From Candidatus Dormiibacterota bacterium (lineage in GTDB: Bacteria > Acidobacteriota > Polarisedimenticolia > Gp22-AA2), in the NCBI GenBank assembly GCA_035635555.1, contig DASQAT010000006.1, forward strand, positions 62,001 through 126,000: a stretch of 64,000 bases of DNA. Reading direction: 5' to 3'. Of the stretch, positions 1 through 64,000 are shown one piece after another. How positions within the stretch are numbered: the first letter of the stretch is position 1; every line of letters starts with the position of its first letter. The translations under genes and the position numbers were made by a program. The notes under the pieces are model-generated. The model did no database searches, had not been told where the DNA came from, and saw only the letters and a program-made list of their open reading frames with translations.

Positions 1-2
1 CC

Positions 3-1013
3 CTGCCCCTCCTGGCCCCCCCTCGCCCGGGGAACGAAAGCGTCGGCGATGGAGGACCCCGGCTCGCATCGACGGCGTTCGACAGCCCGTCCGCAGCCAC
101 CGAGGCCGGCTTCGGGCTCCTCGAGCGTCTGCGGGACTTCAAGGATCTCCGGGACCACCACGAGGCGCTGGTTCGCAGGGAGATCGAGAGGCTGGCGACG
201 CTGACCGGGAAGCTGGAGGACGAGCTCGGCAGGGCGCGCGCGAGCGACAGGTACCGTCGTCTGGGCGAGGCCCTCCTGGCCGGCCTGTCCAGGGTGCGGG
301 TCGAGGGAGACACGGCAGTCGTCCCCGATCCGTACGATGCGGCGGGCGCTCCGATGACCGTCCCGATCGATCCGGCCCTGCCGCTGCCGGAGAACGCCCG
401 CCTTCTGTTCGAGCGCTACAAGAAAGGCAAACGGGGCGTGATCGCGATCGAAAAAAGACTCCAGGCCGTCCGGCGGCGTCTCCAGGAATGGCGGGCGCTC
501 GCCGGGCCGGCCGCCGACACGCGGACTCCCGAGGATCTCGATCGACTGCGCGACGAGATGGCCCGCCTCGGCCTGGTGCACGCCCCGCGTGCTCCGAAGT
601 CCACCCGGGCCGTTCGGCCGAAGGAGGAGCCGACGCGGGTCCGGCGCCACACCAGCCCTGACGGCCTGTCGATCCTCGTCGGCAGGAGCGGCCAGGAGAA
701 CGACAGCCTGACCTTCCGCGTCGCCTCGCCCTGGGACTTCTGGCTGCACGCCGCCGATCGGCCCGGAGCGCACGTGATCGTGCGCAATCCGCAGCGTCTC
801 AAGGCGCTCCCCGAGCGCACCCTCAAGCTCGCGGCCGAGATCGCCGCGTATCACAGCGGTGCGCGCCAGGAGTCCAGGGTCGACGTGCACTACACACAGC
901 GCAAGCACGTCCACAAGAAAAAGGGAATGCCGAGCGGCCAGGTGCTCCTGCGGCGTTTCCGGACCATCCAGGCGACACCGCGCCTTCCGACGTCGTCCGT
1001 CGAGGACGTCTGA
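3..1013 (+). CDS. NFACT/RqcH-like family protein, C-terminal part (5' end outside window)
   Basis: The reading frame is open from the window edge, so only the last 336 residues are visible. The visible part has a charged helical stretch rich in Arg, Glu and Leu that looks like the coiled-coil middle of NFACT proteins. It ends with an NFACT-R (DUF814) domain whose hallmark is a segment around SPWDFWLHAADRPGAHV, followed by a basic KHVHKKKG motif near the end. Family members (RqcH/Rqc2, older name fibronectin-binding protein A) bind obstructed 50S subunits with peptidyl-tRNA and drive alanine tailing. That role is known for the family and inferred here. It stops 20 bases before the end of the convergent HisA-like gene. 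The assignment is secure for the C-terminal domain; the N-terminal NFACT-N domain cannot be checked. Confidence 0.85.
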   Translation: MPLLAPPRPGNESVGDGGPRLASTAFDSPSAATEAGFGLLERLRDFKDLRDHHEALVRREIERLATLTGKLEDELGRARASDRYRRLGEALLAGLSRVRVEGDTAVVPDPYDAAGAPMTVPIDPALPLPENARLLFERYKKGKRGVIAIEKRLQAVRRRLQEWRALAGPAADTRTPEDLDRLRDEMARLGLVHAPRAPKSTRAVRPKEEPTRVRRHTSPDGLSILVGRSGQENDSLTFRVASPWDFWLHAADRPGAHVIVRNPQRLKALPERTLKLAAEIAAYHSGARQESRVDVHYTQRKHVHKKKGMPSGQVLLRRFRTIQATPRLPTSSVEDV

Positions 1014-1032
1014 GACCGGGAGCGCATCCCTG

Positions 1033-1791
1033 TCACGGGACGAAACCCTCCCGCGCGAGGTCTTCGGGGGTGATCGATCCGTCGTGCAGGGCGGTGGCGA
1101 GGAGCGCGCCGGCAAAACCGGCGGCGCGAAGTCCCAGGAGATCGTCGATCGAAGCGATGCCGCCGCCCGCCAGCAGCTCCATGTCCGGAGCGGCCGCGCG
1201 CAGACGCCGCAGACGATCGAACGGCAGGCCGAGGGACGTGCCGACGCGATCGAGGAGCAGGACGACGGCCGTTCGGAAACCGCAGCGTCCCGCCTGCACC
1301 AGCAGACGCTCCTCGCCGATCGGCGCCACCAGCGCAGACCGGCTCACGACCCCCTCGGCGCTCAGGTCGAGGCTCAGGACCGGGCGGCTGCCGGAGCGGG
1401 AACGGCAGAGCGGCCGCAGCTCCTCGATCGAGCGCAGCGTTTCCGTCCCGATCACGGGGACGACGCGGCCGCCGTGCTGCGCGCTCGCCAGCGCCGCGGC
1501 GCCGGAGAGACCGCCGTCCCACAGGACGCGGACCTGGGGGGCGCCTGCGACCAGGCCCAGCAGGGTCGCGTCGTTGTCGCCGCGACCCAGGATGCGATCG
1601 AGGTCGGCCACATAGACCATGTCCGGGCGCAGGAGGGCGCGGTACGCCGACAAGAGGAGGGCCGGGTCCGACAGATCGACCGCGGCTCCCCCGGGCAGGC
1701 GGCTTTCGACGGGACGATAGCGCTCGCGGTCGCCCGAACGGCCGCGGACCGCTTTTCCATCGCGAAGATCGATCACGGGTATAATCCGCAC
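1033..1791 (-). CDS. HisA-like (proFAR isomerase-related) protein of the methanofuran/H4MPT cluster
   Basis: A 252-residue TIM-barrel protein related to HisA/HisF. It begins with RIIPVIDLRDGKAVRG, has a DGGLSG strand/loop in the middle and a C-terminal LAGGGI phosphate-binding motif. It resembles the HisA-like proteins (COG1411 type) that travel with H4MPT and methanofuran genes in methylotrophs and archaea, rather than a histidine operon member: no his genes are nearby and mfnD starts divergently next to it. The GTG start at 1791 puts the protein at the first beta strand and has a GGAGGGG ribosome site about ten bases upstream. The reaction is unknown; an isomerase or lyase step in cofactor synthesis is inferred from position only. 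Confidence 0.78.
   Translation of the reverse strand: MRIIPVIDLRDGKAVRGRSGDRERYRPVESRLPGGAAVDLSDPALLLSAYRALLRPDMVYVADLDRILGRGDNDATLLGLVAGAPQVRVLWDGGLSGAAALASAQHGGRVVPVIGTETLRSIEELRPLCRSRSGSRPVLSLDLSAEGVVSRSALVAPIGEERLLVQAGRCGFRTAVVLLLDRVGTSLGLPFDRLRRLRAAAPDMELLAGGGIASIDDLLGLRAAGFAGALLATALHDGSITPEDLAREGFVP
1780..1785 (+). promoter_or_regulatory. candidate -10 box upstream of mfnD
   Basis: A perfect TATAAT lies 70 bases before the mfnD start, overlapping the 5' end of the divergent HisA-like gene. Only a weak -35 (TTTTCC/TTCCAT) is seen about 19-20 bases upstream. Confidence 0.35.
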
Positions 1792-1855
1792 TCCCGGAAG
1801 GCCCCTCCGATCGGGCGATGACACCTCGACACCGGACCGCGGGAGAGATTCTCCC

Positions 1856-2896
1856 ATGAAGATCGCCGTCCTCGAGCACTTTACGGCCCTGCCGCGCGTC
1901 GCTCCGGCCGCCGATAGAGCCGGGGAAGGACGGGCCATGCGCGACGCCGTCGTCGCCGACCTGGCGCGTCTGCCGGGGGCACGCGTCCTGGTGGTGGAGC
2001 GCCGCAGGGACTTCCGCGCGGCCCTCCGCCGGGCCGACGCGGCGCTGGTCGTGGCTCCCGAGGAGTCCCGGATTCTGGAGAGGCTGTGCCGCCTGGTCGA
2101 GCGGAGCGGCCGCACCCTGCTCGGCCCTTCTTCGGAGGCGGTGCGCTTCCTCGCCGACAAGCTGCGCACCGCCCGCGTCCTCGCCGCCGCCGGCGTGCCG
2201 ACGCCGCGCACGCGTGTCCTGGCGTTCGTCTCGGCGCGCCGGGCGTTGCGCCGCATGAGGACGCCGTTCGTCCTGAAGCCGCGGGACGGGTGCGGCGGCC
2301 AGGGCGTCGTGGTCGTGCGCCTCCGCCGGCAGATCGATGCCGCCCTCGACGTCGTGCGCCGGGCGACCCGCCGGGACGATCTCCTGGCGCAGGACTACGT
2401 TCCGGGGGCGCCGGCCAGCGTCTCGCTCGTGGTCTCCGCGGCGACCCTCGATCTCGGACTCAACAGGCAGAGACTGCGGCGGGGGCGGACCCCGGCGTAC
2501 CTCGGCGGCGAAACCTTCTGGCCCCACGCGCGCGCCGACGAGGCGGTTACGGCGGCCCGGGCCGCGGCCGGAGCGCTGCGCGATTCGTGCGCCGGCGTGC
2601 GCGGCTACCTCGGGGTCGACCTCGTGATCGGACGGACCGGGGCGACGGTGATCGAGGTGAACCCCCGCCTGACCACGTCCTACGTGGGGCTCCGGGTCTC
2701 GATCCGCGAGAACCTGGCGTCGCTGATCGTGGACGCGGTCGCAGGCCGCCCCCTCCCGGAACGCATCACGCGGGTCGGGCGCTGCCGCTTCAGGATCGAC
2801 GGTGCCACGGCGATGCGCCCGATCGGGGCCCGGGGCCTCGGCACGAGGAGGACATGGCGGATTATTTCGGCTGGGACATCGGCGGCGTCCATCTGA
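1856..2896 (+). CDS. mfnD: ATP-grasp ligase, MfnD-like tyramine-glutamate ligase
   Basis: A 346-residue ATP-grasp enzyme. The N-terminal part follows the COG1821/MfnD pattern: EGRAM near residue 26, then VVAPEESRILERL and a 'LGPSSEAV...DK' segment before the ATP-grasp core. The core shows FVLKPRDGCGGQGV (phosphate loop) and VIEVNPRLTTSYVG, the Mg-binding E-N-R motif. MfnD ligates glutamate to tyramine in methanofuran synthesis; that function is known in Methanocaldococcus and inferred here. mfnE and mfnB are close by, which supports it. The last 43 bases overlap the next gene, whose start lies inside this one. The C-terminal ~25 residues read in the overlap are not family-like. Which amine is used in this bacterium cannot be read from sequence. 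Confidence 0.75.
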   Translation: MKIAVLEHFTALPRVAPAADRAGEGRAMRDAVVADLARLPGARVLVVERRRDFRAALRRADAALVVAPEESRILERLCRLVERSGRTLLGPSSEAVRFLADKLRTARVLAAAGVPTPRTRVLAFVSARRALRRMRTPFVLKPRDGCGGQGVVVVRLRRQIDAALDVVRRATRRDDLLAQDYVPGAPASVSLVVSAATLDLGLNRQRLRRGRTPAYLGGETFWPHARADEAVTAARAAAGALRDSCAGVRGYLGVDLVIGRTGATVIEVNPRLTTSYVGLRVSIRENLASLIVDAVAGRPLPERITRVGRCRFRIDGATAMRPIGARGLGTRRTWRIISAGTSAASI

Positions 2897-3897
2897 AATC
2901 GGCGAGACTGACCGCCACCGGCGGGTCCGTCTCGATCGAGACCCGGATCGTCCCGTTCGAGATCTGGAAGGAGCCGGCGGGTCTGGCGGGAAGGCTGAGG
3001 GGCATGCTCGCCGATCGGGGCGGTGCGCACGCCGTGACGATGACGGCCGAGCTCTCGGACGCCTGGAGCAGCCGGCCGGAAGGCGTGCGGGCGATCCTCG
3101 GCGCGTGCAGCGAGGCTCTCCCGGGTGCGCTGAGGGTCCTCGACCTGCGCGGACGCCTCGTCCCGATCGACGAGGCGCGCGAGCGGCCGCTCGACGTGGC
3201 CGCGGCGAACTGGCTGGCCACGGCGACCCTGATCGGGCGCGCCGTCCCCGAGGCGCTGCTCGTGGATGTCGGCAGCACGACCACGGACATCGTTCCGATC
3301 CGTGGCGGAGCTCCGTGCCCCGCCGGCCGCACGGACACCGAGCGACTCGTCTCGGGGGAGCTGGTGTACACCGGCTGCCTGAGGACGCCCCCCGCGAGTC
3401 TCGCCGGGTTCGTGCCGCTGCACGGCGGATGGTGCCGCGTCTCCCCCGAGCATTTCACGATCATGGGGGACGTCCACCGGATCCTGGGGACGATCGCGGA
3501 GCGGGACTACACCGTGGCCACCCCGGACGGCCGCGGCCGCAGCCTCGAGGACGCGAGAACCCGCCTGGCCCGACTCGTGTGCGCCGATGCCGGGATGATC
3601 GGAGCCTCCGCCATCGAGACGATCGCCCGCTTCCTGGCGGAGCGCCAGGTCGGACAGGTCGCGGAGGCGATCGTCCAGGTCCTGTCCCGCGATCCGCCCG
3701 GAGAATCCGTGGCGATCACGGCGGGCGCCGGCGTCTTTCTCGCCGACAGAGCGGCCCGCCGGGCCGGTCTCAAGACGGCCCCCCTCGCCGGTCTTTTTCC
3801 CGGCCTGGCCGGGGACGACTGGGGCCGGGCGGCGCCGGCGGCCGCGCTCGGCGTGCTGCTGGCGGAAGAGATCGAGGGATCGCGTTTCATGAAGTGA
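2854..3897 (+). CDS. H4MPT-linked C1 transfer pathway protein, hydantoinase/oxoprolinase-like (TIGR03123 type)
   Basis: A 347-residue ASKHA-fold protein. It opens with FGWDIGGVHLKSA, an actin/sugar-kinase-like phosphate-1 loop, and has a second nucleotide loop LLVDVGSTTTDIVPI near residue 140. Later AITAGAGVFLA and a C-terminal LFPGLAGDDW are seen. This is the pattern of the hydantoinase A/oxoprolinase relative found only in organisms with H4MPT-linked C1 metabolism. Its biochemical role is not established; an ATP-dependent step in H4MPT or methanofuran synthesis is an inference from genomic company. ATG 2854 follows GAGGAG closely and overlaps the mfnD 3' end, consistent with translational coupling. 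Confidence 0.82.
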   Translation: MADYFGWDIGGVHLKSARLTATGGSVSIETRIVPFEIWKEPAGLAGRLRGMLADRGGAHAVTMTAELSDAWSSRPEGVRAILGACSEALPGALRVLDLRGRLVPIDEARERPLDVAAANWLATATLIGRAVPEALLVDVGSTTTDIVPIRGGAPCPAGRTDTERLVSGELVYTGCLRTPPASLAGFVPLHGGWCRVSPEHFTIMGDVHRILGTIAERDYTVATPDGRGRSLEDARTRLARLVCADAGMIGASAIETIARFLAERQVGQVAEAIVQVLSRDPPGESVAITAGAGVFLADRAARRAGLKTAPLAGLFPGLAGDDWGRAAPAAALGVLLAEEIEGSRFMK

Positions 3898-4010
3898 ATT
3901 CGAGCGCCGACGCGGCGCGCTCTCTGGTTGACAAGGAGAGCGCACCAACGTAGGTAGGCGGACGGTCCGCGAATCCGTCCTGTGCGGATCCGGCGAGGAG
4001 GGTCGCCGTT

Positions 4011-4721
4011 TTGCGGGGTACGCCACCGTTTCGCTGGGATCTGCTGCTCAAGGTCGGGGGGAGTCTCGGCCGCGGCGCGTCGCTGCGTCCGCTCCTGCAG
4101 CGCATCGCGCTCCTGGCGGCGCGCAGACGCCTGCTCGTCGTCCCGGGCGGCGGAGTGTTCGCGGACCTGGTGCGGGAGCAGATGCGGCGCCGCGGCATCG
4201 ACGAGCGGACGGCGCACCACATGGCGCTCCTGGCGATGGATCAGTACGGCCTCCTCCTCTCATCGCTGACCAGACGCTCGACCGCGGTCGACAACCTGCG
4301 GGCGGCCGAGCTGGTGGCCGAGGCGGGTCGCGTCCCGATCCTGCTCGCCTCGTCCCTTGTCCGGGGCGAGGGCTCCCTGGAGCGCTCGTTCCGGCTGACC
4401 TCCGATTCGATCGCCGCCTTCCTGGCCGGACGACTGCACACCGCGCACCTGGTCCTGCTGAAGAGCCTCCGGGAGACGGCGGGGCGCATCCGGGACCGGG
4501 CGGAGGCCGACCGCCTGGCGCGCCGTGGGATCGTCGATCCTCTTTTCCCCGGGGTGCTGCCGGCGAAGACGGTGACCTGGGTCCTGAGCGGGCGGCGTCC
4601 CTCGGAACTGGATCGGTTCATGCCGGTCGTCCGCAGGAACGGCGCGTTGGGGCGCCCGGTCACTCACGCGGGGGGAGCCGGCCCGCGATCGCGCCGAGCA
4701 GGGCTTCGCGCAGCGCGCTGA
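4011..4721 (+). CDS. mfnE: amino acid kinase family, MfnE-like [5-(aminomethyl)furan-3-yl]methyl phosphate kinase
   Basis: A 236-residue amino acid kinase family protein with LLKVGGSL at the N-terminus and LLVVPGGGVFADLVR after it, the two glycine loops of the fold. The middle has DQYGLLL and the C-terminal half STAVDNLRAAELV and SDSIAAFLA, as in the Orf5/MfnE proteins of methanofuran clusters. MfnE phosphorylates the aminomethylfuran phosphate made from the MfnB product (family knowledge). The start is TTG 4011 with a GAGGAGGG ribosome site eight bases upstream; no ATG fits the fold. The 3' end overlaps the convergent mfnB gene by 62 bases, so the last ~20 residues are antisense to mfnB. Confidence 0.78.
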   Translation: MRGTPPFRWDLLLKVGGSLGRGASLRPLLQRIALLAARRRLLVVPGGGVFADLVREQMRRRGIDERTAHHMALLAMDQYGLLLSSLTRRSTAVDNLRAAELVAEAGRVPILLASSLVRGEGSLERSFRLTSDSIAAFLAGRLHTAHLVLLKSLRETAGRIRDRAEADRLARRGIVDPLFPGVLPAKTVTWVLSGRRPSELDRFMPVVRRNGALGRPVTHAGGAGPRSRRAGLRAAR

Positions 4722-5433
4722 GACGCCGGGGGTCGAGCCGCCCGTTCCGCCCGCCTTCGCAGATCGCTCCGCGCACACCGATCACGTCCGGGCCGAGCTC
4801 CAGGAGGAGCGGCAGGTGATCGGCTCCCAGCGAGCCGGCCAGTCCGCACAGAAGACCGCGCCCCCGGCAGTCGGCCACGAATCTCGAGACGGCGCCGGGG
4901 TCCAGATGATCGAACAGGGTGCGGCCGTCCTTGCCGGCGGTATCGATGAGACAACCGTCCGCCCCCGAGTACTCTGCGACCTCCGGCAGCAGGACCGGCT
5001 CGATGGAGCCGAGGAGGGCCGCCTCGGCATACGCCGCCGCCACGACGCGCACACCGGGCGCCGCGGCGCGCGCCGCCTCGACGATCGCGGACAGGAAGAC
5101 GGCGGAGTCGTCCCGATTCCGCACGCCCTGCAGACCGATCTTCAGAAAATCGACACCGCAGGCGGCCGCGCCCGAGGCCGCGAGCGCGAACGTGCCGGGA
5201 CGGTTCGGCGCATCCCCCAGCGCGGCGCTGACGGATACGCGGCGGCCGGTCGCCGCGGCCCGGTCGCGGAGCGCCACCACGGCGCGCAGGACGGCGGGCG
5301 GGCAGGCGCCGAGAGACCCTTCGAGCGGGTTCTTGACATCGAGAACGTCGGCCCCCCCGAGCAGTGCCGCCGCGGCCTCTTCGACATCGGAAACGCTCGT
5401 CATCAGCAGCGGCGACGATCGATGAGGCGGCAT
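4660..5433 (-). CDS. mfnB: (5-formylfuran-3-yl)methyl phosphate synthase
   Basis: A 257-residue TIM-barrel of the MfnB/DUF556 family, which condenses two glyceraldehyde-3-phosphate molecules to the furan precursor of methanofuran. Two Schiff-base lysines expected for the family are visible: K34 in DVKNPLEGSLGA and K168 in DTAGKDGRTLFDHL. The motif GVDFLKIGL lies between them. ATG 5433 has TCGGAGG seven bases upstream; an internal ATG eleven codons in is possible but less well placed. It is transcribed away from fae and converges on mfnE. Length and both active-site lysines are intact. Confidence 0.9.
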   Translation of the reverse strand: MPPHRSSPLLMTSVSDVEEAAAALLGGADVLDVKNPLEGSLGACPPAVLRAVVALRDRAAATGRRVSVSAALGDAPNRPGTFALAASGAAACGVDFLKIGLQGVRNRDDSAVFLSAIVEAARAAAPGVRVVAAAYAEAALLGSIEPVLLPEVAEYSGADGCLIDTAGKDGRTLFDHLDPGAVSRFVADCRGRGLLCGLAGSLGADHLPLLLELGPDVIGVRGAICEGGRNGRLDPRRLSALREALLGAIAGRLPPRE

Positions 5434-5579
5434 TTTTGACCTCCGAACTACAGTATGCTAAGAAGGTCCGTCGCAGAGCCTGTATCGTGAAACGCCGTGC
5501 AACGATCCAATCCGGCTTGGCGTGGCGGAGCCTCTCCGAGCGGGGCCGCCGACGTCCGCCATTGTAAGGAGGAAGCCCC

Positions 5580-6074
5580 ATGAAGGACATCCTGATCGGT
5601 GAATCGCTGATCGGCGACGGCAACGAAGTCGCCCACATCGATCTGCTGATCGGGCCGAAGAACGGCCCGGTCGGCACGGCCTTCGCCAACGCCCTCGTCA
5701 ACCAGAACCAGGGACACACGGCCCTCCTGGCGGTCCTGGAGCCGAACCTGCTCACGAAGCCCGCGACGATGATGATGAACAAGGTCACCATCAAGGGGGC
5801 GAACCAGGCGGTGCTGATGTTCGGCCCGGCGCAGGCCGCGGTCGCCAAGGCGGTCGCCGACTCGGTGGCGGACAACATCATCCCGCAGGCCGAGGCGGAA
5901 AACCTGGTGGTCATCGTCGGCGTCTTCATCCACTGGGAGGCCTCCGACAAGAAGAAGATCTACGACTTCAACTACCGGGCCACCAAGGAGTCGATCGCCC
6001 GCGCCATGAAGGGGGAGCCCGCCGTCAAGGCGGTCCTCGCGGGGAAGGACAAGGCCAAGCACCCGTTCGCCTGA
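5580..6074 (+). CDS. fae: formaldehyde-activating enzyme
   Basis: A 164-residue Fae, close to the usual ~170. It catalyses condensation of formaldehyde with H4MPT to methylene-H4MPT. Family signatures are clear: [21 protein letters not shown] at the N-terminus, containing the conserved active-site His, then [31 protein letters not shown] and [16 protein letters not shown]. Codon use is strongly biased to C/G-ending codons with an AAGGAGG ribosome site, suggesting high expression. It sits first in a run fae-mtdB-ATP-grasp and is divergent from mfnB across a 146-base intergenic region that must hold promoters for both. Confidence 0.96.
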
Positions 6075-6080
6075 GACCCG

Positions 6081-6977
6081 ATGGAGAGAAAGCGCCTCCT
6101 GTACCTCGTCTCGTCGGATCCGCGCGTCAGTCCGTTCGACATCAACATGGCCTACGACGCCGGCTTCGACGCGGTCGTTCCCTACCCCTCCGTCGACGTC
6201 GGGATGGTGCCCGGTCTCGTGCAGGACATCATGTTCTCGCGCGGGGCCAAGGGGGCGCGCTTCTCGTCCGTCTTCTTCTCCGGCTCGAGCCTGGCCGCCT
6301 CGGAGGCGATGCTCAAGGCGGCGCGAGCGAGCCTGTTCCCGCCGTTTCTTCTGGGGCTCATGATCGATCCGAAGGGCGCCTACACGACGGCGGCGGCGCT
6401 CGTGGCCCGCGTCGCCGGGCTCGCCAGGACGCGCGGTCCGGGCGAACTCCCGGGCGTCAGGGTCGTGGTGCTCGCCGGCACGGGCGGCGTCGGCCGCGCC
6501 GCCGCGGCGCTGCTCGCCCGCGCAGGCGCCACGGTCATTCTCACGTCGAGGGGCCGGGAATCGGCGTCGGCCGCGGCGCACGAGATCGGCGAGCTGTTCG
6601 GTGCCGCGGTCGAGCCGCGCGCGGCACCGGCCGAGGCCGACCGGGCGGCCCTGGCGGCGGAGTCGGACATCGTCCTCGCGACCGGCGCCGCCGGCGTGCC
6701 GCTTCTTTCGAGGAAGACGATCGAGACGCTCAAGGGTCCCAAGGTGCTCGCCGACGTCAACGCCGTCCCGCCGCACGGCCTGGACGGAGTGCGGCCGCAG
6801 GACGACGGAGTCGAGGTCGCGCCGCGTGTCCTGGCGATCGGCGCCATGACGGTCGGTGAGACGAAGTTCAAGGTCGAGTCGACCCTGCTCAAGGATCTCC
6901 TGACGGCGGAGGGGCCGCCCGTCATCGACCTGGAGGCGGCGCGGCGGCGGGCGATCGATCTCCTGGCCTCGACATAG
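6081..6977 (+). CDS. mtdB: NAD(P)-dependent methylene-H4MPT dehydrogenase
   Basis: A 298-residue MtdA/MtdB family protein that oxidises methylene-H4MPT to methenyl-H4MPT. The N-terminal domain has LLYLVSSDPRVSPFDINMAYDAGFD and a YPSVDVGMV motif typical of methylotroph MtdB. The Rossmann domain shows VVVLAGTGGVGRAAAALLA followed by SRGRES, and a late ADVNAVPPHG. MtdA and MtdB differ in folate versus H4MPT use; placement between fae and the H4MPT genes argues for MtdB. The start is six bases after the fae stop, so the two are almost certainly cotranscribed. Confidence 0.92.
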   Translation: MERKRLLYLVSSDPRVSPFDINMAYDAGFDAVVPYPSVDVGMVPGLVQDIMFSRGAKGARFSSVFFSGSSLAASEAMLKAARASLFPPFLLGLMIDPKGAYTTAAALVARVAGLARTRGPGELPGVRVVVLAGTGGVGRAAAALLARAGATVILTSRGRESASAAAHEIGELFGAAVEPRAAPAEADRAALAAESDIVLATGAAGVPLLSRKTIETLKGPKVLADVNAVPPHGLDGVRPQDDGVEVAPRVLAIGAMTVGETKFKVESTLLKDLLTAEGPPVIDLEAARRRAIDLLAST

Positions 6978-7105
6978 GGCGCCCCCTCCTTCTTCTCGGC
7001 GTCAGCGTCCGGGCGCTCGCGGCGTCGGCGGTCGCGAGCCGTCTCGCCGCACGCCGGTTCCCCGATGGTTTCCTCGCCCTCGATTACTTCGGCGACGCGG
7101 ATCTG

Positions 7106-8146
7106 GTGTCGGCGGCGGCCGGTCCGGTGCGCGTCCTGTCCCTGCGGCGCGACTGCGGCCGGGCCCGCGGTATCGTGTCCCTCGCCCGCGCCGCGCTCGA
7201 TCTCGACTGGAGCGGCCTCGTCTACTCGGGCGGTCTCGAGAACCGTCCGGCCCTGCTGCGCCGGCTGGGGCGCCGCGGGCCGATCTTCGGCAACGGCTCG
7301 ACGGTCGTCGCCGCGGTGCGCGATCCCGCCCGGTTCTTCTCGTTCCTGCGGCGCGCCGCGATCCCGCACCCGCCGACATTCACGGGCCGCGGTTGCTCGT
7401 CCTGCCCGTCCGGCACACCCTGTCTGTGGAAGCCGGTCCGATCGGGGGGCGGGGTCCGGGTCAGGCGGGCGCTCCCGGACGAGCCGTGCCCGCGCGGTTT
7501 CTACCGGCAGGTCTTCCTGCGCGGGACACCCGGCTCGGCCGCCTTCGTGGCCGACGGGACACGCGCCGTGATCCTGGGCGTGACCCGCCAGCTCGCCGGC
7601 TTCCGCGCGCTGGGTGGCGACGGATTCCGCTACGGCGGAAACATCGCCGGACCGGGCGGCCGTCTGCTGTCAAGGAAGGCCCGATTCGTCCTGGCGGAGG
7701 CGGTCGGCGGGATCACGCGCCACTTCGGGTTGCGCGGCCTGAACGGCGTGGATTTCATCCTCTCGAACGGAACGCCGCACATCCTCGAGATCAATCCGCG
7801 CTACACCGCGTCCATGGAGCTCTTCGAAGAGCTCTCGGGATCGAGCCTGTTCGACCTGCACCTCGAGGCGCTGGAACGCGGACGGCTGCCCCGGCACCCT
7901 CTCAAGGCGCGGCGCTTCCTGGCCAAGGGGATTCTCTACGCCACCGGCCGGCTGGTGTGGCCCTGGTCCGAGCGGCTGCGCGGGATGGACGTGCGCGATC
8001 GTCCGATGCAGGGGGAGACGATCGAGACGGGCCATCCCGTCTGCACCCTCGTCGTCACCGGCGGCTCGCCCGCGGAGTGCCGGCGCCGGCTCGCGGCGGA
8101 GGCCGTGCGTCTGCGCCGGGCGTGCTCCCGCACTGTGCTACGATAG
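7106..8146 (+). CDS. ATP-grasp superfamily protein of the H4MPT cluster (COG2232/Orf17-like)
   Basis: An ATP-grasp carboxylate-amine ligase-like protein, at least 346 residues. It shows GLVYSGGLENRPALL, LWKPVRSGGGVRVR (phosphate loop), GVDFILSNGTPHILEINPRYTASME (metal-binding E-N-R) and a late GHPVCTLV. Proteins of this type co-occur with H4MPT genes; the substrate is not established. The start is a problem. Coding character and family-like sequence (LLLGVSVRALAASAVASRLA) continue upstream in frame to the mtdB stop at about 6977, yet there is no ATG, GTG or TTG between 6977 and GTG 7106. The coordinate given is therefore the first standard start; the true N-terminus is probably about 43 residues longer. 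Confidence 0.75.
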   Translation: MSAAAGPVRVLSLRRDCGRARGIVSLARAALDLDWSGLVYSGGLENRPALLRRLGRRGPIFGNGSTVVAAVRDPARFFSFLRRAAIPHPPTFTGRGCSSCPSGTPCLWKPVRSGGGVRVRRALPDEPCPRGFYRQVFLRGTPGSAAFVADGTRAVILGVTRQLAGFRALGGDGFRYGGNIAGPGGRLLSRKARFVLAEAVGGITRHFGLRGLNGVDFILSNGTPHILEINPRYTASMELFEELSGSSLFDLHLEALERGRLPRHPLKARRFLAKGILYATGRLVWPWSERLRGMDVRDRPMQGETIETGHPVCTLVVTGGSPAECRRRLAAEAVRLRRACSRTVLR

Positions 8147-8223
8147 GTCGAAACGCACCTATTCCCTTTCTCCTGCGGCGGCCGGACTCCGTGACCCGGA
8201 CGGCCCCCGAGGAGGTATTTCTC

Positions 8224-8709
8224 ATGATGGCAACCTGGCAGATCGTCGCGGTGGTCCTCCTGGCGGTGCTCGTGGGGGCCGTGGTCCCGGTGCTGCTCCA
8301 GCTGCGCAGGACCCTGCAGAGCGCCGAGCACGTCCTCAACAACACCGGACCGAAGCTGGATCGCACGCTGGACGAGGTCGGGGAGGCGGCGGCCCGCATC
8401 AATCGTCTCGGCAAGAGCCTGGAGAAGGACGCGGAAGGGCTCGGGGTGTTCACCGACGCGGCGGCCGGTCTCGGCCGCTCCCTGAAGCAGGCCCAGGAAT
8501 CCCTGCGGGTCATGACGGCCGTGGGCGCGGCCGTGGGCCCGGCGATCGCCGCGGGTCTGCGGGCCCTGTTCGCGCCCGCAGGCGGCGACGATGCGCGTTC
8601 GAGGCCTGCGGAGGACGGGGGCGTGGCGTCCGACGCTCCAGGCGACGGCCGGCCGATGGAGGGCGGCGCCTTGTCGCGGCCCGGGGAGGAGTCGATCGGT
8701 CATGAATGA
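8224..8709 (+). CDS. DUF948-like membrane-anchored coiled-coil protein
   Basis: A 161-residue protein with one N-terminal transmembrane helix (about residues 5-25, IVAVVLLAVLVGAVVPVLL). A helical, heptad-like region follows that contains LDRTLDEVGEAAARI and LGKSLEKDAEGLG, then a Gly/Asp-rich disordered tail. This matches DUF948-type proteins, often encoded beside YtxH proteins and linked only loosely to envelope or stress functions. ATG 8224 has GAGGAGGT eight bases upstream. The next gene starts inside its last codons. No link to C1 metabolism is evident apart from position. Confidence 0.7.
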   Translation: MMATWQIVAVVLLAVLVGAVVPVLLQLRRTLQSAEHVLNNTGPKLDRTLDEVGEAAARINRLGKSLEKDAEGLGVFTDAAAGLGRSLKQAQESLRVMTAVGAAVGPAIAAGLRALFAPAGGDDARSRPAEDGGVASDAPGDGRPMEGGALSRPGEESIGHE

Positions 8710-8989
8710 CTCCCGCGGCAGCTCAACGACCGGACTCGTCCTGGCGTTCCTGGCGGGCGCCGTGTCCGGGGCGGTCGTGGCGCTCCTGACCGCGCCACGT
8801 TCGGGGCGCGAGACCCGCGACCGCATCAAGGATCTCACCCGCGACGCGGCCGGCAAGACCGTCCGGGTCCCGCCGGCCCTGAACGGCGCCTACTCCCGCG
8901 CGGCCGAGGCGGCGCGCCGGGCGTTCGTCGAGGCGTTCGAGCCCAGGGCTCAGGACAGGGGCGCGCCGCCCGGCCGCAGCGGTCACTGA
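8702..8989 (+). CDS. YtxH-domain-like small membrane protein
   Basis: A 95-residue protein with a glycine/alanine-rich transmembrane helix (GLVLAFLAGAVSGAVVALLTAP) directly followed by RSGRETRDRIKD, the YtxH/GvpP-like signature in which a membrane anchor precedes an amphipathic helix. ATG 8702 overlaps the preceding stop by eight bases, so the pair is translationally coupled. Function is unknown. Confidence 0.68.
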   Translation: MNDSRGSSTTGLVLAFLAGAVSGAVVALLTAPRSGRETRDRIKDLTRDAAGKTVRVPPALNGAYSRAAEAARRAFVEAFEPRAQDRGAPPGRSGH

Positions 8990-8993
8990 TACC

Positions 8994-9743
8994 GTGACCA
9001 CGACCCGGACGGCCCTGGTGACGGGAGGGACGCGCGGCATCGGCAAGGCGATCGCGCTGCGCCTGGCGCGCGACGGGTTCCGCGTCGCTCTGAACTATGC
9101 GCGCGACCGCGGCGGCGCGGCCCTGGCGATCGAAGAGGTGAAGACGATCGCGCCGTCTGCGGTTGCCCTGCAGGCGGACGTGACCCGCCCCGAGGAATGC
9201 GGGCGGCTGATGGAGGACGCGGCGCGGGTCCTCGGCCCGCTCGACGTGCTGGTGAACAACGTCGGGCCGTTCTTCGAGCGCCCGCTCGCGGAGACCAGCG
9301 ACGCCGAGTGGCGGCAGATGATCGACGGCAACCTCGGGAGCGCCTTCTGGTGCTCGCGCGCCGTCCTGCCGTCGATGCGCGCCCGCCGCACGGGCTCGAT
9401 CGTCAACGTGTCGGCCCTGAACGCCGAAGTCTCCCCCGGGATGACGCACGAGGCGCCGGCCTACTTCGTCGCCAAGACCGCGCTGGTGATGCTGACCCGG
9501 TCGATGGCCCGCTCCGAAGGGATCCACAACATCCGGGTCAATGCCGTGAGCCCCGGGTTCATCGAGACCGAGGGATACGCCGACTGGGATCCGGTCGAGC
9601 AGGCGCGCTGGCGGGCGCATATTCCGCTCGGGCGCTTCGGGAAGCCGGACGAGGTGGCCGAGGCGGTCGCGTTCCTCGTCTCCGAGAGGGCGGGGTACGT
9701 TTCCGGCTCGGTGCTGCACGTGCACGGTGGTCTATGGGTCTAG
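8994..9743 (+). CDS. SDR-family oxidoreductase in the pterin cluster
   Basis: A 249-residue classical short-chain dehydrogenase. It has the cofactor motif TGGTRGIG at residues ~10-17, VNNVG in the middle, an active-site Ser region (IVNVSALNAE), the catalytic YxxxK as YFVAK and a C-terminal VSGSVLHVHGG. The GTG start is four bases after the preceding stop, and the 3' end overlaps the dihydropteroate-synthase-like gene by ten bases, tying it to pterin genes. A reductase acting on a pterin (for example dihydromethanopterin) is a reasonable inference. However, the cofactor motif is standard TGxxxGIG rather than the TGxxxRxG variant of pteridine reductases, so a FabG-like role is equally possible. 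Confidence 0.8.
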   Translation: MTTTRTALVTGGTRGIGKAIALRLARDGFRVALNYARDRGGAALAIEEVKTIAPSAVALQADVTRPEECGRLMEDAARVLGPLDVLVNNVGPFFERPLAETSDAEWRQMIDGNLGSAFWCSRAVLPSMRARRTGSIVNVSALNAEVSPGMTHEAPAYFVAKTALVMLTRSMARSEGIHNIRVNAVSPGFIETEGYADWDPVEQARWRAHIPLGRFGKPDEVAEAVAFLVSERAGYVSGSVLHVHGGLWV

Positions 9744-11164
9744 ACGGCGCCCGACGCTCCGTCTTCGTCACGGGACAGCTCGCCAGAGAGGCCCTCAAGA
9801 AGACGCTGGCCGGCTGCCAGGGTGTCGAGTTCACGATCGAGGCGCTCCGGATCAAGGTGGCCGCACTGATGACGACCGACTACATCGAGTCGACCCTGAG
9901 ACTGCCGCCCTGTGACGTGGTGTACCTCCCCGGGCTGTGCCAGGCGGACGCATCGACCCTCGCCGCATCGTTCGGAGTGCCGTTCGTGAAGGGACCCAAG
10001 GACCTCCGGGATCTGCCGGCCTTCTTCGGGCAGGCGGCGGCCGCCTACCGCCCGGACGGGGAGCACGCGCTGACGATCCTGGCCGAGATCAACGACATTC
10101 ACGCGCTCACGGACGACGAGATCGTGCGGGCGGCCGAACGCTACCGGCGCTCCGGCGCCGACCTCATCGATCTCGGCTGCTCGCCCGAGCATCCGGTGCA
10201 GGACGCCGGCCGGGTCGTGCGCCTCCTGAAGGAGCGCGGCTTCAGGGTCAGCATCGACACCTTCAACCAGGACGAGGCGCTCTCCGCCGACGCCGCCGGC
10301 GCCGAAATCCTCCTGAGTCTCGGCTCGCAGAACATCGGACTGGCCGGCCGCCTCAAAAACGCCGTGCCGGTCGTCGTCCCGGACCAGGGCCAGGGGCTCG
10401 AGTCGCTGCGCCGGAACCTGGACGAGGCCCGCAGGCTCGGAGCGCGGCGCGTCATCGCCGACCCGATCCTCGATCCGATCGGCTTCGGATTCGCGGCCTC
10501 GATCCGCCGCTACTGCGAAGCGCGCGAGGCGTTCCCCGGCGTGGAGATGCTCATGGGGGCCGGCAACCTCACCGAGCTGACCGAGGCCGATTCGACGGGG
10601 GTCAATGCCGTCCTGCTCGGGGTGATGAGCGAGCTCGGCATCGGCTACGTCCTCACGACCGAGGTGGTCGCCTGGGCGCGCGGCTCCGTGCGCGAGCTCG
10701 ACTGCGGCCGCCGCATGATGCACCACGCGGCGAGCCGGGGCACGCTTCCGAAGGGGTTCGACGACCGCCTGGTGACGACGCGCGACGCGCGGCTCACGCG
10801 GCCGACGGAGCCGGAGCTCAGGGAGATGCACGCCCGTCTCACCGATCGCAACTTCCGGATCGAAACCGACGGGGAGGCGATCTTCGTGTTCAACAGCGAG
10901 CGTTTCGTCAAGGACACGGACGTCCGCGCCATTTTCCCGCGTCTCGGACTCGAGGACGACGCCTCGCACTCTTTCTACATGGGGCGCGAGCTGATGAAGG
11001 CCGACCTGGCCCGACGTCTCGGGAAGAAGTACATCCAGGGGGAGCCGCTCCACTGGGGCTACCTGACCTACGTCGAGGACGAGGGGGGCGAGCATGCCCG
11101 CACCCGTCGCGCGCCCGCCCGGCCGCGCCGGGATGCGGCGCCGAAGCGCGCCGCAGGGCGATGA
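9734..11164 (+). CDS. dihydropteroate synthase-related protein (DUF6513 plus DHPS-like barrel)
   Basis: A 476-residue protein. The N-terminal ~140 residues (FVTGQLAREALKKTL, then DVVYLPGLCQAD) match the extra domain of archaeal/H4MPT dihydropteroate synthase-related proteins (TIGR00284 type). The central part is a pterin-binding TIM barrel with LTILAEINDIHALTDDEI, GADLIDLGCSPEHPVQDAG and VSIDTFNQDEALSADAAGAE. A GAGNLTEL strand and a basic C-terminal tail follow. It is likely to act in H4MPT synthesis at or near the pterin/aminobenzene-ribitol coupling, but this is inferred from cluster and family. ATG 9734 overlaps the SDR 3' end. The last ~25 residues are an Arg/Pro/Ala-rich extension. Confidence 0.82.
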   Translation: MGLDGARRSVFVTGQLAREALKKTLAGCQGVEFTIEALRIKVAALMTTDYIESTLRLPPCDVVYLPGLCQADASTLAASFGVPFVKGPKDLRDLPAFFGQAAAAYRPDGEHALTILAEINDIHALTDDEIVRAAERYRRSGADLIDLGCSPEHPVQDAGRVVRLLKERGFRVSIDTFNQDEALSADAAGAEILLSLGSQNIGLAGRLKNAVPVVVPDQGQGLESLRRNLDEARRLGARRVIADPILDPIGFGFAASIRRYCEAREAFPGVEMLMGAGNLTELTEADSTGVNAVLLGVMSELGIGYVLTTEVVAWARGSVRELDCGRRMMHHAASRGTLPKGFDDRLVTTRDARLTRPTEPELREMHARLTDRNFRIETDGEAIFVFNSERFVKDTDVRAIFPRLGLEDDASHSFYMGRELMKADLARRLGKKYIQGEPLHWGYLTYVEDEGGEHARTRRAPARPRRDAAPKRAAGR

Positions 11165-11538
11165 GCGGACCCGACGCGGCGGGAGGGCGGTCCGATCGGC
11201 TGGCCCTGCGGGACATCCTCTGCATGTGCCACATCGGCGTCACCGAGGAGGAGCGCCGTGAGCGCCAGCGGCTCGAGGTCGACCTGGAGCTGTACGCCGA
11301 CCTGGAGGAGGCCGGGAGGACCGGCGATCTGGGCAGGACGATCGACTACCGGGAGGTGTGCGAGTCGGTGCGCGGTCATCTCGAGAACGGGAGGTTCCAC
11401 CTGGTCGAGGCGGCGGCGCGGGGCGTCCTCGACCTGGTCCTGTCGAAATTCCCCGTGAGCCGGGTGGTCGTGCGGGTGCGCAAGTTCGTGCTGGCGCGGG
11501 TCGGACACGTCGAGGTGCAGATGGAGCGCGGCCGGTGA
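11161..11538 (+). CDS. folB: dihydroneopterin aldolase
   Basis: A 125-residue FolB-type protein. It contains LALRDILCMCHIGVTEEERRERQ, the usual N-terminal strand with the conserved glycine and Glu, DLGRTIDYREVCESV, and a C-terminal VRVRKFVLARVGHVEV. The enzyme cleaves dihydroneopterin to 6-hydroxymethyl-dihydropterin, shared by folate and H4MPT synthesis. Placement between the DHPS-related gene (ATGA overlap) and the DUF447 gene (GTGA overlap) indicates it serves the H4MPT branch. Confidence 0.88.
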   Translation: MSGPDAAGGRSDRLALRDILCMCHIGVTEEERRERQRLEVDLELYADLEEAGRTGDLGRTIDYREVCESVRGHLENGRFHLVEAAARGVLDLVLSKFPVSRVVVRVRKFVLARVGHVEVQMERGR

Positions 11539-12092
11539 TCCTGGAGACGATCGTCTCGACGATCGATCGGGAGGGCCGCCCGAACTTCGCACCGATGGGG
11601 ATCACGCTCGAGGGGGACGCGGTCGTGCTGCGGCCGTTCAGCACCGCGCTGACCTGGAAGAACCTGCAGGAGGTGGAGGAGGGCGTCGTCAACTTCACCG
11701 ACAACGTCGTGCTGTTCGCGCGCTGCGCCGTGGGCCCCTTCCTGCCGCCGCACCGCGACGCCCGGAAGGTCCGCGGTGCCGTGCTCGACGACGCCTGCTT
11801 CTGGAAGGAGTTCGTCGTGGAGTCGAGGGATCTGGCCGGGGAGCGGGGGCGCTTCTCCGGCCGCGTGGTGTCCGAGGGGCGCCTGCGCGACTTCGTCGGG
11901 TTCAACCGCGCCCGCCACGCGGTGATCGAGGCGACGATCCTGGCGACCCGGCTGCACCTCCTCGGCCGGGATCGGGTGCTGGAGGAGATGTCACGGCTGC
12001 GACCGCTCGTCGACAAGACGGCCGGCCCCGCCGAGAGCGAGGCGTTCGAGTTCCTCATCGAGCACGCGCGGAGGTGGAACGATGTCCGTTGA
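11535..12092 (+). CDS. DUF447 family protein (flavin-reductase-like split barrel)
   Basis: A 185-residue protein that begins ILETIVSTIDREGRPNFAPMGI, the strand pattern of FMN-binding split-barrel proteins, and continues RPFSTALTWKNLQ, VNFTDNVVLFARCA and a C-terminal helical region with FNRARHAVIEATILATRLHLL. This matches DUF447, found in methanogens and H4MPT-using bacteria next to methanopterin genes. No reaction is assigned; a redox or flavin-dependent role in cofactor synthesis is inferred. GTG 11535 overlaps the folB stop and its 3' end overlaps mptG, so the three genes are coupled. Confidence 0.8.
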   Translation: MILETIVSTIDREGRPNFAPMGITLEGDAVVLRPFSTALTWKNLQEVEEGVVNFTDNVVLFARCAVGPFLPPHRDARKVRGAVLDDACFWKEFVVESRDLAGERGRFSGRVVSEGRLRDFVGFNRARHAVIEATILATRLHLLGRDRVLEEMSRLRPLVDKTAGPAESEAFEFLIEHARRWNDVR

Positions 12093-13029
12093 CGTCACGA
12101 GCCAGGCGCGGCTGCACTTCGGATTTCTCGATCTCTCGGGGGAGCAGGGGAGGCGGTTCGGCGGCATGGGGGTGTCGATCTCGGAGCCCCGCCTGCGCCT
12201 GAGGATGGAGCCGGCGAAGAAGCTCTCCGTCGAAGGGGACCAGGCGGAACGGGTCGAGATCCTGGCCGCGCGCTTCTTCGAAGCGGTCGATCTGCGCCCC
12301 GAGGCGCGCATCAAGGTCGTGCAGGCGATCCCCGAGCACGTCGGGCTCGGGTCCGGCACGCAGCTGGCGCTGGCGGTGGCCGCGGGGCTGAGCCGGCTTC
12401 GCCGCCTGGATCTGTCGTCCGAGGAGCTGTGCGCGCTGATGAACCGCGCCCGCCGCTCCGGCGTCGGCTACCACCTGTTCCAGAAGGGCGGTTTCGTCAT
12501 CGAGGGCGGGCACGCGGTCGCGGACCACCGTCTCGGCGAAGCGCCTCCGCTCCTCCTGCGTCACGACTTTCCGGAGGATTGGCGCGTGGTCGTGGCGGTG
12601 CCCAGGCCCAAGGAGACGATCAGCGGCGAGGCGGAGGAGGCGGCCTTCTCGCGCCTCAGCCAGCCGTCCGATCAGCTGGCCGATCAGATCTCGCGCATCG
12701 TCCTGATGCGACTGCTGCCGGCGCTCGTCGAGCGCGACCTCGACGCGTTCGGCGCCGCATTGACGCAGGCGCAGGAGCTGGTCGGGTCGTGCTTCGCGGC
12801 GGTGCAGAACGGTCTGTTCCATCCCGACGCGGCCCCCCTCATCGACCGCCTGAAGGAGGCCGGCGCCCGCGGCGTCGGCCAGTCCTCCTGGGGCCCGGCC
12901 GTGTACGCCTTCGCGGCGGACGAAAAGGAGGAGGGCCGGCTCCTCGAGGTCGCCCGGCGCGCCACGCCGGACGGGTCCGCGTTCGCGGTCCGCGGCTGGA
13001 ACCGCGGAGCGGCGCTCGTGTCGTCCTGA
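12082..13029 (+). CDS. mptG: beta-ribofuranosylaminobenzene 5'-phosphate synthase
   Basis: A 315-residue GHMP-kinase-fold enzyme that couples 4-hydroxy/aminobenzoate with PRPP, the first committed step of H4MPT synthesis. Visible signatures are ARLHFGFLDLSG at the N-terminus, VSISEPRLRLR, the glycine-rich HVGLGSGTQLALAVAAGL loop, RSGVGYHLFQKGGFVIEGG and a C-terminal GVGQSSWGPAVYAF. Length and motifs match the family. ATG 12082 overlaps the DUF447 3' end. The convergent CitG-like gene reads 191 bases antisense into its 3' end. Confidence 0.9.
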   Translation: MSVDVTSQARLHFGFLDLSGEQGRRFGGMGVSISEPRLRLRMEPAKKLSVEGDQAERVEILAARFFEAVDLRPEARIKVVQAIPEHVGLGSGTQLALAVAAGLSRLRRLDLSSEELCALMNRARRSGVGYHLFQKGGFVIEGGHAVADHRLGEAPPLLLRHDFPEDWRVVVAVPRPKETISGEAEEAAFSRLSQPSDQLADQISRIVLMRLLPALVERDLDAFGAALTQAQELVGSCFAAVQNGLFHPDAAPLIDRLKEAGARGVGQSSWGPAVYAFAADEKEEGRLLEVARRATPDGSAFAVRGWNRGAALVSS

Positions 13030-13882
13030 CTCCATCGTCGAGCAGCCACAGGAAGATCGCCCCGACCGTCAGGTCGGCGGTGGCCCCCGGGTTGAGGGGC
13101 GGGCGCTTCGCGCGCAGCCGCCGGTCCAGTCTCTCCGACAGCGACCGGCCGCGCTCCGTCAGGAAGCCGCCCGCCCGGAGCGCCTGGCGCGCCAGCCGCG
13201 CCACCCGCTCCGCCGCCGCGGCGCCGTGCCGCCTGGCCACCAGGGTGTCGGGACCGGCGGCGAGCAGCGTCAGGTAGGTCTGGGCGATCGCCAGGGGCAA
13301 CGGGACGTGCCGGTCGCGCAGACGGTGCAGGGTCGGGAGCCCGGTGTCGAAGGTCGCCGCGAACCCGGTCGCGTACTCGCGCGCGACGGCGTCCCTGTCC
13401 TGCGCGAGGCGCATGGTCTCCAGGAGTGAAACCGTGGGCGTTGTGTGCACGTCCTGCCGTCCGACCCGCCCGAGCCCGCCCGGCCCCGCGATGCGAATGG
13501 CGCGGTAGGCGTCCCGCGCGTCCCGCACGTCGAGATCGAGAAGGACGCGCCGCAGCCTCTCGCGGATCGTGCCGCCGGTCCTGCGGGCGGCGCGCGCCAG
13601 GGGCGCCAGCAGGAGAATGATGCCGAGGTTGGTGTTCGTCCGCACGTGCCGGCGCGTCGCCCGCACCGCTTCGAGGATCAGGCGCCCGACACGATCTCCT
13701 CCGAACCGGGAGAAGGCCGGACCGATGGCATAGGCGCTGAGGACGAAGTCGCGGTAGGTGAGCCCCGGAAGGTCGTGCCCGCGGCTGACGTTCCCCGGCT
13801 TCGGGGCCACGACCTCCAGGAGGCACGCGGTCTGGGCCGCGGCGGCGATGATCCCGGCGGCGCGGCGCTTCGTCCGGCTCAT
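12839..13882 (-). CDS. triphosphoribosyl-dephospho-CoA synthase (CitG)-like protein with antisense-derived tail
   Basis: The first ~285 residues are a CitG/MdcB-type protein (COG1767). Motifs are EVVAPKPGNVSRGHDL, LSAYAIGPAF, TNTNLGIILLLAPLA, RTHTTP-like VHTTPTVSLLE, and NPGATADLTVGAIFLWLL. CitG-like proteins of unknown role recur in H4MPT clusters of methylotrophs. The domain ends at about 13028, exactly where mptG ends on the other strand. The reading frame then runs 62 more codons antisense through mptG, giving an Arg/Pro-rich tail with no family resemblance. It is either a real extension after stop-codon loss or an annotation trap. ATG 13882 overlaps the stop of the RimK-like gene. Confidence 0.75.
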   Translation of the reverse strand: MSRTKRRAAGIIAAAAQTACLLEVVAPKPGNVSRGHDLPGLTYRDFVLSAYAIGPAFSRFGGDRVGRLILEAVRATRRHVRTNTNLGIILLLAPLARAARRTGGTIRERLRRVLLDLDVRDARDAYRAIRIAGPGGLGRVGRQDVHTTPTVSLLETMRLAQDRDAVAREYATGFAATFDTGLPTLHRLRDRHVPLPLAIAQTYLTLLAAGPDTLVARRHGAAAAERVARLARQALRAGGFLTERGRSLSERLDRRLRAKRPPLNPGATADLTVGAIFLWLLDDGVRTTRAPLRGSSRGPRTRTRPAWRAGRPRGAGPPPFRPPRRRTRPGPRRTGRRRGRRPPSGGR

Positions 13883-14811
13883 CGCTCCAGGACGGCCGGA
13901 AGGGCGCGCCGGGCCGCGATGCGATCCACGACGAGGGACGCGACCTCGGAGGCGAGGTCGAGGGTCGTCGTCCGCTGCAGGGCGCTCCAGCCGGGAATCC
14001 CGTTCACCTCCGCGACCAGCCGTCCGCCGACGTCGCTCTCCAGCAGATCGACGCCGGCGTAATCGGCCCCCACGGCAACCGCGGCGCGCACGGCCAGATC
14101 CTCCTCCTCGGGGCTCGGGCGGTGAGGGCGCATCACGGCGCCCGCGGCCACGTTCGTCTTCCAGCCGTCCCCCGTGCGCCGCGCCGCGGCCACCACCCGG
14201 CCTCCCACGACCAGAAGACGCAGGTCGGAGCGCCCGTGCGGCACGAACTCCTGGACGTAGAACACGGCGCGCTGCATCTGCAGCGCGCGGAACACGCGGT
14301 ACGCGAGATCCTCGTCCGTGATCCGAACGATGCCGCGGCCGCCCGAGCCCAAAAGCGGCTTGACCAGCACATCCCCGAACCGGCGGAACGCGGCGAGCGC
14401 GTCATCGAAGTTCTCCGCCGCCACGGTCCCGGGCGTGGGGATCCCGGCGCGGGCGAGGAGCTGCGAAGTCCAGTGCTTGTCGACGGTCCGTTCGATCGCC
14501 CGGGGCGGGTTGACGACCGGGAGCCCGGCGTCGTGGACCGCGTGCAGGGCGTCGACGCGGAACACGATCTGATCGAGCGAGCCCTCGGGCAGGAACCGGA
14601 CGAGAAGCGCATCGAGCGAGTCGAGGTCCGCGTCCCCGGAGGCCACCCCCGTCCCTTCCCGGACCGATCCACCGGGACCGACTCGTCCCGCGAGTCGCGT
14701 CGCCGGGAGGGCGACCGCATCGCAGCCCAGGCGGTCCAGGGCCTCCGACAGCCGCGCGATGTGCCAGCGGTCCCCAGTCGCCAGGATGCCGGCGCGCGGG
14801 CGATCCCTCAT
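13879..14811 (-). CDS. RimK/MptN-like ATP-grasp ligase
   Basis: A 310-residue RimK-family ATP-grasp enzyme. It shows LDALLVRFLPEGS, ERTVDKHWTSQLLARAGIPTP, VLVKPLLGSGGRGIVRI (phosphate loop), YVQEFVPHGRSDLRLLVVGG and LLVAEVNGIPGWSALQ-type metal ligands near the end. In archaea the MptN homologue adds glutamate to tetrahydrosarcinapterin, and RimK-like genes (orf22 type) sit beside mch in methylotrophs. A glutamylating or related step on H4MPT or MFR is inferred. It lies between mch and the CitG-like gene with ATGA overlaps at both ends, so all three form one minus-strand operon. Confidence 0.82.
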   Translation of the reverse strand: MRDRPRAGILATGDRWHIARLSEALDRLGCDAVALPATRLAGRVGPGGSVREGTGVASGDADLDSLDALLVRFLPEGSLDQIVFRVDALHAVHDAGLPVVNPPRAIERTVDKHWTSQLLARAGIPTPGTVAAENFDDALAAFRRFGDVLVKPLLGSGGRGIVRITDEDLAYRVFRALQMQRAVFYVQEFVPHGRSDLRLLVVGGRVVAAARRTGDGWKTNVAAGAVMRPHRPSPEEEDLAVRAAVAVGADYAGVDLLESDVGGRLVAEVNGIPGWSALQRTTTLDLASEVASLVVDRIAARRALPAVLER

Positions 14812-15773
14812 GCGTCCATCCCGAACGACCGCCGCAGCATCGCCTCGTCGGTGCGGCCGCTCGAATACACCCGCCCGGTCGCGGCATTGATCAGGGTGAC
14901 CTGAGCCGGACTGAAGAGCAGCGGGTCGATCGCGTAGAAATCGCCGCCGCGCTCCTTGAACAGGTCGTGGAACAGACGGCCGTAGTCCTTCGAGGACGAG
15001 GACGGCACGCGGTCGATGAGCCGCTCGGCGGCCTCGTCCGTGGTCCGCACCCAAAGCGCCACGCGCGCCCCGTAGAGCACGGCGTCGTTGGTGCGCCCGA
15101 TGGCGCGCACGGGATCGGGGACACCCGGCGCCACGGGACAGGTCCCCGACCCCGCCACGATCGTCGTCAGGTCGAACCCGAGCTCGTGGAGCTTGTGCAG
15201 GGCGGTCTCGACCGAACGCGCGGCGATCTGGATGCAACCCGCCAGGCTGCCGGTCGACGCCGCGATCAGCGTGAGCCGGTCCGGAGGCAGCCCGCAGCGC
15301 GCCGCGACGTGATCGGCCACGTCGGCGCCCGGCAGCATCGAGCTCTCCAGGAGGAGAACCGTGCTGTCGGAGCGCGACTTGAGGGGAAACTTCTCGAACA
15401 GCGCCTCGCCGGCCGAGAGGGACCGCGCGGGCCCGGACCCCATCGCGAAAAACCTGTTCACCTGGATCTTCCACCCGGCGTACTGCGAGGCCATGCAGGC
15501 GACAAGGGGGTGATCGATCGCCACCCGCGCCTCGCAGATCGTCGCTTCGCCCAGGGGCGACGGTCCGACCGTGACCCGTCCGAGGCCGCCCATGCAGCAC
15601 TCGGCGTACAGCCGTCCCGCCTCGATCGAGCCTCCGGCCTGCACGCCGGCGTCGATAAGACGCGTGCCGTTCGCGAGACGTTGGACGTCGACGCCGAGCG
15701 CCGTGGAGGGATCGGCCAGGGCATCCGCCAGGCGCGCCGCTCCAGCATGCATACTCCTGAGAATCTCGTTCAC
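14808..15773 (-). CDS. mch: methenyl-H4MPT cyclohydrolase
   Basis: A 321-residue Mch, the standard length. It hydrolyses methenyl-H4MPT to N5-formyl-H4MPT. Clear signatures: AGGSIEAGRLYAECCMGGLG, HPLVACMASQYAGWKI, FFAMGSGPARSL, IAASTGSLAGCIQIAARSVETALHKL, and PSSSSKDYGRLFHDLF followed by DPLLFSPAQVTL. The GTG start at 15773 gives the family N-terminus; an ATG seven codons later is an alternative but its ribosome site would be too close. It opens the minus-strand operon mch-rimK-like-citG-like and is divergent from fhcD. Confidence 0.95.
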   Translation of the reverse strand: MNEILRSMHAGAARLADALADPSTALGVDVQRLANGTRLIDAGVQAGGSIEAGRLYAECCMGGLGRVTVGPSPLGEATICEARVAIDHPLVACMASQYAGWKIQVNRFFAMGSGPARSLSAGEALFEKFPLKSRSDSTVLLLESSMLPGADVADHVAARCGLPPDRLTLIAASTGSLAGCIQIAARSVETALHKLHELGFDLTTIVAGSGTCPVAPGVPDPVRAIGRTNDAVLYGARVALWVRTTDEAAERLIDRVPSSSSKDYGRLFHDLFKERGGDFYAIDPLLFSPAQVTLINAATGRVYSSGRTDEAMLRRSFGMDA

Positions 15774-15869
15774 GCAGTGCCCCCCGGAACCGGTGTCAGG
15801 ATCGTACCCCGGTCGCGGCCGATTCTACCGTGTGATCGGCTGTCGGTGTCCTCCACAGCCGGATGCGGG

Positions 15870-15900
15870 TTGACGGAACGGCCCTCACCGGACCTAAGAT
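15870..15900 (+). promoter_or_regulatory. candidate promoter for fhcD and the fwd genes
   Basis: TTGACG (15870-15875) and TAAGAT (15895-15900), separated by 19 bases, lie in the mch/fhcD divergent region. A GAGGAGGAGG ribosome site follows. The wide spacer makes this tentative. On the other strand TAGAAT at 15827-15822 is a possible mch -10 without a clear -35. Confidence 0.35.
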
Positions 15901-15918
15901 TGCGCGAGGAGGAGGCGG

Positions 15919-16845
15919 ATGAGCGCGGAGGCGCGGAGGATGGAACGGCGCGGGGTGCGGATCGGCGACACCTTCGCCGAAGCCTTCGACATGCAGGCGG
16001 CGCGCGTGCTGATCACCGCGCGCTCCCCGGCCTGGGGGCTGACGGCCGCCCGGGCCATGACCGGGTTCGCCACCTCCGTCATCGGCTGCAAGGTCGAGGC
16101 CGGCATCGAGGCCGAGCTGACCGCGGAGCAGACGCCGGACGGCCGCCCCGGGGTGAGCGTGCTGCTCTTCGGCTTCGACGCCGAAGGGCTCGCCAAGCGG
16201 CTGGTTGAGCGAGTCGGCCAGACGATCCTCACGTGCCCGACCACGGCCTGCTTCGACGGTCTGCCGCATGCGGACAAGCGGGTCGTCGTGGGGGGCGTGC
16301 TGCGTCACTTCGGCGACCGCTACCAGTCGAGCAAGCTCCTGGAGGGGAACCGCTACTGGCGGATCCCGGTGATGGAGGGGGAGTTCCTCGTGCAGGAGAC
16401 CTTCGGCGTTCAGCAGGCCATAGGAGGCGGCAACTTCCTGATCCTGGCCGAGGATGAGCGCGCCGCTCTGCAGGCGGCGGAGGCGGCCGTGGAGTCCATG
16501 CGGAGGGTCCGCGGCGTCGTTCTCCCGTTCCCCGGCGGGATCGTGCGCAGCGGCAGCAAAGTCGGCGCGAAGCGCTACAAGAACATGATCGCTTCCACCA
16601 ATGACGCCTACTGCCCGACGTTGCGCGCGCGGAAGGGGGTGAAGAGCGCTCTGCCGGAGGGCGTGAACTCGGTGCTCGAGATCGTGGTCAACGGCCTCGA
16701 GCGTGCGGCGATCGAGGAGGCGCTGCGCGCCGGCATCGACAGCGCGTGTCTCCCCGGCGTCGTCGAGATCTCGGCGGGGAACTACGGCGGCAAGCTCGGC
16801 AAACACCACTTCCCCCTGCACCCGCTCCTCGAGGCCGCCTCGTGA
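15919..16845 (+). CDS. fhcD: formylmethanofuran:H4MPT N-formyltransferase
   Basis: A 308-residue Ftr/FhcD protein that transfers the formyl group between methanofuran and H4MPT. Signatures: GVRIGDTFAEAFDMQAARVLITA, MTGFATSVIGCKVEAGIE, CPTTACFDGLP, FGDRYQSSKLLEGNRYWRIPVMEGEFLVQE and a C-terminal LPGVVEISAGNYGGKLGKHHFPLH. Length is normal and the conserved motifs are intact. A strong GAGGAGGAGG ribosome site precedes ATG 15919. It heads the plus-strand run fhcD-fwdD-(53 codons)-fwdB-fwdA-fwdC. Confidence 0.95.
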   Translation: MSAEARRMERRGVRIGDTFAEAFDMQAARVLITARSPAWGLTAARAMTGFATSVIGCKVEAGIEAELTAEQTPDGRPGVSVLLFGFDAEGLAKRLVERVGQTILTCPTTACFDGLPHADKRVVVGGVLRHFGDRYQSSKLLEGNRYWRIPVMEGEFLVQETFGVQQAIGGGNFLILAEDERAALQAAEAAVESMRRVRGVVLPFPGGIVRSGSKVGAKRYKNMIASTNDAYCPTLRARKGVKSALPEGVNSVLEIVVNGLERAAIEEALRAGIDSACLPGVVEISAGNYGGKLGKHHFPLHPLLEAAS

Positions 16846-16923
16846 GGCGTGCGACCCGGCCGGACAGCGCCGGCAGTCCGTCCCGCAGCGTGGGACGCCG
16901 TCGTCCCCCCTCGGGCGGTGTGC

Positions 16924-16929
16924 TATATT
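16924..16929 (+). promoter_or_regulatory. candidate -10 box just before fwdD
   Basis: A TATATT sits nine bases before the fwdD ATG in the 92-base gap after fhcD. If used, transcription would start about at the ATG (leaderless). No convincing -35 is seen, so confidence is low, but the same TATATT recurs elsewhere in the window upstream of genes. Confidence 0.28.
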
Positions 16930-16937
16930 TCGCGGGA

Positions 16938-17279
16938 ATGGAACACAAACGCTTCATCATGAACGCGGGCCGCACGACCAAGCAGGGCCAGCAGATCAAC
17001 GTCGGCAAGGATCACGCCGAATATAAGGCCATCGTGAGCACCCTGAACATGCATCCCGAGGACATGAAGGCGGCGGGGATTCAGTCCGGCGGCAGCGTGC
17101 GTGTCAGGTCCGATAACGGCGAGGCCATCTTCCGGTGCGTGGAAGGGAAGGTGCCGCAGGGCATGATCTTCGTCCCCTACGGACCGCCGACCTGCCATCT
17201 CATGGGGCAGGACACCGACGGAACCGGAATGCCGACCTCGAAGGGCTGGGAAGTCGAGGTCGAGCCGATCACGTCCTGA
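16938..17279 (+). CDS. fwdD: formylmethanofuran dehydrogenase subunit D (molybdopterin-dinucleotide-binding)
   Basis: A 113-residue protein beginning RFIMNAGRTTKQGQQINVGK, then LNMHPEDMKAAGI, GGSVRVRSDNGEAIFR and MIFVPYGPPTCHLMGQDTDGTGMPTSKG. This is the FwdD/FmdD fold, the C-terminal double-psi barrel of molybdopterin oxidoreductases encoded as a separate subunit, which packs on FwdB and holds the bis-pyranopterin cofactor. The GxPxxxLMGQDTDGTGMP motif is characteristic of archaeal FwdD. Its presence as a separate intact subunit supports a metal-containing catalytic FwdB-D pair. ATG 16938 lacks a strong ribosome site. Confidence 0.88.
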   Translation: MEHKRFIMNAGRTTKQGQQINVGKDHAEYKAIVSTLNMHPEDMKAAGIQSGGSVRVRSDNGEAIFRCVEGKVPQGMIFVPYGPPTCHLMGQDTDGTGMPTSKGWEVEVEPITS

Positions 17280-17305
17280 GGCCCGGCTCGCCGGGAGAGG
17301 AAAGC

Positions 17306-17467
17306 ATGGGTTCAACCAAGACTGGCGGACAACCCGGCACATCCTCGATCCTTCGGGTGCTCCCGGAGGATCCGGGAGACCACCCTCCGGCCTGGGAGCT
17401 CGTCGGCGCCGGAAGGTACATGCCTCGCCGCATCCGGGGGAGCTTCCCCGGCCGTGAGCTTGGCTGA
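17306..17467 (+). CDS. 53-residue conserved-looking small protein between fwdD and fwdB
   Basis: A small ORF with a good ribosome site (GAGAGGAAAGC before ATG 17306) fills most of the 244-base space between fwdD and fwdB. The product begins MGSTKTGGQPG and has an ordered-looking C-terminal half: WELVGAGRYMPRRIRGSFPG. The latter has no low-complexity character, unlike shadow frames here. I cannot name a family. Position inside the formylmethanofuran dehydrogenase operon suggests a small subunit, assembly factor or regulator of the complex; this is inference only. It is too short to be sure it is translated. Confidence 0.55.
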   Translation: MGSTKTGGQPGTSSILRVLPEDPGDHPPAWELVGAGRYMPRRIRGSFPGRELG

Positions 17468-17523
17468 ACGTTCGTCCTTCCGCCCGGTTCGGGCGGATCA
17501 GGACCGGGTGAACGGGAGAGGCG

Positions 17524-18855
17524 ATGAGTCTGAACGTCGTGAAGGATGCCACCTGCACGTTCTGCGGTTGTGTCTGTGACGACATCGAGCTGCACGCGGA
17601 GGGGGATCGAATCGTCAAGGCGCGGAACGCCTGCAGCCTCGGGGACGCCTGGTTCAAGAACCACACGGCCGAGCGTCTGTATCCCGATGCGCTGATCGAC
17701 GGGAAGCCGGCCACGGTCGACGCCGCCGTCGAAGCGGCCGCCGGATTCCTGCACGAGGCGAACATGCCGCTGGTGTACGGGCTGAGCAACATCACCTGCG
17801 AGGCCCAGCGGGAGGCCGTGGCCCTGACCGAGCTGATCGGGGGAGTGATCGACAGCCACACTTCGCTTTGACACGGCCCCACCGAGATAGCCGCCCAGTT
17901 GGGTGGCAAGGTCACTTGCACTCTGGGTGAAGTCAAGAACCGGGCGGATTTCATCGTCTACTGGGGGGGCAATCCGGCCGAGTGCCACCCGCGACATTTC
18001 ACCAAGTACACCCTGACCCAGAAGGGCAGGTTCGTGCCTGAAGGGCGCAAGGGCCGGACCATGGTGCTGGTGGATATCCGGGAAACACCCAGCGCCCGGG
18101 CGGCGGATCTCTTCCTCCAGATCCGCCCGGGCAAGGACTTCGAGGTCCTGACCACGCTGCGGGCTCTCGTCAAGAAGCAGCGGGTGGACGAGGAGGCCGC
18201 CGCCGGGACCGGGCTCACGCTGGACCAGCTCCAGGATCTGGTGGATCGGATGAAGCGCGCCCGATTCGGCGTCCTGTTCTTCGGGATGGGGGTCTCGATG
18301 ACCCGCGGGAAGCACATGAACTCGGCGGCGGTCCTGACCCTCGCGGCGGAGCTGAACGCCTTCACCAAGTTCGTGTGCATGCCGATGCGCGGTCACGGCA
18401 ACGTGACCGGGTCGGACATGGTCCTGCGCTGGTCGACCGGGTATCCGTTCGGAATCAACCTGTCCCGCGGCTACCCGCGGTTCAATCCGGGGGAGTTCTC
18501 GACCGTGGACCTGCTGGTCCGAGGGGACAACGACGCGGCCCTGATCCTCGGCGCCGATCCGGGTGCGACGATGCCCCAGCCGGGGATCGAGCATCTGGCC
18601 CGTATCCCGACCATCGTGCTCGATCCGAAGGTGACCCATACGAGTCGCCTGGCAAGGGTCCACATCACCACAGCGGCCACCGGGATCAGCGCGCCCGGGA
18701 CCGTGTACCGCATGGACGAGGTGCCCCTGCCGCTCCGCCCGGCCCTGAAGTCGCCGTATCCGACCGACGAGGAGGTCATAAGGCGCATCCGCCGAGCGGT
18801 GGCGGAGAAGCCCGCATGGACTCCTGCCGCGAACGCGGGGATGGCGATCAGCTGA
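17524..18855 (+). CDS. fwdB: formylmethanofuran dehydrogenase subunit B, selenocysteine-containing (in-frame UGA at codon 116)
   Basis: Reading through one UGA gives an uninterrupted 443-residue FwdB. The N-terminus carries a [4Fe-4S] ligand set: C11, C14, C18 (CTFCGCVC) and C37. Codon 116 (17869-17871) is UGA in the context THTSL-U-HGPTE (strictly SHTSL-U-HGP), the site of the tungsten/molybdenum-ligating Cys or Sec of archaeal FwdB (Cys118 in the Methanothermobacter enzyme, Sec in some methanogens, from memory). After it come LGEVKNRADFIVYWGGNP, HPRHF, VLVDIRETPSARAADLFLQIRPGKD and MRGHGNVTGSDMVLRWSTGYPFGIN, all typical of FwdB and in the same frame without indels. A SECIS-like hairpin lies 18 bases after the UGA. 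The subunit should reduce CO2 to formate, or oxidise formate, at a bis-pyranopterin metal site. Start ATG 17524 follows GGGAGAGGCG. Confidence 0.9.
17869..17871 (+). other. UGA codon predicted to encode selenocysteine in fwdB
   Basis: TGA in frame with fwdB, one base from a Cys codon and exactly at the catalytic metal-ligand position. The following His-Gly-Pro (U-HGP) is the same context as in selenocysteine formate dehydrogenases. Coding continues for 328 codons beyond it. Confidence 0.85.
17890..17907 (+). promoter_or_regulatory. bacterial SECIS-like stem-loop for fwdB
   Basis: GCCGCCC (17890-17896) pairs with GGGTGGC (17901-17907): seven base pairs including one G-U, around a tetraloop AGTT. 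The loop G is 26 bases past the UGA, and a G stands in the first two loop positions. Both agree with general rules for bacterial SECIS elements, which lie within the coding region and bind SelB. A short lower ACC/GGT helix (17881-17883 with 17910-17912) could extend it. Folding was judged by eye. Confidence 0.7.
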
Positions 18856-18895
18856 GCAGCCGACCCTCGAGACAGTCCCCTCAATCGGAGACCCC

Positions 18896-20521
18896 ATGCT
18901 GCGGATCACGGGAGGGAAGGTTTATGATCCCGCGAACAACATCGACGGTGTCGTCAAGGACGTCTGCATTGCCGAGGGGCGGGTTGTTCCCGAGGTCAAA
19001 GGCGGCCGCTCGGTCGACGCGAGCGGCATGGTGGTCCTCCCCGGCGGGGTCGACATCCACTCCCACATCGCCGGCGCCGCGCTCAACTTCGCCCGGGGAC
19101 TGACCCCGGAGAACTACCGCCGTGCCCTGACCTTCTCCCACACGCCGGAGCGTCGCGCCGGTCTCGGCGGCATCACTCCCACCACCTTCGCCACCGGGTA
19201 CTTGTATGCAGCGATGGGCTGGACGACCGTCAACGAGGCCGCGGTCCCGATTCTGTCCGCCCGGCACACCCACGAGGAGATGCACGACATACCGATCCTG
19301 GACAAGGCCTCCCTCGTGCTGATGGCCAACAATGAGATCGTGCTGGACCTTCTGGAGGCCGGGGAGGTCGAGCGCGCCAGGCACGTGGTGGCCTGGCTCC
19401 TCTGGGCGGCCAAGGCCTACGGCGTGAAGGGGGTCAACCCCGGGGGGGTCGTCGCCTGGAAGTCAGGCAAGAATGCGAACACGCTGTCCGACCCGGTCGA
19501 GGGGTACACACGTGTGACGCCGGCCGGGATCATCTCCAGCCTCGCCGGAATCGTCGATGACTTGCGATTGCCGCATCCGCTCCATCTCCATTGCAACAAC
19601 CTGGGCGTCCCCGGCAACGTGGCCACGACGATCGAGACTCTGAAGATCCTGGAAGGGCGGCGGTGCCACATGGCGCATCTGCAGTTCCACGCGTACGGTG
19701 GAGACGGCTGGGGCACGATCCGCTCCGAAGCGGCCACACTCGCCGAGCACTTCAACGCCCGGACGAATCTCACCGCCGATGCCGGAGCGATCCTGTTCGG
19801 CGACGCCATGACGATCACGGCCGACGGACCCTGGGAGCACGTGCTCTACAAGCTCACCGGCCGCAAGTGGGGCAACGTGGATGTGGAAAACGAGACCGGC
19901 TGCGGGATCGTCCCCTACACTTACAAGGAGCGCAGCCTGGTCAACGCCGTGCAGTGGGCCGCGGGGTTGGAGCTGCTTCTGCTCATCAGCGACCCCTGGC
20001 GGATCTTCCTGACCACGGACCACCCCAACGGGGCCTGCTTCTGGCGATACCCGGAGCTCATCGATCTCCTGATGCACGCGGACCGCCGCCGGGAATGCCT
20101 GAGCAGGCTGGCGCCCGCGGCGCTCAAGCGAATCGTCCTGCCGGACCTGGATCGGCAGTACACGCTGTCCGAGATCGCCATCATCACCTCCGCGGGCCCG
20201 GCGCGCGCCCTCGGCCTGGCGCGGAAGGGGCATCTGGGCGTGGGCGCAGACGCGGACGTCGTGCTCTACGATGAGATGCCGGGTGACCGCCCCCTGTTCG
20301 GGTCACCGCGCTACGTCATCAAGGGAGGCGAAATCGCGGTCGAGGACGGAGAGATCCGCCCCGTCAGCCAGGGGCGGGAGTTCATCGTGCGCCCCCGCTT
20401 CGATGAAGGGATCGAAGATTTCCTGAGGCCGCTCTTTCAGAAGGTCTACACGATCTCGTTCAACAACTATGCGGTGGAGATGGAGCGCCTGGCCGGCGCG
20501 GAGGTGCACGTCTGCGAGTGA
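18896..20521 (+). CDS. fwdA: formylmethanofuran dehydrogenase subunit A (amidohydrolase)
   Basis: A 541-residue amidohydrolase-fold subunit (FwdA/FhcA) with the binuclear metal site expected for formyl-methanofuran hydrolysis/formation. Ligands are H55 and H57 (GVDIHSHIAG), K178 (YGVKGVNPGG, the likely carboxylated Lys), H230/H232 (PLHLHCNNLG), H261/H265 (HMAHLQFHAYGG) and D375 (LTTDHPNG). It interconverts formate plus MFR with formyl-MFR, with formate delivered from or to FwdB. ATG 18896 follows the fwdB stop by 40 bases with no strong ribosome site. The 3' end overlaps fwdC. All ligands and length match the family. Confidence 0.94.
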   Translation: MLRITGGKVYDPANNIDGVVKDVCIAEGRVVPEVKGGRSVDASGMVVLPGGVDIHSHIAGAALNFARGLTPENYRRALTFSHTPERRAGLGGITPTTFATGYLYAAMGWTTVNEAAVPILSARHTHEEMHDIPILDKASLVLMANNEIVLDLLEAGEVERARHVVAWLLWAAKAYGVKGVNPGGVVAWKSGKNANTLSDPVEGYTRVTPAGIISSLAGIVDDLRLPHPLHLHCNNLGVPGNVATTIETLKILEGRRCHMAHLQFHAYGGDGWGTIRSEAATLAEHFNARTNLTADAGAILFGDAMTITADGPWEHVLYKLTGRKWGNVDVENETGCGIVPYTYKERSLVNAVQWAAGLELLLLISDPWRIFLTTDHPNGACFWRYPELIDLLMHADRRRECLSRLAPAALKRIVLPDLDRQYTLSEIAIITSAGPARALGLARKGHLGVGADADVVLYDEMPGDRPLFGSPRYVIKGGEIAVEDGEIRPVSQGREFIVRPRFDEGIEDFLRPLFQKVYTISFNNYAVEMERLAGAEVHVCE

Positions 20522-21330
20522 CCCTGACCCTCAAGGAGCAGCCCAAGGTCCCGCTCGAAGCCGAGACCCTCTCGCCGGATGTGCTGGCGCCCCTCGCGCC
20601 CGACGCGATCCGGGCCCTGCCGGTCCATCTGGGAAAGCGACGCCTGCGCGTGGACGATTTCTTCGAGGTCGAAGGGGCGGCCGGTGACGAGCTGGAGATC
20701 CGGGGTGATGCGGCCAGGGTGAAGTGGATCGGCCGCGGCATGACCCGTGGCCGCATCCGCATCCTCGGGAACGCAGGCATGCACCTGGGCGCCTACATGA
20801 AGGGAGGCAGCATCGAGGTGACGGGAAACACTTCGGACTGGCTCGGCGGCGAGATGTCCGGCGGCCTGATCCGTGTCCACGGGAACGCCGGCGGCCAGGT
20901 CGGGGCGGCCTATCGAGGAAGTGTCTCCGGGATGACGGGCGGGACGATCCTCATCGAGGGCTCGGCGGGGCTCGAGGTCGGGAGTCGCATGAGACGGGGA
21001 CTGATCGCGATGGGGGGGCAGGTCAGGGACTTCGCCGGCCTGCTGATGAAGGGCGGGACCATCGTCCTGCGAGGCGGGGCCGAGCTGCGGACCGGCGCCT
21101 GGATGTCCCGGGGCACGATCGTCTCGCTGGCTCCGATCCCGCTCCTGCCGACCTTCTCCTATTCGTGCACGTACACTCCCACGTTCCTGCGGCTGTATGC
21201 AAGGCACTTCCGGACGCTGGGGTTCACCATCCCGTGCGACGAGCAGGAAGGGGGCTATCGGCGTTACACAGGGGACGCCTCGATTCCGGGCAAGGGGGAG
21301 ATTCTCGTCTGGAAACCTCGCGCCTCCTGA
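20518..21330 (+). CDS. fwdC: formylmethanofuran dehydrogenase subunit C
   Basis: A 270-residue FwdC/FhcC protein homologous to the C-terminal domain of glutamate synthase. The middle (residues ~60-200) is a right-handed beta helix of repeated Gly-x-x-Gly-x-x-x-Gly units, such as IRGDAARVKWIGRGMTRG, IEVTGNTSDWLGGEMSGG and IHGNAGG-like VHGNAGGQVGAAYRG. It ends with SYSCTYTPTFLRLYARH. It scaffolds the FwdA-B complex. GTG 20518 overlaps the fwdA stop by four bases. No fwdF/fwdG polyferredoxin genes follow, so the electron partner of the complex is encoded elsewhere. Confidence 0.93.
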   Translation: MTLTLKEQPKVPLEAETLSPDVLAPLAPDAIRALPVHLGKRRLRVDDFFEVEGAAGDELEIRGDAARVKWIGRGMTRGRIRILGNAGMHLGAYMKGGSIEVTGNTSDWLGGEMSGGLIRVHGNAGGQVGAAYRGSVSGMTGGTILIEGSAGLEVGSRMRRGLIAMGGQVRDFAGLLMKGGTIVLRGGAELRTGAWMSRGTIVSLAPIPLLPTFSYSCTYTPTFLRLYARHFRTLGFTIPCDEQEGGYRRYTGDASIPGKGEILVWKPRAS

Positions 21331-21367
21331 GGCCGGTTTCGACGACAAGGCTTGATGGGAGGTACCC

Positions 21368-22315
21368 TTGGGTGCGAAGACCTTCATGAAGGACCGGGTC
21401 GCGCGTCTGACTGCGCGTCTCATGCCCCCGGGGATCCTTCGCGATCCACGTTACTTCGACCTCTGGCAGACGCGGGGGTTCCATGTCACGCCGGTGCATT
21501 TCTATCAGCCGGTTCCCGACACCCGCACGCTGCGGGACTCGCTCTGGGCGGAGAGGACGGAGACCGCGGGTGTCGATTTCCGGGAGACCGATCAGGCCGA
21601 GCTCGTGGGCTCGTTCGCGGCCGCCTACCGGAGCGAGTACGAGGCGTTCCCCCAGGAGCCTGACGGTTCGCCCTGCACCTTTTATCTGAACAACGGCGGG
21701 TTCCGCTCGGTGGACGCCGAGGTCCTGCACTGCATGATCCGGCGCTTCAGGCCGCGACGCATGATCGAGGTCGGTTCCGGCCTGTCGACCTGTCTCGCCG
21801 CCCAGGCGCTGCGGCGGAACGCCGAAGAGGCGTCCGCATCCGCCTGCCGGTTCACCACCGTCGATCCCTATCCGGGAACGATGGTGCGCGGCGGAATTCC
21901 GGGATTGACGGACTCGATCCCGGCCGAGGTTCAGGACGTGCCGATCCGCGTCTTCCAGGAACTGGGGGAGGACGACATCCTGTTCATCGATTCCAGTCAC
22001 GTCCTCAGGATCGGCAGCGATGTCCAGTACCTGTACCTGGAGGTCCTGCCGCGCCTGCGGCCCGGGGTTCTCGTGCACGTGCATGACATCTTCCTGCCGT
22101 CGGAATACCCTCGATCCTGGGTGCTCGACAAGAGGAGATTCTGGACGGAACAGTACCTGCTCCAGGCCTTCCTGGCGTTCAACGAGGCGTTCCGGATCGT
22201 CCTCGCCGCCGGCTACCTGCATCTCGGGCGCCCCGATGTCCTCGAGAGCGCCTTCCCCTCGTACGACCGGACGCTGGAATGGCCGGGAAGCTTCTGGATG
22301 CGGCGCGTCAGGTGA
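21368..22315 (+). CDS. class I SAM methyltransferase-like protein (Methyltransf_24 type)
   Basis: A 315-residue protein. After a leading ~130 residues it has RRMIEVGSGLSTCLAAQAL, a motif I glycine loop for SAM, then FTTVDPYPG (acidic residue at the end of strand 2), DILFIDSSHVLRIGSD and RPGVLVHVHDIFLPSEYP. This layout is that of O-methyltransferase-like class I enzymes, often found with glycan genes. TTG 21368 has a GGGAGG five to six bases upstream; ATG 21386 is an alternative. It is the first gene after the C1 island and is convergent with the rhomboid gene. The substrate is unknown. Confidence 0.72.
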   Translation: MGAKTFMKDRVARLTARLMPPGILRDPRYFDLWQTRGFHVTPVHFYQPVPDTRTLRDSLWAERTETAGVDFRETDQAELVGSFAAAYRSEYEAFPQEPDGSPCTFYLNNGGFRSVDAEVLHCMIRRFRPRRMIEVGSGLSTCLAAQALRRNAEEASASACRFTTVDPYPGTMVRGGIPGLTDSIPAEVQDVPIRVFQELGEDDILFIDSSHVLRIGSDVQYLYLEVLPRLRPGVLVHVHDIFLPSEYPRSWVLDKRRFWTEQYLLQAFLAFNEAFRIVLAAGYLHLGRPDVLESAFPSYDRTLEWPGSFWMRRVR

Positions 22316-22328
22316 CGCCGGGAGCCGC

Positions 22329-23519
22329 TCACCGCCATCGCAGTCTCGTCATCTGCCCGCGGATCCGCCCGGCCTCTTCGAGGCGGGCGTTCACCTCGGT
22401 GACCGTGCCGCCGTTCGTGCGGGCGTTCTCGATCAGGAGCCTGGCGGCGTCCTGCATCGTGGCCAGGTAGCGATCGAGCAGACCGGCGAATACGGCCTGG
22501 TGCCCGTGTCCCGCAGGAATCCGGGCGAGGCGCGCCCGGAGGTCCGCCCACGCCGGCAGCACCTGCTGCTCGACCGCATGGGCGAAGTCGTCGTTCGAGA
22601 GAGTCCCGCCGCCGTTCTTCCGGAAGACGTCCCAGAGGACCTCCTCCACCTGCGCCTCGGCGCGGTAGATGTCCATCAGCTCGACGGAGATGTCGTTGGG
22701 TCGGGCCGCGAGGATGCCCGCGACGAGAAAGACCGCGCCCGCCGCTCCGAGAGCCCAGTTGCGCCGCGACCGGCCGGCACCCTGCTCCTCGCTCACGGGC
22801 CGCGCCAGGATCAGGCCGCAGAGCAGGCCGCCCGCGAGACCACCGAGGTGGGCGACCAGGTTGATCCCGGTCGCCCGCAGCCCATAGAGGATGTTGTAGC
22901 CCACGAACAGGGCCGTGCTCCTGGTGAGCCTCGTGAGGATCGAGCGCGGGAACACGCCGGGGTTCTGGAACAGACATGCGAGCAGCGCGCCATACACTCC
23001 GAAGATCGCCCCGGAGGCGCCGGCGCTCAGCAGGAGGGGATTCCAGTAGAAGCTGGCCAGGCTCCCCAGGATCCCGGACAGGGTGTAGAGGAGCAGGAAG
23101 CCGGCGTTGCCCACGAGCCGTTCCACGAGGTCGCCCACCTGCCAGAGGGCCAGGAGGTTGCAGACGAGGTGGATGAGGCCGATGTGGATGAAGTTCGACG
23201 TCCACAGCCGCCACCATTGTCCGCTCCCGGTCAGCGGTCCGTAGTCTGCCCCCCACGCGATCAGACTCCGGGATGCCGGGTGCAGCGGACTGACCCCGGA
23301 CAGGACCATGGCCACGAAGACCGCCAGGTTGCAGAGCAGGAGGGAACGCGTGACGTAGGTTCTCGGGGTCAGGGAGCGTAGAGCCGCGTGAAACGCCTGC
23401 CAATCCGCCACGCCCGGGCGACCGGGCCGCCTCATCGCATCCATCGCCCGCCGGGCGTCGTGCAGCGGCTCATCGGTGGACGACGGCGCGTCCGGCCGGC
23501 CCGAGTCGCTCACGCTCAC
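22329..23519 (-). CDS. rhomboid family intramembrane serine protease with C-terminal soluble extension
   Basis: A 396-residue membrane protein. After a cytoplasmic ~55-residue lead it has about six to seven hydrophobic helices. It carries the rhomboid motifs WWRLWTSNFIHIGLIHLVCN, the catalytic serine in GASGAIFG (S169) and the catalytic histidine in VAHLGGLAGG (H224). Beyond residue ~270 is a soluble helical extension of about 130 residues rich in Arg, Glu and Ala, with unknown role. The start chosen is GTG 23519 because a promoter (TTGCTC-18-TATAGT) predicts transcription beginning about there; GTG 23513 is an alternative. Substrates are unknown. Confidence 0.85.
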   Translation of the reverse strand: MSVSDSGRPDAPSSTDEPLHDARRAMDAMRRPGRPGVADWQAFHAALRSLTPRTYVTRSLLLCNLAVFVAMVLSGVSPLHPASRSLIAWGADYGPLTGSGQWWRLWTSNFIHIGLIHLVCNLLALWQVGDLVERLVGNAGFLLLYTLSGILGSLASFYWNPLLLSAGASGAIFGVYGALLACLFQNPGVFPRSILTRLTRSTALFVGYNILYGLRATGINLVAHLGGLAGGLLCGLILARPVSEEQGAGRSRRNWALGAAGAVFLVAGILAARPNDISVELMDIYRAEAQVEEVLWDVFRKNGGGTLSNDDFAHAVEQQVLPAWADLRARLARIPAGHGHQAVFAGLLDRYLATMQDAARLLIENARTNGGTVTEVNARLEEAGRIRGQMTRLRWR

Positions 23520-23525
23520 CCTCAG

Positions 23526-23555
23526 ACTATACGCCGCCGGCGCGACGAGGAGCAA
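23526..23555 (-). promoter_or_regulatory. promoter of the rhomboid gene, probably leaderless
   Basis: On the minus strand TTGCTC (23555-23550), 18 bases, TATAGT (23531-23526). The expected transcription start coincides with GTG 23519, and no ribosome site precedes that GTG. Confidence 0.5.
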
Positions 23556-23557
23556 GC

Positions 23558-23588
23558 TTGACGGACGCTCGGGGTCGGTCCTATCATC
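23558..23588 (+). promoter_or_regulatory. candidate promoter of the radical SAM gene
   Basis: TTGACG (23558-23563) and TATCAT (23583-23588) with a 19-base spacer. It is back to back with the rhomboid promoter. Confidence 0.38.
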
Positions 23589-23648
23589 ACTGACAACGCA
23601 CAACCCGAATCGGGACGGATCTTCCTGGGCCGCAGGCTCGGAGCGGTG

Positions 23649-25184
23649 ATGCCCGACATCCTTCTCGTCCAGCCCCCTTCGACGCTGCAACGGCTGCAGA
23701 GAATCAAGAGCCGACGGCCCGAGCTCGAGGCGCCCCTTCCCTTCGTCGCCATACCGCCCTATCTCCTCGACGCCGGCTTCCGGGTCCATGTGCTCGATCT
23801 CCGCATCGATGATCTCGGCGTCCTTCGGCGCGCCCTCAGGGAGACGACCCCGCTCATCGCGGGGATCTCGGTGATGCCCGGCAGCATGCTTCTGGACGCC
23901 ATCCGGGTGACCCGAATCATCAAGCGCTGTTCGCCGGCGACCACGGTCGTCTGGGGCGGCACGTTTCCCACTCTGCATCACCGGATCTGCCTTCAGGTGA
24001 AGGAGCTGGACTTCGTGGTCTGCGGCGACGGCGAGGAGACCCTCGCTGAGCTCGCGATCGCGCTGAGAGATTCCGGTCCGAGGACATCTCCGGAGGGGGT
24101 GAGCGGGCTGGCCTACCGGCGGGACGGCTCGATCCATTCGACGCCTCCCAGGCCACCGGTCGATCTCGATCGCCGGCCGATCGGCGCCTGGCACCTCCTC
24201 GAGAAGTACATGCCTCGTTACGTCCGACCCTCGGGTCTCCTCTCCGTCAATACCGCGCGGGGGTGTCCGTACTCGTGCACGTTCTGCTACAACACCGCCA
24301 TCTACCGCGGCTTCAATCGCTATCGCACGAAGAGCATCGATGCGGTCCTCGCCGAGATCGAGCATCTCGTCCGGTCCTACGGGCCGCGCGCCCTGATTTT
24401 CATGGACGACGATTTCCTCGCAAACCGGAAGCGCGGCACAGACCTGCTCGACAGAGTCCATCGACGATTCCCGCACCTTCGGTATCGTATCGATGCCCGG
24501 GCGGATGAGATTCGGGCCCCGGGCATCGCCGGCCAGCTGGCGGGCCAGGGGCTCGAGAGCGTCTTCTTCGGAGTCGAGGGTGTTTCGGGAGAGTTCCTGG
24601 ACCGCATCAGGAAGGGACAGGAGACGGACGATACCATCGAGGCGGCCCGGGCGTGCGCCTCGAACGGTCTGCAGGGCACCTACTCCTTCACCTGCGGCTA
24701 CCCTCAGGAGACCCCCGGCGAGCTCTACGATCGCGTCGAGATGGCCCGGCTGTTGCGAGCCCTGCACCCCGAGGGGCGCTCCCAGATCGAGATCATCTCC
24801 CCGGTGATCGGCACGCCGCTGTATTCGGAGCTCCTTCAGCGGAATTGCGTGCCCGAAGATGATATCGACCGGTGGTGCGGATTCTCCGATTGGAAGAGCG
24901 CCGTGGGGAAGAAGTGGATCTCCGATGCGCGGTTCTACGAGTCGTTCCAGCTGGCGTTCTACCTGGCCTTTTCAAGCGGAAGCCGACTCGATGGCGGGTT
25001 GAGATTTCCCTCGCGCCTCGCTTCGGGCTGGTCGAGGTTCCGGCTCCGCGGCAGGCGGCCGAGGAGGCTGCCGGAATTCAGGCTCGGCAACGGGCTTCTG
25101 AAGGGGATGATCTGGGGACCCTCTCTCAAGAGAGCCCCGATCGGGGGAATGTCGCGCCCCACCCGGCCGCCCGGGCAGGGATAG
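23649..25184 (+). CDS. B12-binding domain radical SAM protein
   Basis: A 511-residue enzyme with an N-terminal cobalamin-binding-like Rossmann domain (DILLVQPPST, residues ~1-150, with GISVMPGSMLLDA and VWGGTFPTLH) and a radical SAM domain beginning NTARGCPYSCTFCYN. The cluster cysteines are C206, C210 and C213. Later FMDDDFLANRKRG and FFGVEGVSGEFLDRIRKGQ are typical of this group. Such proteins methylate or rearrange lipids, peptides and sugars; the reaction here is not identifiable. It is followed 29 bases later by a GT4 glycosyltransferase, pointing to a glycan or lipid context. ATG 23649 is preceded by an in-frame GTG, either of which may start. Confidence 0.82.
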   Translation: MPDILLVQPPSTLQRLQRIKSRRPELEAPLPFVAIPPYLLDAGFRVHVLDLRIDDLGVLRRALRETTPLIAGISVMPGSMLLDAIRVTRIIKRCSPATTVVWGGTFPTLHHRICLQVKELDFVVCGDGEETLAELAIALRDSGPRTSPEGVSGLAYRRDGSIHSTPPRPPVDLDRRPIGAWHLLEKYMPRYVRPSGLLSVNTARGCPYSCTFCYNTAIYRGFNRYRTKSIDAVLAEIEHLVRSYGPRALIFMDDDFLANRKRGTDLLDRVHRRFPHLRYRIDARADEIRAPGIAGQLAGQGLESVFFGVEGVSGEFLDRIRKGQETDDTIEAARACASNGLQGTYSFTCGYPQETPGELYDRVEMARLLRALHPEGRSQIEIISPVIGTPLYSELLQRNCVPEDDIDRWCGFSDWKSAVGKKWISDARFYESFQLAFYLAFSSGSRLDGGLRFPSRLASGWSRFRLRGRRPRRLPEFRLGNGLLKGMIWGPSLKRAPIGGMSRPTRPPGQG

Positions 25185-25213
25185 CCGCTCCCGCGCGCGC
25201 CGCCTCCACGCCG

Positions 25214-26287
25214 ATGCGCATCTGCTACGTCTCGCACTCCGACTCTCATTTCACCCGGCCGTACGTGGACTATTTCTCGCAACGGGGGAACGAGGTCCAC
25301 CTCGTCAGTATTCTCGGTGCCGGGCTGCCTGGCGCAATCAACCACCTTCCCCTGGGCCGGAATTTCAGCCCGACCTTGCGAAGTCTCGGATACCTCCGGG
25401 CGCTTCCGGTCGTCCGGAAGATCCTGAGGTCCCTTCGACCGTGCATCGTCCACGCCCACTATGTCAGCAGCAACGGGGTCCTCGCGGCGTTCTCCGGATG
25501 CCATCCCCTCGTCCTGAGCGCCCGTGGATCGGACCTGCACGGCTTGTGGAACCCGGTCAGGCGGGCGGTCTTGCGCTACGCCCTGACCCGGGCGGATCTC
25601 GTGAACCAGGTGTCCCGCGCGTTCGAGCGGGACCTGATCTCCCTGGGAGCGTCCGCTGCCAGGATCCTGACCCTGAGCCAGGGTGTCGAGTCGGCCCGGT
25701 TCCTTACGCATCGGTCCTCGGCTCCGCAGGACGGCGTCCGGCTGCTCTGCACACGGAGTCTGTCTCCGCACTACAACCCGCGGGGGATCGTCCAGGCCCT
25801 TGCGATCCTGCGATCGCGGCGGGTCTCGTTTCGCTTCTTGTTTGCCGCGGGGGGACCGCAGGAATCCTCGCTCAAACGCGAAGTCGCGCGTCGCGGGCTC
25901 GTCGACCACGTCACGTTTCGCGGCGGCTACACGCAGGACGAGCTCCCGGCCCTCCTGGCGCAGGCGGATGTCTATGTCTCGGCCTCATACTCGGACGGAA
26001 CGAGCGTGTCTCTCCTGGAAGCGATGGCTTCCGGGGCGTTCCCGGTCGTGTCCGACGTGGCGGGCAACCGGGAGTGGATCAGCGGAAACGGAGACGGCCG
26101 GTTGTTCGTCCCGAACGACCCGGGGCACCTCGCGGATTGTCTCCAGGAGGCGATCGAGGGGACCGATCTTCGGCGCTTCGCCGTCCGGACCAACAGACGG
26201 ACGATCGACGCGCGTGGTGAGCGGACCAGGAACCTCGCGGAGCTTGCCGGTGCCTACACGGAACTGTGGGACAGGGCGGCCCGGTGA
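25214..26287 (+). CDS. family 4 glycosyltransferase
   Basis: A 357-residue GT-B glycosyltransferase. It begins MRICYVSHSDSHFTRPYVDYF and has HAHYVSSNGVLAAFSG and LSARGSDLHGLWNP in the acceptor domain. The C-terminal nucleotide-sugar half shows LSQGVESARF, FRGGYTQDELPALLAQADVYVSASYSDGTSVSLLEAMASG (the conserved E-x7-E region) and PVVSDVAGNREWI. It transfers a sugar from an activated donor to an unknown glycan. The reading frame is open well upstream, but the first plausible N-terminus of the fold is ATG 25214. Likely cotranscribed with the radical SAM gene. Confidence 0.83.
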   Translation: MRICYVSHSDSHFTRPYVDYFSQRGNEVHLVSILGAGLPGAINHLPLGRNFSPTLRSLGYLRALPVVRKILRSLRPCIVHAHYVSSNGVLAAFSGCHPLVLSARGSDLHGLWNPVRRAVLRYALTRADLVNQVSRAFERDLISLGASAARILTLSQGVESARFLTHRSSAPQDGVRLLCTRSLSPHYNPRGIVQALAILRSRRVSFRFLFAAGGPQESSLKREVARRGLVDHVTFRGGYTQDELPALLAQADVYVSASYSDGTSVSLLEAMASGAFPVVSDVAGNREWISGNGDGRLFVPNDPGHLADCLQEAIEGTDLRRFAVRTNRRTIDARGERTRNLAELAGAYTELWDRAAR

Positions 26288-26306
26288 CCGTGCGCGTTCC
26301 CGAGGG

Positions 26307-27377
26307 TCACCGCGGTCGCGAGCGAAGCGCGGAAATCCAGGCGCCAAGACTTCGATCCAGGGCCCCGAGATACGACTTCAGGACGGGCGTCGTCCCGCCG
26401 GAGAACCTGGCGAACTGCTCGCGAAGACAATCCATCATGTCGAGGTAGTCCTGGGGCTCAACCTCCTCGCAGACCCGATCGAGCAGGTCGAGGAACTGCT
26501 CGTTCACGAGGTGAGCGAGATGCTCCTCACGCACGTTCGTGGCGGCGGGTCCGATTCTCGTGTGCCGCACCAGGGGCTGTCCCACGCTCATTCGGTCCCC
26601 ACGGCGATCCATCAGCGTCTTCAGAATGAAGCCCCCCCAGATGTCGCCGTAGCGGTTGATCCTCCACCCGGGCATGATCTCGACATTCATCGGGAGCTGA
26701 TAGATCGCGGGGATGAGGGATCGACTGAATTGCATGTTTCCCGAACAGACCGAGATCATCGTCCCTTTGGGAACGGCGACGTTTTCGACCCTGAGGGCGG
26801 CATCCTGGTAGTCGTCGGCGCCCCCCGAGATTCGATCCACGGCGTTGATGTCCAGAAACCCCGTCCACAGCCCCAGGTTCATCCGGACGGGACCGTGATC
26901 ACCGGCGTCCACCGTCCAGGGCGTGTAATCGACGCGTGCCGAGTATGGAAACCCGCGCGGGTACTGCGATCGAATCGCCGGGTCGTCGTAGAGATCGAAG
27001 ATGTTGAAGTGTCTTCCGGATCCCGAGATCCCGGCCCGTCCCCCGGAGACGAAGAGCGAGGTGACCCGGCTGATGAATTCGGGGGACTCGACGATGCAGT
27101 CGTCGTCGAGAGCCACGATGATTTCATCGGCGTCGCCTTCCCTCCAGGCGATGTAGAACCCGAGATCCCGGCAGGCCCCGTTCCCCGTGGGGATGGCGAT
27201 CTCGTTCCTCCCGAGCAGGCGGGTCCGGTCCGATCGATCGTAGACCTCGAACTGGCGATGATCGATCCGGATCGATCCTGCCGTGTCATCAATCACGATG
27301 AATCGACAGCCATGGTCGATCAAAGGGGCCAGGGACCTCAGGTTCACGCCGCGGCATGTAGGAATGACGACGATCAC
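26307..27377 (-). CDS. RGP-family protein (UDP-arabinopyranose mutase/alpha-glucan-protein-like)
   Basis: A 356-residue protein with MIVVIPTCRGVNL at the N-terminus, DEIIVALDDDCIVES (DDD metal/nucleotide-sugar motif), a tryptophan- and tyrosine-rich middle (VDYTPWTVDAGDHGPVRMNLGLW), VCSGNMQFSRSLIPAIYQLPM and YGDIWGGFILKTL. This is the pattern of reversibly glycosylated polypeptides, which in plants interconvert UDP-arabinopyranose and UDP-arabinofuranose; bacterial members are found in glycan loci. A role in supplying a furanose sugar or in glycosyl transfer is inferred. It starts within the stop of the neighbouring GT4 gene (ATGA overlap), so the two are coupled. Confidence 0.75.
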   Translation of the reverse strand: MIVVIPTCRGVNLRSLAPLIDHGCRFIVIDDTAGSIRIDHRQFEVYDRSDRTRLLGRNEIAIPTGNGACRDLGFYIAWREGDADEIIVALDDDCIVESPEFISRVTSLFVSGGRAGISGSGRHFNIFDLYDDPAIRSQYPRGFPYSARVDYTPWTVDAGDHGPVRMNLGLWTGFLDINAVDRISGGADDYQDAALRVENVAVPKGTMISVCSGNMQFSRSLIPAIYQLPMNVEIMPGWRINRYGDIWGGFILKTLMDRRGDRMSVGQPLVRHTRIGPAATNVREEHLAHLVNEQFLDLLDRVCEEVEPQDYLDMMDCLREQFARFSGGTTPVLKSYLGALDRSLGAWISALRSRPR

Positions 27378-28606
27378 GACGGCGCCCCATGGCCGTCCAG
27401 GCTTGCCAGGAGGACGTTTTCGAGGCGGTCCGCCAGGGCGTTCACATCATGATGCTCGCGCGCCCAGGCGATGCCGCGCCGGCCCATGGCGCAGCGGGTG
27501 TCGAAGCGCAGATCGGCCATCGATGCGAGGGCGGCCGCCAGCGCTTCAGGGTCTTCGCCCTTCACGGAGATTCCAGCGTGCGCCTCGAGGACGGGGTCGT
27601 AGGTGGACTCTCCGGATGTCACGATCGGCCGGCCGGACATCAAGTAGTCGCACAACTTGCTCATGCTCAGCCCATACTGGTACACGGGTGAATTCTTGAA
27701 CGAACAAATCAGGCAATCGGCCGCCGCCATGGCTTCGGGAGCCCGGGACTTCGGGATCGGATCGCGGATCTCGACGTTCCGGAGCCCCAGGCTCCGGGCG
27801 CGGGCGACCAGCCTGTCCCTGTCGGAACCGTGCCCGATGAGAACGATGCGGACGTCATCCCGACGATTGCCCGCCAGGATGCGTGCGGCGTCGAGGATGA
27901 CGTCCAGGGCCATGCTCTGGACGAAACTGCCGAGATACAGGGCGGTGAAAGGCGGCCCATGATCCACGTACTCGGGCAGATTCTCGTAACGCGCGGGGTC
28001 GATCACATGAGGGATCCAGACGATTTTCCCGACGTCCAGACCCCGGCCGCTGACGTAGTCCTGGGTGTTGCGCCACAGCATGATGACGCGCTCGGCCGCC
28101 GTGAACAGGACCGTTTCGGCCATCCTCAGGGCTCGTGCCTGGACGCTTCCAGGCGTCATGCGGCCGAAATCGATCAGCACCTGGGGCCAGAGATCCGGCA
28201 CCTCGACCACGAAGGGAGCGGCCGTCAGGCGCGCGAGGGTCAGACCCGCCAGCGCCGCACACGGATGAACCGAGCATCCGATGACGACGTCCGGCCTCGG
28301 CAACGTCGTCAAGGCGCGCGCCAGAGCCAGGACGCCGTATCCCATCATGTTCACGATCCGGCGCCAGTCGTTGGAGGCGTAAGGGTAGCCACGAAGCCAG
28401 ATGAACCGGACATCGTCGCGCACCTCCGTCCGCGACAGCCGCAGGAGGGAATCGATGTGTTCCTCCCTGAGGCGATAATGGCTGAAGCTCGACGCGAATA
28501 CGGTGGTCTCGTGGCCCTTCCTGACGAGCGCGCGGCAAAGCTCGAACGTGCGTGTCGCCGATCCATCGGGGGATTCGGCGTAGTGGTTGAAGATCCAGAC
28601 GTTCAT
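27374..28606 (-). CDS. family 4 glycosyltransferase (WbuB-like)
   Basis: A 410-residue GT-B glycosyltransferase beginning MNVWIFNHYAESPDGSATRTFELCRAL, as in WbuB/capsular GT4 enzymes. It continues VEVPDLWPQVLIDFG, WIPHVIDPARYENLP, ALYLGSFVQSMALDVILDAARIL and a donor-site segment YQYGLSMSKLCDYLMSGRPIV. ATG 28606 has GGGAGGACG upstream; a longer in-frame reading to 28690 has no family-like sequence. It is divergent from the membrane protein gene at 28681 and leads into the RGP gene. The sugar and acceptor are unknown. Confidence 0.83.
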   Translation of the reverse strand: MNVWIFNHYAESPDGSATRTFELCRALVRKGHETTVFASSFSHYRLREEHIDSLLRLSRTEVRDDVRFIWLRGYPYASNDWRRIVNMMGYGVLALARALTTLPRPDVVIGCSVHPCAALAGLTLARLTAAPFVVEVPDLWPQVLIDFGRMTPGSVQARALRMAETVLFTAAERVIMLWRNTQDYVSGRGLDVGKIVWIPHVIDPARYENLPEYVDHGPPFTALYLGSFVQSMALDVILDAARILAGNRRDDVRIVLIGHGSDRDRLVARARSLGLRNVEIRDPIPKSRAPEAMAAADCLICSFKNSPVYQYGLSMSKLCDYLMSGRPIVTSGESTYDPVLEAHAGISVKGEDPEALAAALASMADLRFDTRCAMGRRGIAWAREHHDVNALADRLENVLLASLDGHGAPS

Positions 28607-28680
28607 GCGGCGAACGTCCTCCCGGGTCGGGATCGATGATGTGCTGAGAGTGTCTCGGGACGATTTACATCGAGCCTCCC

Positions 28681-30180
28681 ATGATGTCAACCGGAATTTC
28701 GAGGATGGCGGCCCGAGCGCCGTGGCGAGATGTCATCGTCCTTGGGGCCACGGTCGCGCTCGCGCAGACTCTCTGGATCGCGCTGCCCTCCGAGTTGCGA
28801 CGGAACGAGAGCGGTGACTACCTGGGATTCTACGAGCCCGTTGCCCGCAGTCTTTGCGCAGGACGAGGAATCGTCACTTCCGCAGGTGAACCCGCGACCC
28901 GCTATCCCCCCGGGTACCCGTTCCTTCTCGCGTGCGTCTTCCGGGCGGCCGCCCTGACCCACCTCTCCGACGAGGCGGCGATACGGGCGTTTCACCTTCT
29001 CTGCGCCGGAATCACGACGGTCCTGCTCCGGCGACTCGCCCGGCGGCTGTGGTCCAGTCGTGAGGCGCTGGCGGTGGCCCTCGCCTGGATCACCTATCCG
29101 CCGGCTCTGTGGCTGACCCGGCAACCGAGCAGCGAGCTTCCCTTCCTGATCCCGTTTTTCGGGGCCGCCCTCGCCTTCGTGAAGGGGTGGCGCCAACGGC
29201 GGCACCGGGCGCTCTGGTTCTTCCTCGCGGGGACGCAGGCGGGGATCGCCTCACTCATCCGGCCGATCGGAGCCGGATTGGGAATCCTGCTCGTGTCCTT
29301 GATCTGGCTCGTGAGGTCGGGATCGGGGGGGCGTCACCGCATCGTCCTGTCCGTCGCGCTGCTTCTCGGCAATGCGACCCTGGTCGTTCCGTGGGAGGCG
29401 TTCGCGTGGAGGACGACCGGCCGGTGGGTGCCCCTGAGCGCGGGCAGCCCGGCGAGCGTCCTGGACGGCTGGACCTACGCCGTGAATCCGGACAAGGTCC
29501 ACCACCCTGGCCTCCCGCTGCCCGGCGACGTCGAGAGCCTGATGTCCACGTTCCTGTCCCGGCGCGATGAGTTCGTAACCGTCTCGAACGCCGTGGTCGT
29601 GATCCTCCAGGAGTCGCTGGCCCGCCCTCGGGCCGCGCTGGAGCTCGTGGCGCTGAAGGCCGCCCGGAGCTGGTACGCGACGGACAGCGGGCGGTTCGAA
29701 TCTGCGACACTCCTGATCCAGTCGGTCTATGCCGGCGCGATCCTCCTCGCCACCTGGTTCGCCTGGAGACGTGGTGGGGCGCGGCGGCGCCTGGCTTCCG
29801 CAGTGTGGCTCGTGCTCGCCTACTTCTGGGGGCTGACGATCCTGGTCCTCTCGATCGCCAGATACATGGTCCCGGCCATCGGGCTGGGCTTCCTCCTGTT
29901 GCCGCACATCGGTCGCATTCAGCTTCGAGGCACGAGGAGCGCGACACAGACAGCCCCCGCCACCGGAACCCGAGCCTGCCAGACCGAGGGCCGTCAGGCC
30001 GGCCCTCAGGACGCGCATCGGCCGGCCGATCGCGGGCGTCTCACCTGCATCCCTCGAACAGCTGCAGCGACATGCCGCTGGGGACCGAGTCGGGCACGCG
30101 GTCGCAGAAATCGAGCACGCGCGGATCGAACAGGCCCTCGCGCACGAAATCCACCAGGTCGCGGAACTCGTCGTCGGTGA
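28681..30180 (+). CDS. multi-spanning GT-C/PMT-like membrane glycosyltransferase with antisense-derived tail
   Basis: A 499-residue membrane protein with about nine to ten hydrophobic helices between residues ~15 and ~410. The first loop carries ESGDYLGFYEPVARSL and PATRYPPGYPFLLA, the acidic loop and proline-rich segment seen in dolichyl-phosphate-mannose-protein mannosyltransferase-like GT-C enzymes, which use lipid-linked sugars at the outer face of the membrane. The hydrophobic part ends around LPHIGRIQLRG. The remaining ~85 residues are Arg/Ala/Thr-rich, and the last 140 bases are antisense to the cytochrome gene, so this tail is doubtful. No strong ribosome site; ATG 28681 and 28684 are both possible. 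Confidence 0.68.
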   Translation: MMSTGISRMAARAPWRDVIVLGATVALAQTLWIALPSELRRNESGDYLGFYEPVARSLCAGRGIVTSAGEPATRYPPGYPFLLACVFRAAALTHLSDEAAIRAFHLLCAGITTVLLRRLARRLWSSREALAVALAWITYPPALWLTRQPSSELPFLIPFFGAALAFVKGWRQRRHRALWFFLAGTQAGIASLIRPIGAGLGILLVSLIWLVRSGSGGRHRIVLSVALLLGNATLVVPWEAFAWRTTGRWVPLSAGSPASVLDGWTYAVNPDKVHHPGLPLPGDVESLMSTFLSRRDEFVTVSNAVVVILQESLARPRAALELVALKAARSWYATDSGRFESATLLIQSVYAGAILLATWFAWRRGGARRRLASAVWLVLAYFWGLTILVLSIARYMVPAIGLGFLLLPHIGRIQLRGTRSATQTAPATGTRACQTEGRQAGPQDAHRPADRGRLTCIPRTAAATCRWGPSRARGRRNRARADRTGPRARNPPGRGTRRR

Positions 30181-31588
30181 GCCGGATCGGTTTCTGCAGA
30201 AGCGCGTCGATTCCGGCCTGGAGAATCCCCTTGAACGGGCCCGGAATCAGGTCGGCCGGCAGGTTGTTGGCGGCCGGATCGTAGCGGCGCAGGGAGCGAT
30301 CGACGTCGAGATGGTGCGCGATCGCCGCCTCCAGCGTGCCGAAAGCGCCGTTGTGGAAGAAGCCGGGGGCGACCTTGAGATTGCGCAGCGGCGCCGTGCG
30401 GAACATGTAGCGCAGTGCCGGATCCCCCTCGGTCTGCTCGAAGCCGAAGTCCTCGTTCTCGCCCGGGCCGTCGAAGATGGTGTCGCCGGTCCCGACGCCG
30501 AACACCGGCGCCACCTGGGGTCCGCCGATGCGGTGCGGCTTGAAGTCGCTGAACATTTCGTTCGAGCCGCCCCCCACCGCGTGGCAGGCGACGCAGCCGG
30601 CGTTGCCGAAGAACTGGAGCGCCCCGCGCTTCTGCCCGGTCGTCAAGGCGCCGGTCTCGCCGCGCGCGTAGCGGTCGAGCGGCGCGTTGGCGGCTTTGAG
30701 GCTCGTCTGGAATTCGGCGATGGCGAGTCGGCGCATGTCGATCGTGATTCCTCCGGCGGGGAGTGGGACTCCACCGTTGAACACCTCGCCGAATTTAGCC
30801 AGGTAGGTTGCGTTCGCGTTGAGCCGCGCGTTGACTGCGGCCTGGATCGGGAAGTTGTGGAAGCCGGTCCCGTCCGGCGCCGGAAGGGGCTGTCCCAGGC
30901 CGTCGTCGAACTGGTAATGACGCGGGCCGAAGGGCCCGGGGTTGGCCGCGATGCCGTTGAATCCCGCCATCTCCACCAGCTCGGTGGACGGAAGCGAGCC
31001 CTGCGACGCCAGGAGCGTCGGCACTCCCGTCACGACGTTCTCGGGCGGCGGGAACTTGAATCCGAGCGAGCCATCGAAGGGATCGCCGGAGACCGCGACG
31101 AAGCGCGGCGTCCACATCAGCGCCGGATAGAAGGCGGTGTTGGCGACCAGGGGCGAGCGCCTCTGGTTGCGCGGACCGTGGCGGTCCGGGCCGACGACGC
31201 CGTTGTTCTGGACGCCGATCGCCATCCTCTGGGAGTCGCCGAACCCGAACGCCGGGGCGTGGCATCCTGCGCAGGAGTTGTCGTCGTGCAGGCCCAGGAT
31301 CTTGTCGAAGAAGAGAAGCCGGCCGAGGTCGGCGCGTTTCGAATCGATCGGACGGCCGAGCCGCGCCTCCAGCTTGGACTCGGTGCGGCCGGTGAACCCG
31401 GCCCGGGTCAGCGCCGCGGCGAGGCGGCTATCGAGGTCATGAGCGCCGGGGGCCGCGGCACCGGCGGCGGGCGACTGCGCCGCCGCGCCCCGCGAGAGCC
31501 CGACCGCCGCGCCGGCGGTGACCACGAGAAGCAGTCCCAGGAGCGCAGATCGACGATACCTGTCCGGGAAGCCGGCCAAGACTGACAT
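30041..31588 (-). CDS. di-haem cytochrome c peroxidase/MauG-family protein, exported
   Basis: A 515-residue precursor with a signal peptide (hydrophobic LLGLLLVVTAGAAVGLS, residues ~15-35). Two haem c motifs are visible: CAGCH near residue 107 in NSCAGCHAPAFGFGD, and CVACH near residue 340 after FFGNAGCVACHAVGGG. LGRLLFFDKILGLHDDNSC and the late FRTAPLRNLKVAPGFFHNGAFGTLEAAIAHHL are typical of CCP/MauG proteins, which reduce peroxide or carry out long-range oxidation in the periplasm. ATG 31588 follows AGAGAGG. Its partner may be the divergent DUF1111 cytochrome. The exact substrate is undetermined. Confidence 0.87.
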   Translation of the reverse strand: MSVLAGFPDRYRRSALLGLLLVVTAGAAVGLSRGAAAQSPAAGAAAPGAHDLDSRLAAALTRAGFTGRTESKLEARLGRPIDSKRADLGRLLFFDKILGLHDDNSCAGCHAPAFGFGDSQRMAIGVQNNGVVGPDRHGPRNQRRSPLVANTAFYPALMWTPRFVAVSGDPFDGSLGFKFPPPENVVTGVPTLLASQGSLPSTELVEMAGFNGIAANPGPFGPRHYQFDDGLGQPLPAPDGTGFHNFPIQAAVNARLNANATYLAKFGEVFNGGVPLPAGGITIDMRRLAIAEFQTSLKAANAPLDRYARGETGALTTGQKRGALQFFGNAGCVACHAVGGGSNEMFSDFKPHRIGGPQVAPVFGVGTGDTIFDGPGENEDFGFEQTEGDPALRYMFRTAPLRNLKVAPGFFHNGAFGTLEAAIAHHLDVDRSLRRYDPAANNLPADLIPGPFKGILQAGIDALLQKPIRLTDDEFRDLVDFVREGLFDPRVLDFCDRVPDSVPSGMSLQLFEGCR

Positions 31589-32085
31589 GTTGCACCTCTC
31601 TCATCCTGGAGGGGACGGCCGTCCGCCCCGCGTGAGCCTGATATGTTTCAAAGTCGTGCGCCGCGCGCAGTCGATTGTGGCCGGGAATATACGACGCCCG
31701 GGAGGGGCCGGGCAAGGAATTTTCGAGGGTGGATCGGGGGGGCGTGGGCGATTCCGGGCGGGCCCCGCGCGTATGTCGCGTCCCCCGGCAGGCGTATGAA
31801 GTCTCGTCTCCATTCCATAGGAGAGAGACCGGGGTCCGCCGTGTCGCGACGCTCTCCGGCGGCCGGGCTGCGTGGTTTCCCGACGCGCGCGCCGCGGATC
31901 TCGGCATTCCGGCGACGTTCCCGGCGCTCCGCCGTGATCAAATTCGTCACCTGCGCCCGTTCGCTTGAATCCCGATCTCACGCGCCGATATTTCCGGTAC
32001 ACCTCGAGAACGCACGGACGGGAGTTGCGACGCAAGCCCGCTTTCCTCGCGGCGGCGGGCCGGGGTGCAGGGAGGAGGACCCGAC
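31589..32085. other. 497-base divergent intergenic region
   Basis: Lies between two cytochrome genes transcribed apart. Several short frames are open but none has coding character or a ribosome site. A minus-strand promoter is seen at 31686-31715. Nothing comparable was found for the plus-strand gene, although GGAGGAGG stands ahead of its ATG. No repeats or hairpins with T-runs were noticed. Confidence 0.6.
31686..31715 (-). promoter_or_regulatory. candidate promoter of the cytochrome c peroxidase gene
   Basis: Minus strand TTGCCC (31715-31710), 18 bases, TATATT (31691-31686). This predicts a leader of about 90 bases before ATG 31588. Confidence 0.45.
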
Positions 32086-33273
32086 ATGAATCGCCGTCAC
32101 CTGCTGTCGGTCTTATCGGCCACCCTCGCGGTGACCCTCGCGTTCACGCAGTCCGGACCCGCCGAGGCCCCGACCGGCTTCGACGATCAGACCAACGGCT
32201 TCGCGAACCAGACGCAGTTCGACCTGGATCGCGGGACCTTCGAGGAGCGCGAGACGATCGACGACGGCCTGGGCCCGGTCTACAACGCCCAGGCCTGCGC
32301 GGAGTGCCACCAGAATCCCGTGACCGGCGCGATCAGCCAGGTCACGGAGCTGCGGGCCGGCCACTTCGACGGCCTGCTGTTCGTCAATCACCCCGGAGGG
32401 TCGCTGATCAGCGACCGCGCCATCGATCCGTCGATCCAGGAACGGGTGCTCGGAGGGAACGAAGTGCGGTCATTCCGCGCCTCTCTGAACACGCTGGGGG
32501 ACGGCTTCGTCGAGTGCATCGACAGCAACACTCTGGTGGCGATCTCGAACCGGCAGCCGGCGGGGATGCGCGGGCAGTTCATCCAGGTGCCGGTTCTCGA
32601 GGCCGGCAACCGTCTGCGCGGGGGACGCTTCGGCTGGAAGAACCAGCACGCCAGCCTGCTGTCCTTCTCCGCCGACGCCTACCTCAACGAGATGGGCATC
32701 ACCAGCCCGCTTCAGCCTGTCGAGAACAGCTCCAACGGCGATCCCGTGGACGCCTTCGATCGCGCGAGCGATCCCGAGAATGACGGCGAGGACGTCGAAG
32801 CCTTCGCGCGGTTCATGCGCTCGACGAAGGCGCCGCCGCGGGACGAGGCGCTCGGCGCCACCGCGGATGCCCGGCGCGGCGACCAGCTCTTCACCTTGAT
32901 CGGCTGCGACGTCTGCCACGTGAGGAGCATCACGACCGCTCCGGCGGGCACCGTGATCAACCAGGGGGCGTTCACCGTGCCGCCCGCCCTCGGCGGCAGG
33001 ACGATACATCCGTTCGGCGATTTCCTCCTGCACAACGTCGGCACCGGCGACGGGATCGTCCAGAACGGCGGGCCGTCCACGCGCAACAAGGTGCGGACGG
33101 CGCCGCTGTGGGGTCTGCGCACACGGGATCGACTGATGCACGACGGCCTGAGCCTCACGCGCAACGAGGCGATCCTCCGCCACGCGGGCGAGGCGGGACC
33201 GGTCATCTTCAACTACGGGAGCCTGAGCACCGCGGACAAGAGCGCGCTCATCACGTTCCTCAACTCGCTGTGA
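32086..33273 (+). CDS. di-haem oxidoreductase-like cytochrome c (DUF1111 type), exported
   Basis: A 395-residue precursor with a short signal peptide (LLSVLSATLAVTLAF). Two haem motifs are seen: CAECH in VYNAQACAECHQNP and CDVCH in LIGCDVCHVRS. Between and after them are GFDDQTNGFANQ, FGWKNQHASLLSFSADAYLNEMGIT and a C-terminal VRTAPLWGLRTRDRLMHDG, the hallmark of DUF1111 putative thiol oxidoreductases/di-haem cytochromes. It is probably periplasmic and may exchange electrons with the divergent peroxidase-like protein, which is inference from adjacency. ATG 32086 follows GGAGGAGG. Confidence 0.85.
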   Translation: MNRRHLLSVLSATLAVTLAFTQSGPAEAPTGFDDQTNGFANQTQFDLDRGTFEERETIDDGLGPVYNAQACAECHQNPVTGAISQVTELRAGHFDGLLFVNHPGGSLISDRAIDPSIQERVLGGNEVRSFRASLNTLGDGFVECIDSNTLVAISNRQPAGMRGQFIQVPVLEAGNRLRGGRFGWKNQHASLLSFSADAYLNEMGITSPLQPVENSSNGDPVDAFDRASDPENDGEDVEAFARFMRSTKAPPRDEALGATADARRGDQLFTLIGCDVCHVRSITTAPAGTVINQGAFTVPPALGGRTIHPFGDFLLHNVGTGDGIVQNGGPSTRNKVRTAPLWGLRTRDRLMHDGLSLTRNEAILRHAGEAGPVIFNYGSLSTADKSALITFLNSL

Positions 33274-33293
33274 GCGGACCAGGGTAGCGCGGC

Positions 33294-34646
33294 TCAGCCG
33301 CAGAGCTCCCGCACCGCCTCGGCGAACGTGCGCGTGTGCGAATCGATGTCCTCGGGTGTCGTGTCCGGGGCGATGAGCGCCATGTTGTGGAAGGGAGTCA
33401 TGAGAATGCCCCGGTTCAGGCAGTAGAGGTGCAGGAGGCGGTCGAGGTCGAGATCCATGGCGGCCTCGGCCTCGGAGCCGTTCCGGGGCGGCGTGGGGCG
33501 GAACTGGTACTCGGCGCGGTTGCCGAGACGCACGACGTGCCACGGCAGACCGGAGGAGCGGATCGTCTCCTCGACCCCCGCGACGAAGCGCTCCGCCAGG
33601 GGGATCGTCCGGTGGTAGAACTCCGGCGTGAGGACGCGCTCCAGGGCCGCCCGCATGGCGGCGAGGGCGAGCGCGTTTCCTGAGAGCGTCCCGCCGATGC
33701 CGCTGACGTCGGAGTCCTCCACGCGGATGCCGGCCGCTGCGCGCTCCGCGAGGTCCCCGCTCACCCCGTACGCGGCGGCCGGAACGCCGCCGGCGATGGG
33801 CTTGCCGATCGTCAGCATGTCGGGCAGGAGGCCGTGGGCGGCCGTGTACCCGCCGGGACCGGCGCAGATGGTGTGGGTTTCGTCGATGACCAGAAGGGTC
33901 CCGGTGCGCCGGGTGATCTCGCGCAGCGCGTCGTGGTAGCCCGGGTCGGGGAGGATCATCCCGACGTTGGTCATCGCCGGCTCGGCCAGCACGCACGCCA
34001 CATCGCGGGGGAGAAGCGCCTTCTCGAGCGCCGGCACGTCGTTGAACTCGATGGCGCGCGTCGTCAGGGCCGGGTCTACAGGAGGCCCGAAGGAGCTCTT
34101 CTTCCGCACCGTCGCGCCGTTCGACAGCGAGATGAAGGTCTCGTCCACCGTGCCGTGGTAGCAGCCGTTGAACACCAGGACGAGCCTCCGCCCGGTGATG
34201 CCGCGCGCCAGGCGGATGGCGAAGCGGTTGGCGTCCGTGGCGGTCATGGCGATCTGCCAGAACGGCAGCCCGAACCGCCGCTTGAGCTCCTCCCCCACGA
34301 CGATCGCGTCCTCCGTCGGCAGCATGAAGGTGATCCCCCGGCGCACCTGCGCCGCCACCGCCTCGGCCACCGGCTCCGGCGAGTGACCCGTCATGGCGCC
34401 GGTGTCCCCCAGGCACAGATCGAGATAGCGGTGACCGTCCACGTCGGTGAAGTGGGCCCCGCGAGCCTCACGGACGAACAGAGGGAACGGCCCGGACCAG
34501 CGCACCATCCAGTTCATCGGCACGCCGCCGAGGAGCGAGGCGCGGGCGCGATCGAACAGGAGGCTCGACCGGGGGTGCTCCTCGACGAAGCGCCTGGTCT
34601 CACGCTCCATGAGCGCGGCGAGACGGGTTCTGGAGATCGAGGCCAT
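33294..34646 (-). CDS. class III pyridoxal-phosphate aminotransferase (glutamate-1-semialdehyde aminomutase-like)
   Basis: A 450-residue fold-type I PLP enzyme. Motifs are DVDGHRYLDLCLGDTGAMTGHSP, FNGCYHGTVDETFI, CVLAEPAMTNVGMILPDPGYHDALREI, LLVIDETHTICAGPGG (the PLP Asp-Glu-x-His region) and LTIGKPIAGGVPAAAYG with the Schiff-base lysine. It resembles GSA aminomutase, but the substrate loop reads TATDANRFAIRLAR rather than the usual GTEA type and no haem genes are nearby. An omega- or other class III transaminase is therefore as likely. The start is the ATG at 34646; longer in-frame reading upstream is antisense to the SDR gene. Confidence 0.8.
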   Translation of the reverse strand: MASISRTRLAALMERETRRFVEEHPRSSLLFDRARASLLGGVPMNWMVRWSGPFPLFVREARGAHFTDVDGHRYLDLCLGDTGAMTGHSPEPVAEAVAAQVRRGITFMLPTEDAIVVGEELKRRFGLPFWQIAMTATDANRFAIRLARGITGRRLVLVFNGCYHGTVDETFISLSNGATVRKKSSFGPPVDPALTTRAIEFNDVPALEKALLPRDVACVLAEPAMTNVGMILPDPGYHDALREITRRTGTLLVIDETHTICAGPGGYTAAHGLLPDMLTIGKPIAGGVPAAAYGVSGDLAERAAAGIRVEDSDVSGIGGTLSGNALALAAMRAALERVLTPEFYHRTIPLAERFVAGVEETIRSSGLPWHVVRLGNRAEYQFRPTPPRNGSEAEAAMDLDLDRLLHLYCLNRGILMTPFHNMALIAPDTTPEDIDSHTRTFAEAVRELCG

Positions 34647-34749
34647 AGTTGAGCGGTCATCCTGACATAGTCCCGGGCCGGACGGAAGGGGCGGAGAGGC
34701 GCGTCTCCGTACTATGATACCGGCCGTCGAGGACGGTCCGGGGGAGAGG

Positions 34750-35502
34750 ATGCGAGGGCTGAAGGGGAAGGGAGTCCTGGTCACCGGAGGGGCGAGCGGC
34801 ATCGGGGCCGCCACAGCGGCCCGCTTCCTGGACGAGGGGGCGTGGGTGTGCATCCTCGACCGGGATCCGCGGGGGAACGAGGCGATCCGGAAGAGCCTGC
34901 CGGGTCTCGCGGGGGTCCTGACCGCCGACGTGAGCCGGCTGGCCGATGTCCGGACCGCCTTCGCCGAGGCGGTCCGTCTGATGGGGCGCGTGGACGTTCT
35001 CATCAACAACGCCGGTATCAGCATCCGGCATTCGTTCCTGGACATCACCCCGGAGGAATGGGACCGTGTCGTCGGCGTCGATCTGACCGGGGTGTTCTAT
35101 GTCGCGCAGACTGCGGCCCGGCACATGGTGGAACGAGGAGGCGGCGTCGTCCTGATGACCGCCTCGACCAACGGCATCGTCGGGCACCGCCAGTACGCCG
35201 ATTACAACGCCTGCAAGGCCGGCGTGATCGAGCTGACGAAGTCGATGGCCCTGGAGCTGGCGCCGGGCGTGCGCGTCAACGCCGTCGCCCCCGGGTACGT
35301 GCTGACACCGATGCAGAAGGCGGAGTACACCGACGCCATGCTCGAGGAGGTCAACCGGAAGATTCCGCTCGGACGGCACGCCACTCCCGAGGAGATCGCC
35401 GGCCTGTTCGCCTACCTGGCCTCCGAGGACGGCGCCTACTTCACGGGCCAGGTCTTCATCATCGACGGCGGCGAGACCGCCGGCGGCCTGGCGAGCCGCT
35501 AG
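34750..35502 (+). CDS. SDR-family dehydrogenase
   Basis: A 250-residue classical SDR with TGGASGIG near the N-terminus, DVLINNAGISIRHSF, a catalytic serine in MTASTNGIVG, YNACK (YxxxK) and a C-terminal TGQVFIIDGGETAGG. It probably oxidises or reduces a sugar or polyol with NAD(P); the substrate is unknown. ATG 34750 gives the normal distance to the glycine motif, although GGGGAGAGG directly abuts it. An ATG at 34714 overlaps a TATGAT that looks like a -10 box, so it was not used. First of three plus-strand SDR genes in a row. Confidence 0.85.
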   Translation: MRGLKGKGVLVTGGASGIGAATAARFLDEGAWVCILDRDPRGNEAIRKSLPGLAGVLTADVSRLADVRTAFAEAVRLMGRVDVLINNAGISIRHSFLDITPEEWDRVVGVDLTGVFYVAQTAARHMVERGGGVVLMTASTNGIVGHRQYADYNACKAGVIELTKSMALELAPGVRVNAVAPGYVLTPMQKAEYTDAMLEEVNRKIPLGRHATPEEIAGLFAYLASEDGAYFTGQVFIIDGGETAGGLASR

Positions 35503-35532
35503 CATGTTCCGGGGGTGCGCGGCGGTGTTTCG

Positions 35533-36330
35533 ATGAGGTCCGGGAACGGCGGCGCGCCGGCGGCTGCCGGGGTCCTGCGGGACAAGGTCGCGGTGATCAC
35601 CGGCGCCGCCTCGGGAATCGGGCGGGCCACGGCCCTCCTGTTCGGTCGCGAAGGGGCCGCGGTCGTCCTGTTCGATCGGGATGAAGAGGGGGGCCTGGCG
35701 GCGACCCGGGCGATCGAAGACGAGGGGGGCCGGGCGATCTTCGTGCACGGCGACGTGACGAAGGACGCGGACGCCGAACGCGCCATCCAGCAGAGCACGG
35801 AGCGTTTCGGACGGCTCGACATCCTGTTCAACAACGCCGGCATCATCAGGCGGGCCACGCTCCTCGAGACGAGCGAAGAGGACTGGGACCGCGTCATGCA
35901 GGTGAACGTCAAGTCGGTGTTTCTCCTGTCGCGCCGCGCCGTCCCGGTCATGGCGCGCTCCGGCGGGGGTGTCATCATCAACACGGCCTCGAACTGGGGG
36001 CTCGTGGGGGGGGCGCGCGGTGCGGTCTATTGCGCGTCGAAGGGGGCGGTGGTCATCCTGACGAAGGCGATGGCGCTCGACCACGGCGCTCAGAACATCC
36101 GGGTGAACTGCATCTGCCCCGGCGACACCGACACGCCGATGCTGCGGAGCGAGGCGGGCATGCTCGGCGAGCCGCTCGACCGGTTCCTGCAGGAGTCGGC
36201 GCAGGTGCCGCTCCGCCGCGTGGCGCGGCCGGAGGACATCGCGCAGGCGGCGCTCTACCTCGCCTCGGACGCTTCCTCGTTCGTGAGCGGGGCGCCGCTC
36301 ATCGTGGACGGCGGGTTCGTGGCCGGGTAG
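35533..36330 (+). CDS. SDR-family dehydrogenase (tandem copy A)
   Basis: A 265-residue SDR: VITGAASGIGRATALLFGREGA, DILFNNAGIIRRATL, NTASNWGLVGGARG, YCASK (catalytic Tyr/Lys) and VNCICPGDTDTPML, ending SFVSGAPLIVDGG. The 'ICPGD(T/V)xTPML' substrate-loop start and NWGLVGG/GWGLVGG segment are shared with the next gene, indicating a local duplication. GTG 35515 six codons earlier is an alternative start with a better ribosome site. Substrate unknown. Confidence 0.83.
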   Translation: MRSGNGGAPAAAGVLRDKVAVITGAASGIGRATALLFGREGAAVVLFDRDEEGGLAATRAIEDEGGRAIFVHGDVTKDADAERAIQQSTERFGRLDILFNNAGIIRRATLLETSEEDWDRVMQVNVKSVFLLSRRAVPVMARSGGGVIINTASNWGLVGGARGAVYCASKGAVVILTKAMALDHGAQNIRVNCICPGDTDTPMLRSEAGMLGEPLDRFLQESAQVPLRRVARPEDIAQAALYLASDASSFVSGAPLIVDGGFVAG

Positions 36331-36343
36331 GAGGAGAAAGACG

Positions 36344-37105
36344 ATGCGGCTGGAGGGGAAGGTGGCGCTCATCACCGGGGGAACATCGGGCATCGGCCGG
36401 GCGACGGCGGTGCTGTTCGCGCGCGAAGGGGCGAAGGTGGCGCTCACGGGCCGCGACGAAGTGCGCGGCCGCGTCGTCCTGCACGAGGTCAAGAACGCGG
36501 GCGGCGAGGGGGTCTTCATCCGTTCGGACGTGCGCCTGGCCTCCGACTGCAGGCACGCCGTGGACGAGACGATCAAGACGTTCAAGAAGATCGATCTCCT
36601 GTTCAACAACGCCGGCGTGTTCTTCCCGCGCACCGTCCCCGACTGCCCCGAGGAGGAGTGGGACCAGACGCTGGACGTGAACCTGAAGGGGACGTTCCTG
36701 ATGTCGAAATACGCCCTGCCCCACATGATCGAGAGGCGCGCGGGCGTGATTGTCAACAACAGCAGCGGCTGGGGCCTGGTCGGGGGGGACGCGGCCGCGG
36801 CCTACTGCGCCTCGAAGGGGGGCGTGGTCCTGCTCACCAAGGCGATGGCGATCGACCACGGCCGCCACGGAATCCGCGTTAACTGCATCTGTCCGGGCGA
36901 CGTCGAGACCCCGATGCTCCCCGAGGACGCCAAGCAGCGCGGTCAGACCTGGGAGCAGTACCTGCAGGGGGCGGCGAACCGGCCGCTCGGCCGCATCGGC
37001 AAGCCGGAAGAGATCGCCCGCGCCGTCCTGTTCCTGGCGACCGACGACTCGTCGTTCATGACCGGCTCGGCCCTGGTCGTCGACGGCGGCGGCTCGGCGG
37101 ATTGA
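36344..37105 (+). CDS. SDR-family dehydrogenase (tandem copy B)
   Basis: A 253-residue SDR: LITGGTSGIGRATAVLFAREGAK, DLLFNNAGVFFPRTV, SSGWGLVGGDAAAAYCASKGG with the catalytic YxxxK, and VNCICPGDVETPMLPEDA, ending MTGSALVVDGG. It is closely related to the preceding gene through the whole catalytic half. It has a strong TAGGAGGAG ribosome site and follows its paralogue by 13 bases, so they are cotranscribed. Substrate unknown; sugar dehydrogenase-like enzymes are the nearest pattern. Confidence 0.86.
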   Translation: MRLEGKVALITGGTSGIGRATAVLFAREGAKVALTGRDEVRGRVVLHEVKNAGGEGVFIRSDVRLASDCRHAVDETIKTFKKIDLLFNNAGVFFPRTVPDCPEEEWDQTLDVNLKGTFLMSKYALPHMIERRAGVIVNNSSGWGLVGGDAAAAYCASKGGVVLLTKAMAIDHGRHGIRVNCICPGDVETPMLPEDAKQRGQTWEQYLQGAANRPLGRIGKPEEIARAVLFLATDDSSFMTGSALVVDGGGSAD

Positions 37106-37124
37106 GTGGAACGCGCGTCGTCGA

Positions 37125-37895
37125 TCACCAGCGCATCTTGGGGGCCACGATCATCTGGCCGCCGTCCACGAACAGCGTCGTCCCGGTCATGAACGGGCAG
37201 GCGCTCGAGGCCAGGAACAGGATCGCCGCGGCGACCTCGTCCGCCTCTCCCGCGCGCCTGAGGACACCGAGGTTCTCGATCGGCGTGCCGCGCGGCGGCA
37301 GATCGGCCGTGGACATGTCGGTGTAGATCCAGCCGGGCGCGACGCTGTTCACGCGGATGCCGAACTCGGCGAAATCGATGGCCATCGAGCGCGTCAGACC
37401 CACGATTCCCGCCTTGGCCGCGTTGTAGCTGCCTCCCAGGGGATCGCACTCGAAGGCGGATGTCGAGGAGAGGGTCACGATCCGGCCGGAGACCTTCGCG
37501 TCGCGCATGGCGCGCGCCGCCTCGCGACCGCACAGGAACGTGCCGCGCAGGTGGATGGCGATCATCCGGTCCCACTCCGCGACCGTCGTGTCGGCCAGGT
37601 TCTTGTACGGGTCGGCGACGCCCGCGTTGGCGATCATCACGTCCAGCCGTCGGAAGCGCCGCACCGTTTCCTGGACGAGACGCTTCACGTCCGCCTCCGA
37701 CGTGACGTCGCAGGTCAGGGACTCGACCCTGCCGAGGGAAGCCAGCTGCCGCGTCGCGGCATCGAGCGAGTCCTTGCGCAGCGACGCCAGCATGACCGAG
37801 GCGCCTTCGCGCAGAAGGGCCGCCGCCGCGGCCCTGCCGATGCCCCGGGATCCTCCCGTCACGATGGCGACCTGTCCCTTCAACCCGTAATCCAT
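37125..37895 (-). CDS. SDR-family dehydrogenase
   Basis: A 256-residue SDR convergent with the tandem pair. It has IVTGGSRGIGRAAAAALLREGA, DVMIANAGVADPYKN (an unusual IANAG in place of NNAG), a catalytic serine in TLSSTSAFECD, YNAAK (YxxxK), RVNSVAPGWIYTDM and a C-terminal MTGTTLFVDGGQMI. Less similar to the tandem copies than they are to each other. Start ATG 37895; a TTGACC-18-TACAAG promoter lies just upstream. Substrate unknown. Confidence 0.85.
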   Translation of the reverse strand: MDYGLKGQVAIVTGGSRGIGRAAAAALLREGASVMLASLRKDSLDAATRQLASLGRVESLTCDVTSEADVKRLVQETVRRFRRLDVMIANAGVADPYKNLADTTVAEWDRMIAIHLRGTFLCGREAARAMRDAKVSGRIVTLSSTSAFECDPLGGSYNAAKAGIVGLTRSMAIDFAEFGIRVNSVAPGWIYTDMSTADLPPRGTPIENLGVLRRAGEADEVAAAILFLASSACPFMTGTTLFVDGGQMIVAPKMRW

Positions 37896-37904
37896 GTAAA
37901 GGGT

Positions 37905-37934
37905 CTTGTATCATCGCGACACGCGCCCGGTCAA
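37905..37934 (-). promoter_or_regulatory. candidate promoter of the minus-strand SDR gene
   Basis: Minus strand TTGACC (37934-37929), 18 bases, TACAAG (37910-37905), ten bases before ATG 37895. The -10 is only a partial match. Confidence 0.33.
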
Positions 37935-37951
37935 CGCGCGGAGCACGCCTT

Positions 37952-38707
37952 ATGACGCTCGTCCTGTACGACATCTTCTGGTCGCACTTCTGCGAGAAGG
38001 CGCGCTTCTGTCTCGACTACAAGGGCCTGCCGCACACGATCGTGCGGGTCAACCCGTTCACCAGGCGGCAGGTGATCGATCTCGGAATGCGCGGCGACGT
38101 TCCGGTCCTCAAGGACGGCGCCCGCGTGATCGCCGGGTCCGGCGCCATCGCCTCTCACCTCGAGGAGACACACCCGGGTCCACCGCTCCTGCCGCGCGAG
38201 ACGCGGGCCCGGGAGTCCGTCCTCGCCCTGCAGACGAAGTGCGACGAGTGGCTCGGACCCGACGCCCGGCGCGTCGCCTACGAGGTGGCGCTCGAGAATC
38301 CGGCCCTCCTCGTGGGGACCATCCTCTGGCCCCGCCCGCCGAAGCGCTGGCTGAATCCCCTCCTGCTGCGCCTCGTCGAGCCGCGCGTGCGTCGCAAGTT
38401 CAAGATCTTTCCGCGCGAGCTGCAGGAGAGCCGGGAGAGGCTGCGCCGGTTGCTCGGCGAGCTGCAGGCCGCGATCGCGCCGACCGGGTTCCTGGTGGGG
38501 GATCGGATGACGCTCGCCGATATCGCGGCGGCGTCCCTCCTTGACCCACTGGAGATCGTCCCGGAATTCGTCCGCGATCCTGCCCACGCCCCGCTGTTCG
38601 CATGGAAGCGCCGCCTGGCGCGCCTCCATGGGCGCCGCCAGAGGACACCGTGGCTTTCAGGCGCACCGCCCCCCGGCTATCCGCGGCTTCCGCTCGCGGA
38701 GACCTGA
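37952..38707 (+). CDS. glutathione S-transferase-like protein
   Basis: A 251-residue protein with an N-terminal thioredoxin fold: MTLVLYDIFWSHFCEKARFCLDYKGLPH, where the Ser/Cys near residue 11-14 would contact the thiol, followed by VPVLKDG (the cis-proline) and GSGAIASHLEETHP (the glutathione carboxylate contact). An all-helical C-terminal domain follows (FLVGDRMTLADIAAASLL, the N-capping box of GSTs). The extra segment WPRPPKRWLNPLLLRLVEP in the middle is longer than in typical GSTs. It may detoxify electrophiles; no pathway link is evident. Confidence 0.8.
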   Translation: MTLVLYDIFWSHFCEKARFCLDYKGLPHTIVRVNPFTRRQVIDLGMRGDVPVLKDGARVIAGSGAIASHLEETHPGPPLLPRETRARESVLALQTKCDEWLGPDARRVAYEVALENPALLVGTILWPRPPKRWLNPLLLRLVEPRVRRKFKIFPRELQESRERLRRLLGELQAAIAPTGFLVGDRMTLADIAAASLLDPLEIVPEFVRDPAHAPLFAWKRRLARLHGRRQRTPWLSGAPPPGYPRLPLAET

Positions 38708-38809
38708 CCCGCTCTCGACGGTCCCGCCGCCCCGGCGCGCCTTTATCATCTTTTTACCACCCGGTTCCCGGACACCTCCCCACGGATGGCGCCCCCGGGG
38801 GCCGGACCC

Positions 38810-38815
38810 TATATT
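38810..38815 (+). promoter_or_regulatory. candidate -10 box for the chemoreceptor gene
   Basis: TATATT followed by GACGCC, 75 bases before ATG 38890. No good -35 at 16-18 bases (TGGCGC only). Confidence 0.3.
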
Positions 38816-38889
38816 GACGCCCGTCGTGCCCTGCCTGAAGTGTGTCCGGCCGCCGGCGCCGGGAACGTAAGGGACGACGGAGCCTCAGG

Positions 38890-41190
38890 ATGGCCGGAGA
38901 GCGCAGCGCCACAGCGAGGGTCGGCCGGGGCCCGGGATCCGGGCACGCCCTCGGCCCCGCGCTGGTCGCCGGGACCGGTCTTCTTCTCGGGCTGCTGGGC
39001 GCCATCCTCATCGTGAGCGGCACGGCCACCATCGAACGACACGCCTTCGGCTCGATGCGCCAGCGGGGGATCGGCCTGACCCGGATCCTGGCGGTCGCGG
39101 CGGCGGGAGCGGAAGAGAACGGCGGCCTCGAGAGGCTCAAGACGGTCCTCGAGCAGGTGGTGGGTGACGGCGATCTGGTGTATGCCGGGATCGTGGACCG
39201 GGACGGGGCCGTGGTGCTCGAGGCGGGCGCCGCGGGAGCCCGGCCGATTTATGCGGCGCGCAGTCTGCCGGTGGCTCCGTCGGACCAGGGGGATCGAATC
39301 GTCGGTCTCGGCGGCGAACCGCTCTTCCTCTTCACGTTTCCGATCGAGATTCCGACACGTCCTCTCGAGTCTTCCCCGTTCGCGGCGGGAAGGAGCGGGG
39401 CGGAGACTCAGGGCCGCCCGGGCGGAGTCCAGGGGAGCTCGGACGAGACCGGTCTGGGCCCCCGATCGGCCGGCGCCGCCCCGCGCCTGGGTGCCGCCGC
39501 TGCGGAACGCGGACTCGTTCAACACGTGGCGGTCGGCCGAGGCTACATCGGTGACGTCCGGGTAGCCTTCGGCGCGGCCCCCGTCGACGACGCGCGTCAA
39601 TCCTTCGCCGTGCAGGGATCCCTTCTCGGGCTCGCGGTGGTTCTCGGAGGAATGCTCCTGGCCCAGGTGCTCACGCGCCGTCTCGTCCTGCGGCCCGCCC
39701 GGGACCTGGTGTCGGTCGCCTCCGGCCTGGAGGCGGGGGATCTCGGCCGGCGCAGCGAGGCCGGTGGAGCCGCCGCCGAGATCGCCTCGATCGGGCGGGC
39801 GATCGACGCGCTCGGAGACCGGCTGGAGGGGACCATCCATCGCCTGCGCGAGGAGTCGAGGCGGGTGACCGACCTGGTGCAGGGGTCGGAGTCTTCGGCG
39901 GCCACGGTCGTGGCGGGGACCGCCTCCCAGCAGGCGGTCGTTCAGGCCGCCGTGGCGACCGCGGAGTCGCTGACACGCTCGGCGCGCAACGTGGTCTCGA
40001 GCGTGAGCGGTCTGTCGGCCTCTTCCGAGGAATCGACGTCCTCGATCCTGGCGATGGTCGCCACGATCGAGGAGGTGGCCGGCCACGCCGACGGATTGAC
40101 GATGTCGGTCGAGGACACGGCGGCCACCACCGAGGAGGTGGTCGGATCGATCAAGGAGATCGACCGGAACGTCGAGCTCCTGAACCAGTTCGTGGCCGAG
40201 ACCTCCGAGGCGATGTCCCGCATGGGGAAGGTCATCGAGCAGGTCGAGCGCAACGCCGCCGACAGCAAGGCGATCTCGGAGCTCGTGGCAGGCAACGCCG
40301 AGAAGGGGATGCGCGCCGTCGTGCACACGATCGAGGGGATGGACGGCATCTACGGCAGCGTCTCCCAGACCCGGAAGGTCATCGAGTCGGTCGGCCGGAA
40401 GGGGCAGGAGATCGGGCTGATCCTGAACGTCATCCAGGAGGTCACGGAGCAGACCGATCTCCTGGCGCTCAACGCCGCCATCATCGCGGCGCAGGCCGGG
40501 GAGCACGGCCGCGGCTTCGCCGTCGTGGCGGAGGAGATCCGGCAGCTCGCCGAGCGCACCGCCACGAGCGCGAAGGAGATCGAAAATCTGATCGCCTCGT
40601 TCCAGTCGGAGACCGGGCGGGCGGTGCAGGCCATGCAGGAAGGGATGGCCCGCGTCGAGGAGGGGTCCGAGCGCTCCCGCGAGGCGGGCAGGATGCTGAA
40701 GGAGATCCTGGAGTCGGCGCGCCAGTCCTCCGGCCGGGTCGGCGAGATCGCCGAGGCGGCCCGCGATCAGGCGAGCTTCAGGCTGATTGTCGGCGCCTCT
40801 GTCGAGAAGGTGCGCGAGATGGCGGCCCAGATCAAGAAGGCGACCGGCGAGCAGATGCTCGGCTCGGAGCAGATCATGTCGGCTGTGGAGAACATGCGCG
40901 AGATGTCGGGGCACGTGAAGCGCGCCACCGCCGAGCAGACGCGCGGCTCCCGCTCCGTCACGCACGCCATCGGAAACGTCAGCGGCATGATCGCCGCGAT
41001 CCACCGGGCCACGTCGGACCAGGCCGAGACCTCCGACCAGTTCCTGAAGGGGCTGGCCGCCGTCTCCTCGTCGATCGCCTCCAACCTCGCCGCCGCCGAA
41101 CGGCTGCGGCAGGCCCTCGAGGGCCTGCGCGGCCACGCGCAGTCGATCGCCACCGAGCTGGCCGGCTTCACCGTCCGGCCGTCCCGCTGA
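38890..41190 (+). CDS. methyl-accepting chemotaxis protein
   Basis: A 766-residue chemoreceptor. A first transmembrane helix (about residues 20-45), a periplasmic sensor region of ~180 residues and a second helix ([22 protein letters not shown], near 240-260) precede a HAMP region ([26 protein letters not shown]). A long coiled coil of signalling helices follows, with the hairpin tip [40 protein letters not shown]. The [10 protein letters not shown] variant of the CheA/CheW contact site (usual AAIEAARAGE) is notable. ATG 38890 has GGAG eight bases upstream; a GTG 48 bases earlier is possible. No che genes are in the window. Confidence 0.9.
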
Positions 41191-41220
41191 TCGCTTCCGC
41201 CGCCCGGACGCTTCCCGCTA

Positions 41221-41250
41221 TGGACTTCGTTCGGCGGCTTCCGGTATATT
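41221..41250 (+). promoter_or_regulatory. candidate promoter of the YbhN-like gene and nrdR
   Basis: TGGACT (41221-41226), 18 bases, TATATT (41245-41250), in the gap after the chemoreceptor gene. Leader of about 55 bases to ATG 41312. Confidence 0.42.
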
Positions 41251-41311
41251 GCGCCCGGCGCGCAGGCTGAGGCGTGCCCGCTTCGCGCGCGGACGACAGG
41301 GCGCGCTCCGG

Positions 41312-42367
41312 ATGCCCAGCGCGGTGAAACCGGCCCTCCGAATCATCGTCAGTCTTCTGCTGACGCTGTCTTGTCTCTTCTTCTTCGCGCGGCGCTTCGA
41401 CGTCCGGGCGGCGACACGGAGCCTGCGCGAAGCGAGCCCCGGGCTCATCCTGCTCAGCGTGGCCCTCACCCTCCTCGCCTACCTGATCAGGGCCTGGCGC
41501 TGGCGTGTCCTGATGGCGCCGGTCAAGAAGGGGATCGGGATGTACAACCTGACCTCCACGATGTTCATCGGGTTCATGATCTCGTTCATCGTGCCGTTCC
41601 GGCTGGGGGAGGTGGCGCGTCCGGTGCTCCTCGCACGCCGCGAGAAGATCAGCGCCACGGCGTCGATCGCCGCCGTGGCCCTGGAGAGACTGTTCGACGT
41701 CATGACGGTCATGGCGCTCCTGGCGGTGTTCGTCCTGACGGCACGCGGCTCGGCCCTGGTCTCCCCCCGGAAGGGGGGCGGCGCCGAGCACGAGGCGTCG
41801 GTCTACCTGACCAAGGCGATCGTGGCCACGGCCCTCCTCGTCGCGGTCGCCCTGCCGCTCGTGCTGGTGCTCGTCCTGTTCCCGAACTTCGTCATGCGGG
41901 TGATGAAGGCCCTGCACGGCCGGCGTCATGGCGGCGCGGCGGCACGTCTGACGGAGATCGTCGAAAAGATGATCGCCGGGCTGGGGATCATCAAGCGGAA
42001 GAAGCAGCTCCTGCAGAGCATCGCCCTGTCGTTCCTGATGTGGCTGGTCATCGACGCGTCGGTGCTCATGGGCATCCGCGCGTTCGATCTGCGGCTGCGA
42101 TTCACCGACATGTTTCTGCTGATCGTACCGCTCGGCCTGGGGATCGTCATGCCGACGCCCGGAGGAGTCGGCCCCTACGAGTTCCTGTGCCAGATCTCCC
42201 TCAGCGGATTCTGGGGCGTCCCCGAGGCCAGCGCCGGGGCGGCGGCGGTCATGCTGCACGCCATCACGCTCCTGCCGACCATCGCGCTTGGACTCATCTT
42301 CATGTGGCACGGCGGAGTGCGCCCCGCGGAAGTCCGGAAGATGGCCACCATCTCGAGGACGCCATGA
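41312..42367 (+). CDS. lysylphosphatidylglycerol synthase transmembrane-domain (YbhN/UPF0104) protein
   Basis: A 351-residue integral membrane protein with about eight hydrophobic helices. It has [17 protein letters not shown] after the second helix, [39 protein letters not shown] (the family's central motif) and [17 protein letters not shown] near the end. These match the flippase-like membrane domain shared with MprF. The role, perhaps lipid or lipid-linked intermediate flipping, is not established for this group. Its stop overlaps the nrdR start (ATGA), so the two are coupled. Confidence 0.82.
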
Positions 42368-42822
42368 GATGTCCCTTCTGCGCGCACATCGAGGACAAGG
42401 TGGTCGATTCGCGCGAGGGGAAGGACGGCCTGGTGATCCGTCGTCGACGGGAATGCCTGTCGTGCGGCCGCCGCTTCACCTCCTACGAGCGCATCGACGA
42501 GATCCCGTTCATGGTGGTCAAGAAGGACGGCACGCGCGAGCCGTACGATCGCAACAAGGTCCTGGGGGGGCTGCGCAAGGCCTGCGAGAAGCGCCCGGTT
42601 TCGCCCGCCGCGCTGGAGAGGGTGGCCGACGAGATCGAGCAGATGGTCCAGGAGGCCCCCGAGCGGGAGATCCCGACGGTGAAGCTCGGCGAGCAGGTCA
42701 TGGACCGCCTGAGGGAGCTGGACAAGGTCGCCTACGTCCGGTTCGCCAGCGTCTACCGGCAGTTCGAGGACGTCGACCAGTTCATGAAGGTGCTGAACGA
42801 CCTGCTGGAGCAGAGGAAGTAG
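42364..42822 (+). CDS. nrdR: transcriptional repressor NrdR
   Basis: A 152-residue NrdR, the normal length. The N-terminal zinc ribbon has C3-x2-C6 (MRCPFCAH) and the second pair in [17 protein letters not shown]. An ATP-cone domain follows ([29 protein letters not shown]). NrdR represses ribonucleotide reductase operons in response to dNTP/ATP levels. No nrd genes are in the window, so it acts in trans. It overlaps the upstream membrane protein gene. Confidence 0.95.
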
Positions 42823-42831
42823 CCTGCTCCC

Positions 42832-42860
42832 TTGCAGGTACCCCCGGGCGTCACTATATT
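42832..42860 (+). promoter_or_regulatory. promoter of the hsp20-lon operon
   Basis: TTGCAG (42832-42837), 17 bases, TATATT (42855-42860): a good sigma-70-type promoter at optimal spacing, directly after the nrdR stop and 30 bases before the Hsp20 ATG. No CIRCE-like or heat-shock sigma box was recognised. Confidence 0.6.
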
Positions 42861-42889
42861 GAGCCCCGAATCCGCATGGGAGGTCCCCC

Positions 42890-43342
42890 ATGGCCGACAT
42901 TGGCCCTTTCGTCGAGATCAGCCGCATCCAGAGCGAAATTAACCGTCTGTTCGATAACCTCCTCGAGCTGAAGTCGTCGGGGAGCGAGGGGACCGGCGAG
43001 TGGCTGCCGGCCGCCGACGTCTACGAGACCCCCGAGGAGCTGGTGGTCCGGTTCGAGGTGCCGGGGGTCCCCCTCAAGGACCTGACCCTGGCGGTCAACG
43101 GCAACAACCTCATCCTGAGGGGCGAGAAGAAGCGCACCGAGAGCGCCAAGGGCGCCAAATACCACTCCATGGAGCGGGCGTTCGGGAAATTCAAGCGGGT
43201 GGTGCACATCTCGTCGCCGGTCAACACGCACAAGGCGAGGACGGAGCTTGCGGAAGGGGTCCTCCGGATCGCCTTCCCGAAGGTGCCCGACAAGCGCGGC
43301 GAAGAGCTGCCCATCACGATCAAGATCGGGGAGCGCCCATGA
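42890..43342 (+). CDS. Hsp20/alpha-crystallin small heat-shock protein
   Basis: A 150-residue small heat-shock protein. The alpha-crystallin domain spans about residues 38-145: WLPAADVYETPEELVVRFEVPGV, DLTLAVNGNNLILRGEKK, and ERAFGKFKRVVHISSPV with the C-terminal GVLRIAFPKV; the tail ELPITIKI carries the I-x-I-type anchor motif. It is an ATP-independent holdase. The gene has GGGAGG before ATG 42890 and overlaps the lon start (ATGA), forming a proteostasis operon. Confidence 0.92.
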   Translation: MADIGPFVEISRIQSEINRLFDNLLELKSSGSEGTGEWLPAADVYETPEELVVRFEVPGVPLKDLTLAVNGNNLILRGEKKRTESAKGAKYHSMERAFGKFKRVVHISSPVNTHKARTELAEGVLRIAFPKVPDKRGEELPITIKIGERP

Positions 43343-45744
43343 GCAGCCAGCCCGTAGAGGTCCCCGAGGACCAGCTCAGGGTCCCGAAGGAGCTCCCGGT
43401 CCTGCCGCTGCGCGACATCGTGGTCTACCCGTTCATCATCGTGCCGTTGTCGGTCAGCCGGGAGCGATCGATCCGGGCGGTCGACCAGGCGCTCGCCGAC
43501 AACCGGATGATCCTCCTGGTGTCCCAGAAGGACAGCAAGGTCGAGGAGCCGAGCGAGCGGGACCTGTTCAATGTGGGGACGGTGGGCGTGATCATGCGGA
43601 TGCTGAAGCTGCCGGACGGCCGCATCCGCGTCCTGGTCCAGGGGGTGTGCCGCGCCAAGGTGGACGATTTCATGCGCGGCGAGCAGTTCACGACCGCGAC
43701 CCTGACCCGCATCGTCGAGCCGCAGGTCAAGGCGACGATGGAGCAGGAAGCGATGCTGCGGACCGTGAAGAAATCCCTCGAGAAGAGCGCCTCGCTGGGC
43801 AAGGCGATTTCGTCCGAGGTCATGGTCATCGCCAGCAACCTGGAGGACCCCGGCCGGCTCGCGGACCTGGTCGCCAGCAATCTGGACCTCAAAATCGAGG
43901 ATGCCCAGACGGTCCTCAAGATGGTCGATCCGGTGGCGCGTCTGAAGAAGGTCAACGACCTCCTGAACAAGGAGCTCGAGCTTTTGAACATGCAGCAGGA
44001 GATCAACACGCACGCGCGCGAGGAGATCGACAAATCGCAGCGCGAGTACTTCCTGAGACAGCAGCTCAAGGCGATCCAGAACGAGCTCGGGGAGGGGAAC
44101 GACCTGGCGGAGGAGGTCGAGCAGTTCCGCGACAAGGCGCGCAAGGCGAAGATGCCCGCCAAGGTCTTCGAGGAGGTCGAGCGCCAGATCAACAAGCTGG
44201 AGCGCATGCACCCCGACTCGGCCGAGACGGCCACGGTGCGCAACTACCTCGACTGGATGGTGAACCTCCCCTGGTCGCAGCAGACCAAGGACGCTCTCGA
44301 TCTCAAGAAGGCGCAGGAAATCCTCGACGCCGATCATTACGGTCTGGAGACGATCAAGGAACGCATCGTGGAATATCTGGCGGTGCGCAAGCTGAAGAAG
44401 AAGATGCGCGGCCCTATCCTGTGCTTCCTCGGCCCGCCGGGCGTCGGCAAGACGTCGCTCGGCCGGTCGATCGCCCGGGCGCTCGGCCGCAAGTTCGTGC
44501 GCATCTCCCTCGGCGGCATCCGCGACGAGGCGGAGATACGCGGCCACCGGCGCACCTACGTCGGGTCGATGCCGGGACGCATCATCCAGGGGATCAGCCA
44601 GGGGGGGTCCAACAATCCGGTGTTCATGCTGGACGAAGTGGACAAGATCGGCTCCGACTACCGCGGCGACCCCTCGTCCGCCCTCCTCGAGGTCCTCGAC
44701 CCGGAGCAGAACTATTCGTTCCGCGACCACTACCTCAACGTGCCGTTCGACCTGTCGAACGTCATGTTCGTCGCCACCGCCAACCTCCTCGACCCGATCC
44801 AGCCGGCGTTCCGGGACCGCATGGAGGTGATCAGCCTCTCCGGCTACACGGAGGAGGAAAAGGTCGAGATCGCCAAACGGCACCTGATCCCGAAGCAGGT
44901 CGAGGAGAACGGGCTATCGGAGGCGCAGGTCTCGTTCCCCGACAAGGCCATCCTGACGATCATCTCGAAGTACACACGCGAGGCGGGTCTCAGGAACCTC
45001 GAGCGCGAGATCGCCAAGGTCTGCCGCAAGCTGGCGCGCCGCGTCGCGGAGGGAGAGGGCGGCCCCTACAAGGTCACGCCCGTCCGGGCTGAAGAGCTGC
45101 TCGGCGTCCCGCGCGTCACCCCGGAGATGGCCCTGATCAACAACCAGATCGGTGTTGCGACCGGGCTCGCCTGGACTGCGGCCGGCGGCGAGATCCTGTT
45201 CGTCGAGGCGACGACGATGCCCGGCAAGGGACGGCTGATCCTGACCGGCCACCTGGGCACCGTCATGAAGGAGTCGGCCCAGGCGGCGCTGTCGTACGCG
45301 CGCTCCAAGGCGTCCGAGCTGGGCGTCGCCATGAATGCCTTCGGCGACCTGGACGTTCACGTCCACGTGCCGGAAGGGGCGATCCCGAAGGACGGACCGT
45401 CGGCCGGCATCACCATGGCGACGGCCATCATCTCGGTGCTCACCAACCGCCCGGTGAGACGCAGCGTGGCCATGACCGGCGAGATCACCCTGCGCGGCAA
45501 CGTCCTGCCGATCGGCGGCGTGAAAGAGAAGGTCCTGGCGGCGCGGCGGGCCAACATCGACACGGTCATCCTCCCCGAGGCGAACCGCAAGAACCTGGAG
45601 GAGGTCCCGAAGCTCTTCCGCAAGAACCTCAAGTTCTGCTTCGTGTCGGACGTGACCGAGGTGTTCGCCATCGCCCTGACCGAGGCGATGGCCCGGCGCA
45701 GCGGCCAGCAGCGCGTCGGCACGGAGCGCCCGATAGCCATCTAG
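43339..45744 (+). CDS. lon: ATP-dependent protease Lon
   Basis: An 801-residue LonA. The N-terminal substrate domain begins [14 protein letters not shown], and the coiled-coil arm includes [21 protein letters not shown]. The AAA+ domain has Walker [10 protein letters not shown] and [24 protein letters not shown]. The protease domain has catalytic Ser688 in [10 protein letters not shown] and Lys731 in [13 protein letters not shown]. Length and all motifs are intact. It degrades misfolded proteins in the cytoplasm. Translationally coupled to hsp20, with the shared promoter upstream. Confidence 0.97.
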
Positions 45745-45756
45745 CGGGCCCGGTCC

Positions 45757-46785
45757 ATGGCACGACTGGAGCGCCTCACCGAGAAAGGCTTCATCCACGA
45801 GGTCGCCCGCCTGGCGCGGCCGGGTCGCGGAGTTGCACAGCGGTCCGTCCTGGGCATCGGCGACGACGCCGCGGTCCTTCCGGCCTCTCAGGGACTGCAC
45901 ACGCTCCTGACGACCGATCTCCTCACCGACGGAATCCATTTCCGATCGGCCTGGACGCCGGGCGACCTGCTCGGACGCAAGGTGCTGGCGGTCAATCTGA
46001 GCGACATCGCCGCGATGGGCGGGGTGCCGGGGGCCTTCGTCTTCAGCGCCGGATTCCCGCGCAGCACCGACCCGCGCTACGCCCTCGATGTGGCGCGGGG
46101 GCTCGCCTCGCAGGCGCGTCGTTTCGGTGCCGTGCTCGTCGGTGGAGACACCTGCGCCTCCCGGACCCTCCTCGTCAGCGTCACGCTCCTCGGACATGTC
46201 GAGCGCGGGCGCGACGTGCGGCGGAGCGGCGCCCGCCCGGGGGACGGTCTGTACGTCACCGGGAGCCTCGGGTCGGCCGCGGCCGGGCTGCGCCTTCTGA
46301 GATCGGGGGCCCGTCTCGGCCGGGCCGCGGGGATGCGCGCCGCCGCCATGCGCGCCCATCTCGATCCGGAGCCGCGCGTCCTCGCGGGGCGCGCCCTCGG
46401 CCTGACCGGTCTGGCGGCGGCGATGATCGATCTGTCGGACGGGCTGGCGCAGGATCTCCCGCGTCTGTGCGCCGCCAGCGGCACCGGGGCGGTCGTCGAG
46501 GAGGCGGCGATCCCGGTGGCGCGTCCGGCCGCGGCCGTTCTGGGAGGGCGCGCCGCGACGCGCGCCGCCGTCGTGGGTGGCGAGGACTACGAGCTTCTGT
46601 TCACGGCGCGTCCCGGGCACGACGACCAGGTGCGCCGCCTGGCGCGCCGGATGAGGCTGCCGGTGTCGCGCATCGGGCAGATCGTCCCGAAGCGGAGCGG
46701 CGTCCTGATCCTGACCCGCGAGGGACGCTACGTGCCGATGGAAGAGCTGCGGGGCAGGTTCCGGCACTTCCCTGCGGACGCCTGA
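45757..46785 (+). CDS. thiL: thiamine-monophosphate kinase
   Basis: A 342-residue ThiL of the PurM/SelD-like fold. Signatures: GIGDDAAVLPAS (nucleotide/metal site), LLTTDLLTDGIHF, GRKVLAVNLSDIAAMGG, VLVGGDTCAS, GDGLYVTGSLGSAAAGL, MIDLSDGLAQDLPRLCAASG and VVGGEDYELLFT. It phosphorylates thiamine monophosphate to thiamine diphosphate. It starts 12 bases after lon with a weak ribosome site and is probably on the same transcript. Confidence 0.92.
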   Translation: MARLERLTEKGFIHEVARLARPGRGVAQRSVLGIGDDAAVLPASQGLHTLLTTDLLTDGIHFRSAWTPGDLLGRKVLAVNLSDIAAMGGVPGAFVFSAGFPRSTDPRYALDVARGLASQARRFGAVLVGGDTCASRTLLVSVTLLGHVERGRDVRRSGARPGDGLYVTGSLGSAAAGLRLLRSGARLGRAAGMRAAAMRAHLDPEPRVLAGRALGLTGLAAAMIDLSDGLAQDLPRLCAASGTGAVVEEAAIPVARPAAAVLGGRAATRAAVVGGEDYELLFTARPGHDDQVRRLARRMRLPVSRIGQIVPKRSGVLILTREGRYVPMEELRGRFRHFPADA

Positions 46786-46816
46786 GCGGGATGGGTGCCC
46801 TAGGGTGTGCGCGCCA

Positions 46817-46845
46817 TTGACCTGCGGCGATTGAGCCCGTATCAT
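46817..46845 (+). promoter_or_regulatory. promoter of the DUF2062 gene
   Basis: TTGACC (46817-46822), 17 bases, TATCAT (46840-46845): close to consensus at optimal spacing. It lies inside the longest open frame of the downstream gene, which helps fix that gene's start at GTG 46939. Confidence 0.58.
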
Positions 46846-46938
46846 GCCTCGGCCGCCAGGAAGATCGGCCGGCGGGAGCACGAGCCAGCGGCGGGCCGGG
46901 CCATCCGGATCGGTGTCTGGCTCCCGGAGGACGGGCTG

Positions 46939-47403
46939 GTGCGGGAGTACGGGACGAAGCGTCTGAGCGAGTGGCTGCGCTTCATCCTGCACACCGACGA
47001 CACACCGTTCCGGGCCGCCCTCGCGTTCGCGATCGGTGTTTTCATCGCCTGGACCCCGGCCCTCGGCTTCCACACTCTCCTGGCGCTGGCGATCGCCTTC
47101 CTCTTCGGATTGAACCGCGTCGCCGTCGTGGCCGGCACCTTCGTCAATAACCCGTGGACGTTCGTGCCGATTTACACCGCCTCGGCCTGGCTCGGATCGT
47201 TCCTGATCGGTTCGGAGGTGAGCGCGCCGCGGCTGGAAGGGAAGACGTGGAGCCACTTCTTCGACTTTCTGGCGCAGTGCCGGCCGTGGATCGTGCCGCT
47301 GACGATGGGCACGGTGATCCTGGGGTTCACGTGCGCCCTCGTCTCGTTCCCGGTCGTCCTGTACGGCATCCGGTGGTATCGCGCCCTGCGCCACACCGGT
47401 TGA
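46939..47403 (+). CDS. DUF2062 family membrane protein
   Basis: A 154-residue protein with three hydrophobic segments. Motifs are FRAALAFAIGVFIAWTPALGFHTLLALAIAFLFGLN, VAGTFVNNPWTFVPIYTASAWLG and a final PLTMGTVILGFTCALVSFPVVLYG, the DUF2062 pattern (a conserved Asn-Pro-x-Thr in the second segment). Function is unknown. The frame is open up to 46807, but a good promoter at 46817-46845 lies within that stretch and GTG 46939 has GGAGG eight bases upstream, so the shorter protein is preferred. Confidence 0.8.
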   Translation: MREYGTKRLSEWLRFILHTDDTPFRAALAFAIGVFIAWTPALGFHTLLALAIAFLFGLNRVAVVAGTFVNNPWTFVPIYTASAWLGSFLIGSEVSAPRLEGKTWSHFFDFLAQCRPWIVPLTMGTVILGFTCALVSFPVVLYGIRWYRALRHTG

Positions 47404-47452
47404 ACCCCGGCGCCGACTCCCCCCACTCTCCGCGGATCCCCTCCGCCCGGCC

Positions 47453-48091
47453 ATGGACGAGCAGGAGCTGATCCGCCGCGCCGCCGCGGGGGACCTCGAC
47501 GCGTTCGAGGCGATCGTCGCCCGCAAGGGGGAGCGCGTCTTCTGGATCGCGTATCACATCGTCGGGGACGAGGAGCTGGCGCGTGACGTGGCTCAGGAGG
47601 TCTTCATCCGCCTGCACCGCGTCATCCGCCGTTTCCGCGCCGGCGGCCGTTTCGACGCCTGGCTGTACCGCATCGCCACCAATCTGGGGATCGATGCCTT
47701 CAGGCGCGAGCGGCCGCACCGGGAGGCGGCGGCCCTGGAGGAGATCGGCGAGCGCGCCGCCCCCGGGGAAGGAACGGTGTTGGGTCCGGGGACGAACCCC
47801 GTGCCGGCCGGGTCCGGGAGGGCGAGCGAGTCGCCGGCGGGGGACGCCCTGCGCGGCCGCGAGGTGCGGCGCATCTACCTGTCGCTCACCGCCCTTCTGA
47901 CCCGCAAGCAGCGCCTCGCCTTCGTGCTGCGCGAGATCGAGGGGCTGACCACCGCCGAGGTCGCCGAAATCATGAAGACCCGCGAGTCGACCGTCCGCAA
48001 CCACATCCTGCAGGCGCGGCGGGTCCTGCAGGAGGGGCTGCGCCGCCTTTACCCGGAGTACTGCCGGCCCCGTGGCCCGCGAAAGGATTGA
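47453..48091 (+). CDS. ECF-type RNA polymerase sigma factor
   Basis: A 212-residue sigma-70 family ECF factor. Region 2 is at the N-terminus (EELARDVAQEVFIRLHRVIRRF and FDAWLYRIATNLGIDAFRRERPHRE). A Gly/Pro-rich linker of about 45 residues follows, longer than usual. Region 4 shows LTALLTRKQRLAFVLREIEGLTTAEVAEIMKTRESTVRNHILQARRVL. It is followed by a zinc anti-sigma-like gene and the secretion genes, so it may control them or an envelope response. Target promoters were not identified. Confidence 0.9.
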   Translation: MDEQELIRRAAAGDLDAFEAIVARKGERVFWIAYHIVGDEELARDVAQEVFIRLHRVIRRFRAGGRFDAWLYRIATNLGIDAFRRERPHREAAALEEIGERAAPGEGTVLGPGTNPVPAGSGRASESPAGDALRGREVRRIYLSLTALLTRKQRLAFVLREIEGLTTAEVAEIMKTRESTVRNHILQARRVLQEGLRRLYPEYCRPRGPRKD

Positions 48092-48179
48092 GATCGCCTA
48101 GACGCCCGGCTCCACCCTTCCGTAGATCAGGTCAGGCCGGGCGGGTGTGTCCCGAATCCAGGTCGCACGGGAGGTCGTG

Positions 48180-48836
48180 ATGAACGCCGATGACCGCATG
48201 AAGAGCGACGCGTGCCTTCAGGTCGAGCCGCACCTTTCGTCCTACGCCGCCGGTGCTTCGGACGAGGCGTCGGAGCGCAGGGTCCGGGACCATCTGTTCG
48301 CGTGCGCCGCCTGCCGGGAGGCGCAGCTGGAGCGCGACCCTTCCGTCCTCTTTCTCGAGATGCGCCGTGCCCCTCTGCCTGCCGGGTTCATGGACCGGTT
48401 CGCCGCCGACGTGCGGCGGCGCGTGGAGGCGGGGGAGCGGCCGCGCTGGGCGCCCCTCGCCGGCCGAATCCCGGCCTTCAGCGCGCGCCGGCTGGCCTAT
48501 GTGGCCGCTCCGGTGATGACGCTCCTTCTCCTCGGGACGTTGTTCCTGGTGCGCCCGGGCGGCCCCGGCTTCCGCGGTCTCCGCAAGCCGGGCGAGGGGA
48601 CCGTGTCATCCCCCTTCGTGGTGCAGCCCGGATCCGCACGGCTGGGAAAGCCGGGCGTCAAGGGACCGGGAACCCTTCCGGCGGTCCCCGGCCTGCCCGG
48701 TGCCGTGGCCCCGGGGGGCCCGCCGCTCATGGAAGATGTCGGCTCTCCGAGCGCCCGCGTCTACCGGTTCACGGTGGACAGCGGCGGGGATGAGACGCCG
48801 ATCTACTTCGTCGTGGACGAATCGATCGACATCTGA
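48180..48836 (+). CDS. putative anti-sigma factor with zinc-finger motif and one membrane helix
   Basis: A 218-residue protein. The N-terminal ~60 residues carry a HxxxCxxC motif (RDHLFACAACRE), the ZAS anti-sigma zinc site, with a further His upstream (VEPHLSSYAAG). A transmembrane helix (LAYVAAPVMTLLLLGTLFLV, about residues 110-130) separates it from a Gly/Pro-rich periplasmic tail that ends RVYRFTVDSGGDETPIYFVVDESIDI. It is presumed to bind the sigma factor encoded just upstream. ATG 48180 has GGGAGG five bases upstream. Its stop overlaps the next start by one base. Confidence 0.75.
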   Translation: MNADDRMKSDACLQVEPHLSSYAAGASDEASERRVRDHLFACAACREAQLERDPSVLFLEMRRAPLPAGFMDRFAADVRRRVEAGERPRWAPLAGRIPAFSARRLAYVAAPVMTLLLLGTLFLVRPGGPGFRGLRKPGEGTVSSPFVVQPGSARLGKPGVKGPGTLPAVPGLPGAVAPGGPPLMEDVGSPSARVYRFTVDSGGDETPIYFVVDESIDI

Positions 48837-49654
48837 TGTCGACGCGGAGGAAAGCCGTGAGACACCCCTCAGCCCTCCTCGCCGCAATCATCGTGGCGCT
48901 TTTGGCGCTCGCGCGGGCGCAGGCTCAATCTCCCCCGGCCGAACCGCAGGCGTCGCCCGCGGCCGAGTCCACGCCGGCGCCGGGTCCGGCCGCCGGTGCT
49001 CCCGGAGGGGCGGCTCCGGCGCGGCCGTCGCCGCTCGCCATGCGCATCTTCAGCCTGCGCTACCGGTCCATGGACGACGCCTACCGGATCGTCGGGCCGC
49101 AGATCGGCGCGCGCGGCTCGGTCAAGATGCAGCCGGGGCAGCGTACGCTCACGATCCAGGACGCCCCTGAGAACCTCCGGAAGATCGCTTCCCTGCTCGC
49201 GTCGTACGACGTGCCGCCGAAGAACGTCCAGGTCCTGGTCCAGCTCATCATGGCCTCCGCAGGAGCCGCGCAGAGGGAGCCGGCCCCCCCGCCCATTCGC
49301 GGCGTCATCGACCGGCTCAGCGCCCTGAACACGCGCTGGACCGACTACAAGATGGTCGGAAACGCGCAGATCCTCGGCACCGAGGGAGAGCGCAGCAGCC
49401 TGAAGGTCGGTGACGACTACAAGGTCGATTTCAAGATCGACCAGGTGTCGGACGAAAGCCGGGTCATCCGGTTCAAGCCGTTCGAGCTCCTCCACAAGGA
49501 GGCGGTGGTCGAGGGGCCCGAGCGCTACGCGTCGGTCATGAACACGGTCCTGAACCTCCGCGACTCGCAGCTGTTCATCGTGGGCGCCTCCAAGGTCGAG
49601 CAGAGCAACCGCGCCCTCTTCATGACGATCACGGCGTCCTCGCAGCGCCCGTGA
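48836..49654 (+). CDS. exported secretin N-domain (NolW-like) protein
   Basis: A 272-residue protein with a signal peptide (LLAAIIVALLALARAQAQ) and an Ala/Pro-rich stretch, then MRIFSLRYRSMDDAYRIVGPQIGARGSVKMQPGQRTLTIQDAPENLRKIASLLASYDVPP. This is the fold signature of the secretin N1/N2 (NolW-like) domain, including the final inter-repeat 'P-x-x-V' strand. The C-terminal ~140 residues lack the secretin pore. It may be an accessory ring protein of the apparatus encoded downstream. No close named family is recognised. Confidence 0.62.
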   Translation: MSTRRKAVRHPSALLAAIIVALLALARAQAQSPPAEPQASPAAESTPAPGPAAGAPGGAAPARPSPLAMRIFSLRYRSMDDAYRIVGPQIGARGSVKMQPGQRTLTIQDAPENLRKIASLLASYDVPPKNVQVLVQLIMASAGAAQREPAPPPIRGVIDRLSALNTRWTDYKMVGNAQILGTEGERSSLKVGDDYKVDFKIDQVSDESRVIRFKPFELLHKEAVVEGPERYASVMNTVLNLRDSQLFIVGASKVEQSNRALFMTITASSQRP

Positions 49655-49675
49655 TGCCCCCCGGAGACGGGTCCC

Positions 49676-50890
49676 ATGCCTGAATTCATCGCCAAGGTCG
49701 GCACGACGGACGGGATCGTGATGGAGCGCACCTTCACGGCCGACTCGGAGGACGCGCTGCGCTCCGACCTTCTGGGGAAGGAGTACCTCGTCTTCGACGT
49801 TCGGCGCAAGGGCGGCTGGCTCGACGCCCTGCCGGGCTTCGGGTCGGCGCGCGTCGTGCGCATGAAGGAGTTCCTGCTGTTCAACCAGGAGCTGGCGGCT
49901 CTCATCCGCGCCGGCCTGCCGATCATCGCCAGCCTGGAGATCCTGATCGAGCGCCGCAAGAACCAGGCGTTCAAGAAGGCCCTGATGGACGTGCGGGACA
50001 AGGTCCGAGGCGGCGCCTCGATGTCCGAGGCGTTCCAGTCGCAGGGGGAGATGTTCCCGGGGATCTACTCGGCGACGCTGGCCTCCGGAGAGCGCTCGGG
50101 CGAGATCGCCAACGTCCTGCTGCGCTACATCTCCTACCAGAAGACGATGATGGGCCTGAAGCGCAAGGTGACCGGCGCCCTCATCTACCCGGCCATCCTG
50201 TTCGTCCTGATGATCGGGCTCATCGCGATCCTGATCACCTGGGTCGTCCCCAAGTTCACCGACTTCTACAAGGACTTCGGGGCGGACCTGCCTCTTCTGA
50301 CGCGGCTTCTGATCGGCGTGTCGTCGTTCGTGACCCAGAACGTCCTGTTCCTGGTCGTGGGGGTCGTGGTCGCCCTGGGCGCGATTCGCGTCTGGCTGCA
50401 GACGCCCGCCGGCAAGCTGGCGCGCGACCGGATCCTGGTCCGCGTGCCGATCATCGGCCCGGTGTTCCATCGCTTCGCGGTGTCGCGGTTCACCCGCACT
50501 CTCGGCACGCTGATCGCCGGCGGGATCCCGGCGGTGACCGCCCTCGGCATGTCGGCCCGGGCCGTCGGCAACCTGGACTTCGAGAGCCGGCTCCTGGACG
50601 TCGAGAGGAAGGTGCGCGAGGGGTCGAGCCTGTGGGAGTCGCTCGAGGTGACCGGTCTGTTCAACGACATCGCCCTCGAGATGACACGCGTGGGCGAGTC
50701 GACCGGCTCCCTGGCCGACATGCTGGCCAACGTGTCCGATTTCTACGACGAGGAGATCGAGACGCGCATCGCCACCATCATGGTGTTCATCGAGCCGATC
50801 ATGCTGGTCGTCATGGGGAGCTTCGTGGTGATGATCATGCTGGCGATCTACCTGCCGCTGCTGCGCTCCTACGCGCAGTCGACTTACTGA
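49676..50890 (+). CDS. gspF: type II secretion/type IV pilus inner-membrane platform protein (GspF/PilC)
   Basis: A 404-residue GspF/PilC protein with the duplicated GspF domain. MKEFLLFNQELAALIRAGLPI and SRFTRTLGTLIAGGIPAVTALGMSARAVGN begin the two copies. GEMFPGIYSATLASGERSGEIANVL lies in copy one and FNDIALEMTRVGESTGSLADML in copy two. Hydrophobic helices are at LIYPAILFVLMIGLIAILITWVVPKF, LFLVVGVVVALGAIRVWL and the C-terminus. It anchors the assembly ATPase in the inner membrane and is followed at once by gspE/pilB. Confidence 0.93.
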   Translation: MPEFIAKVGTTDGIVMERTFTADSEDALRSDLLGKEYLVFDVRRKGGWLDALPGFGSARVVRMKEFLLFNQELAALIRAGLPIIASLEILIERRKNQAFKKALMDVRDKVRGGASMSEAFQSQGEMFPGIYSATLASGERSGEIANVLLRYISYQKTMMGLKRKVTGALIYPAILFVLMIGLIAILITWVVPKFTDFYKDFGADLPLLTRLLIGVSSFVTQNVLFLVVGVVVALGAIRVWLQTPAGKLARDRILVRVPIIGPVFHRFAVSRFTRTLGTLIAGGIPAVTALGMSARAVGNLDFESRLLDVERKVREGSSLWESLEVTGLFNDIALEMTRVGESTGSLADMLANVSDFYDEEIETRIATIMVFIEPIMLVVMGSFVVMIMLAIYLPLLRSYAQSTY

Positions 50891-50900
50891 GGGGGGTCCG

Positions 50901-52604
<1,704 letters not shown>

Positions 52605-52626
52605 GACGACCGGACGGGGTGACGCG

Positions 52627-53646
52627 TTGGACCTGATGCAGAAGTTCACGGACCTGTTCGACAGGCTGGGCGGCGAGTCGCTGCGGCCGCGCTACCCGAG
52701 CGTGGCGGTGGAGATCACCGCCGACCGCGTCGCCGCCGTCCGCCTGGCCGTCGATCGGAAGGGCGGACGGATGCGGCTGGCGGCCGCCGAGTCGCGTCCG
52801 CTGCCGGAGGGAGCGATCGACGTGTCCCTCACCAAGCCGAACATTCTCGACCAGTCGGCCGTCATGCAGGCCCTCCACGACGTCTTCGTCAAGGTCTCGC
52901 CGCGGGACCACCGCGTGTCGCTCCTCCTTCCGGACGACGTGGCGCGCGTGTCCCTCCTCGGTTTCACGACGCTCCCGAAGACCCGCAGGGAGCTTGTGGA
53001 GCTGGTCCGATTCCGCATGGCCAAGTCGCTTCCTTTCAAGCCGGAGGAGGCGGTCGTCGACCTGATGGTCCTGGCGGGCAGCGGGCCGCGCCCCGGGGGG
53101 TCGTCGTCGTCGGTCCTGGCCGCCTTCGTGCACCGCGCGGTTCTCGAACAGTACGAGTCGTTCCTCGCCGCGTGCGGCTACTGGCCCGGTCTCGTCGGCC
53201 TGTCCACGTTCGAGCTGTTCAACCTGTTCCGTCCATTGTTCGCGGGAAAGAGGGTGGCCGACCGGGACTCGCTGATCCTCAATGTGACCGGCCACTACCT
53301 GTCGGTCGTGATCCTGCGCGACGCCGACATCATCTTCTACCGCTGCAAGCCGCACCTGACGACGGCCGACGGCGACTCCGTAACCGACGTGCGCCGCGAG
53401 CTCTACACCTCGCTGGCGTTCTACCAGGAAAAGCTCCTGGGACGCGGTATCGGCCGGGTCTTCCTGCGCTGCGCCGGCCTGCCGCTCGAGCCGATCCGCG
53501 AGGCGGCCGGCGCCGAGACGGGCGGTGAGGTCGAGATCCTCGACCCCTTCTCGGTGATCCCGCAGAACGGCGGCCCGCCCGTCCCGCCGGAGCAGGCGGC
53601 GATCGTGGCGCCCGCCATCGGCGCCGTGGCCGGGAGGATGGCGTGA
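52627..53646 (+). CDS. pilM: PilM/GspL-like cytoplasmic assembly protein
   Basis: A 339-residue actin-like protein. It contains PSVAVEITADRVAAVRLAVDRK at the start, VSPRDHRVSLLLPDDVARVSLLGF, LPKTRRELVELVRFRMAKSLPFKPEEAVVD and VGLSTFELFNLFRP in the middle, with an ESLxxYxE-like glycine/strand arrangement. This is the PilM pattern: it binds the cytoplasmic tail of PilN. The start is TTG 52627 with GGGGTGA upstream; ATG 52642 is an alternative. It precedes pilN with a four-base overlap. Confidence 0.83.
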   Translation: MDLMQKFTDLFDRLGGESLRPRYPSVAVEITADRVAAVRLAVDRKGGRMRLAAAESRPLPEGAIDVSLTKPNILDQSAVMQALHDVFVKVSPRDHRVSLLLPDDVARVSLLGFTTLPKTRRELVELVRFRMAKSLPFKPEEAVVDLMVLAGSGPRPGGSSSSVLAAFVHRAVLEQYESFLAACGYWPGLVGLSTFELFNLFRPLFAGKRVADRDSLILNVTGHYLSVVILRDADIIFYRCKPHLTTADGDSVTDVRRELYTSLAFYQEKLLGRGIGRVFLRCAGLPLEPIREAAGAETGGEVEILDPFSVIPQNGGPPVPPEQAAIVAPAIGAVAGRMA

Positions 53647-55178
53647 ACCGCGTCACGCTGAACCTGGCGAGCCGGCCGTTCCGGAACAACACCGTCGTCG
53701 GGTCGGTCCTGGCGGCGGTGGTCGCGGTCGCGGTCGGCGCCACGGTCTTCAACCTTTACGTCTACACGAACTACGGGGGCCAGGACAGACATCTGCGCGA
53801 GGAGGAGACGCGCCACCGCGAGCGTCTCGCGGCGCTCGAATCGGACGAGCGGACGCTGTCGAAAGAGATCGCCACGCGCGACTTCAAGCGTCTGTTCGGC
53901 CGGGGCCAGTTCGCGGGCGACCTGATCCTGAAGCGGGCGTTCTCCTGGACGCTCCTGTTCAACAAGCTCGAGAGCGTCATGCCGGCGGAAGTGATGATGA
54001 CCGCCATCCGCCCGCACATCTCGAACGAAGGGATCGTCATCCGCGTCGAGGGGATCGCCAAGAATCACGGTGCTCTGATCTCCCTGGAGGAGTCGCTCCA
54101 GAAGACCACGGTATTCGCCAAGGTCTCCCCCATCAGCGAGCGACGACTCAACCCCAGCCGTCCCGAGATCTCCTTCGTCATGCAGTTCGATTACCTGGCT
54201 TCGAAGGCCGTGCCCGGGCCGGACGCCGTCGCCTCCGGCGCCGTCCCCGGAGAGGCCGCGGAGCCCGGGCCGTCCACGACACCTCCCGGGACGGTGGCGG
54301 CCGCCGTCGCGACGCCGGCCCCGGCGGCCGCCACCGTGGCCGCGTCGACCCCCGGCGCGCCGACGGCCGCCGCTCCAGCGGGCGCGACGGAAGGGCAGCC
54401 GATCCGCGTGCTCGGGACGGTGGGACGGGACGGGCGGCCGCGCACGTCGGAGCTCGTGGCCCGCATGCTGGCGGCTCCGGGCGGCTTCTATCCCGATACT
54501 CCTCCGCCGTCGCCGCCGGAGCCGAAGACACCGGTGAAGAAGCCGCGAGGCAAGTCACCCGATGCGAAAGCGGCCCCCGCGCCGGCCGCTCCGGCGGGCG
54601 CCCCGGTGACTTCGGGGACGCAGGGGGCCGCGCCGGCTCCCGTCCGCGGCGGTGGTGCGGGCGCAGCGGACCCCGCGGCACGGACGTCGGATGGACGACC
54701 GCCCGACTCCGGCGTGTCCGCGGCCGCCTGGCAGGACGGTGCGATCAGAAACCTGGCCCGACCGCCTCTCGTCGCGGGGCTGCCGCCGCGGCGCGACCCG
54801 AACCTCGGTCCGCCGCCCGCGGCGAAGAAGCCGAAGTTCGCGCCCGCGCGCCCCGCGCAGCCGGTCCCCGCGACGCGGCTCGACGAGCGGCTCAGTTTCG
54901 CCGCCCGGCCGGTGGGGGATGTGTACGCCGCGCTGTCCCGAGCCCACGGAGTGCGCTTCGACATCGATCCGACCGTGGACACGCGCGCGCCCGTATCGGC
55001 CGACCTGGGGGGGAAGAACCTGAAGGACGCGATCGCCGTCCTCTCCAAGCTCGCCGGGCACAGGGTGCTGCGCGTCCAGGACGGGGTGTACCGCGTCGTC
55101 CCGCTGGCGGGGGGGGAGCCGCTGGCCGACCGCCCCGTCCAGGAGGAAGCGCTGCCCGCGAACGAGGTGAAGCCGTGA
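53643..55178 (+). CDS. pilN: PilN-like protein fused to a C-terminal secretin-type (STN/N0) domain
   Basis: A 511-residue protein in three parts. Residues 1-190 are a PilN: VTLNLASRPFRNN, the conserved cytoplasmic PilM-binding motif, one transmembrane helix, then a periplasmic coiled-coil and ferredoxin-like domain. Residues ~190-420 are an Ala/Pro/Gly-rich linker with an embedded DGRPRTSELVARML motif. Residues ~430-500 are an STN-like domain (LSFAARPVGDVYAALSRAHGVRFDIDPTV and LKDAIAVLSKLAGHRVL). STN domains usually form the N0 ring of secretins, so this fusion could dock the inner-membrane complex to the secretin. GTG 53643 overlaps pilM. Confidence 0.8.
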   Translation: MNRVTLNLASRPFRNNTVVGSVLAAVVAVAVGATVFNLYVYTNYGGQDRHLREEETRHRERLAALESDERTLSKEIATRDFKRLFGRGQFAGDLILKRAFSWTLLFNKLESVMPAEVMMTAIRPHISNEGIVIRVEGIAKNHGALISLEESLQKTTVFAKVSPISERRLNPSRPEISFVMQFDYLASKAVPGPDAVASGAVPGEAAEPGPSTTPPGTVAAAVATPAPAAATVAASTPGAPTAAAPAGATEGQPIRVLGTVGRDGRPRTSELVARMLAAPGGFYPDTPPPSPPEPKTPVKKPRGKSPDAKAAPAPAAPAGAPVTSGTQGAAPAPVRGGGAGAADPAARTSDGRPPDSGVSAAAWQDGAIRNLARPPLVAGLPPRRDPNLGPPPAAKKPKFAPARPAQPVPATRLDERLSFAARPVGDVYAALSRAHGVRFDIDPTVDTRAPVSADLGGKNLKDAIAVLSKLAGHRVLRVQDGVYRVVPLAGGEPLADRPVQEEALPANEVKP

Positions 55179-55798
55179 AAGTGACCTTGAAGCTCCCGCG
55201 GTCGAAAGGACGGTTCGATCTGCGCGAGAACCTCTGGCGCATCGCCGCCGTCCTCGGCGTCGTGCTCCTCCTCGACCTCGGCTTCTATCTGTTGTTCGAC
55301 CTGCCCCGTCTGCGCTCGCTCCGGGGCCTCGAGGAGCGTCGCAACTCGGCGGCCAGCGACCTGCGCGGCACACAGACACGCTGCGACCGGATGCGTGAGA
55401 AGCTTTTGCAGTTCGACGCGGAGACGAAGAGACTCGATGACTTCTACGGCAACGTCCTCGGGACCCAGGTCGATCGCATGACGACGATCCAGAAGGAAGT
55501 GCGCAGCATCGCCACGGAGTTCCACATCGACCCGGAGTCGATCGACTATTCCTCGCAGGAGACGGAGGGCGGGGGGATGACCCTGTTCCAGATCACCATC
55601 CCCCTGGTCGGCGGCTACCCCAATTTGAGGCAATTCATCAACCGGATCGAGTCCTCGAAGCACCTGCTCATCGTGGACAGCGTGGAGCTGACCGGCGCCC
55701 GCGAGGGGGGCGCCATGCTCAGCCTGACGATCAAGATCTCGACCGTGTTCCATTCCCCGCCGCTGCCGGCGCCCGCGCCGCCACCGGCGCCGGCGTGA
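55175..55798 (+). CDS. pilO: PilO-like assembly protein
   Basis: A 207-residue bitopic protein: a short cytoplasmic lead, a transmembrane helix (RIAAVLGVVLLLDLGFYLLF, about residues 26-46), a coiled coil (RRNSAASDLRGTQTRCDRMREKL) and a periplasmic ferredoxin-like domain with FQITIPLVGGYPNLRQFINRIESSKHLLIVDSVELTG. This matches PilO, partner of PilN in the inner-membrane alignment complex. The C-terminus is a Pro/Ala run. GTG 55175 overlaps pilN. Confidence 0.86.
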   Translation: MKVTLKLPRSKGRFDLRENLWRIAAVLGVVLLLDLGFYLLFDLPRLRSLRGLEERRNSAASDLRGTQTRCDRMREKLLQFDAETKRLDDFYGNVLGTQVDRMTTIQKEVRSIATEFHIDPESIDYSSQETEGGGMTLFQITIPLVGGYPNLRQFINRIESSKHLLIVDSVELTGAREGGAMLSLTIKISTVFHSPPLPAPAPPPAPA

Positions 55799-55808
55799 AG
55801 GGGAAGGC

Positions 55809-56468
55809 GTGAAAGGCAAGAAGAAGGAAATCATTCTCGGGGCGCTGCTGGTCGCGATCGCCTTCGCCGTCTGGCACAATCTCGGCGGAGGGGAGGACGC
55901 GGCGCGCACCGCGGGACCGGCGCGGCCCGGGGGGACGGTCGCGCGCGTCAAGATCGACGACATCAAGCTCCCGAACGTGAACTGGGCGGCGCTCTCGGCC
56001 CCGCGCCCGGTGTACGACCCGAACGGGCGGAACATCTTCACCTGGGGGGTCATCATCCCGCCTCCGCCTCCACCGATGACGCCGCAGGAGAAGGCGGCGC
56101 TCGAGAAGGCGCAGCACGACGCGGAGGCGGCCCGCAAGGCGGCGGAGGAGGCGGCCGCCAAGGCCGCGCAGGACCAGGCCCAGAAGGCCCAGGAGCAGGC
56201 GACCATCCTGGCCAACCAGCCCCCCCCGCCGCCGCCGAAGCCGCAGCCGCCTGCGATCAACTACAAGTTCATCGGCTACTTCGGGCCGTCCGAGAATAAG
56301 ATCGCGATCCTGAACGACGGCACGGACCTGATCTTCGTGCGCCAGGGCGAAAAGCTCGGCGGCCAGTTCAAGATCCTCGAGATCGGCTACGAATCGGTGA
56401 AATTCGGCTACATGGATCCGAAGTTCAAGGGAGAGACGACGACGCTGCCGATGAGCAGCTCGCCTTGA
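55809..56468 (+). CDS. PilP/GspC-like periplasmic connector protein
   Basis: A 219-residue protein with an N-terminal membrane helix (EIILGALLVAIAFAVWHNL), a polyproline and Ala/Lys/Glu-rich helical linker (PPPPPPMTPQEKAALEKAQHD) and a compact C-terminal beta domain: YKFIGYFGPSENKIAILNDGTDLIFVRQGEKLGGQFKILEIGYESVKF. This resembles the PilP or GspC homology region that contacts the secretin N0 domain. Position between pilO and the secretin supports that. GTG start 55809 follows GGGGAAGGC. Confidence 0.75.
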   Translation: MKGKKKEIILGALLVAIAFAVWHNLGGGEDAARTAGPARPGGTVARVKIDDIKLPNVNWAALSAPRPVYDPNGRNIFTWGVIIPPPPPPMTPQEKAALEKAQHDAEAARKAAEEAAAKAAQDQAQKAQEQATILANQPPPPPPKPQPPAINYKFIGYFGPSENKIAILNDGTDLIFVRQGEKLGGQFKILEIGYESVKFGYMDPKFKGETTTLPMSSSP

Positions 56469-56482
56469 GGGGAGGTGAGACA

Positions 56483-58930
56483 GTGGGGACAGCGAACGTC
56501 ACGACTCTGACCCGAACGTCGACGCGCCGGGAGAGTACCGCCTGCGCGGCGGCGCTCGTCGCGGCGCTCGTTCTCGGCGGCTGCGCCACGGGCCGGGCGT
56601 ACCAGCAGGGCGAGAAGGAGATGTCCGCCCAGAACTACGACCGGGCCGTGCTGCTGTTCTCCAAGGCGGTCTCCACCAACCCCGAGAGCACGCGCTACAA
56701 GGTGGCGCTGTCACGCGCCAAGATGAAGGCGGCGCAGGACCATTTCGCCAAGGGGCAGGCGTACGTCAAGGCGGGCCGGGTCGAAGGGGCCATCGCCGAG
56801 TTCCAGCAGGCGGTCTACCTCGATCCCTCGCACCAGTACGCCGCCAACGAGCTGTCCAAAGCGCTCGCCGAATGGCAGAAGCAGCAGAAACAGGACGAGT
56901 CGGACATGGAGAAGCTGAAGAGGCAGGCGAAGGAGGCCGCGCCCGGCCGCGTCGCCCCCCGCCTGAACCCGGCCTCGAACATTCCCATCGTCCTGCGCTT
57001 CAAGGACGAGACGGTCAAGAAAATCTACGACGCGGTCTCCAAGGCGTCCGGCATCAACTTCATCTACGACGAGAGGCTCGATCTCAACAAGAAGATCTCG
57101 ATCGATCTCGCCGACGTGACGTTCGGGCAGGCGCTCGACACGCTCATGACTATGAACAAGCACTTCTTCAAGATCTGGGACGAGAACACCATCCTGATCG
57201 CCGACGACAACCAGCAGAAGCACAAGGAGTACGACGACCTCGTCATCCAGACGTTCTACCTGAGCAACGCCGACGTCAAGGACGTGCAAGTCCTGTTGAG
57301 GACCCTCCTCGACGCGCGCCAGCTCGCCCAGAACGACCGGCTCAACGCCATCACCATCCGCGACACCCCCGAACGCGTGCAGGTGGCCCAGAAGATCATC
57401 GAATCGAACGACAAGGCCAAGTCCGAGCTGATCGTCGACATCGAGCTGCTGGAGATCAACCGGACCCTGCTGCAGAACCTCGGCATCGACCTGTTCGGAC
57501 CGGGCGGCGGCAGCGGCAAGCAGCTCAACCTGACCTACGGCTCCTCGAACCCCGTGCCGCTCAACAATCTCGATCTCCTGAAGCAGGCCGGCTCGTGGCT
57601 GCTGGGGCCAATCCCCGGTGTCGTGGTGAACTTCCTGAAAACCGACGCGGACGCCCAGGTGATCGCCAAGCCCCAGGTCCGGGTGACCGAGGGTGAGAAG
57701 GCCACGGTGCGCATCGGTGACCGGATCCCGATCCCGACGACGACGTTCAACGCCGCACCGACGGTCGGCGGGACGGTCGGCGTGCCGATCACCTCGTTCA
57801 CCTACCAGAACGTCGGGATCAACATCGACATCGAGCCGCGCGTGCACCATAACAAGGAGATCACCCTGAAGCTCAAGGTGGAGATCTCGTCGCTGGCCGG
57901 GCAGGTCTCCGCCGGCGGCGGACTGACGCAGCCGATCATCGGCACGCGCGAGATCGACACCACCATCCGTCTGAAGGACCAGGAGACCAACCTGCTCGCG
58001 GGTCTCATCCGCGAGGAGGAGCGCAAGTCGATGAGCGGTGTCCCGGGCCTGTCCGACATCCCGGTGATCCGGCGGATCTTCGGGGAAAACGAGACCAACA
58101 TCCAGCAGACCGACATCGTCCTGACCCTGACGCCCCACATCATCCGCATTCCGGACGTGACCGAGGAGGACCTGCTGCCGCTGTGGATCGGCACCGAGAG
58201 CGACATCGCGCTGCGCGGCGGGAGCAAGACCAGTCCGTTCGGCACGACGCCGTTCGAGGGGAAGGGGGAGGAGGAGGAAACCGCGCCGCTCCCGCCGCTC
58301 CCGGATCTCCCCGTCGAGGAGGCGCCGCCCGCGGGCGATGAGGAGACGCCGCAGGAGGGGGCGGCTACCGTGGTCGCTCCCGCCTCCGCCCCGGCTCCCA
58401 CACCGGCCCAGGCTGCCCCGACGCCGCAACCCGCGCCACAGCCGACCCCCCCTCCGTCGTCGGCCACGGCCGTAACGCCGGAGCCCAGGCCGGGCGACGC
58501 GACCGGTCCGGCCACGGTGTATCTCAACCCGGCATTTCTCAACGTGCCGAAGGGGCAATACTTCACCGTCAGCGTGGCCATCCGATCGGCGACCGGCGTC
58601 GGCAGCGTGCCGTTCCATCTCCGGTACGACCCGCAGTATCTCGAATTCATCAACGCCTCCAGCGGGTCCTCCTTCCTGTCTCAGGACGGCGTCCAGCCCT
58701 TCGTCCTGGCGACCAAGGGGGCCGGAGGGAACGAGGTGATCGTCGGGCTGTCGCGCGAGGGGAGCAAGCCGGGCGTGAGTGGATCGGGGGAGCTGATCGC
58801 CCTGACCTTCCGGGCCACCGGAGCGAAGACCGGGACGACGACGCTGAGCTTCACCGACATCACGGTCCTCGACCCGTCGGCCCAGCGGCTGCGGTTCGAC
58901 AAGATGGGAATGACGGTGAACGTCCAGTAG
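56483..58930 (+). CDS. lipoprotein secretin (GspD/PilQ-like) with TPR repeats and C-terminal cohesin-like domain
   Basis: An 815-residue outer-membrane secretin. It has a lipoprotein signal (VALVLGGCATG, lipobox LGGC), TPR-like repeats (residues ~35-140: YDRAVLLFSKAVSTNPES and EGAIAEFQQAVYLDPSHQY), secretin N0/N1 domains (ISIDLADVTFGQALDTLM, DLVIQTFYLSNADVKDVQVLL), and a secretin core with TDADAQVIAKPQVRVTEGEKATVRIGDRIP and ETNLLAGLIREEERKSMSGVPGLSDIPVI. A 100-residue Pro/Ala linker then leads to a cohesin-like beta domain (VYLNPAFLNVPKGQYFTVSVAIRSATGVGSVPFHLRYDPQYLEF). GTG 56483 has GGAGGTGA five bases upstream; an earlier TTG was rejected. Confidence 0.9.
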   Translation: MGTANVTTLTRTSTRRESTACAAALVAALVLGGCATGRAYQQGEKEMSAQNYDRAVLLFSKAVSTNPESTRYKVALSRAKMKAAQDHFAKGQAYVKAGRVEGAIAEFQQAVYLDPSHQYAANELSKALAEWQKQQKQDESDMEKLKRQAKEAAPGRVAPRLNPASNIPIVLRFKDETVKKIYDAVSKASGINFIYDERLDLNKKISIDLADVTFGQALDTLMTMNKHFFKIWDENTILIADDNQQKHKEYDDLVIQTFYLSNADVKDVQVLLRTLLDARQLAQNDRLNAITIRDTPERVQVAQKIIESNDKAKSELIVDIELLEINRTLLQNLGIDLFGPGGGSGKQLNLTYGSSNPVPLNNLDLLKQAGSWLLGPIPGVVVNFLKTDADAQVIAKPQVRVTEGEKATVRIGDRIPIPTTTFNAAPTVGGTVGVPITSFTYQNVGINIDIEPRVHHNKEITLKLKVEISSLAGQVSAGGGLTQPIIGTREIDTTIRLKDQETNLLAGLIREEERKSMSGVPGLSDIPVIRRIFGENETNIQQTDIVLTLTPHIIRIPDVTEEDLLPLWIGTESDIALRGGSKTSPFGTTPFEGKGEEEETAPLPPLPDLPVEEAPPAGDEETPQEGAATVVAPASAPAPTPAQAAPTPQPAPQPTPPPSSATAVTPEPRPGDATGPATVYLNPAFLNVPKGQYFTVSVAIRSATGVGSVPFHLRYDPQYLEFINASSGSSFLSQDGVQPFVLATKGAGGNEVIVGLSREGSKPGVSGSGELIALTFRATGAKTGTTTLSFTDITVLDPSAQRLRFDKMGMTVNVQ

Positions 58931-58951
58931 AAAGGAATGCCGAGGCGGGAG

Positions 58952-59428
58952 ATGCGGTTGCATGGTTCGAAGTCGGCTGCGGGCGTCACCCTCGTCGAGC
59001 TGGTGGTGACCATCGCCGTGCTGTCGATCATCGCCGGGGCGCTGGTGCCGATCGCCAAGTTCGCCGTGAAGCGCCAGAAGGAGCTCGAGCTGCGGCGCGA
59101 CCTGAGGACCATGCGCACGGCCATCGACTTGTACAAAAAGTTCTGCGACACCGGTGTCATCCAGAAGAGCGGCGTCGATTCGGAGTGCTACCCGCCCGAT
59201 CTCGACACGCTGGTCGACGGCGTCGAGAAGACGGGGGCGCTGGGGCAGAAGATCAAGTTCCTGCGCCGCGTCCCGATCGACCCGATGACCAGCACGAAGG
59301 ACTGGGGGATGCGGTCGTTCCAGGACGAGGCGGACTCGACCTCATGGGGGCACGAGAACGTCTACGACGTGTACACCACGTCGCAGGGGAAGGCGCTGGA
59401 CGGCAAGACGCAGTACAAGGACTGGTGA
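58952..59428 (+). CDS. type II secretion pseudopilin
   Basis: A 158-residue pseudopilin with a prepilin cleavage site at AAG|VTLVELVVTIAVLSIIAGALVPIA, Glu at +5 of the mature protein, followed by the long hydrophobic helix. The globular part resembles GspG: LRTMRTAIDLYKKFCDTG, SECYPPDLDTLV, KFLRRVPIDPMTSTKDWGMRS. Cysteines may form a disulphide. ATG 58952 has GAGG six bases upstream and gives a short leader; ATG 58937 is the alternative. A second pseudopilin follows immediately. Confidence 0.85.
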   Translation: MRLHGSKSAAGVTLVELVVTIAVLSIIAGALVPIAKFAVKRQKELELRRDLRTMRTAIDLYKKFCDTGVIQKSGVDSECYPPDLDTLVDGVEKTGALGQKIKFLRRVPIDPMTSTKDWGMRSFQDEADSTSWGHENVYDVYTTSQGKALDGKTQYKDW

Positions 59429-59429
59429 G

Positions 59430-59828
59430 ATGCGGGACGAGAAGGGATTCACCCTCATCGAGCTTCTGATCGTCGTCGCGATCATCGGCATCATCGCCGG
59501 CATCGCGGTGGTGCAGCTGCAGAACGCCCCGAAGAAGGCGCGCGAGTCGGTCCTCAAGGAGGACCTGTACGCCCTGCGCGACTGCATCGACCAGTACTTC
59601 GCGGACAAGGGGAAGTACCCGGAATCGCTCGAGACGCTCGTCGAGGAGAACTACCTGCGCAAGCTGCCGGCCGATCCGATCACCGGGTCGTCCGAGAGCT
59701 GGCAGGTCGTGCACGCCGAGGCCGACGACGAGGACTCGACGGACCCCTCCGCGACCGCCGGCATCATCGACGTGAAGAGCGGCGCCGAGGGTTCGGCCCT
59801 CGACGGAACGAGATACAGCGACTGGTGA
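59430..59828 (+). CDS. gspG: major pseudopilin, GspG-like
   Basis: A 132-residue pseudopilin with a short leader and site DEKG|FTLIELLIVVAIIGIIAGIAV, Glu at +5. The globular domain has ARESVLKEDLYALRDCIDQYFADKGKYPESLETLVEENYLRKLPADPITGSS, the GspG pattern with calcium-loop-like acidic residues (ADDEDSTD) and a final SDW that parallels the KDW end of the preceding pseudopilin. It starts one base after that gene's stop. Short, well-conserved form typical of a major pseudopilin. Confidence 0.9.
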   Translation: MRDEKGFTLIELLIVVAIIGIIAGIAVVQLQNAPKKARESVLKEDLYALRDCIDQYFADKGKYPESLETLVEENYLRKLPADPITGSSESWQVVHAEADDEDSTDPSATAGIIDVKSGAEGSALDGTRYSDW

Positions 59829-59840
59829 GGGAGAACGACG

Positions 59841-59869
59841 TTGTGGAGGCCTCTCGCGGGGCGTATATT
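59841..59869 (+). promoter_or_regulatory. internal promoter upstream of the Ig-like lipoprotein gene
   Basis: TTGTGG (59841-59846), 17 bases, TATATT (59864-59869). Transcription would start near 59876, just ahead of the AAGGAG ribosome site. Confidence 0.5.
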
Positions 59870-59890
59870 CCGACGAAGGAGTCCAGAGTG

Positions 59891-60727
59891 ATGACGACAA
59901 TTCTGAAACGTTACCCGGCGCGGGTCGCGGCCTTCATCGCGGTGGCCGCCGTCGCCGCGTGTCAATCCAGCGACAAGCTCCCGCCCAAGGGATCGACGGT
60001 CACGGTGGCGGCAAACCCCGCGACCATCCCGCTGGCAACCGCCGCGGAGTGTGGCAGTCTTCTAGGCGTGACGACCTGCGGGACAGCCGACATCGTCGCC
60101 ACGGTCGCAAGCGAGTTGGGCGTCCCGCTTCCCGGCCAGGATGTCCGCTTCAGCAGCACAGCCGGCTTCCTTTACACCGGCTCCGCATTGAGCCCCGTGA
60201 ACGCCGCCAACATTCCGATTCGGACCGACAGATTCGGTAACGCGAATGTCAGTCTGACTACGTCAACAACGGCCACGGTGACCGCCAAGTCCGGAGCGGC
60301 CTCCGGGACTCTGACGATCAACACGGTATCCGGCAACCTCAGTTCGATCCTGCTGAATATCGACATTAGCACCAGCGGATGTTCCACAAAGGGTCTCAGC
60401 ATCGATAGCTGCGGCCAGATAGTCTGCTTTAAGGCGACGGCTGTGGATTCCACCGGCAAGGGCATTCAGGGGGTTCCACTCGTTTTCAAGCTTCAGAACA
60501 ACACTTCGTCCGATGGGAAGACGTTCAACGTGACCTTTACCAATTCTTCCACGACGACGAATACCAACGGCGACGCTTTCGCCCAGTTCACGCCGGATAA
60601 CACGTGCTCGGCCCAGTGCAGCCAGAGCCAGAACGGCGGCAAGAGTTGCGTTGGGGAGATCGTCTGCACGACACAGGGAGGAACGTTCCAAAGTAACACG
60701 CTGCAATTGAATATCGGAATTCAGTAA
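59891..60727 (+). CDS. lipoprotein with bacterial Ig-like beta-domains, compositionally distinct
   Basis: A 278-residue exported protein. The signal ends in a lipobox-like VAAC (AVAAVAACQSS). The rest is Thr/Ser/Asn/Gly-rich beta sequence with two repeats of Big-1/invasin-type Ig-like folds (TVTVAANPATIPLAT, DIVATVASELGVPLPGQDVRFSS, FGNANVSLTTSTTATVTA, then CFKATAVDSTGKGIQGVPLVFKLQN). Several cysteine pairs occur late (CSAQCSQSQNGGKSC). G+C content and codon use (many A/T third bases) are unlike every neighbour. It has its own promoter. It may be a surface-exposed accessory or substrate of the secretion system; no specific function is recognised. Start ATG 59891 or GTG 59888. Confidence 0.7.
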   Translation: MTTILKRYPARVAAFIAVAAVAACQSSDKLPPKGSTVTVAANPATIPLATAAECGSLLGVTTCGTADIVATVASELGVPLPGQDVRFSSTAGFLYTGSALSPVNAANIPIRTDRFGNANVSLTTSTTATVTAKSGAASGTLTINTVSGNLSSILLNIDISTSGCSTKGLSIDSCGQIVCFKATAVDSTGKGIQGVPLVFKLQNNTSSDGKTFNVTFTNSSTTTNTNGDAFAQFTPDNTCSAQCSQSQNGGKSCVGEIVCTTQGGTFQSNTLQLNIGIQ

Positions 60728-60745
60728 AGAGGAGAGTCAGCGACA

Positions 60746-61729
60746 ATGGCCGCCCGTCCAAGTAACGAGTCCGGCGCCATCCTGATCGTCTTCATGGTGA
60801 CGCTCGCGGTCGCCGCGATCGCGCTCGGCGCGGCGGTGCAGGCCTGGTCCACGACCTGGAGGCGGGAGAACGAAGAAGAGCTGATCTTCCGCGGCAACCA
60901 GTATGTGGACGGGATCATCGCCTACCGCAAGGAGCACGGCGGACAATTCCCGCTCACGCTGGAGGATCTCTTCAAGCCGGGGCCGCGCCGCCTGCGGTAC
61001 ATCCGCAGGCTCTACAAGGATCCGATCGTCCCGGACGGCAAGTGGGGGCTCCTGTACCTGATGCCGGGCGGACAGGGGGTGTACGACCCGAAGGCGGCCG
61101 AGAAGGCGAAGGCCAAGGCGTCGAAGGACTGGGGCTCCGGCTGGGAGAGCGCCGGGACTGGGGATCTGGCGCAGGGACAGGTGCAGGGGCAGATGCCGGG
61201 TGTGACGCCGATCGGGATGAATCCGAACGGATCGGGAATCCCCGGGACCGGCGGAATGCCGGCCGGCTCGCTGCCGCCACCCGCCATCCAGGGCGGTCTG
61301 CCGTCGATCCCGACGGCTCCCCAGGGGGGCATCGAGAACGGCAAGGAGTCGGTCAGCGAGCCGACGATAGGCTGGCCGATCATCGGGGTGATCAGCCGCG
61401 CCATCGGCAAGGCGTCCGAGGACACTTACAAGATCTACAAGGGGCACGAGCACGTGGATGAGTGGCAGTTCCAGGTCTTCGACCGCGGTGAGCAGATCCA
61501 GCAGCCCGGCAACCCGGCGGCCCGCCCCGCACCGGTGGGTGCGGGTCCCGGGTACGGCGGGAAGTATCCAATCCAGGGAATCATGGGCGACCAGAACCGG
61601 CGCGGGCCGATGGGCATGGGCGGACCTGGCGCCCAGCCAGGATGGGGCCAGCCAAATAATTGGCCGCCGGGCCGGACCACACCCACCCGGCAGGACCAGG
61701 GTGGCAACAACAATAACAACCCGCCGTGA
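60746..61729 (+). CDS. pseudopilin-like membrane-anchored protein with Gly/Pro-rich tail
   Basis: A 327-residue protein. The N-terminal helix SGAILIVFMVTLAVAAIALGAAVQAW resembles a pseudopilin stalk, but the usual Gly-Phe-Thr-x-x-Glu site is replaced by ESGAILIVF without Glu at +5. The first ~100 residues continue TTWRRENEEELIFRGNQYVDGIIAYRKEHGGQFPLTLEDLFKPGPRRLRYIRRLYKDPI, like GspK/pseudopilin minor subunits. The rest is Gly/Pro/Gln-rich and ends in an Asn run. It probably acts with the secretion system. A ribosome site GAGGAG precedes ATG 60746. Confidence 0.7.
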   Translation: MAARPSNESGAILIVFMVTLAVAAIALGAAVQAWSTTWRRENEEELIFRGNQYVDGIIAYRKEHGGQFPLTLEDLFKPGPRRLRYIRRLYKDPIVPDGKWGLLYLMPGGQGVYDPKAAEKAKAKASKDWGSGWESAGTGDLAQGQVQGQMPGVTPIGMNPNGSGIPGTGGMPAGSLPPPAIQGGLPSIPTAPQGGIENGKESVSEPTIGWPIIGVISRAIGKASEDTYKIYKGHEHVDEWQFQVFDRGEQIQQPGNPAARPAPVGAGPGYGGKYPIQGIMGDQNRRGPMGMGGPGAQPGWGQPNNWPPGRTTPTRQDQGGNNNNNPP

Positions 61730-61781
61730 CAAGCAGCCGCCGGACGATGTTTTACGCGCCGCGACATGGGCGATCCGGGCG

Positions 61782-61811
61782 TTGACAGGGAATGCGCTTC
61801 GCTGGTCTAAT
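61782..61811 (+). promoter_or_regulatory. promoter of the aspartate kinase gene
   Basis: A perfect TTGACA (61782-61787), 18 bases, TCTAAT (61806-61811). It predicts a leader of about 85 bases that contains the hairpin at 61854-61887. Confidence 0.55.
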
Positions 61812-61853
61812 CCTTTTCTCCTGAATGCTCCGGGTCAAAGCGCGCCTCTTGAA

Positions 61854-61887
61854 GGGGAGGGAGCGATCCTCCCCTCGATTTTTTTTT
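61854..61887 (+). terminator. intrinsic-terminator-like hairpin in the aspartate kinase leader
   Basis: GGGGAGG (61854-61860) pairs perfectly with CCTCCCC (61868-61874) across a seven-base loop. After TCGA comes a run of nine T (61879-61887). This is a canonical Rho-independent terminator shape. It lies downstream of a promoter and 17 bases before the aspartate kinase ATG, so it could end the upstream secretion operon, attenuate aspartate kinase transcription, or both. Confidence 0.6.
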
Positions 61888-61904
61888 GGGACGGAATCGG
61901 GACC

Positions 61905-63362
61905 ATGATCGTCATGAAATTCGGCGGCACCTCGCTGGCGGGGGCCGCGCAGATAAGACAGGTCGGGTCGATCGTCAGGCGGTTCGCGCGCTCGAAGCCC
62001 GTGGTCGTGGTCTCGGCCATGGCGGGCGTCACCGACGACCTGATCCTCCTCGCCGAGACCTCGGTCGCGGGGCTGCCGCGCGACGTCAGCGCGAGGCTCG
62101 ATCGCCTGCAACGGCGCCACCGGCGCGAGGCGCGCCTCCTCGGCCTGAGCGACGGCTCCGGCAGCCGGCTGGAGAGGGAGTTCGAGGCGCTGTTCAGCGA
62201 GCTGGAGGGGGTCTGCCACGGCGTTCTCCTGCTGCGCGAGCTGAGCCGGAGATCGCTCGATCTCATCTCCTCGTTCGGCGAGAGGCTGTCGGCCCTCCTG
62301 GTCACGGATCACCTGCGCGCGATCGGCCTGAAGGCGCAATACGCGGACGCGCGCGACCACATCGTCACGGACGAGAGCCACGGCGCCGCCGTCGTCGACT
62401 TCGACGCGACGAACCGCGGGCTTCGAAAGGGGATCCTGCCGGTCGTGCGAAGAGGGGAGATCCCGGTCGTCACCGGCTTCATCGGCCGCACGCGCAGCGG
62501 CGCGACGACGACCCTGGGGCGGAGCGGCTCGGACTACACCGCCTCGATCCTGGGCGGGGCCCTGCGCGCGAATGAGGTCTGGATCTGGAAGGAAGTGGAC
62601 GGCGTGTGCACGGCCGACCCGAATCTGGTCAAGAGCGCCCGCGTCGTGGCGCGGATCTCCTACCAGGAGGCGGCGGAGATGGCGCATTACGGCGCGGAGG
62701 TCATCCACCCGAAGACCATGATGCCGGCGCGGCGCAACCGCATCCCGATCCGGATCAAGAACACCTTCAAGCCGGACGCCCCGGGCACCCTGATCACGGC
62801 GCGCCCCGGCGCGCGCGGCGCCGCCCCGCTCCTGGTCAGCAGCATCGACGGAATGGCGCTGGTCACGGTCGAGGGGACCGGGATCTTCGGCCAGCCCGGG
62901 ATGATCCTGAGGCTCCTGACGCCCGTCGCGAACGCCGGAACGAACATCTACATGATCTCGATGTCGTCCTCCGAGTACAACATCTCGTTCGCCATCCTGC
63001 AGCACGACCTCGACAAGACCCTCAAGGCGCTGGAGAAGGACTTCCGCGACCGGGGTCTTCTGGGCGAGCAGGTGGCGCGCATCACGGTCGAGCGCGACAT
63101 GTGCGCCATCGCGGTGGTCGGCGCCGGGATGAAGGGGCAGCACGGCATCGCCGGCCGGGTGTTCAGCGCGCTGGGAGATTCGAACGTGAACGTCGTGGCG
63201 ATCGCCCAGGGATCGTCCGAGTACAACATCACCGTCATCATCAAGGGGCGCGACATGAAACAGGGCGTGCGGGCGATCCACGACCGGCTGAACGTCGGCC
63301 GCGCCGCCGCACGGCGCCCCCGGCGTCCCCCGCTCCGGCTGGTCTCGGGCCGGGGCCGCTGA
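61905..63362 (+). CDS. aspartate kinase
   Basis: A 485-residue aspartokinase. The N-terminal kinase domain has MKFGGTSLAGAAQI, VVVVSAMAGVTDDL, SFGERLSALL, VTGFIGRTRSGATTTLGRSGSDYTASI and WKEVDGVCTADPNLV. Two C-terminal ACT domains begin MALVTVEGTGIFGQPGMILRLL and CAIAVVGAGMKGQHGIAGRVFSAL, the monofunctional aspartokinase III-like pattern. It phosphorylates aspartate at the head of Lys/Thr/Met synthesis. The ACT domains suggest feedback control by an aspartate-family amino acid. ATG 61905 gives the standard N-terminus; its ribosome site is weak (GGGACGG). Homoserine dehydrogenase follows ten bases later. Confidence 0.94.
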   Translation: MIVMKFGGTSLAGAAQIRQVGSIVRRFARSKPVVVVSAMAGVTDDLILLAETSVAGLPRDVSARLDRLQRRHRREARLLGLSDGSGSRLEREFEALFSELEGVCHGVLLLRELSRRSLDLISSFGERLSALLVTDHLRAIGLKAQYADARDHIVTDESHGAAVVDFDATNRGLRKGILPVVRRGEIPVVTGFIGRTRSGATTTLGRSGSDYTASILGGALRANEVWIWKEVDGVCTADPNLVKSARVVARISYQEAAEMAHYGAEVIHPKTMMPARRNRIPIRIKNTFKPDAPGTLITARPGARGAAPLLVSSIDGMALVTVEGTGIFGQPGMILRLLTPVANAGTNIYMISMSSSEYNISFAILQHDLDKTLKALEKDFRDRGLLGEQVARITVERDMCAIAVVGAGMKGQHGIAGRVFSALGDSNVNVVAIAQGSSEYNITVIIKGRDMKQGVRAIHDRLNVGRAAARRPRRPPLRLVSGRGR

Positions 63363-63371
63363 GGCCGTGCG

Positions 63372-64000
63372 GTGAGGCTGTCTCTCGTCCAGCTCGGCAA
63401 GGGGACGGTCGGCCGGGCGCTCATCGGGCAGGTGAGAGAGCAGCGCGAGGCTCTCGCGAAGCGGCTCGGCGTCGAGCTGGTGTACGCGGGGATCGCGGGC
63501 CGGCGCTCGGGGGCGTTCGAGCCGGACGGGCTCGACCTCGACCGCTGGGAGAAGCGGGTCGAGACGGGTGGCACCGACGGACGCACCATCCTGAAAGGGG
63601 CGCTGGGGGTCCTGTCCGGCCCGGCGGTGCTCATCGACGCGACCGCCGAGGAGGGAATGACGGCGCCGTACCTCGAGGCGCTGTCGGCCGGCCTGCACGT
63701 GGTCTCCTGCAACAAGAAGCCGCTGGCGGGACCGCTCGAGGAGTACCGCGCCGTCAAGGAGGCGGCGCGCAGGAAGCGGCGCTTCTGGCTGTACGAGGTG
63801 TCGGTCGGAGCGGGTCTCCCGGTGCTCGGGACGCTGCGGAACCTCCTGGACAGCGGCGACCGGCTGGAGTCGGTCGAAGGGTGCTTCTCCGGCACGCTCA
63901 ATTACCTGTGCGCCGGGCTCGATGCGGGAGAAAAGTTCTCGGAAGTCCTTGCGCGCGCCTCTGAATTGGGGTACACGGAACCGGACCCCAGGGACGACCT
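63372..64000 (+). CDS. hom: homoserine dehydrogenase, N-terminal part (3' end outside window)
   Basis: Starts at GTG 63372 and stays open to the window edge, 209 complete codons visible. It begins VRLSLVQLGKGTVGRAL (NAD(P)-binding loop with GxGxxG-like GKGTVG). VLIDATAEEGMTAPYLEALSAGLHVVSCNKKPLAGP is the classic homoserine dehydrogenase strand with the Asn-Lys-Lys. Then come YEVSVGAGLPVLGTLRNLLDSGD and GCFSGTLNYLCAGL, and the visible part ends at GYTEPDPRDD, the catalytic-region signature. Adjacent to aspartate kinase as separate genes, unlike the fused ThrA of enterics. Confidence 0.92.
   Translation, partial: MRLSLVQLGKGTVGRALIGQVREQREALAKRLGVELVYAGIAGRRSGAFEPDGLDLDRWEKRVETGGTDGRTILKGALGVLSGPAVLIDATAEEGMTAPYLEALSAGLHVVSCNKKPLAGPLEEYRAVKEAARRKRRFWLYEVSVGAGLPVLGTLRNLLDSGDRLESVEGCFSGTLNYLCAGLDAGEKFSEVLARASELGYTEPDPRDD

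Follow-up and report, generated by a model that had tools for sequence, protein, structure and literature searches.

In FwdB, subunit B of formylmethanofuran dehydrogenase, one residue ligates the metal; it is a cysteine that can be replaced by selenocysteine (Sec), which is then visible as an internal stop codon (PMC11656701). FwdB is named among the selenoproteins of bacteria and archaea in a 2026 review. In searches of the literature on Sec-FwdB in Acidobacteria or Planctomycetes, a single paper was found to treat the subject (PMC4807772). Its selenoprotein section, published in 2016, describes a Sec-containing fmdB in the planctomycete Rhodopirellula sp. P2 and in two unclassified bacteria, with a Lake Washington fosmid as the closest match, and notes Cys and Gly homologues. 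The Fhc complex of methylotrophs is related through homologues of FwdA, FwdB, FwdC and Ftr, together with the tetrahydromethanopterin (H4MPT) pathway.

Here we analyse a stretch of 64,000 nucleotides (the window) from a Candidatus Dormiibacterota bacterium, placed by GTDB in the Acidobacteriota. Its fwdB is the same gene as that of Rhodopirellula sp. P2, with Sec and with the same fmdD-fmdB-fmdA-fmdC order as given in that selenoprotein section, where, supplements aside, an acidobacterial Sec form goes unmentioned. Since Sec-FmdB of planctomycetes was published in 2016, the Sec-FwdB described here is an acidobacterial addition to a known enzyme. The new part is a small linked gene, with its own in-frame TGA, that apparently represents a selenoprotein family; such short proteins, known only with Sec, could easily be overlooked.

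The in-frame TGA of fwdB

17524..18855, + strand: fwdB, formylmethanofuran dehydrogenase subunit B, predicted selenoprotein of 443 aa with Sec116 (TIGR03129)
17869..17871, + strand: predicted Sec-UGA codon of fwdB, codon 116, in the W/Mo ligand column (from conservation and column alignment)
17890..17907, + strand: predicted bacterial SECIS hairpin of fwdB, GCCGCCC-AGTT-GGGTGGC (from conserved position and loop codon bias)

When TGA is read as a residue, fwdB encodes one protein of 443 residues that contains just one internal TGA, in the context DSHTSL-U-HGPTE, and closes with its own terminal stop, TGA, at 18853-18855. The read-through protein matches TIGR03129 (FwdB) with 492.6 bits (curated cut-off 327.8) over residues 9-425; the frame is thus continuous on both sides of the TGA, as an earlier note on this DNA had claimed. 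The [4Fe-4S] cysteines at the N-terminus (C11, C14, C18 and C37) align with cysteines of archaeal FwdB. In an end-to-end alignment, codon 116 coincides with the archaeal Cys/Sec column on which the same note had placed it: 5t5i_B and 8rja_B have Cys there and 9sfi_Q has an X, which we read as Sec, and U116-HGP aligns with C-HGP (5t5i/8rja) and X-HGP (9sfi).

The GTDB genome collection was scanned with peptide patterns lacking the TGA motif, which yielded the 80 closest loci, labelled Acidobacteria or Planctomycetota bar a few with vague labels. TGA occupies the same fwdB codon, again within DSHTSL-U-HGPTE, in 80/80 of these loci, all from independent assemblies, and is likewise present in a genome of the same genus whose DNA is 83% identical (L105). 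The earlier note had named decay downstream of this codon in relatives as a sign against its reading, and none shows any. A sequencing error or the stop codon of a pseudogene is ruled out as the origin of the TGA by this conservation. Nothing beyond the multi-contig state of the host assembly (59 contigs) speaks for such an artefact, the frame is intact downstream and the Sec machinery is complete, so that we assign it a vanishingly small probability.

The host assembly (4.28 Mb, 99% complete, 59 contigs) contains a tRNA-Sec with a UCA anticodon and profile matches to SelB (333.7 bits), SelA (542 bits) and SelD (365.8 bits). In-frame TGA codons also occur in SelD, at the Sec site (SGG-U-AAK; L013:1501-2433, minus strand), and in an FdhA on another contig (NRT-U-HAPS; L166 = G000:C9:24000-37000, frame ~6500-7090, minus strand), which gives the genome at least two other UGA genes besides the small gene described below. 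Both the machinery and the further UGA-containing genes, to which the earlier note had looked for corroboration, are therefore found in the same genome. The Sec-FdhA is followed by NuoE/NuoF-like sequence and is probably an NAD-linked Sec formate dehydrogenase.

Directly downstream of the fwdB UGA lies a hairpin of 7 bp with the loop AGUU 25 nt after the codon, in agreement with the rules for bacterial SECIS elements (PMC13188914). It is found at the same position in 105/108 loci, some of which are second copies from the same genome. Half of the loop is made up by a Leu codon, which is TTG in 105/105, compared with a TTG share of 16.8% among other fwdB Leu codons. The fold energy of this stretch in the window is unremarkable relative to shuffles (z -0.6), and the case for the fwdB SECIS accordingly rests on conservation. 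Synonymous shuffling within alignment columns was uninformative because codons there are almost fixed, and the bias of the Leu loop codon was used instead. The ligand column, the TGA in every relative, the machinery and the hairpin all support the Sec insertion proposed in the earlier note, and on this comparative evidence the fwdB TGA almost certainly encodes selenocysteine.

A tree built from 57 proteins groups the 26 Sec forms from bacteria in one clade with 100/100 support, apart from the bacterial Cys forms and from three archaeal rows; the Sec-type enzyme thereby falls in a single clade that spans Acidobacteriota and Planctomycetota. The rows closest to the FwdB of the window identify this DNA as acidobacterial. 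Bacterial Cys-FwdB of the D-B-A type is 54-62% identical to the FwdB of the window. The archaeal FwdB/FwuB proteins with Sec or Cys (9sfi, 5t5i, 8rja) belong to the same subunit family, with the same ligand column and with FwdA and FwdD as partners; the bacterial gene differs from them in carrying a bacterial-type SECIS within the gene and in the separate position of its clade. In plasmids, the FwdB relatives among the matches listed were all distant, below 30% identity.

The fwd operon and its predicted chemistry

16938..17279, + strand: fwdD, molybdopterin-dinucleotide-binding subunit (PF01568, E 1e-13; NF042908 FwdD, E 1.2e-23; start codon uncertain)
18896..20521, + strand: fwdA, amidohydrolase subunit (TIGR03121, 662 bits; motifs kept)
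20518..21330, + strand: fwdC, beta-helix subunit (TIGR03122, 265 bits)
15919..16845, + strand: ftr/fhcD, formylmethanofuran:H4MPT formyltransferase (TIGR03119, 423 bits)
14808..15773, - strand: mch, methenyl-H4MPT cyclohydrolase (TIGR03120, 376 bits)
5592..6068 (G000:C6:67592-68068), + strand: fae, formaldehyde-activating enzyme (TIGR03126, 255.6 bits)
6132..6371 (G000:C6:68132-68371), + strand: mtdB/mtdC-like methylene-H4MPT dehydrogenase, a match to the N-terminal domain only, in a 300 aa frame (PF09176, 91 bits)

FwdB is encoded together with the further subunits of the complex: FwdD, which carries a pterin-binding domain, FwdA with its metal site, and FwdC. The motifs HSHIAG, YGVKxVNPGG, HLHCN and LTTDHPNG, which we take to hold the metal ligands of FwdA, are common to this protein and archaeal FwdA (aligned to 8rja_A / 9sw6_I). 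Judged by its sequence, the FwdD-B-A-C enzyme looks competent. UGA116 would be read as selenocysteine by SelB and Sec-tRNA with the help of the SECIS hairpin directly downstream. By homology, Sec116 would then be the protein ligand of a W/Mo bis-pterin centre bound jointly by FwdB and FwdD. This centre would interconvert CO2 and formate; FwdA, its metal site kept, would do the same for formate and the (methano)furan-bound formyl group, and FwdC would connect the two sites. We infer metal ligation, catalysis and direction from these resemblances. The likely use of the enzyme is the oxidation of C1 units to CO2 with no release of formate, and the reverse direction is possible; the presence of fae, mtd, mch and ftr around the operon speaks for formaldehyde or formyl oxidation no less than for CO2 fixation. 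In a bacterial enzyme whose metal is bound by Sec, oxidation or formation of the formyl group would take place within a single complex, as opposed to the hydrolase route of methylotrophs.

The earlier note had set this gene against the B subunit of Fhc as a catalytically competent type, and the contrast holds in the sequences: FhcB-like relatives have A, E, G or V, or gaps, at the ligand column, have lost the HGP motif and have no fwdD within 1.5 kb, whereas the FwdB of the window has the Sec codon. The enzyme could nevertheless act only as a formyl hydrolase like Fhc, its Sec site a relic. The Fae-Mtd-Mch-Ftr neighbours do resemble the methylotroph set, the separate Sec-FdhA could oxidise free formate, and no FwdF/FwdG electron-module family, a point of difference from the archaeal systems, was found among the genes conserved around the 80 relatives. 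Against a relic stands the retention by the clade of Sec, the SECIS, the Cys cluster motif and FwdD, where the FhcB-like forms have neither ligand nor adjacent fwdD. We thus regard a hydrolase-only enzyme as improbable, and favour a formylmethanofuran dehydrogenase with Sec as metal ligand.

The H4MPT cluster also contains CitG-like (triphosphoribosyl-dephospho-CoA synthase-like) and MptN-like glutamate ligase genes (12842-13882 and 13882-14889, both on the - strand) and an RFAP synthase gene at 12082-13029.

A small UGA-containing gene between fwdD and fwdB

17306..17527, + strand: predicted small selenoprotein gene, 73 aa with Sec54, between fwdD and fwdB (conserved ORF)
17465..17467, + strand: predicted Sec-UGA codon of the small selenoprotein (TGA in 82/82 loci)
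17479..17497, + strand: predicted bacterial SECIS hairpin of the small gene, TCCGCCC-GGTTC-GGGCGGA (from covariation and fold)

A second in-frame TGA, absent from the earlier note, lies 404 bases upstream of that of fwdB, in a small ORF within the fwdD-fwdB interval, which is conserved in DNA alignment. The start codon of the ORF is a prediction, with a Shine-Dalgarno-like GGGAGAGGA, and its terminal TGA overlaps the ATG of fwdB (ATGA). The encoded protein is basic, 73 aa long here, with one Sec in the C-terminal third and no conserved Cys. The consensus near the codon reads W-E-x-[IVL]-x-x-G-R-[FY]-M-P-R-R-[IV]-R-G-S-x-x-G-R-x-L-G-U-[TAS]-F-x-x-P.

In 82/82 loci, a divergent form in L104 among them, TGA stands at the internal site, and the terminal stops of 81 of the ORFs are mixed (TGA 38, TAA 30, TAG 13). 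The Phe after the internal TGA is invariant (82/82) with both of its codons in use (TTC 50, TTT 32). Downstream of the TGA, pN/pS is 0.48 in frame, as against 1.25 and 1.78 in the other frames; upstream it is 0.28. By these measures there is protein-level selection in frame beyond the TGA.

The hairpin of the small gene has 7 bp and a loop, GGUUC, 18 nt after the UGA, again in agreement with the bacterial SECIS rules (PMC13188914). Across loci the loop is mostly [GA]GUYC and lies 18 or 21 nt past the UGA in nearly all. Paired cells in the stem number 461/486, compared with at most 425 in 1000 column shuffles, and most pairs are lost when the partner is displaced by one or two positions. Compensatory CG/TA changes are seen at pair 3 (CG 34, TA 42, TG 4) and pair 6 (CG 41, TA 18), and the fold of the hairpin has a z of -2.4 against shuffles.

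TGA is common as a stop codon in these genomes, closing 38 of the 81 ORFs, and the small ORF might therefore end at the internal TGA, with the hairpin as a terminator or other RNA element and the open frame beyond it due to chance. This is very improbable given that the internal site is TGA in every locus, that purifying selection continues in frame past the codon and that the loop [GA]GUYC sits at a fixed distance, as in bacterial SECIS elements; the TGA conservation, the covariation and the in-frame pN/pS led us to reject a terminator. The UGA of the small gene would instead be recoded in the same way as that of fwdB. We have high confidence in the combined interpretation, in which UGA is recoded in both fwdB and the small gene and the enzyme is of the type outlined above.

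Profiles from Pfam and from NCBIfam 20 gave no family above noise for 45 members of the small protein, PDB sequences gave no match, and a search of viral contigs returned no relative. Among the 119 selenoprotein families and subfamilies of PMC13188914, compared by short motifs only, no entry evidently fits. The 788 genomes sampled yielded no Cys form; weak, stop-free profile matches in six genomes were judged on inspection to be chance. The known small bacterial selenoproteins (PMC13188914, NCBIfam) are likewise short, with a single Sec in the C-terminal third and a SECIS after the UGA, but the present protein differs from them in having no NCBIfam, Pfam or PDB match and no Cys homologue among those found. 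By its sequence, then, the small gene looks like a new, Sec-only selenoprotein family with no Cys counterpart. It also appears to be undescribed: the selenoprotein section of PMC4807772, supplements aside, mentions no small UGA gene between fmdD and fmdB. An AlphaFold model has a pLDDT of 62 and contains only a beta-hairpin at residues 30-40, which fits, as weak evidence, a peptide that may fold on a partner.

Linkage of the small gene to Sec-type FwdB

The distribution of the small gene was examined in the 788 genomes, 396 from the phylum of the window and 392 from the Planctomycetota, each phylum sampled evenly. In the former, 13/396 genomes have an FwdB homologue (5 TGA, 4 Cys, 4 FhcB-like); in the latter 44/392 do, 10 of them with TGA, and the other planctomycete FwdB proteins examined have Cys, Gly, Ser or a lost site. 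The small gene is present in 15/15 genomes with Sec-FwdB and in 0/42 with only other forms (Cys, FhcB-like and so on). Strong profile matches to the small protein fall in exactly the 5 acidobacterial and exactly the 10 planctomycete Sec-FwdB genomes, and each match has TGA within its aligned frame; a divergent one additionally crosses a TAG that precedes the conserved core. The Fisher value of 4.5e-14 for this linkage is nominal, as the genomes share ancestry, which makes the true significance smaller, and some of them helped to build the profile. In the seven genomes behind the chosen loci the small gene was found in 7/7, including two in which the fwdB contig ends too early to show the locus.

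Most Cys-type loci in which both genes were seen have a fwdD-fwdB gap of -7 to 68 nt, which leaves no room for the small ORF, and the one Cys-type locus with a gap of 361 nt gave no match to the small protein. Among operons for the same subunits, the small gene thus accompanies the Sec type and is missing from the Cys type, which points to a selenium-specific accessory role. We lean towards such a role for the small protein in the Sec-type enzyme, its function being deduced from linkage. The narrower proposal, that the family exists only in the Sec form and is dedicated to the Sec-type enzyme, as its maturase, protector or redox partner, while the otherwise similar Cys type does without it, we regard as evenly balanced. 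The protein might help to mature or protect the Sec-ligated metal centre, or might itself be a small subunit or redox partner. With a protein that accompanies the selenoenzyme and is missing beside the Cys form, it becomes testable what a Sec-ligated W/Mo centre requires beyond the needs of a Cys-ligated one.

The small ORF might alternatively serve mainly as a regulatory leader, in which ribosomes sense selenium at the UGA, and read-through together with the ATGA overlap controls translation of fwdB; the 24 conserved residues before the UGA would then act inside the ribosome exit tunnel. The conserved core of the protein does end exactly at the UGA, and the small ORF usually adjoins fwdB, its stop overlapping or near that gene with a gap of -20 to 170 nt in most loci. 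On the other hand, the residues after the UGA are under selection, as the invariant Phe illustrates, Sec is already required for translation of fwdB itself, and in six loci (L024, L042, L037, L039, L071 and L073) genes or 0.4-1.4 kb separate the small ORF from fwdB. We therefore consider a leader unlikely, if slightly less so than a hydrolase-only enzyme, and prefer an accessory protein.

In two of these six loci the insertion between the small gene and fwdB is a HicB-like gene (L024:6624-6997, L042:866-1241). In two others the Sec-fwdB is separated from the small gene by an additional copy of fwdB (L071:5607-6997, L073:5535-6997), a duplicate with Thr at the Sec column (TSL-T-HGT), from which Sec has been lost. 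Cys, Gly, Ser and ligand-less forms of FwdB are all represented among the planctomycete loci L136-L142 and L153-L165. Some genomes have two FwdB copies, for example the Sec form with another (G396, G667 and G708) or two copies that both lack the stop (G692).
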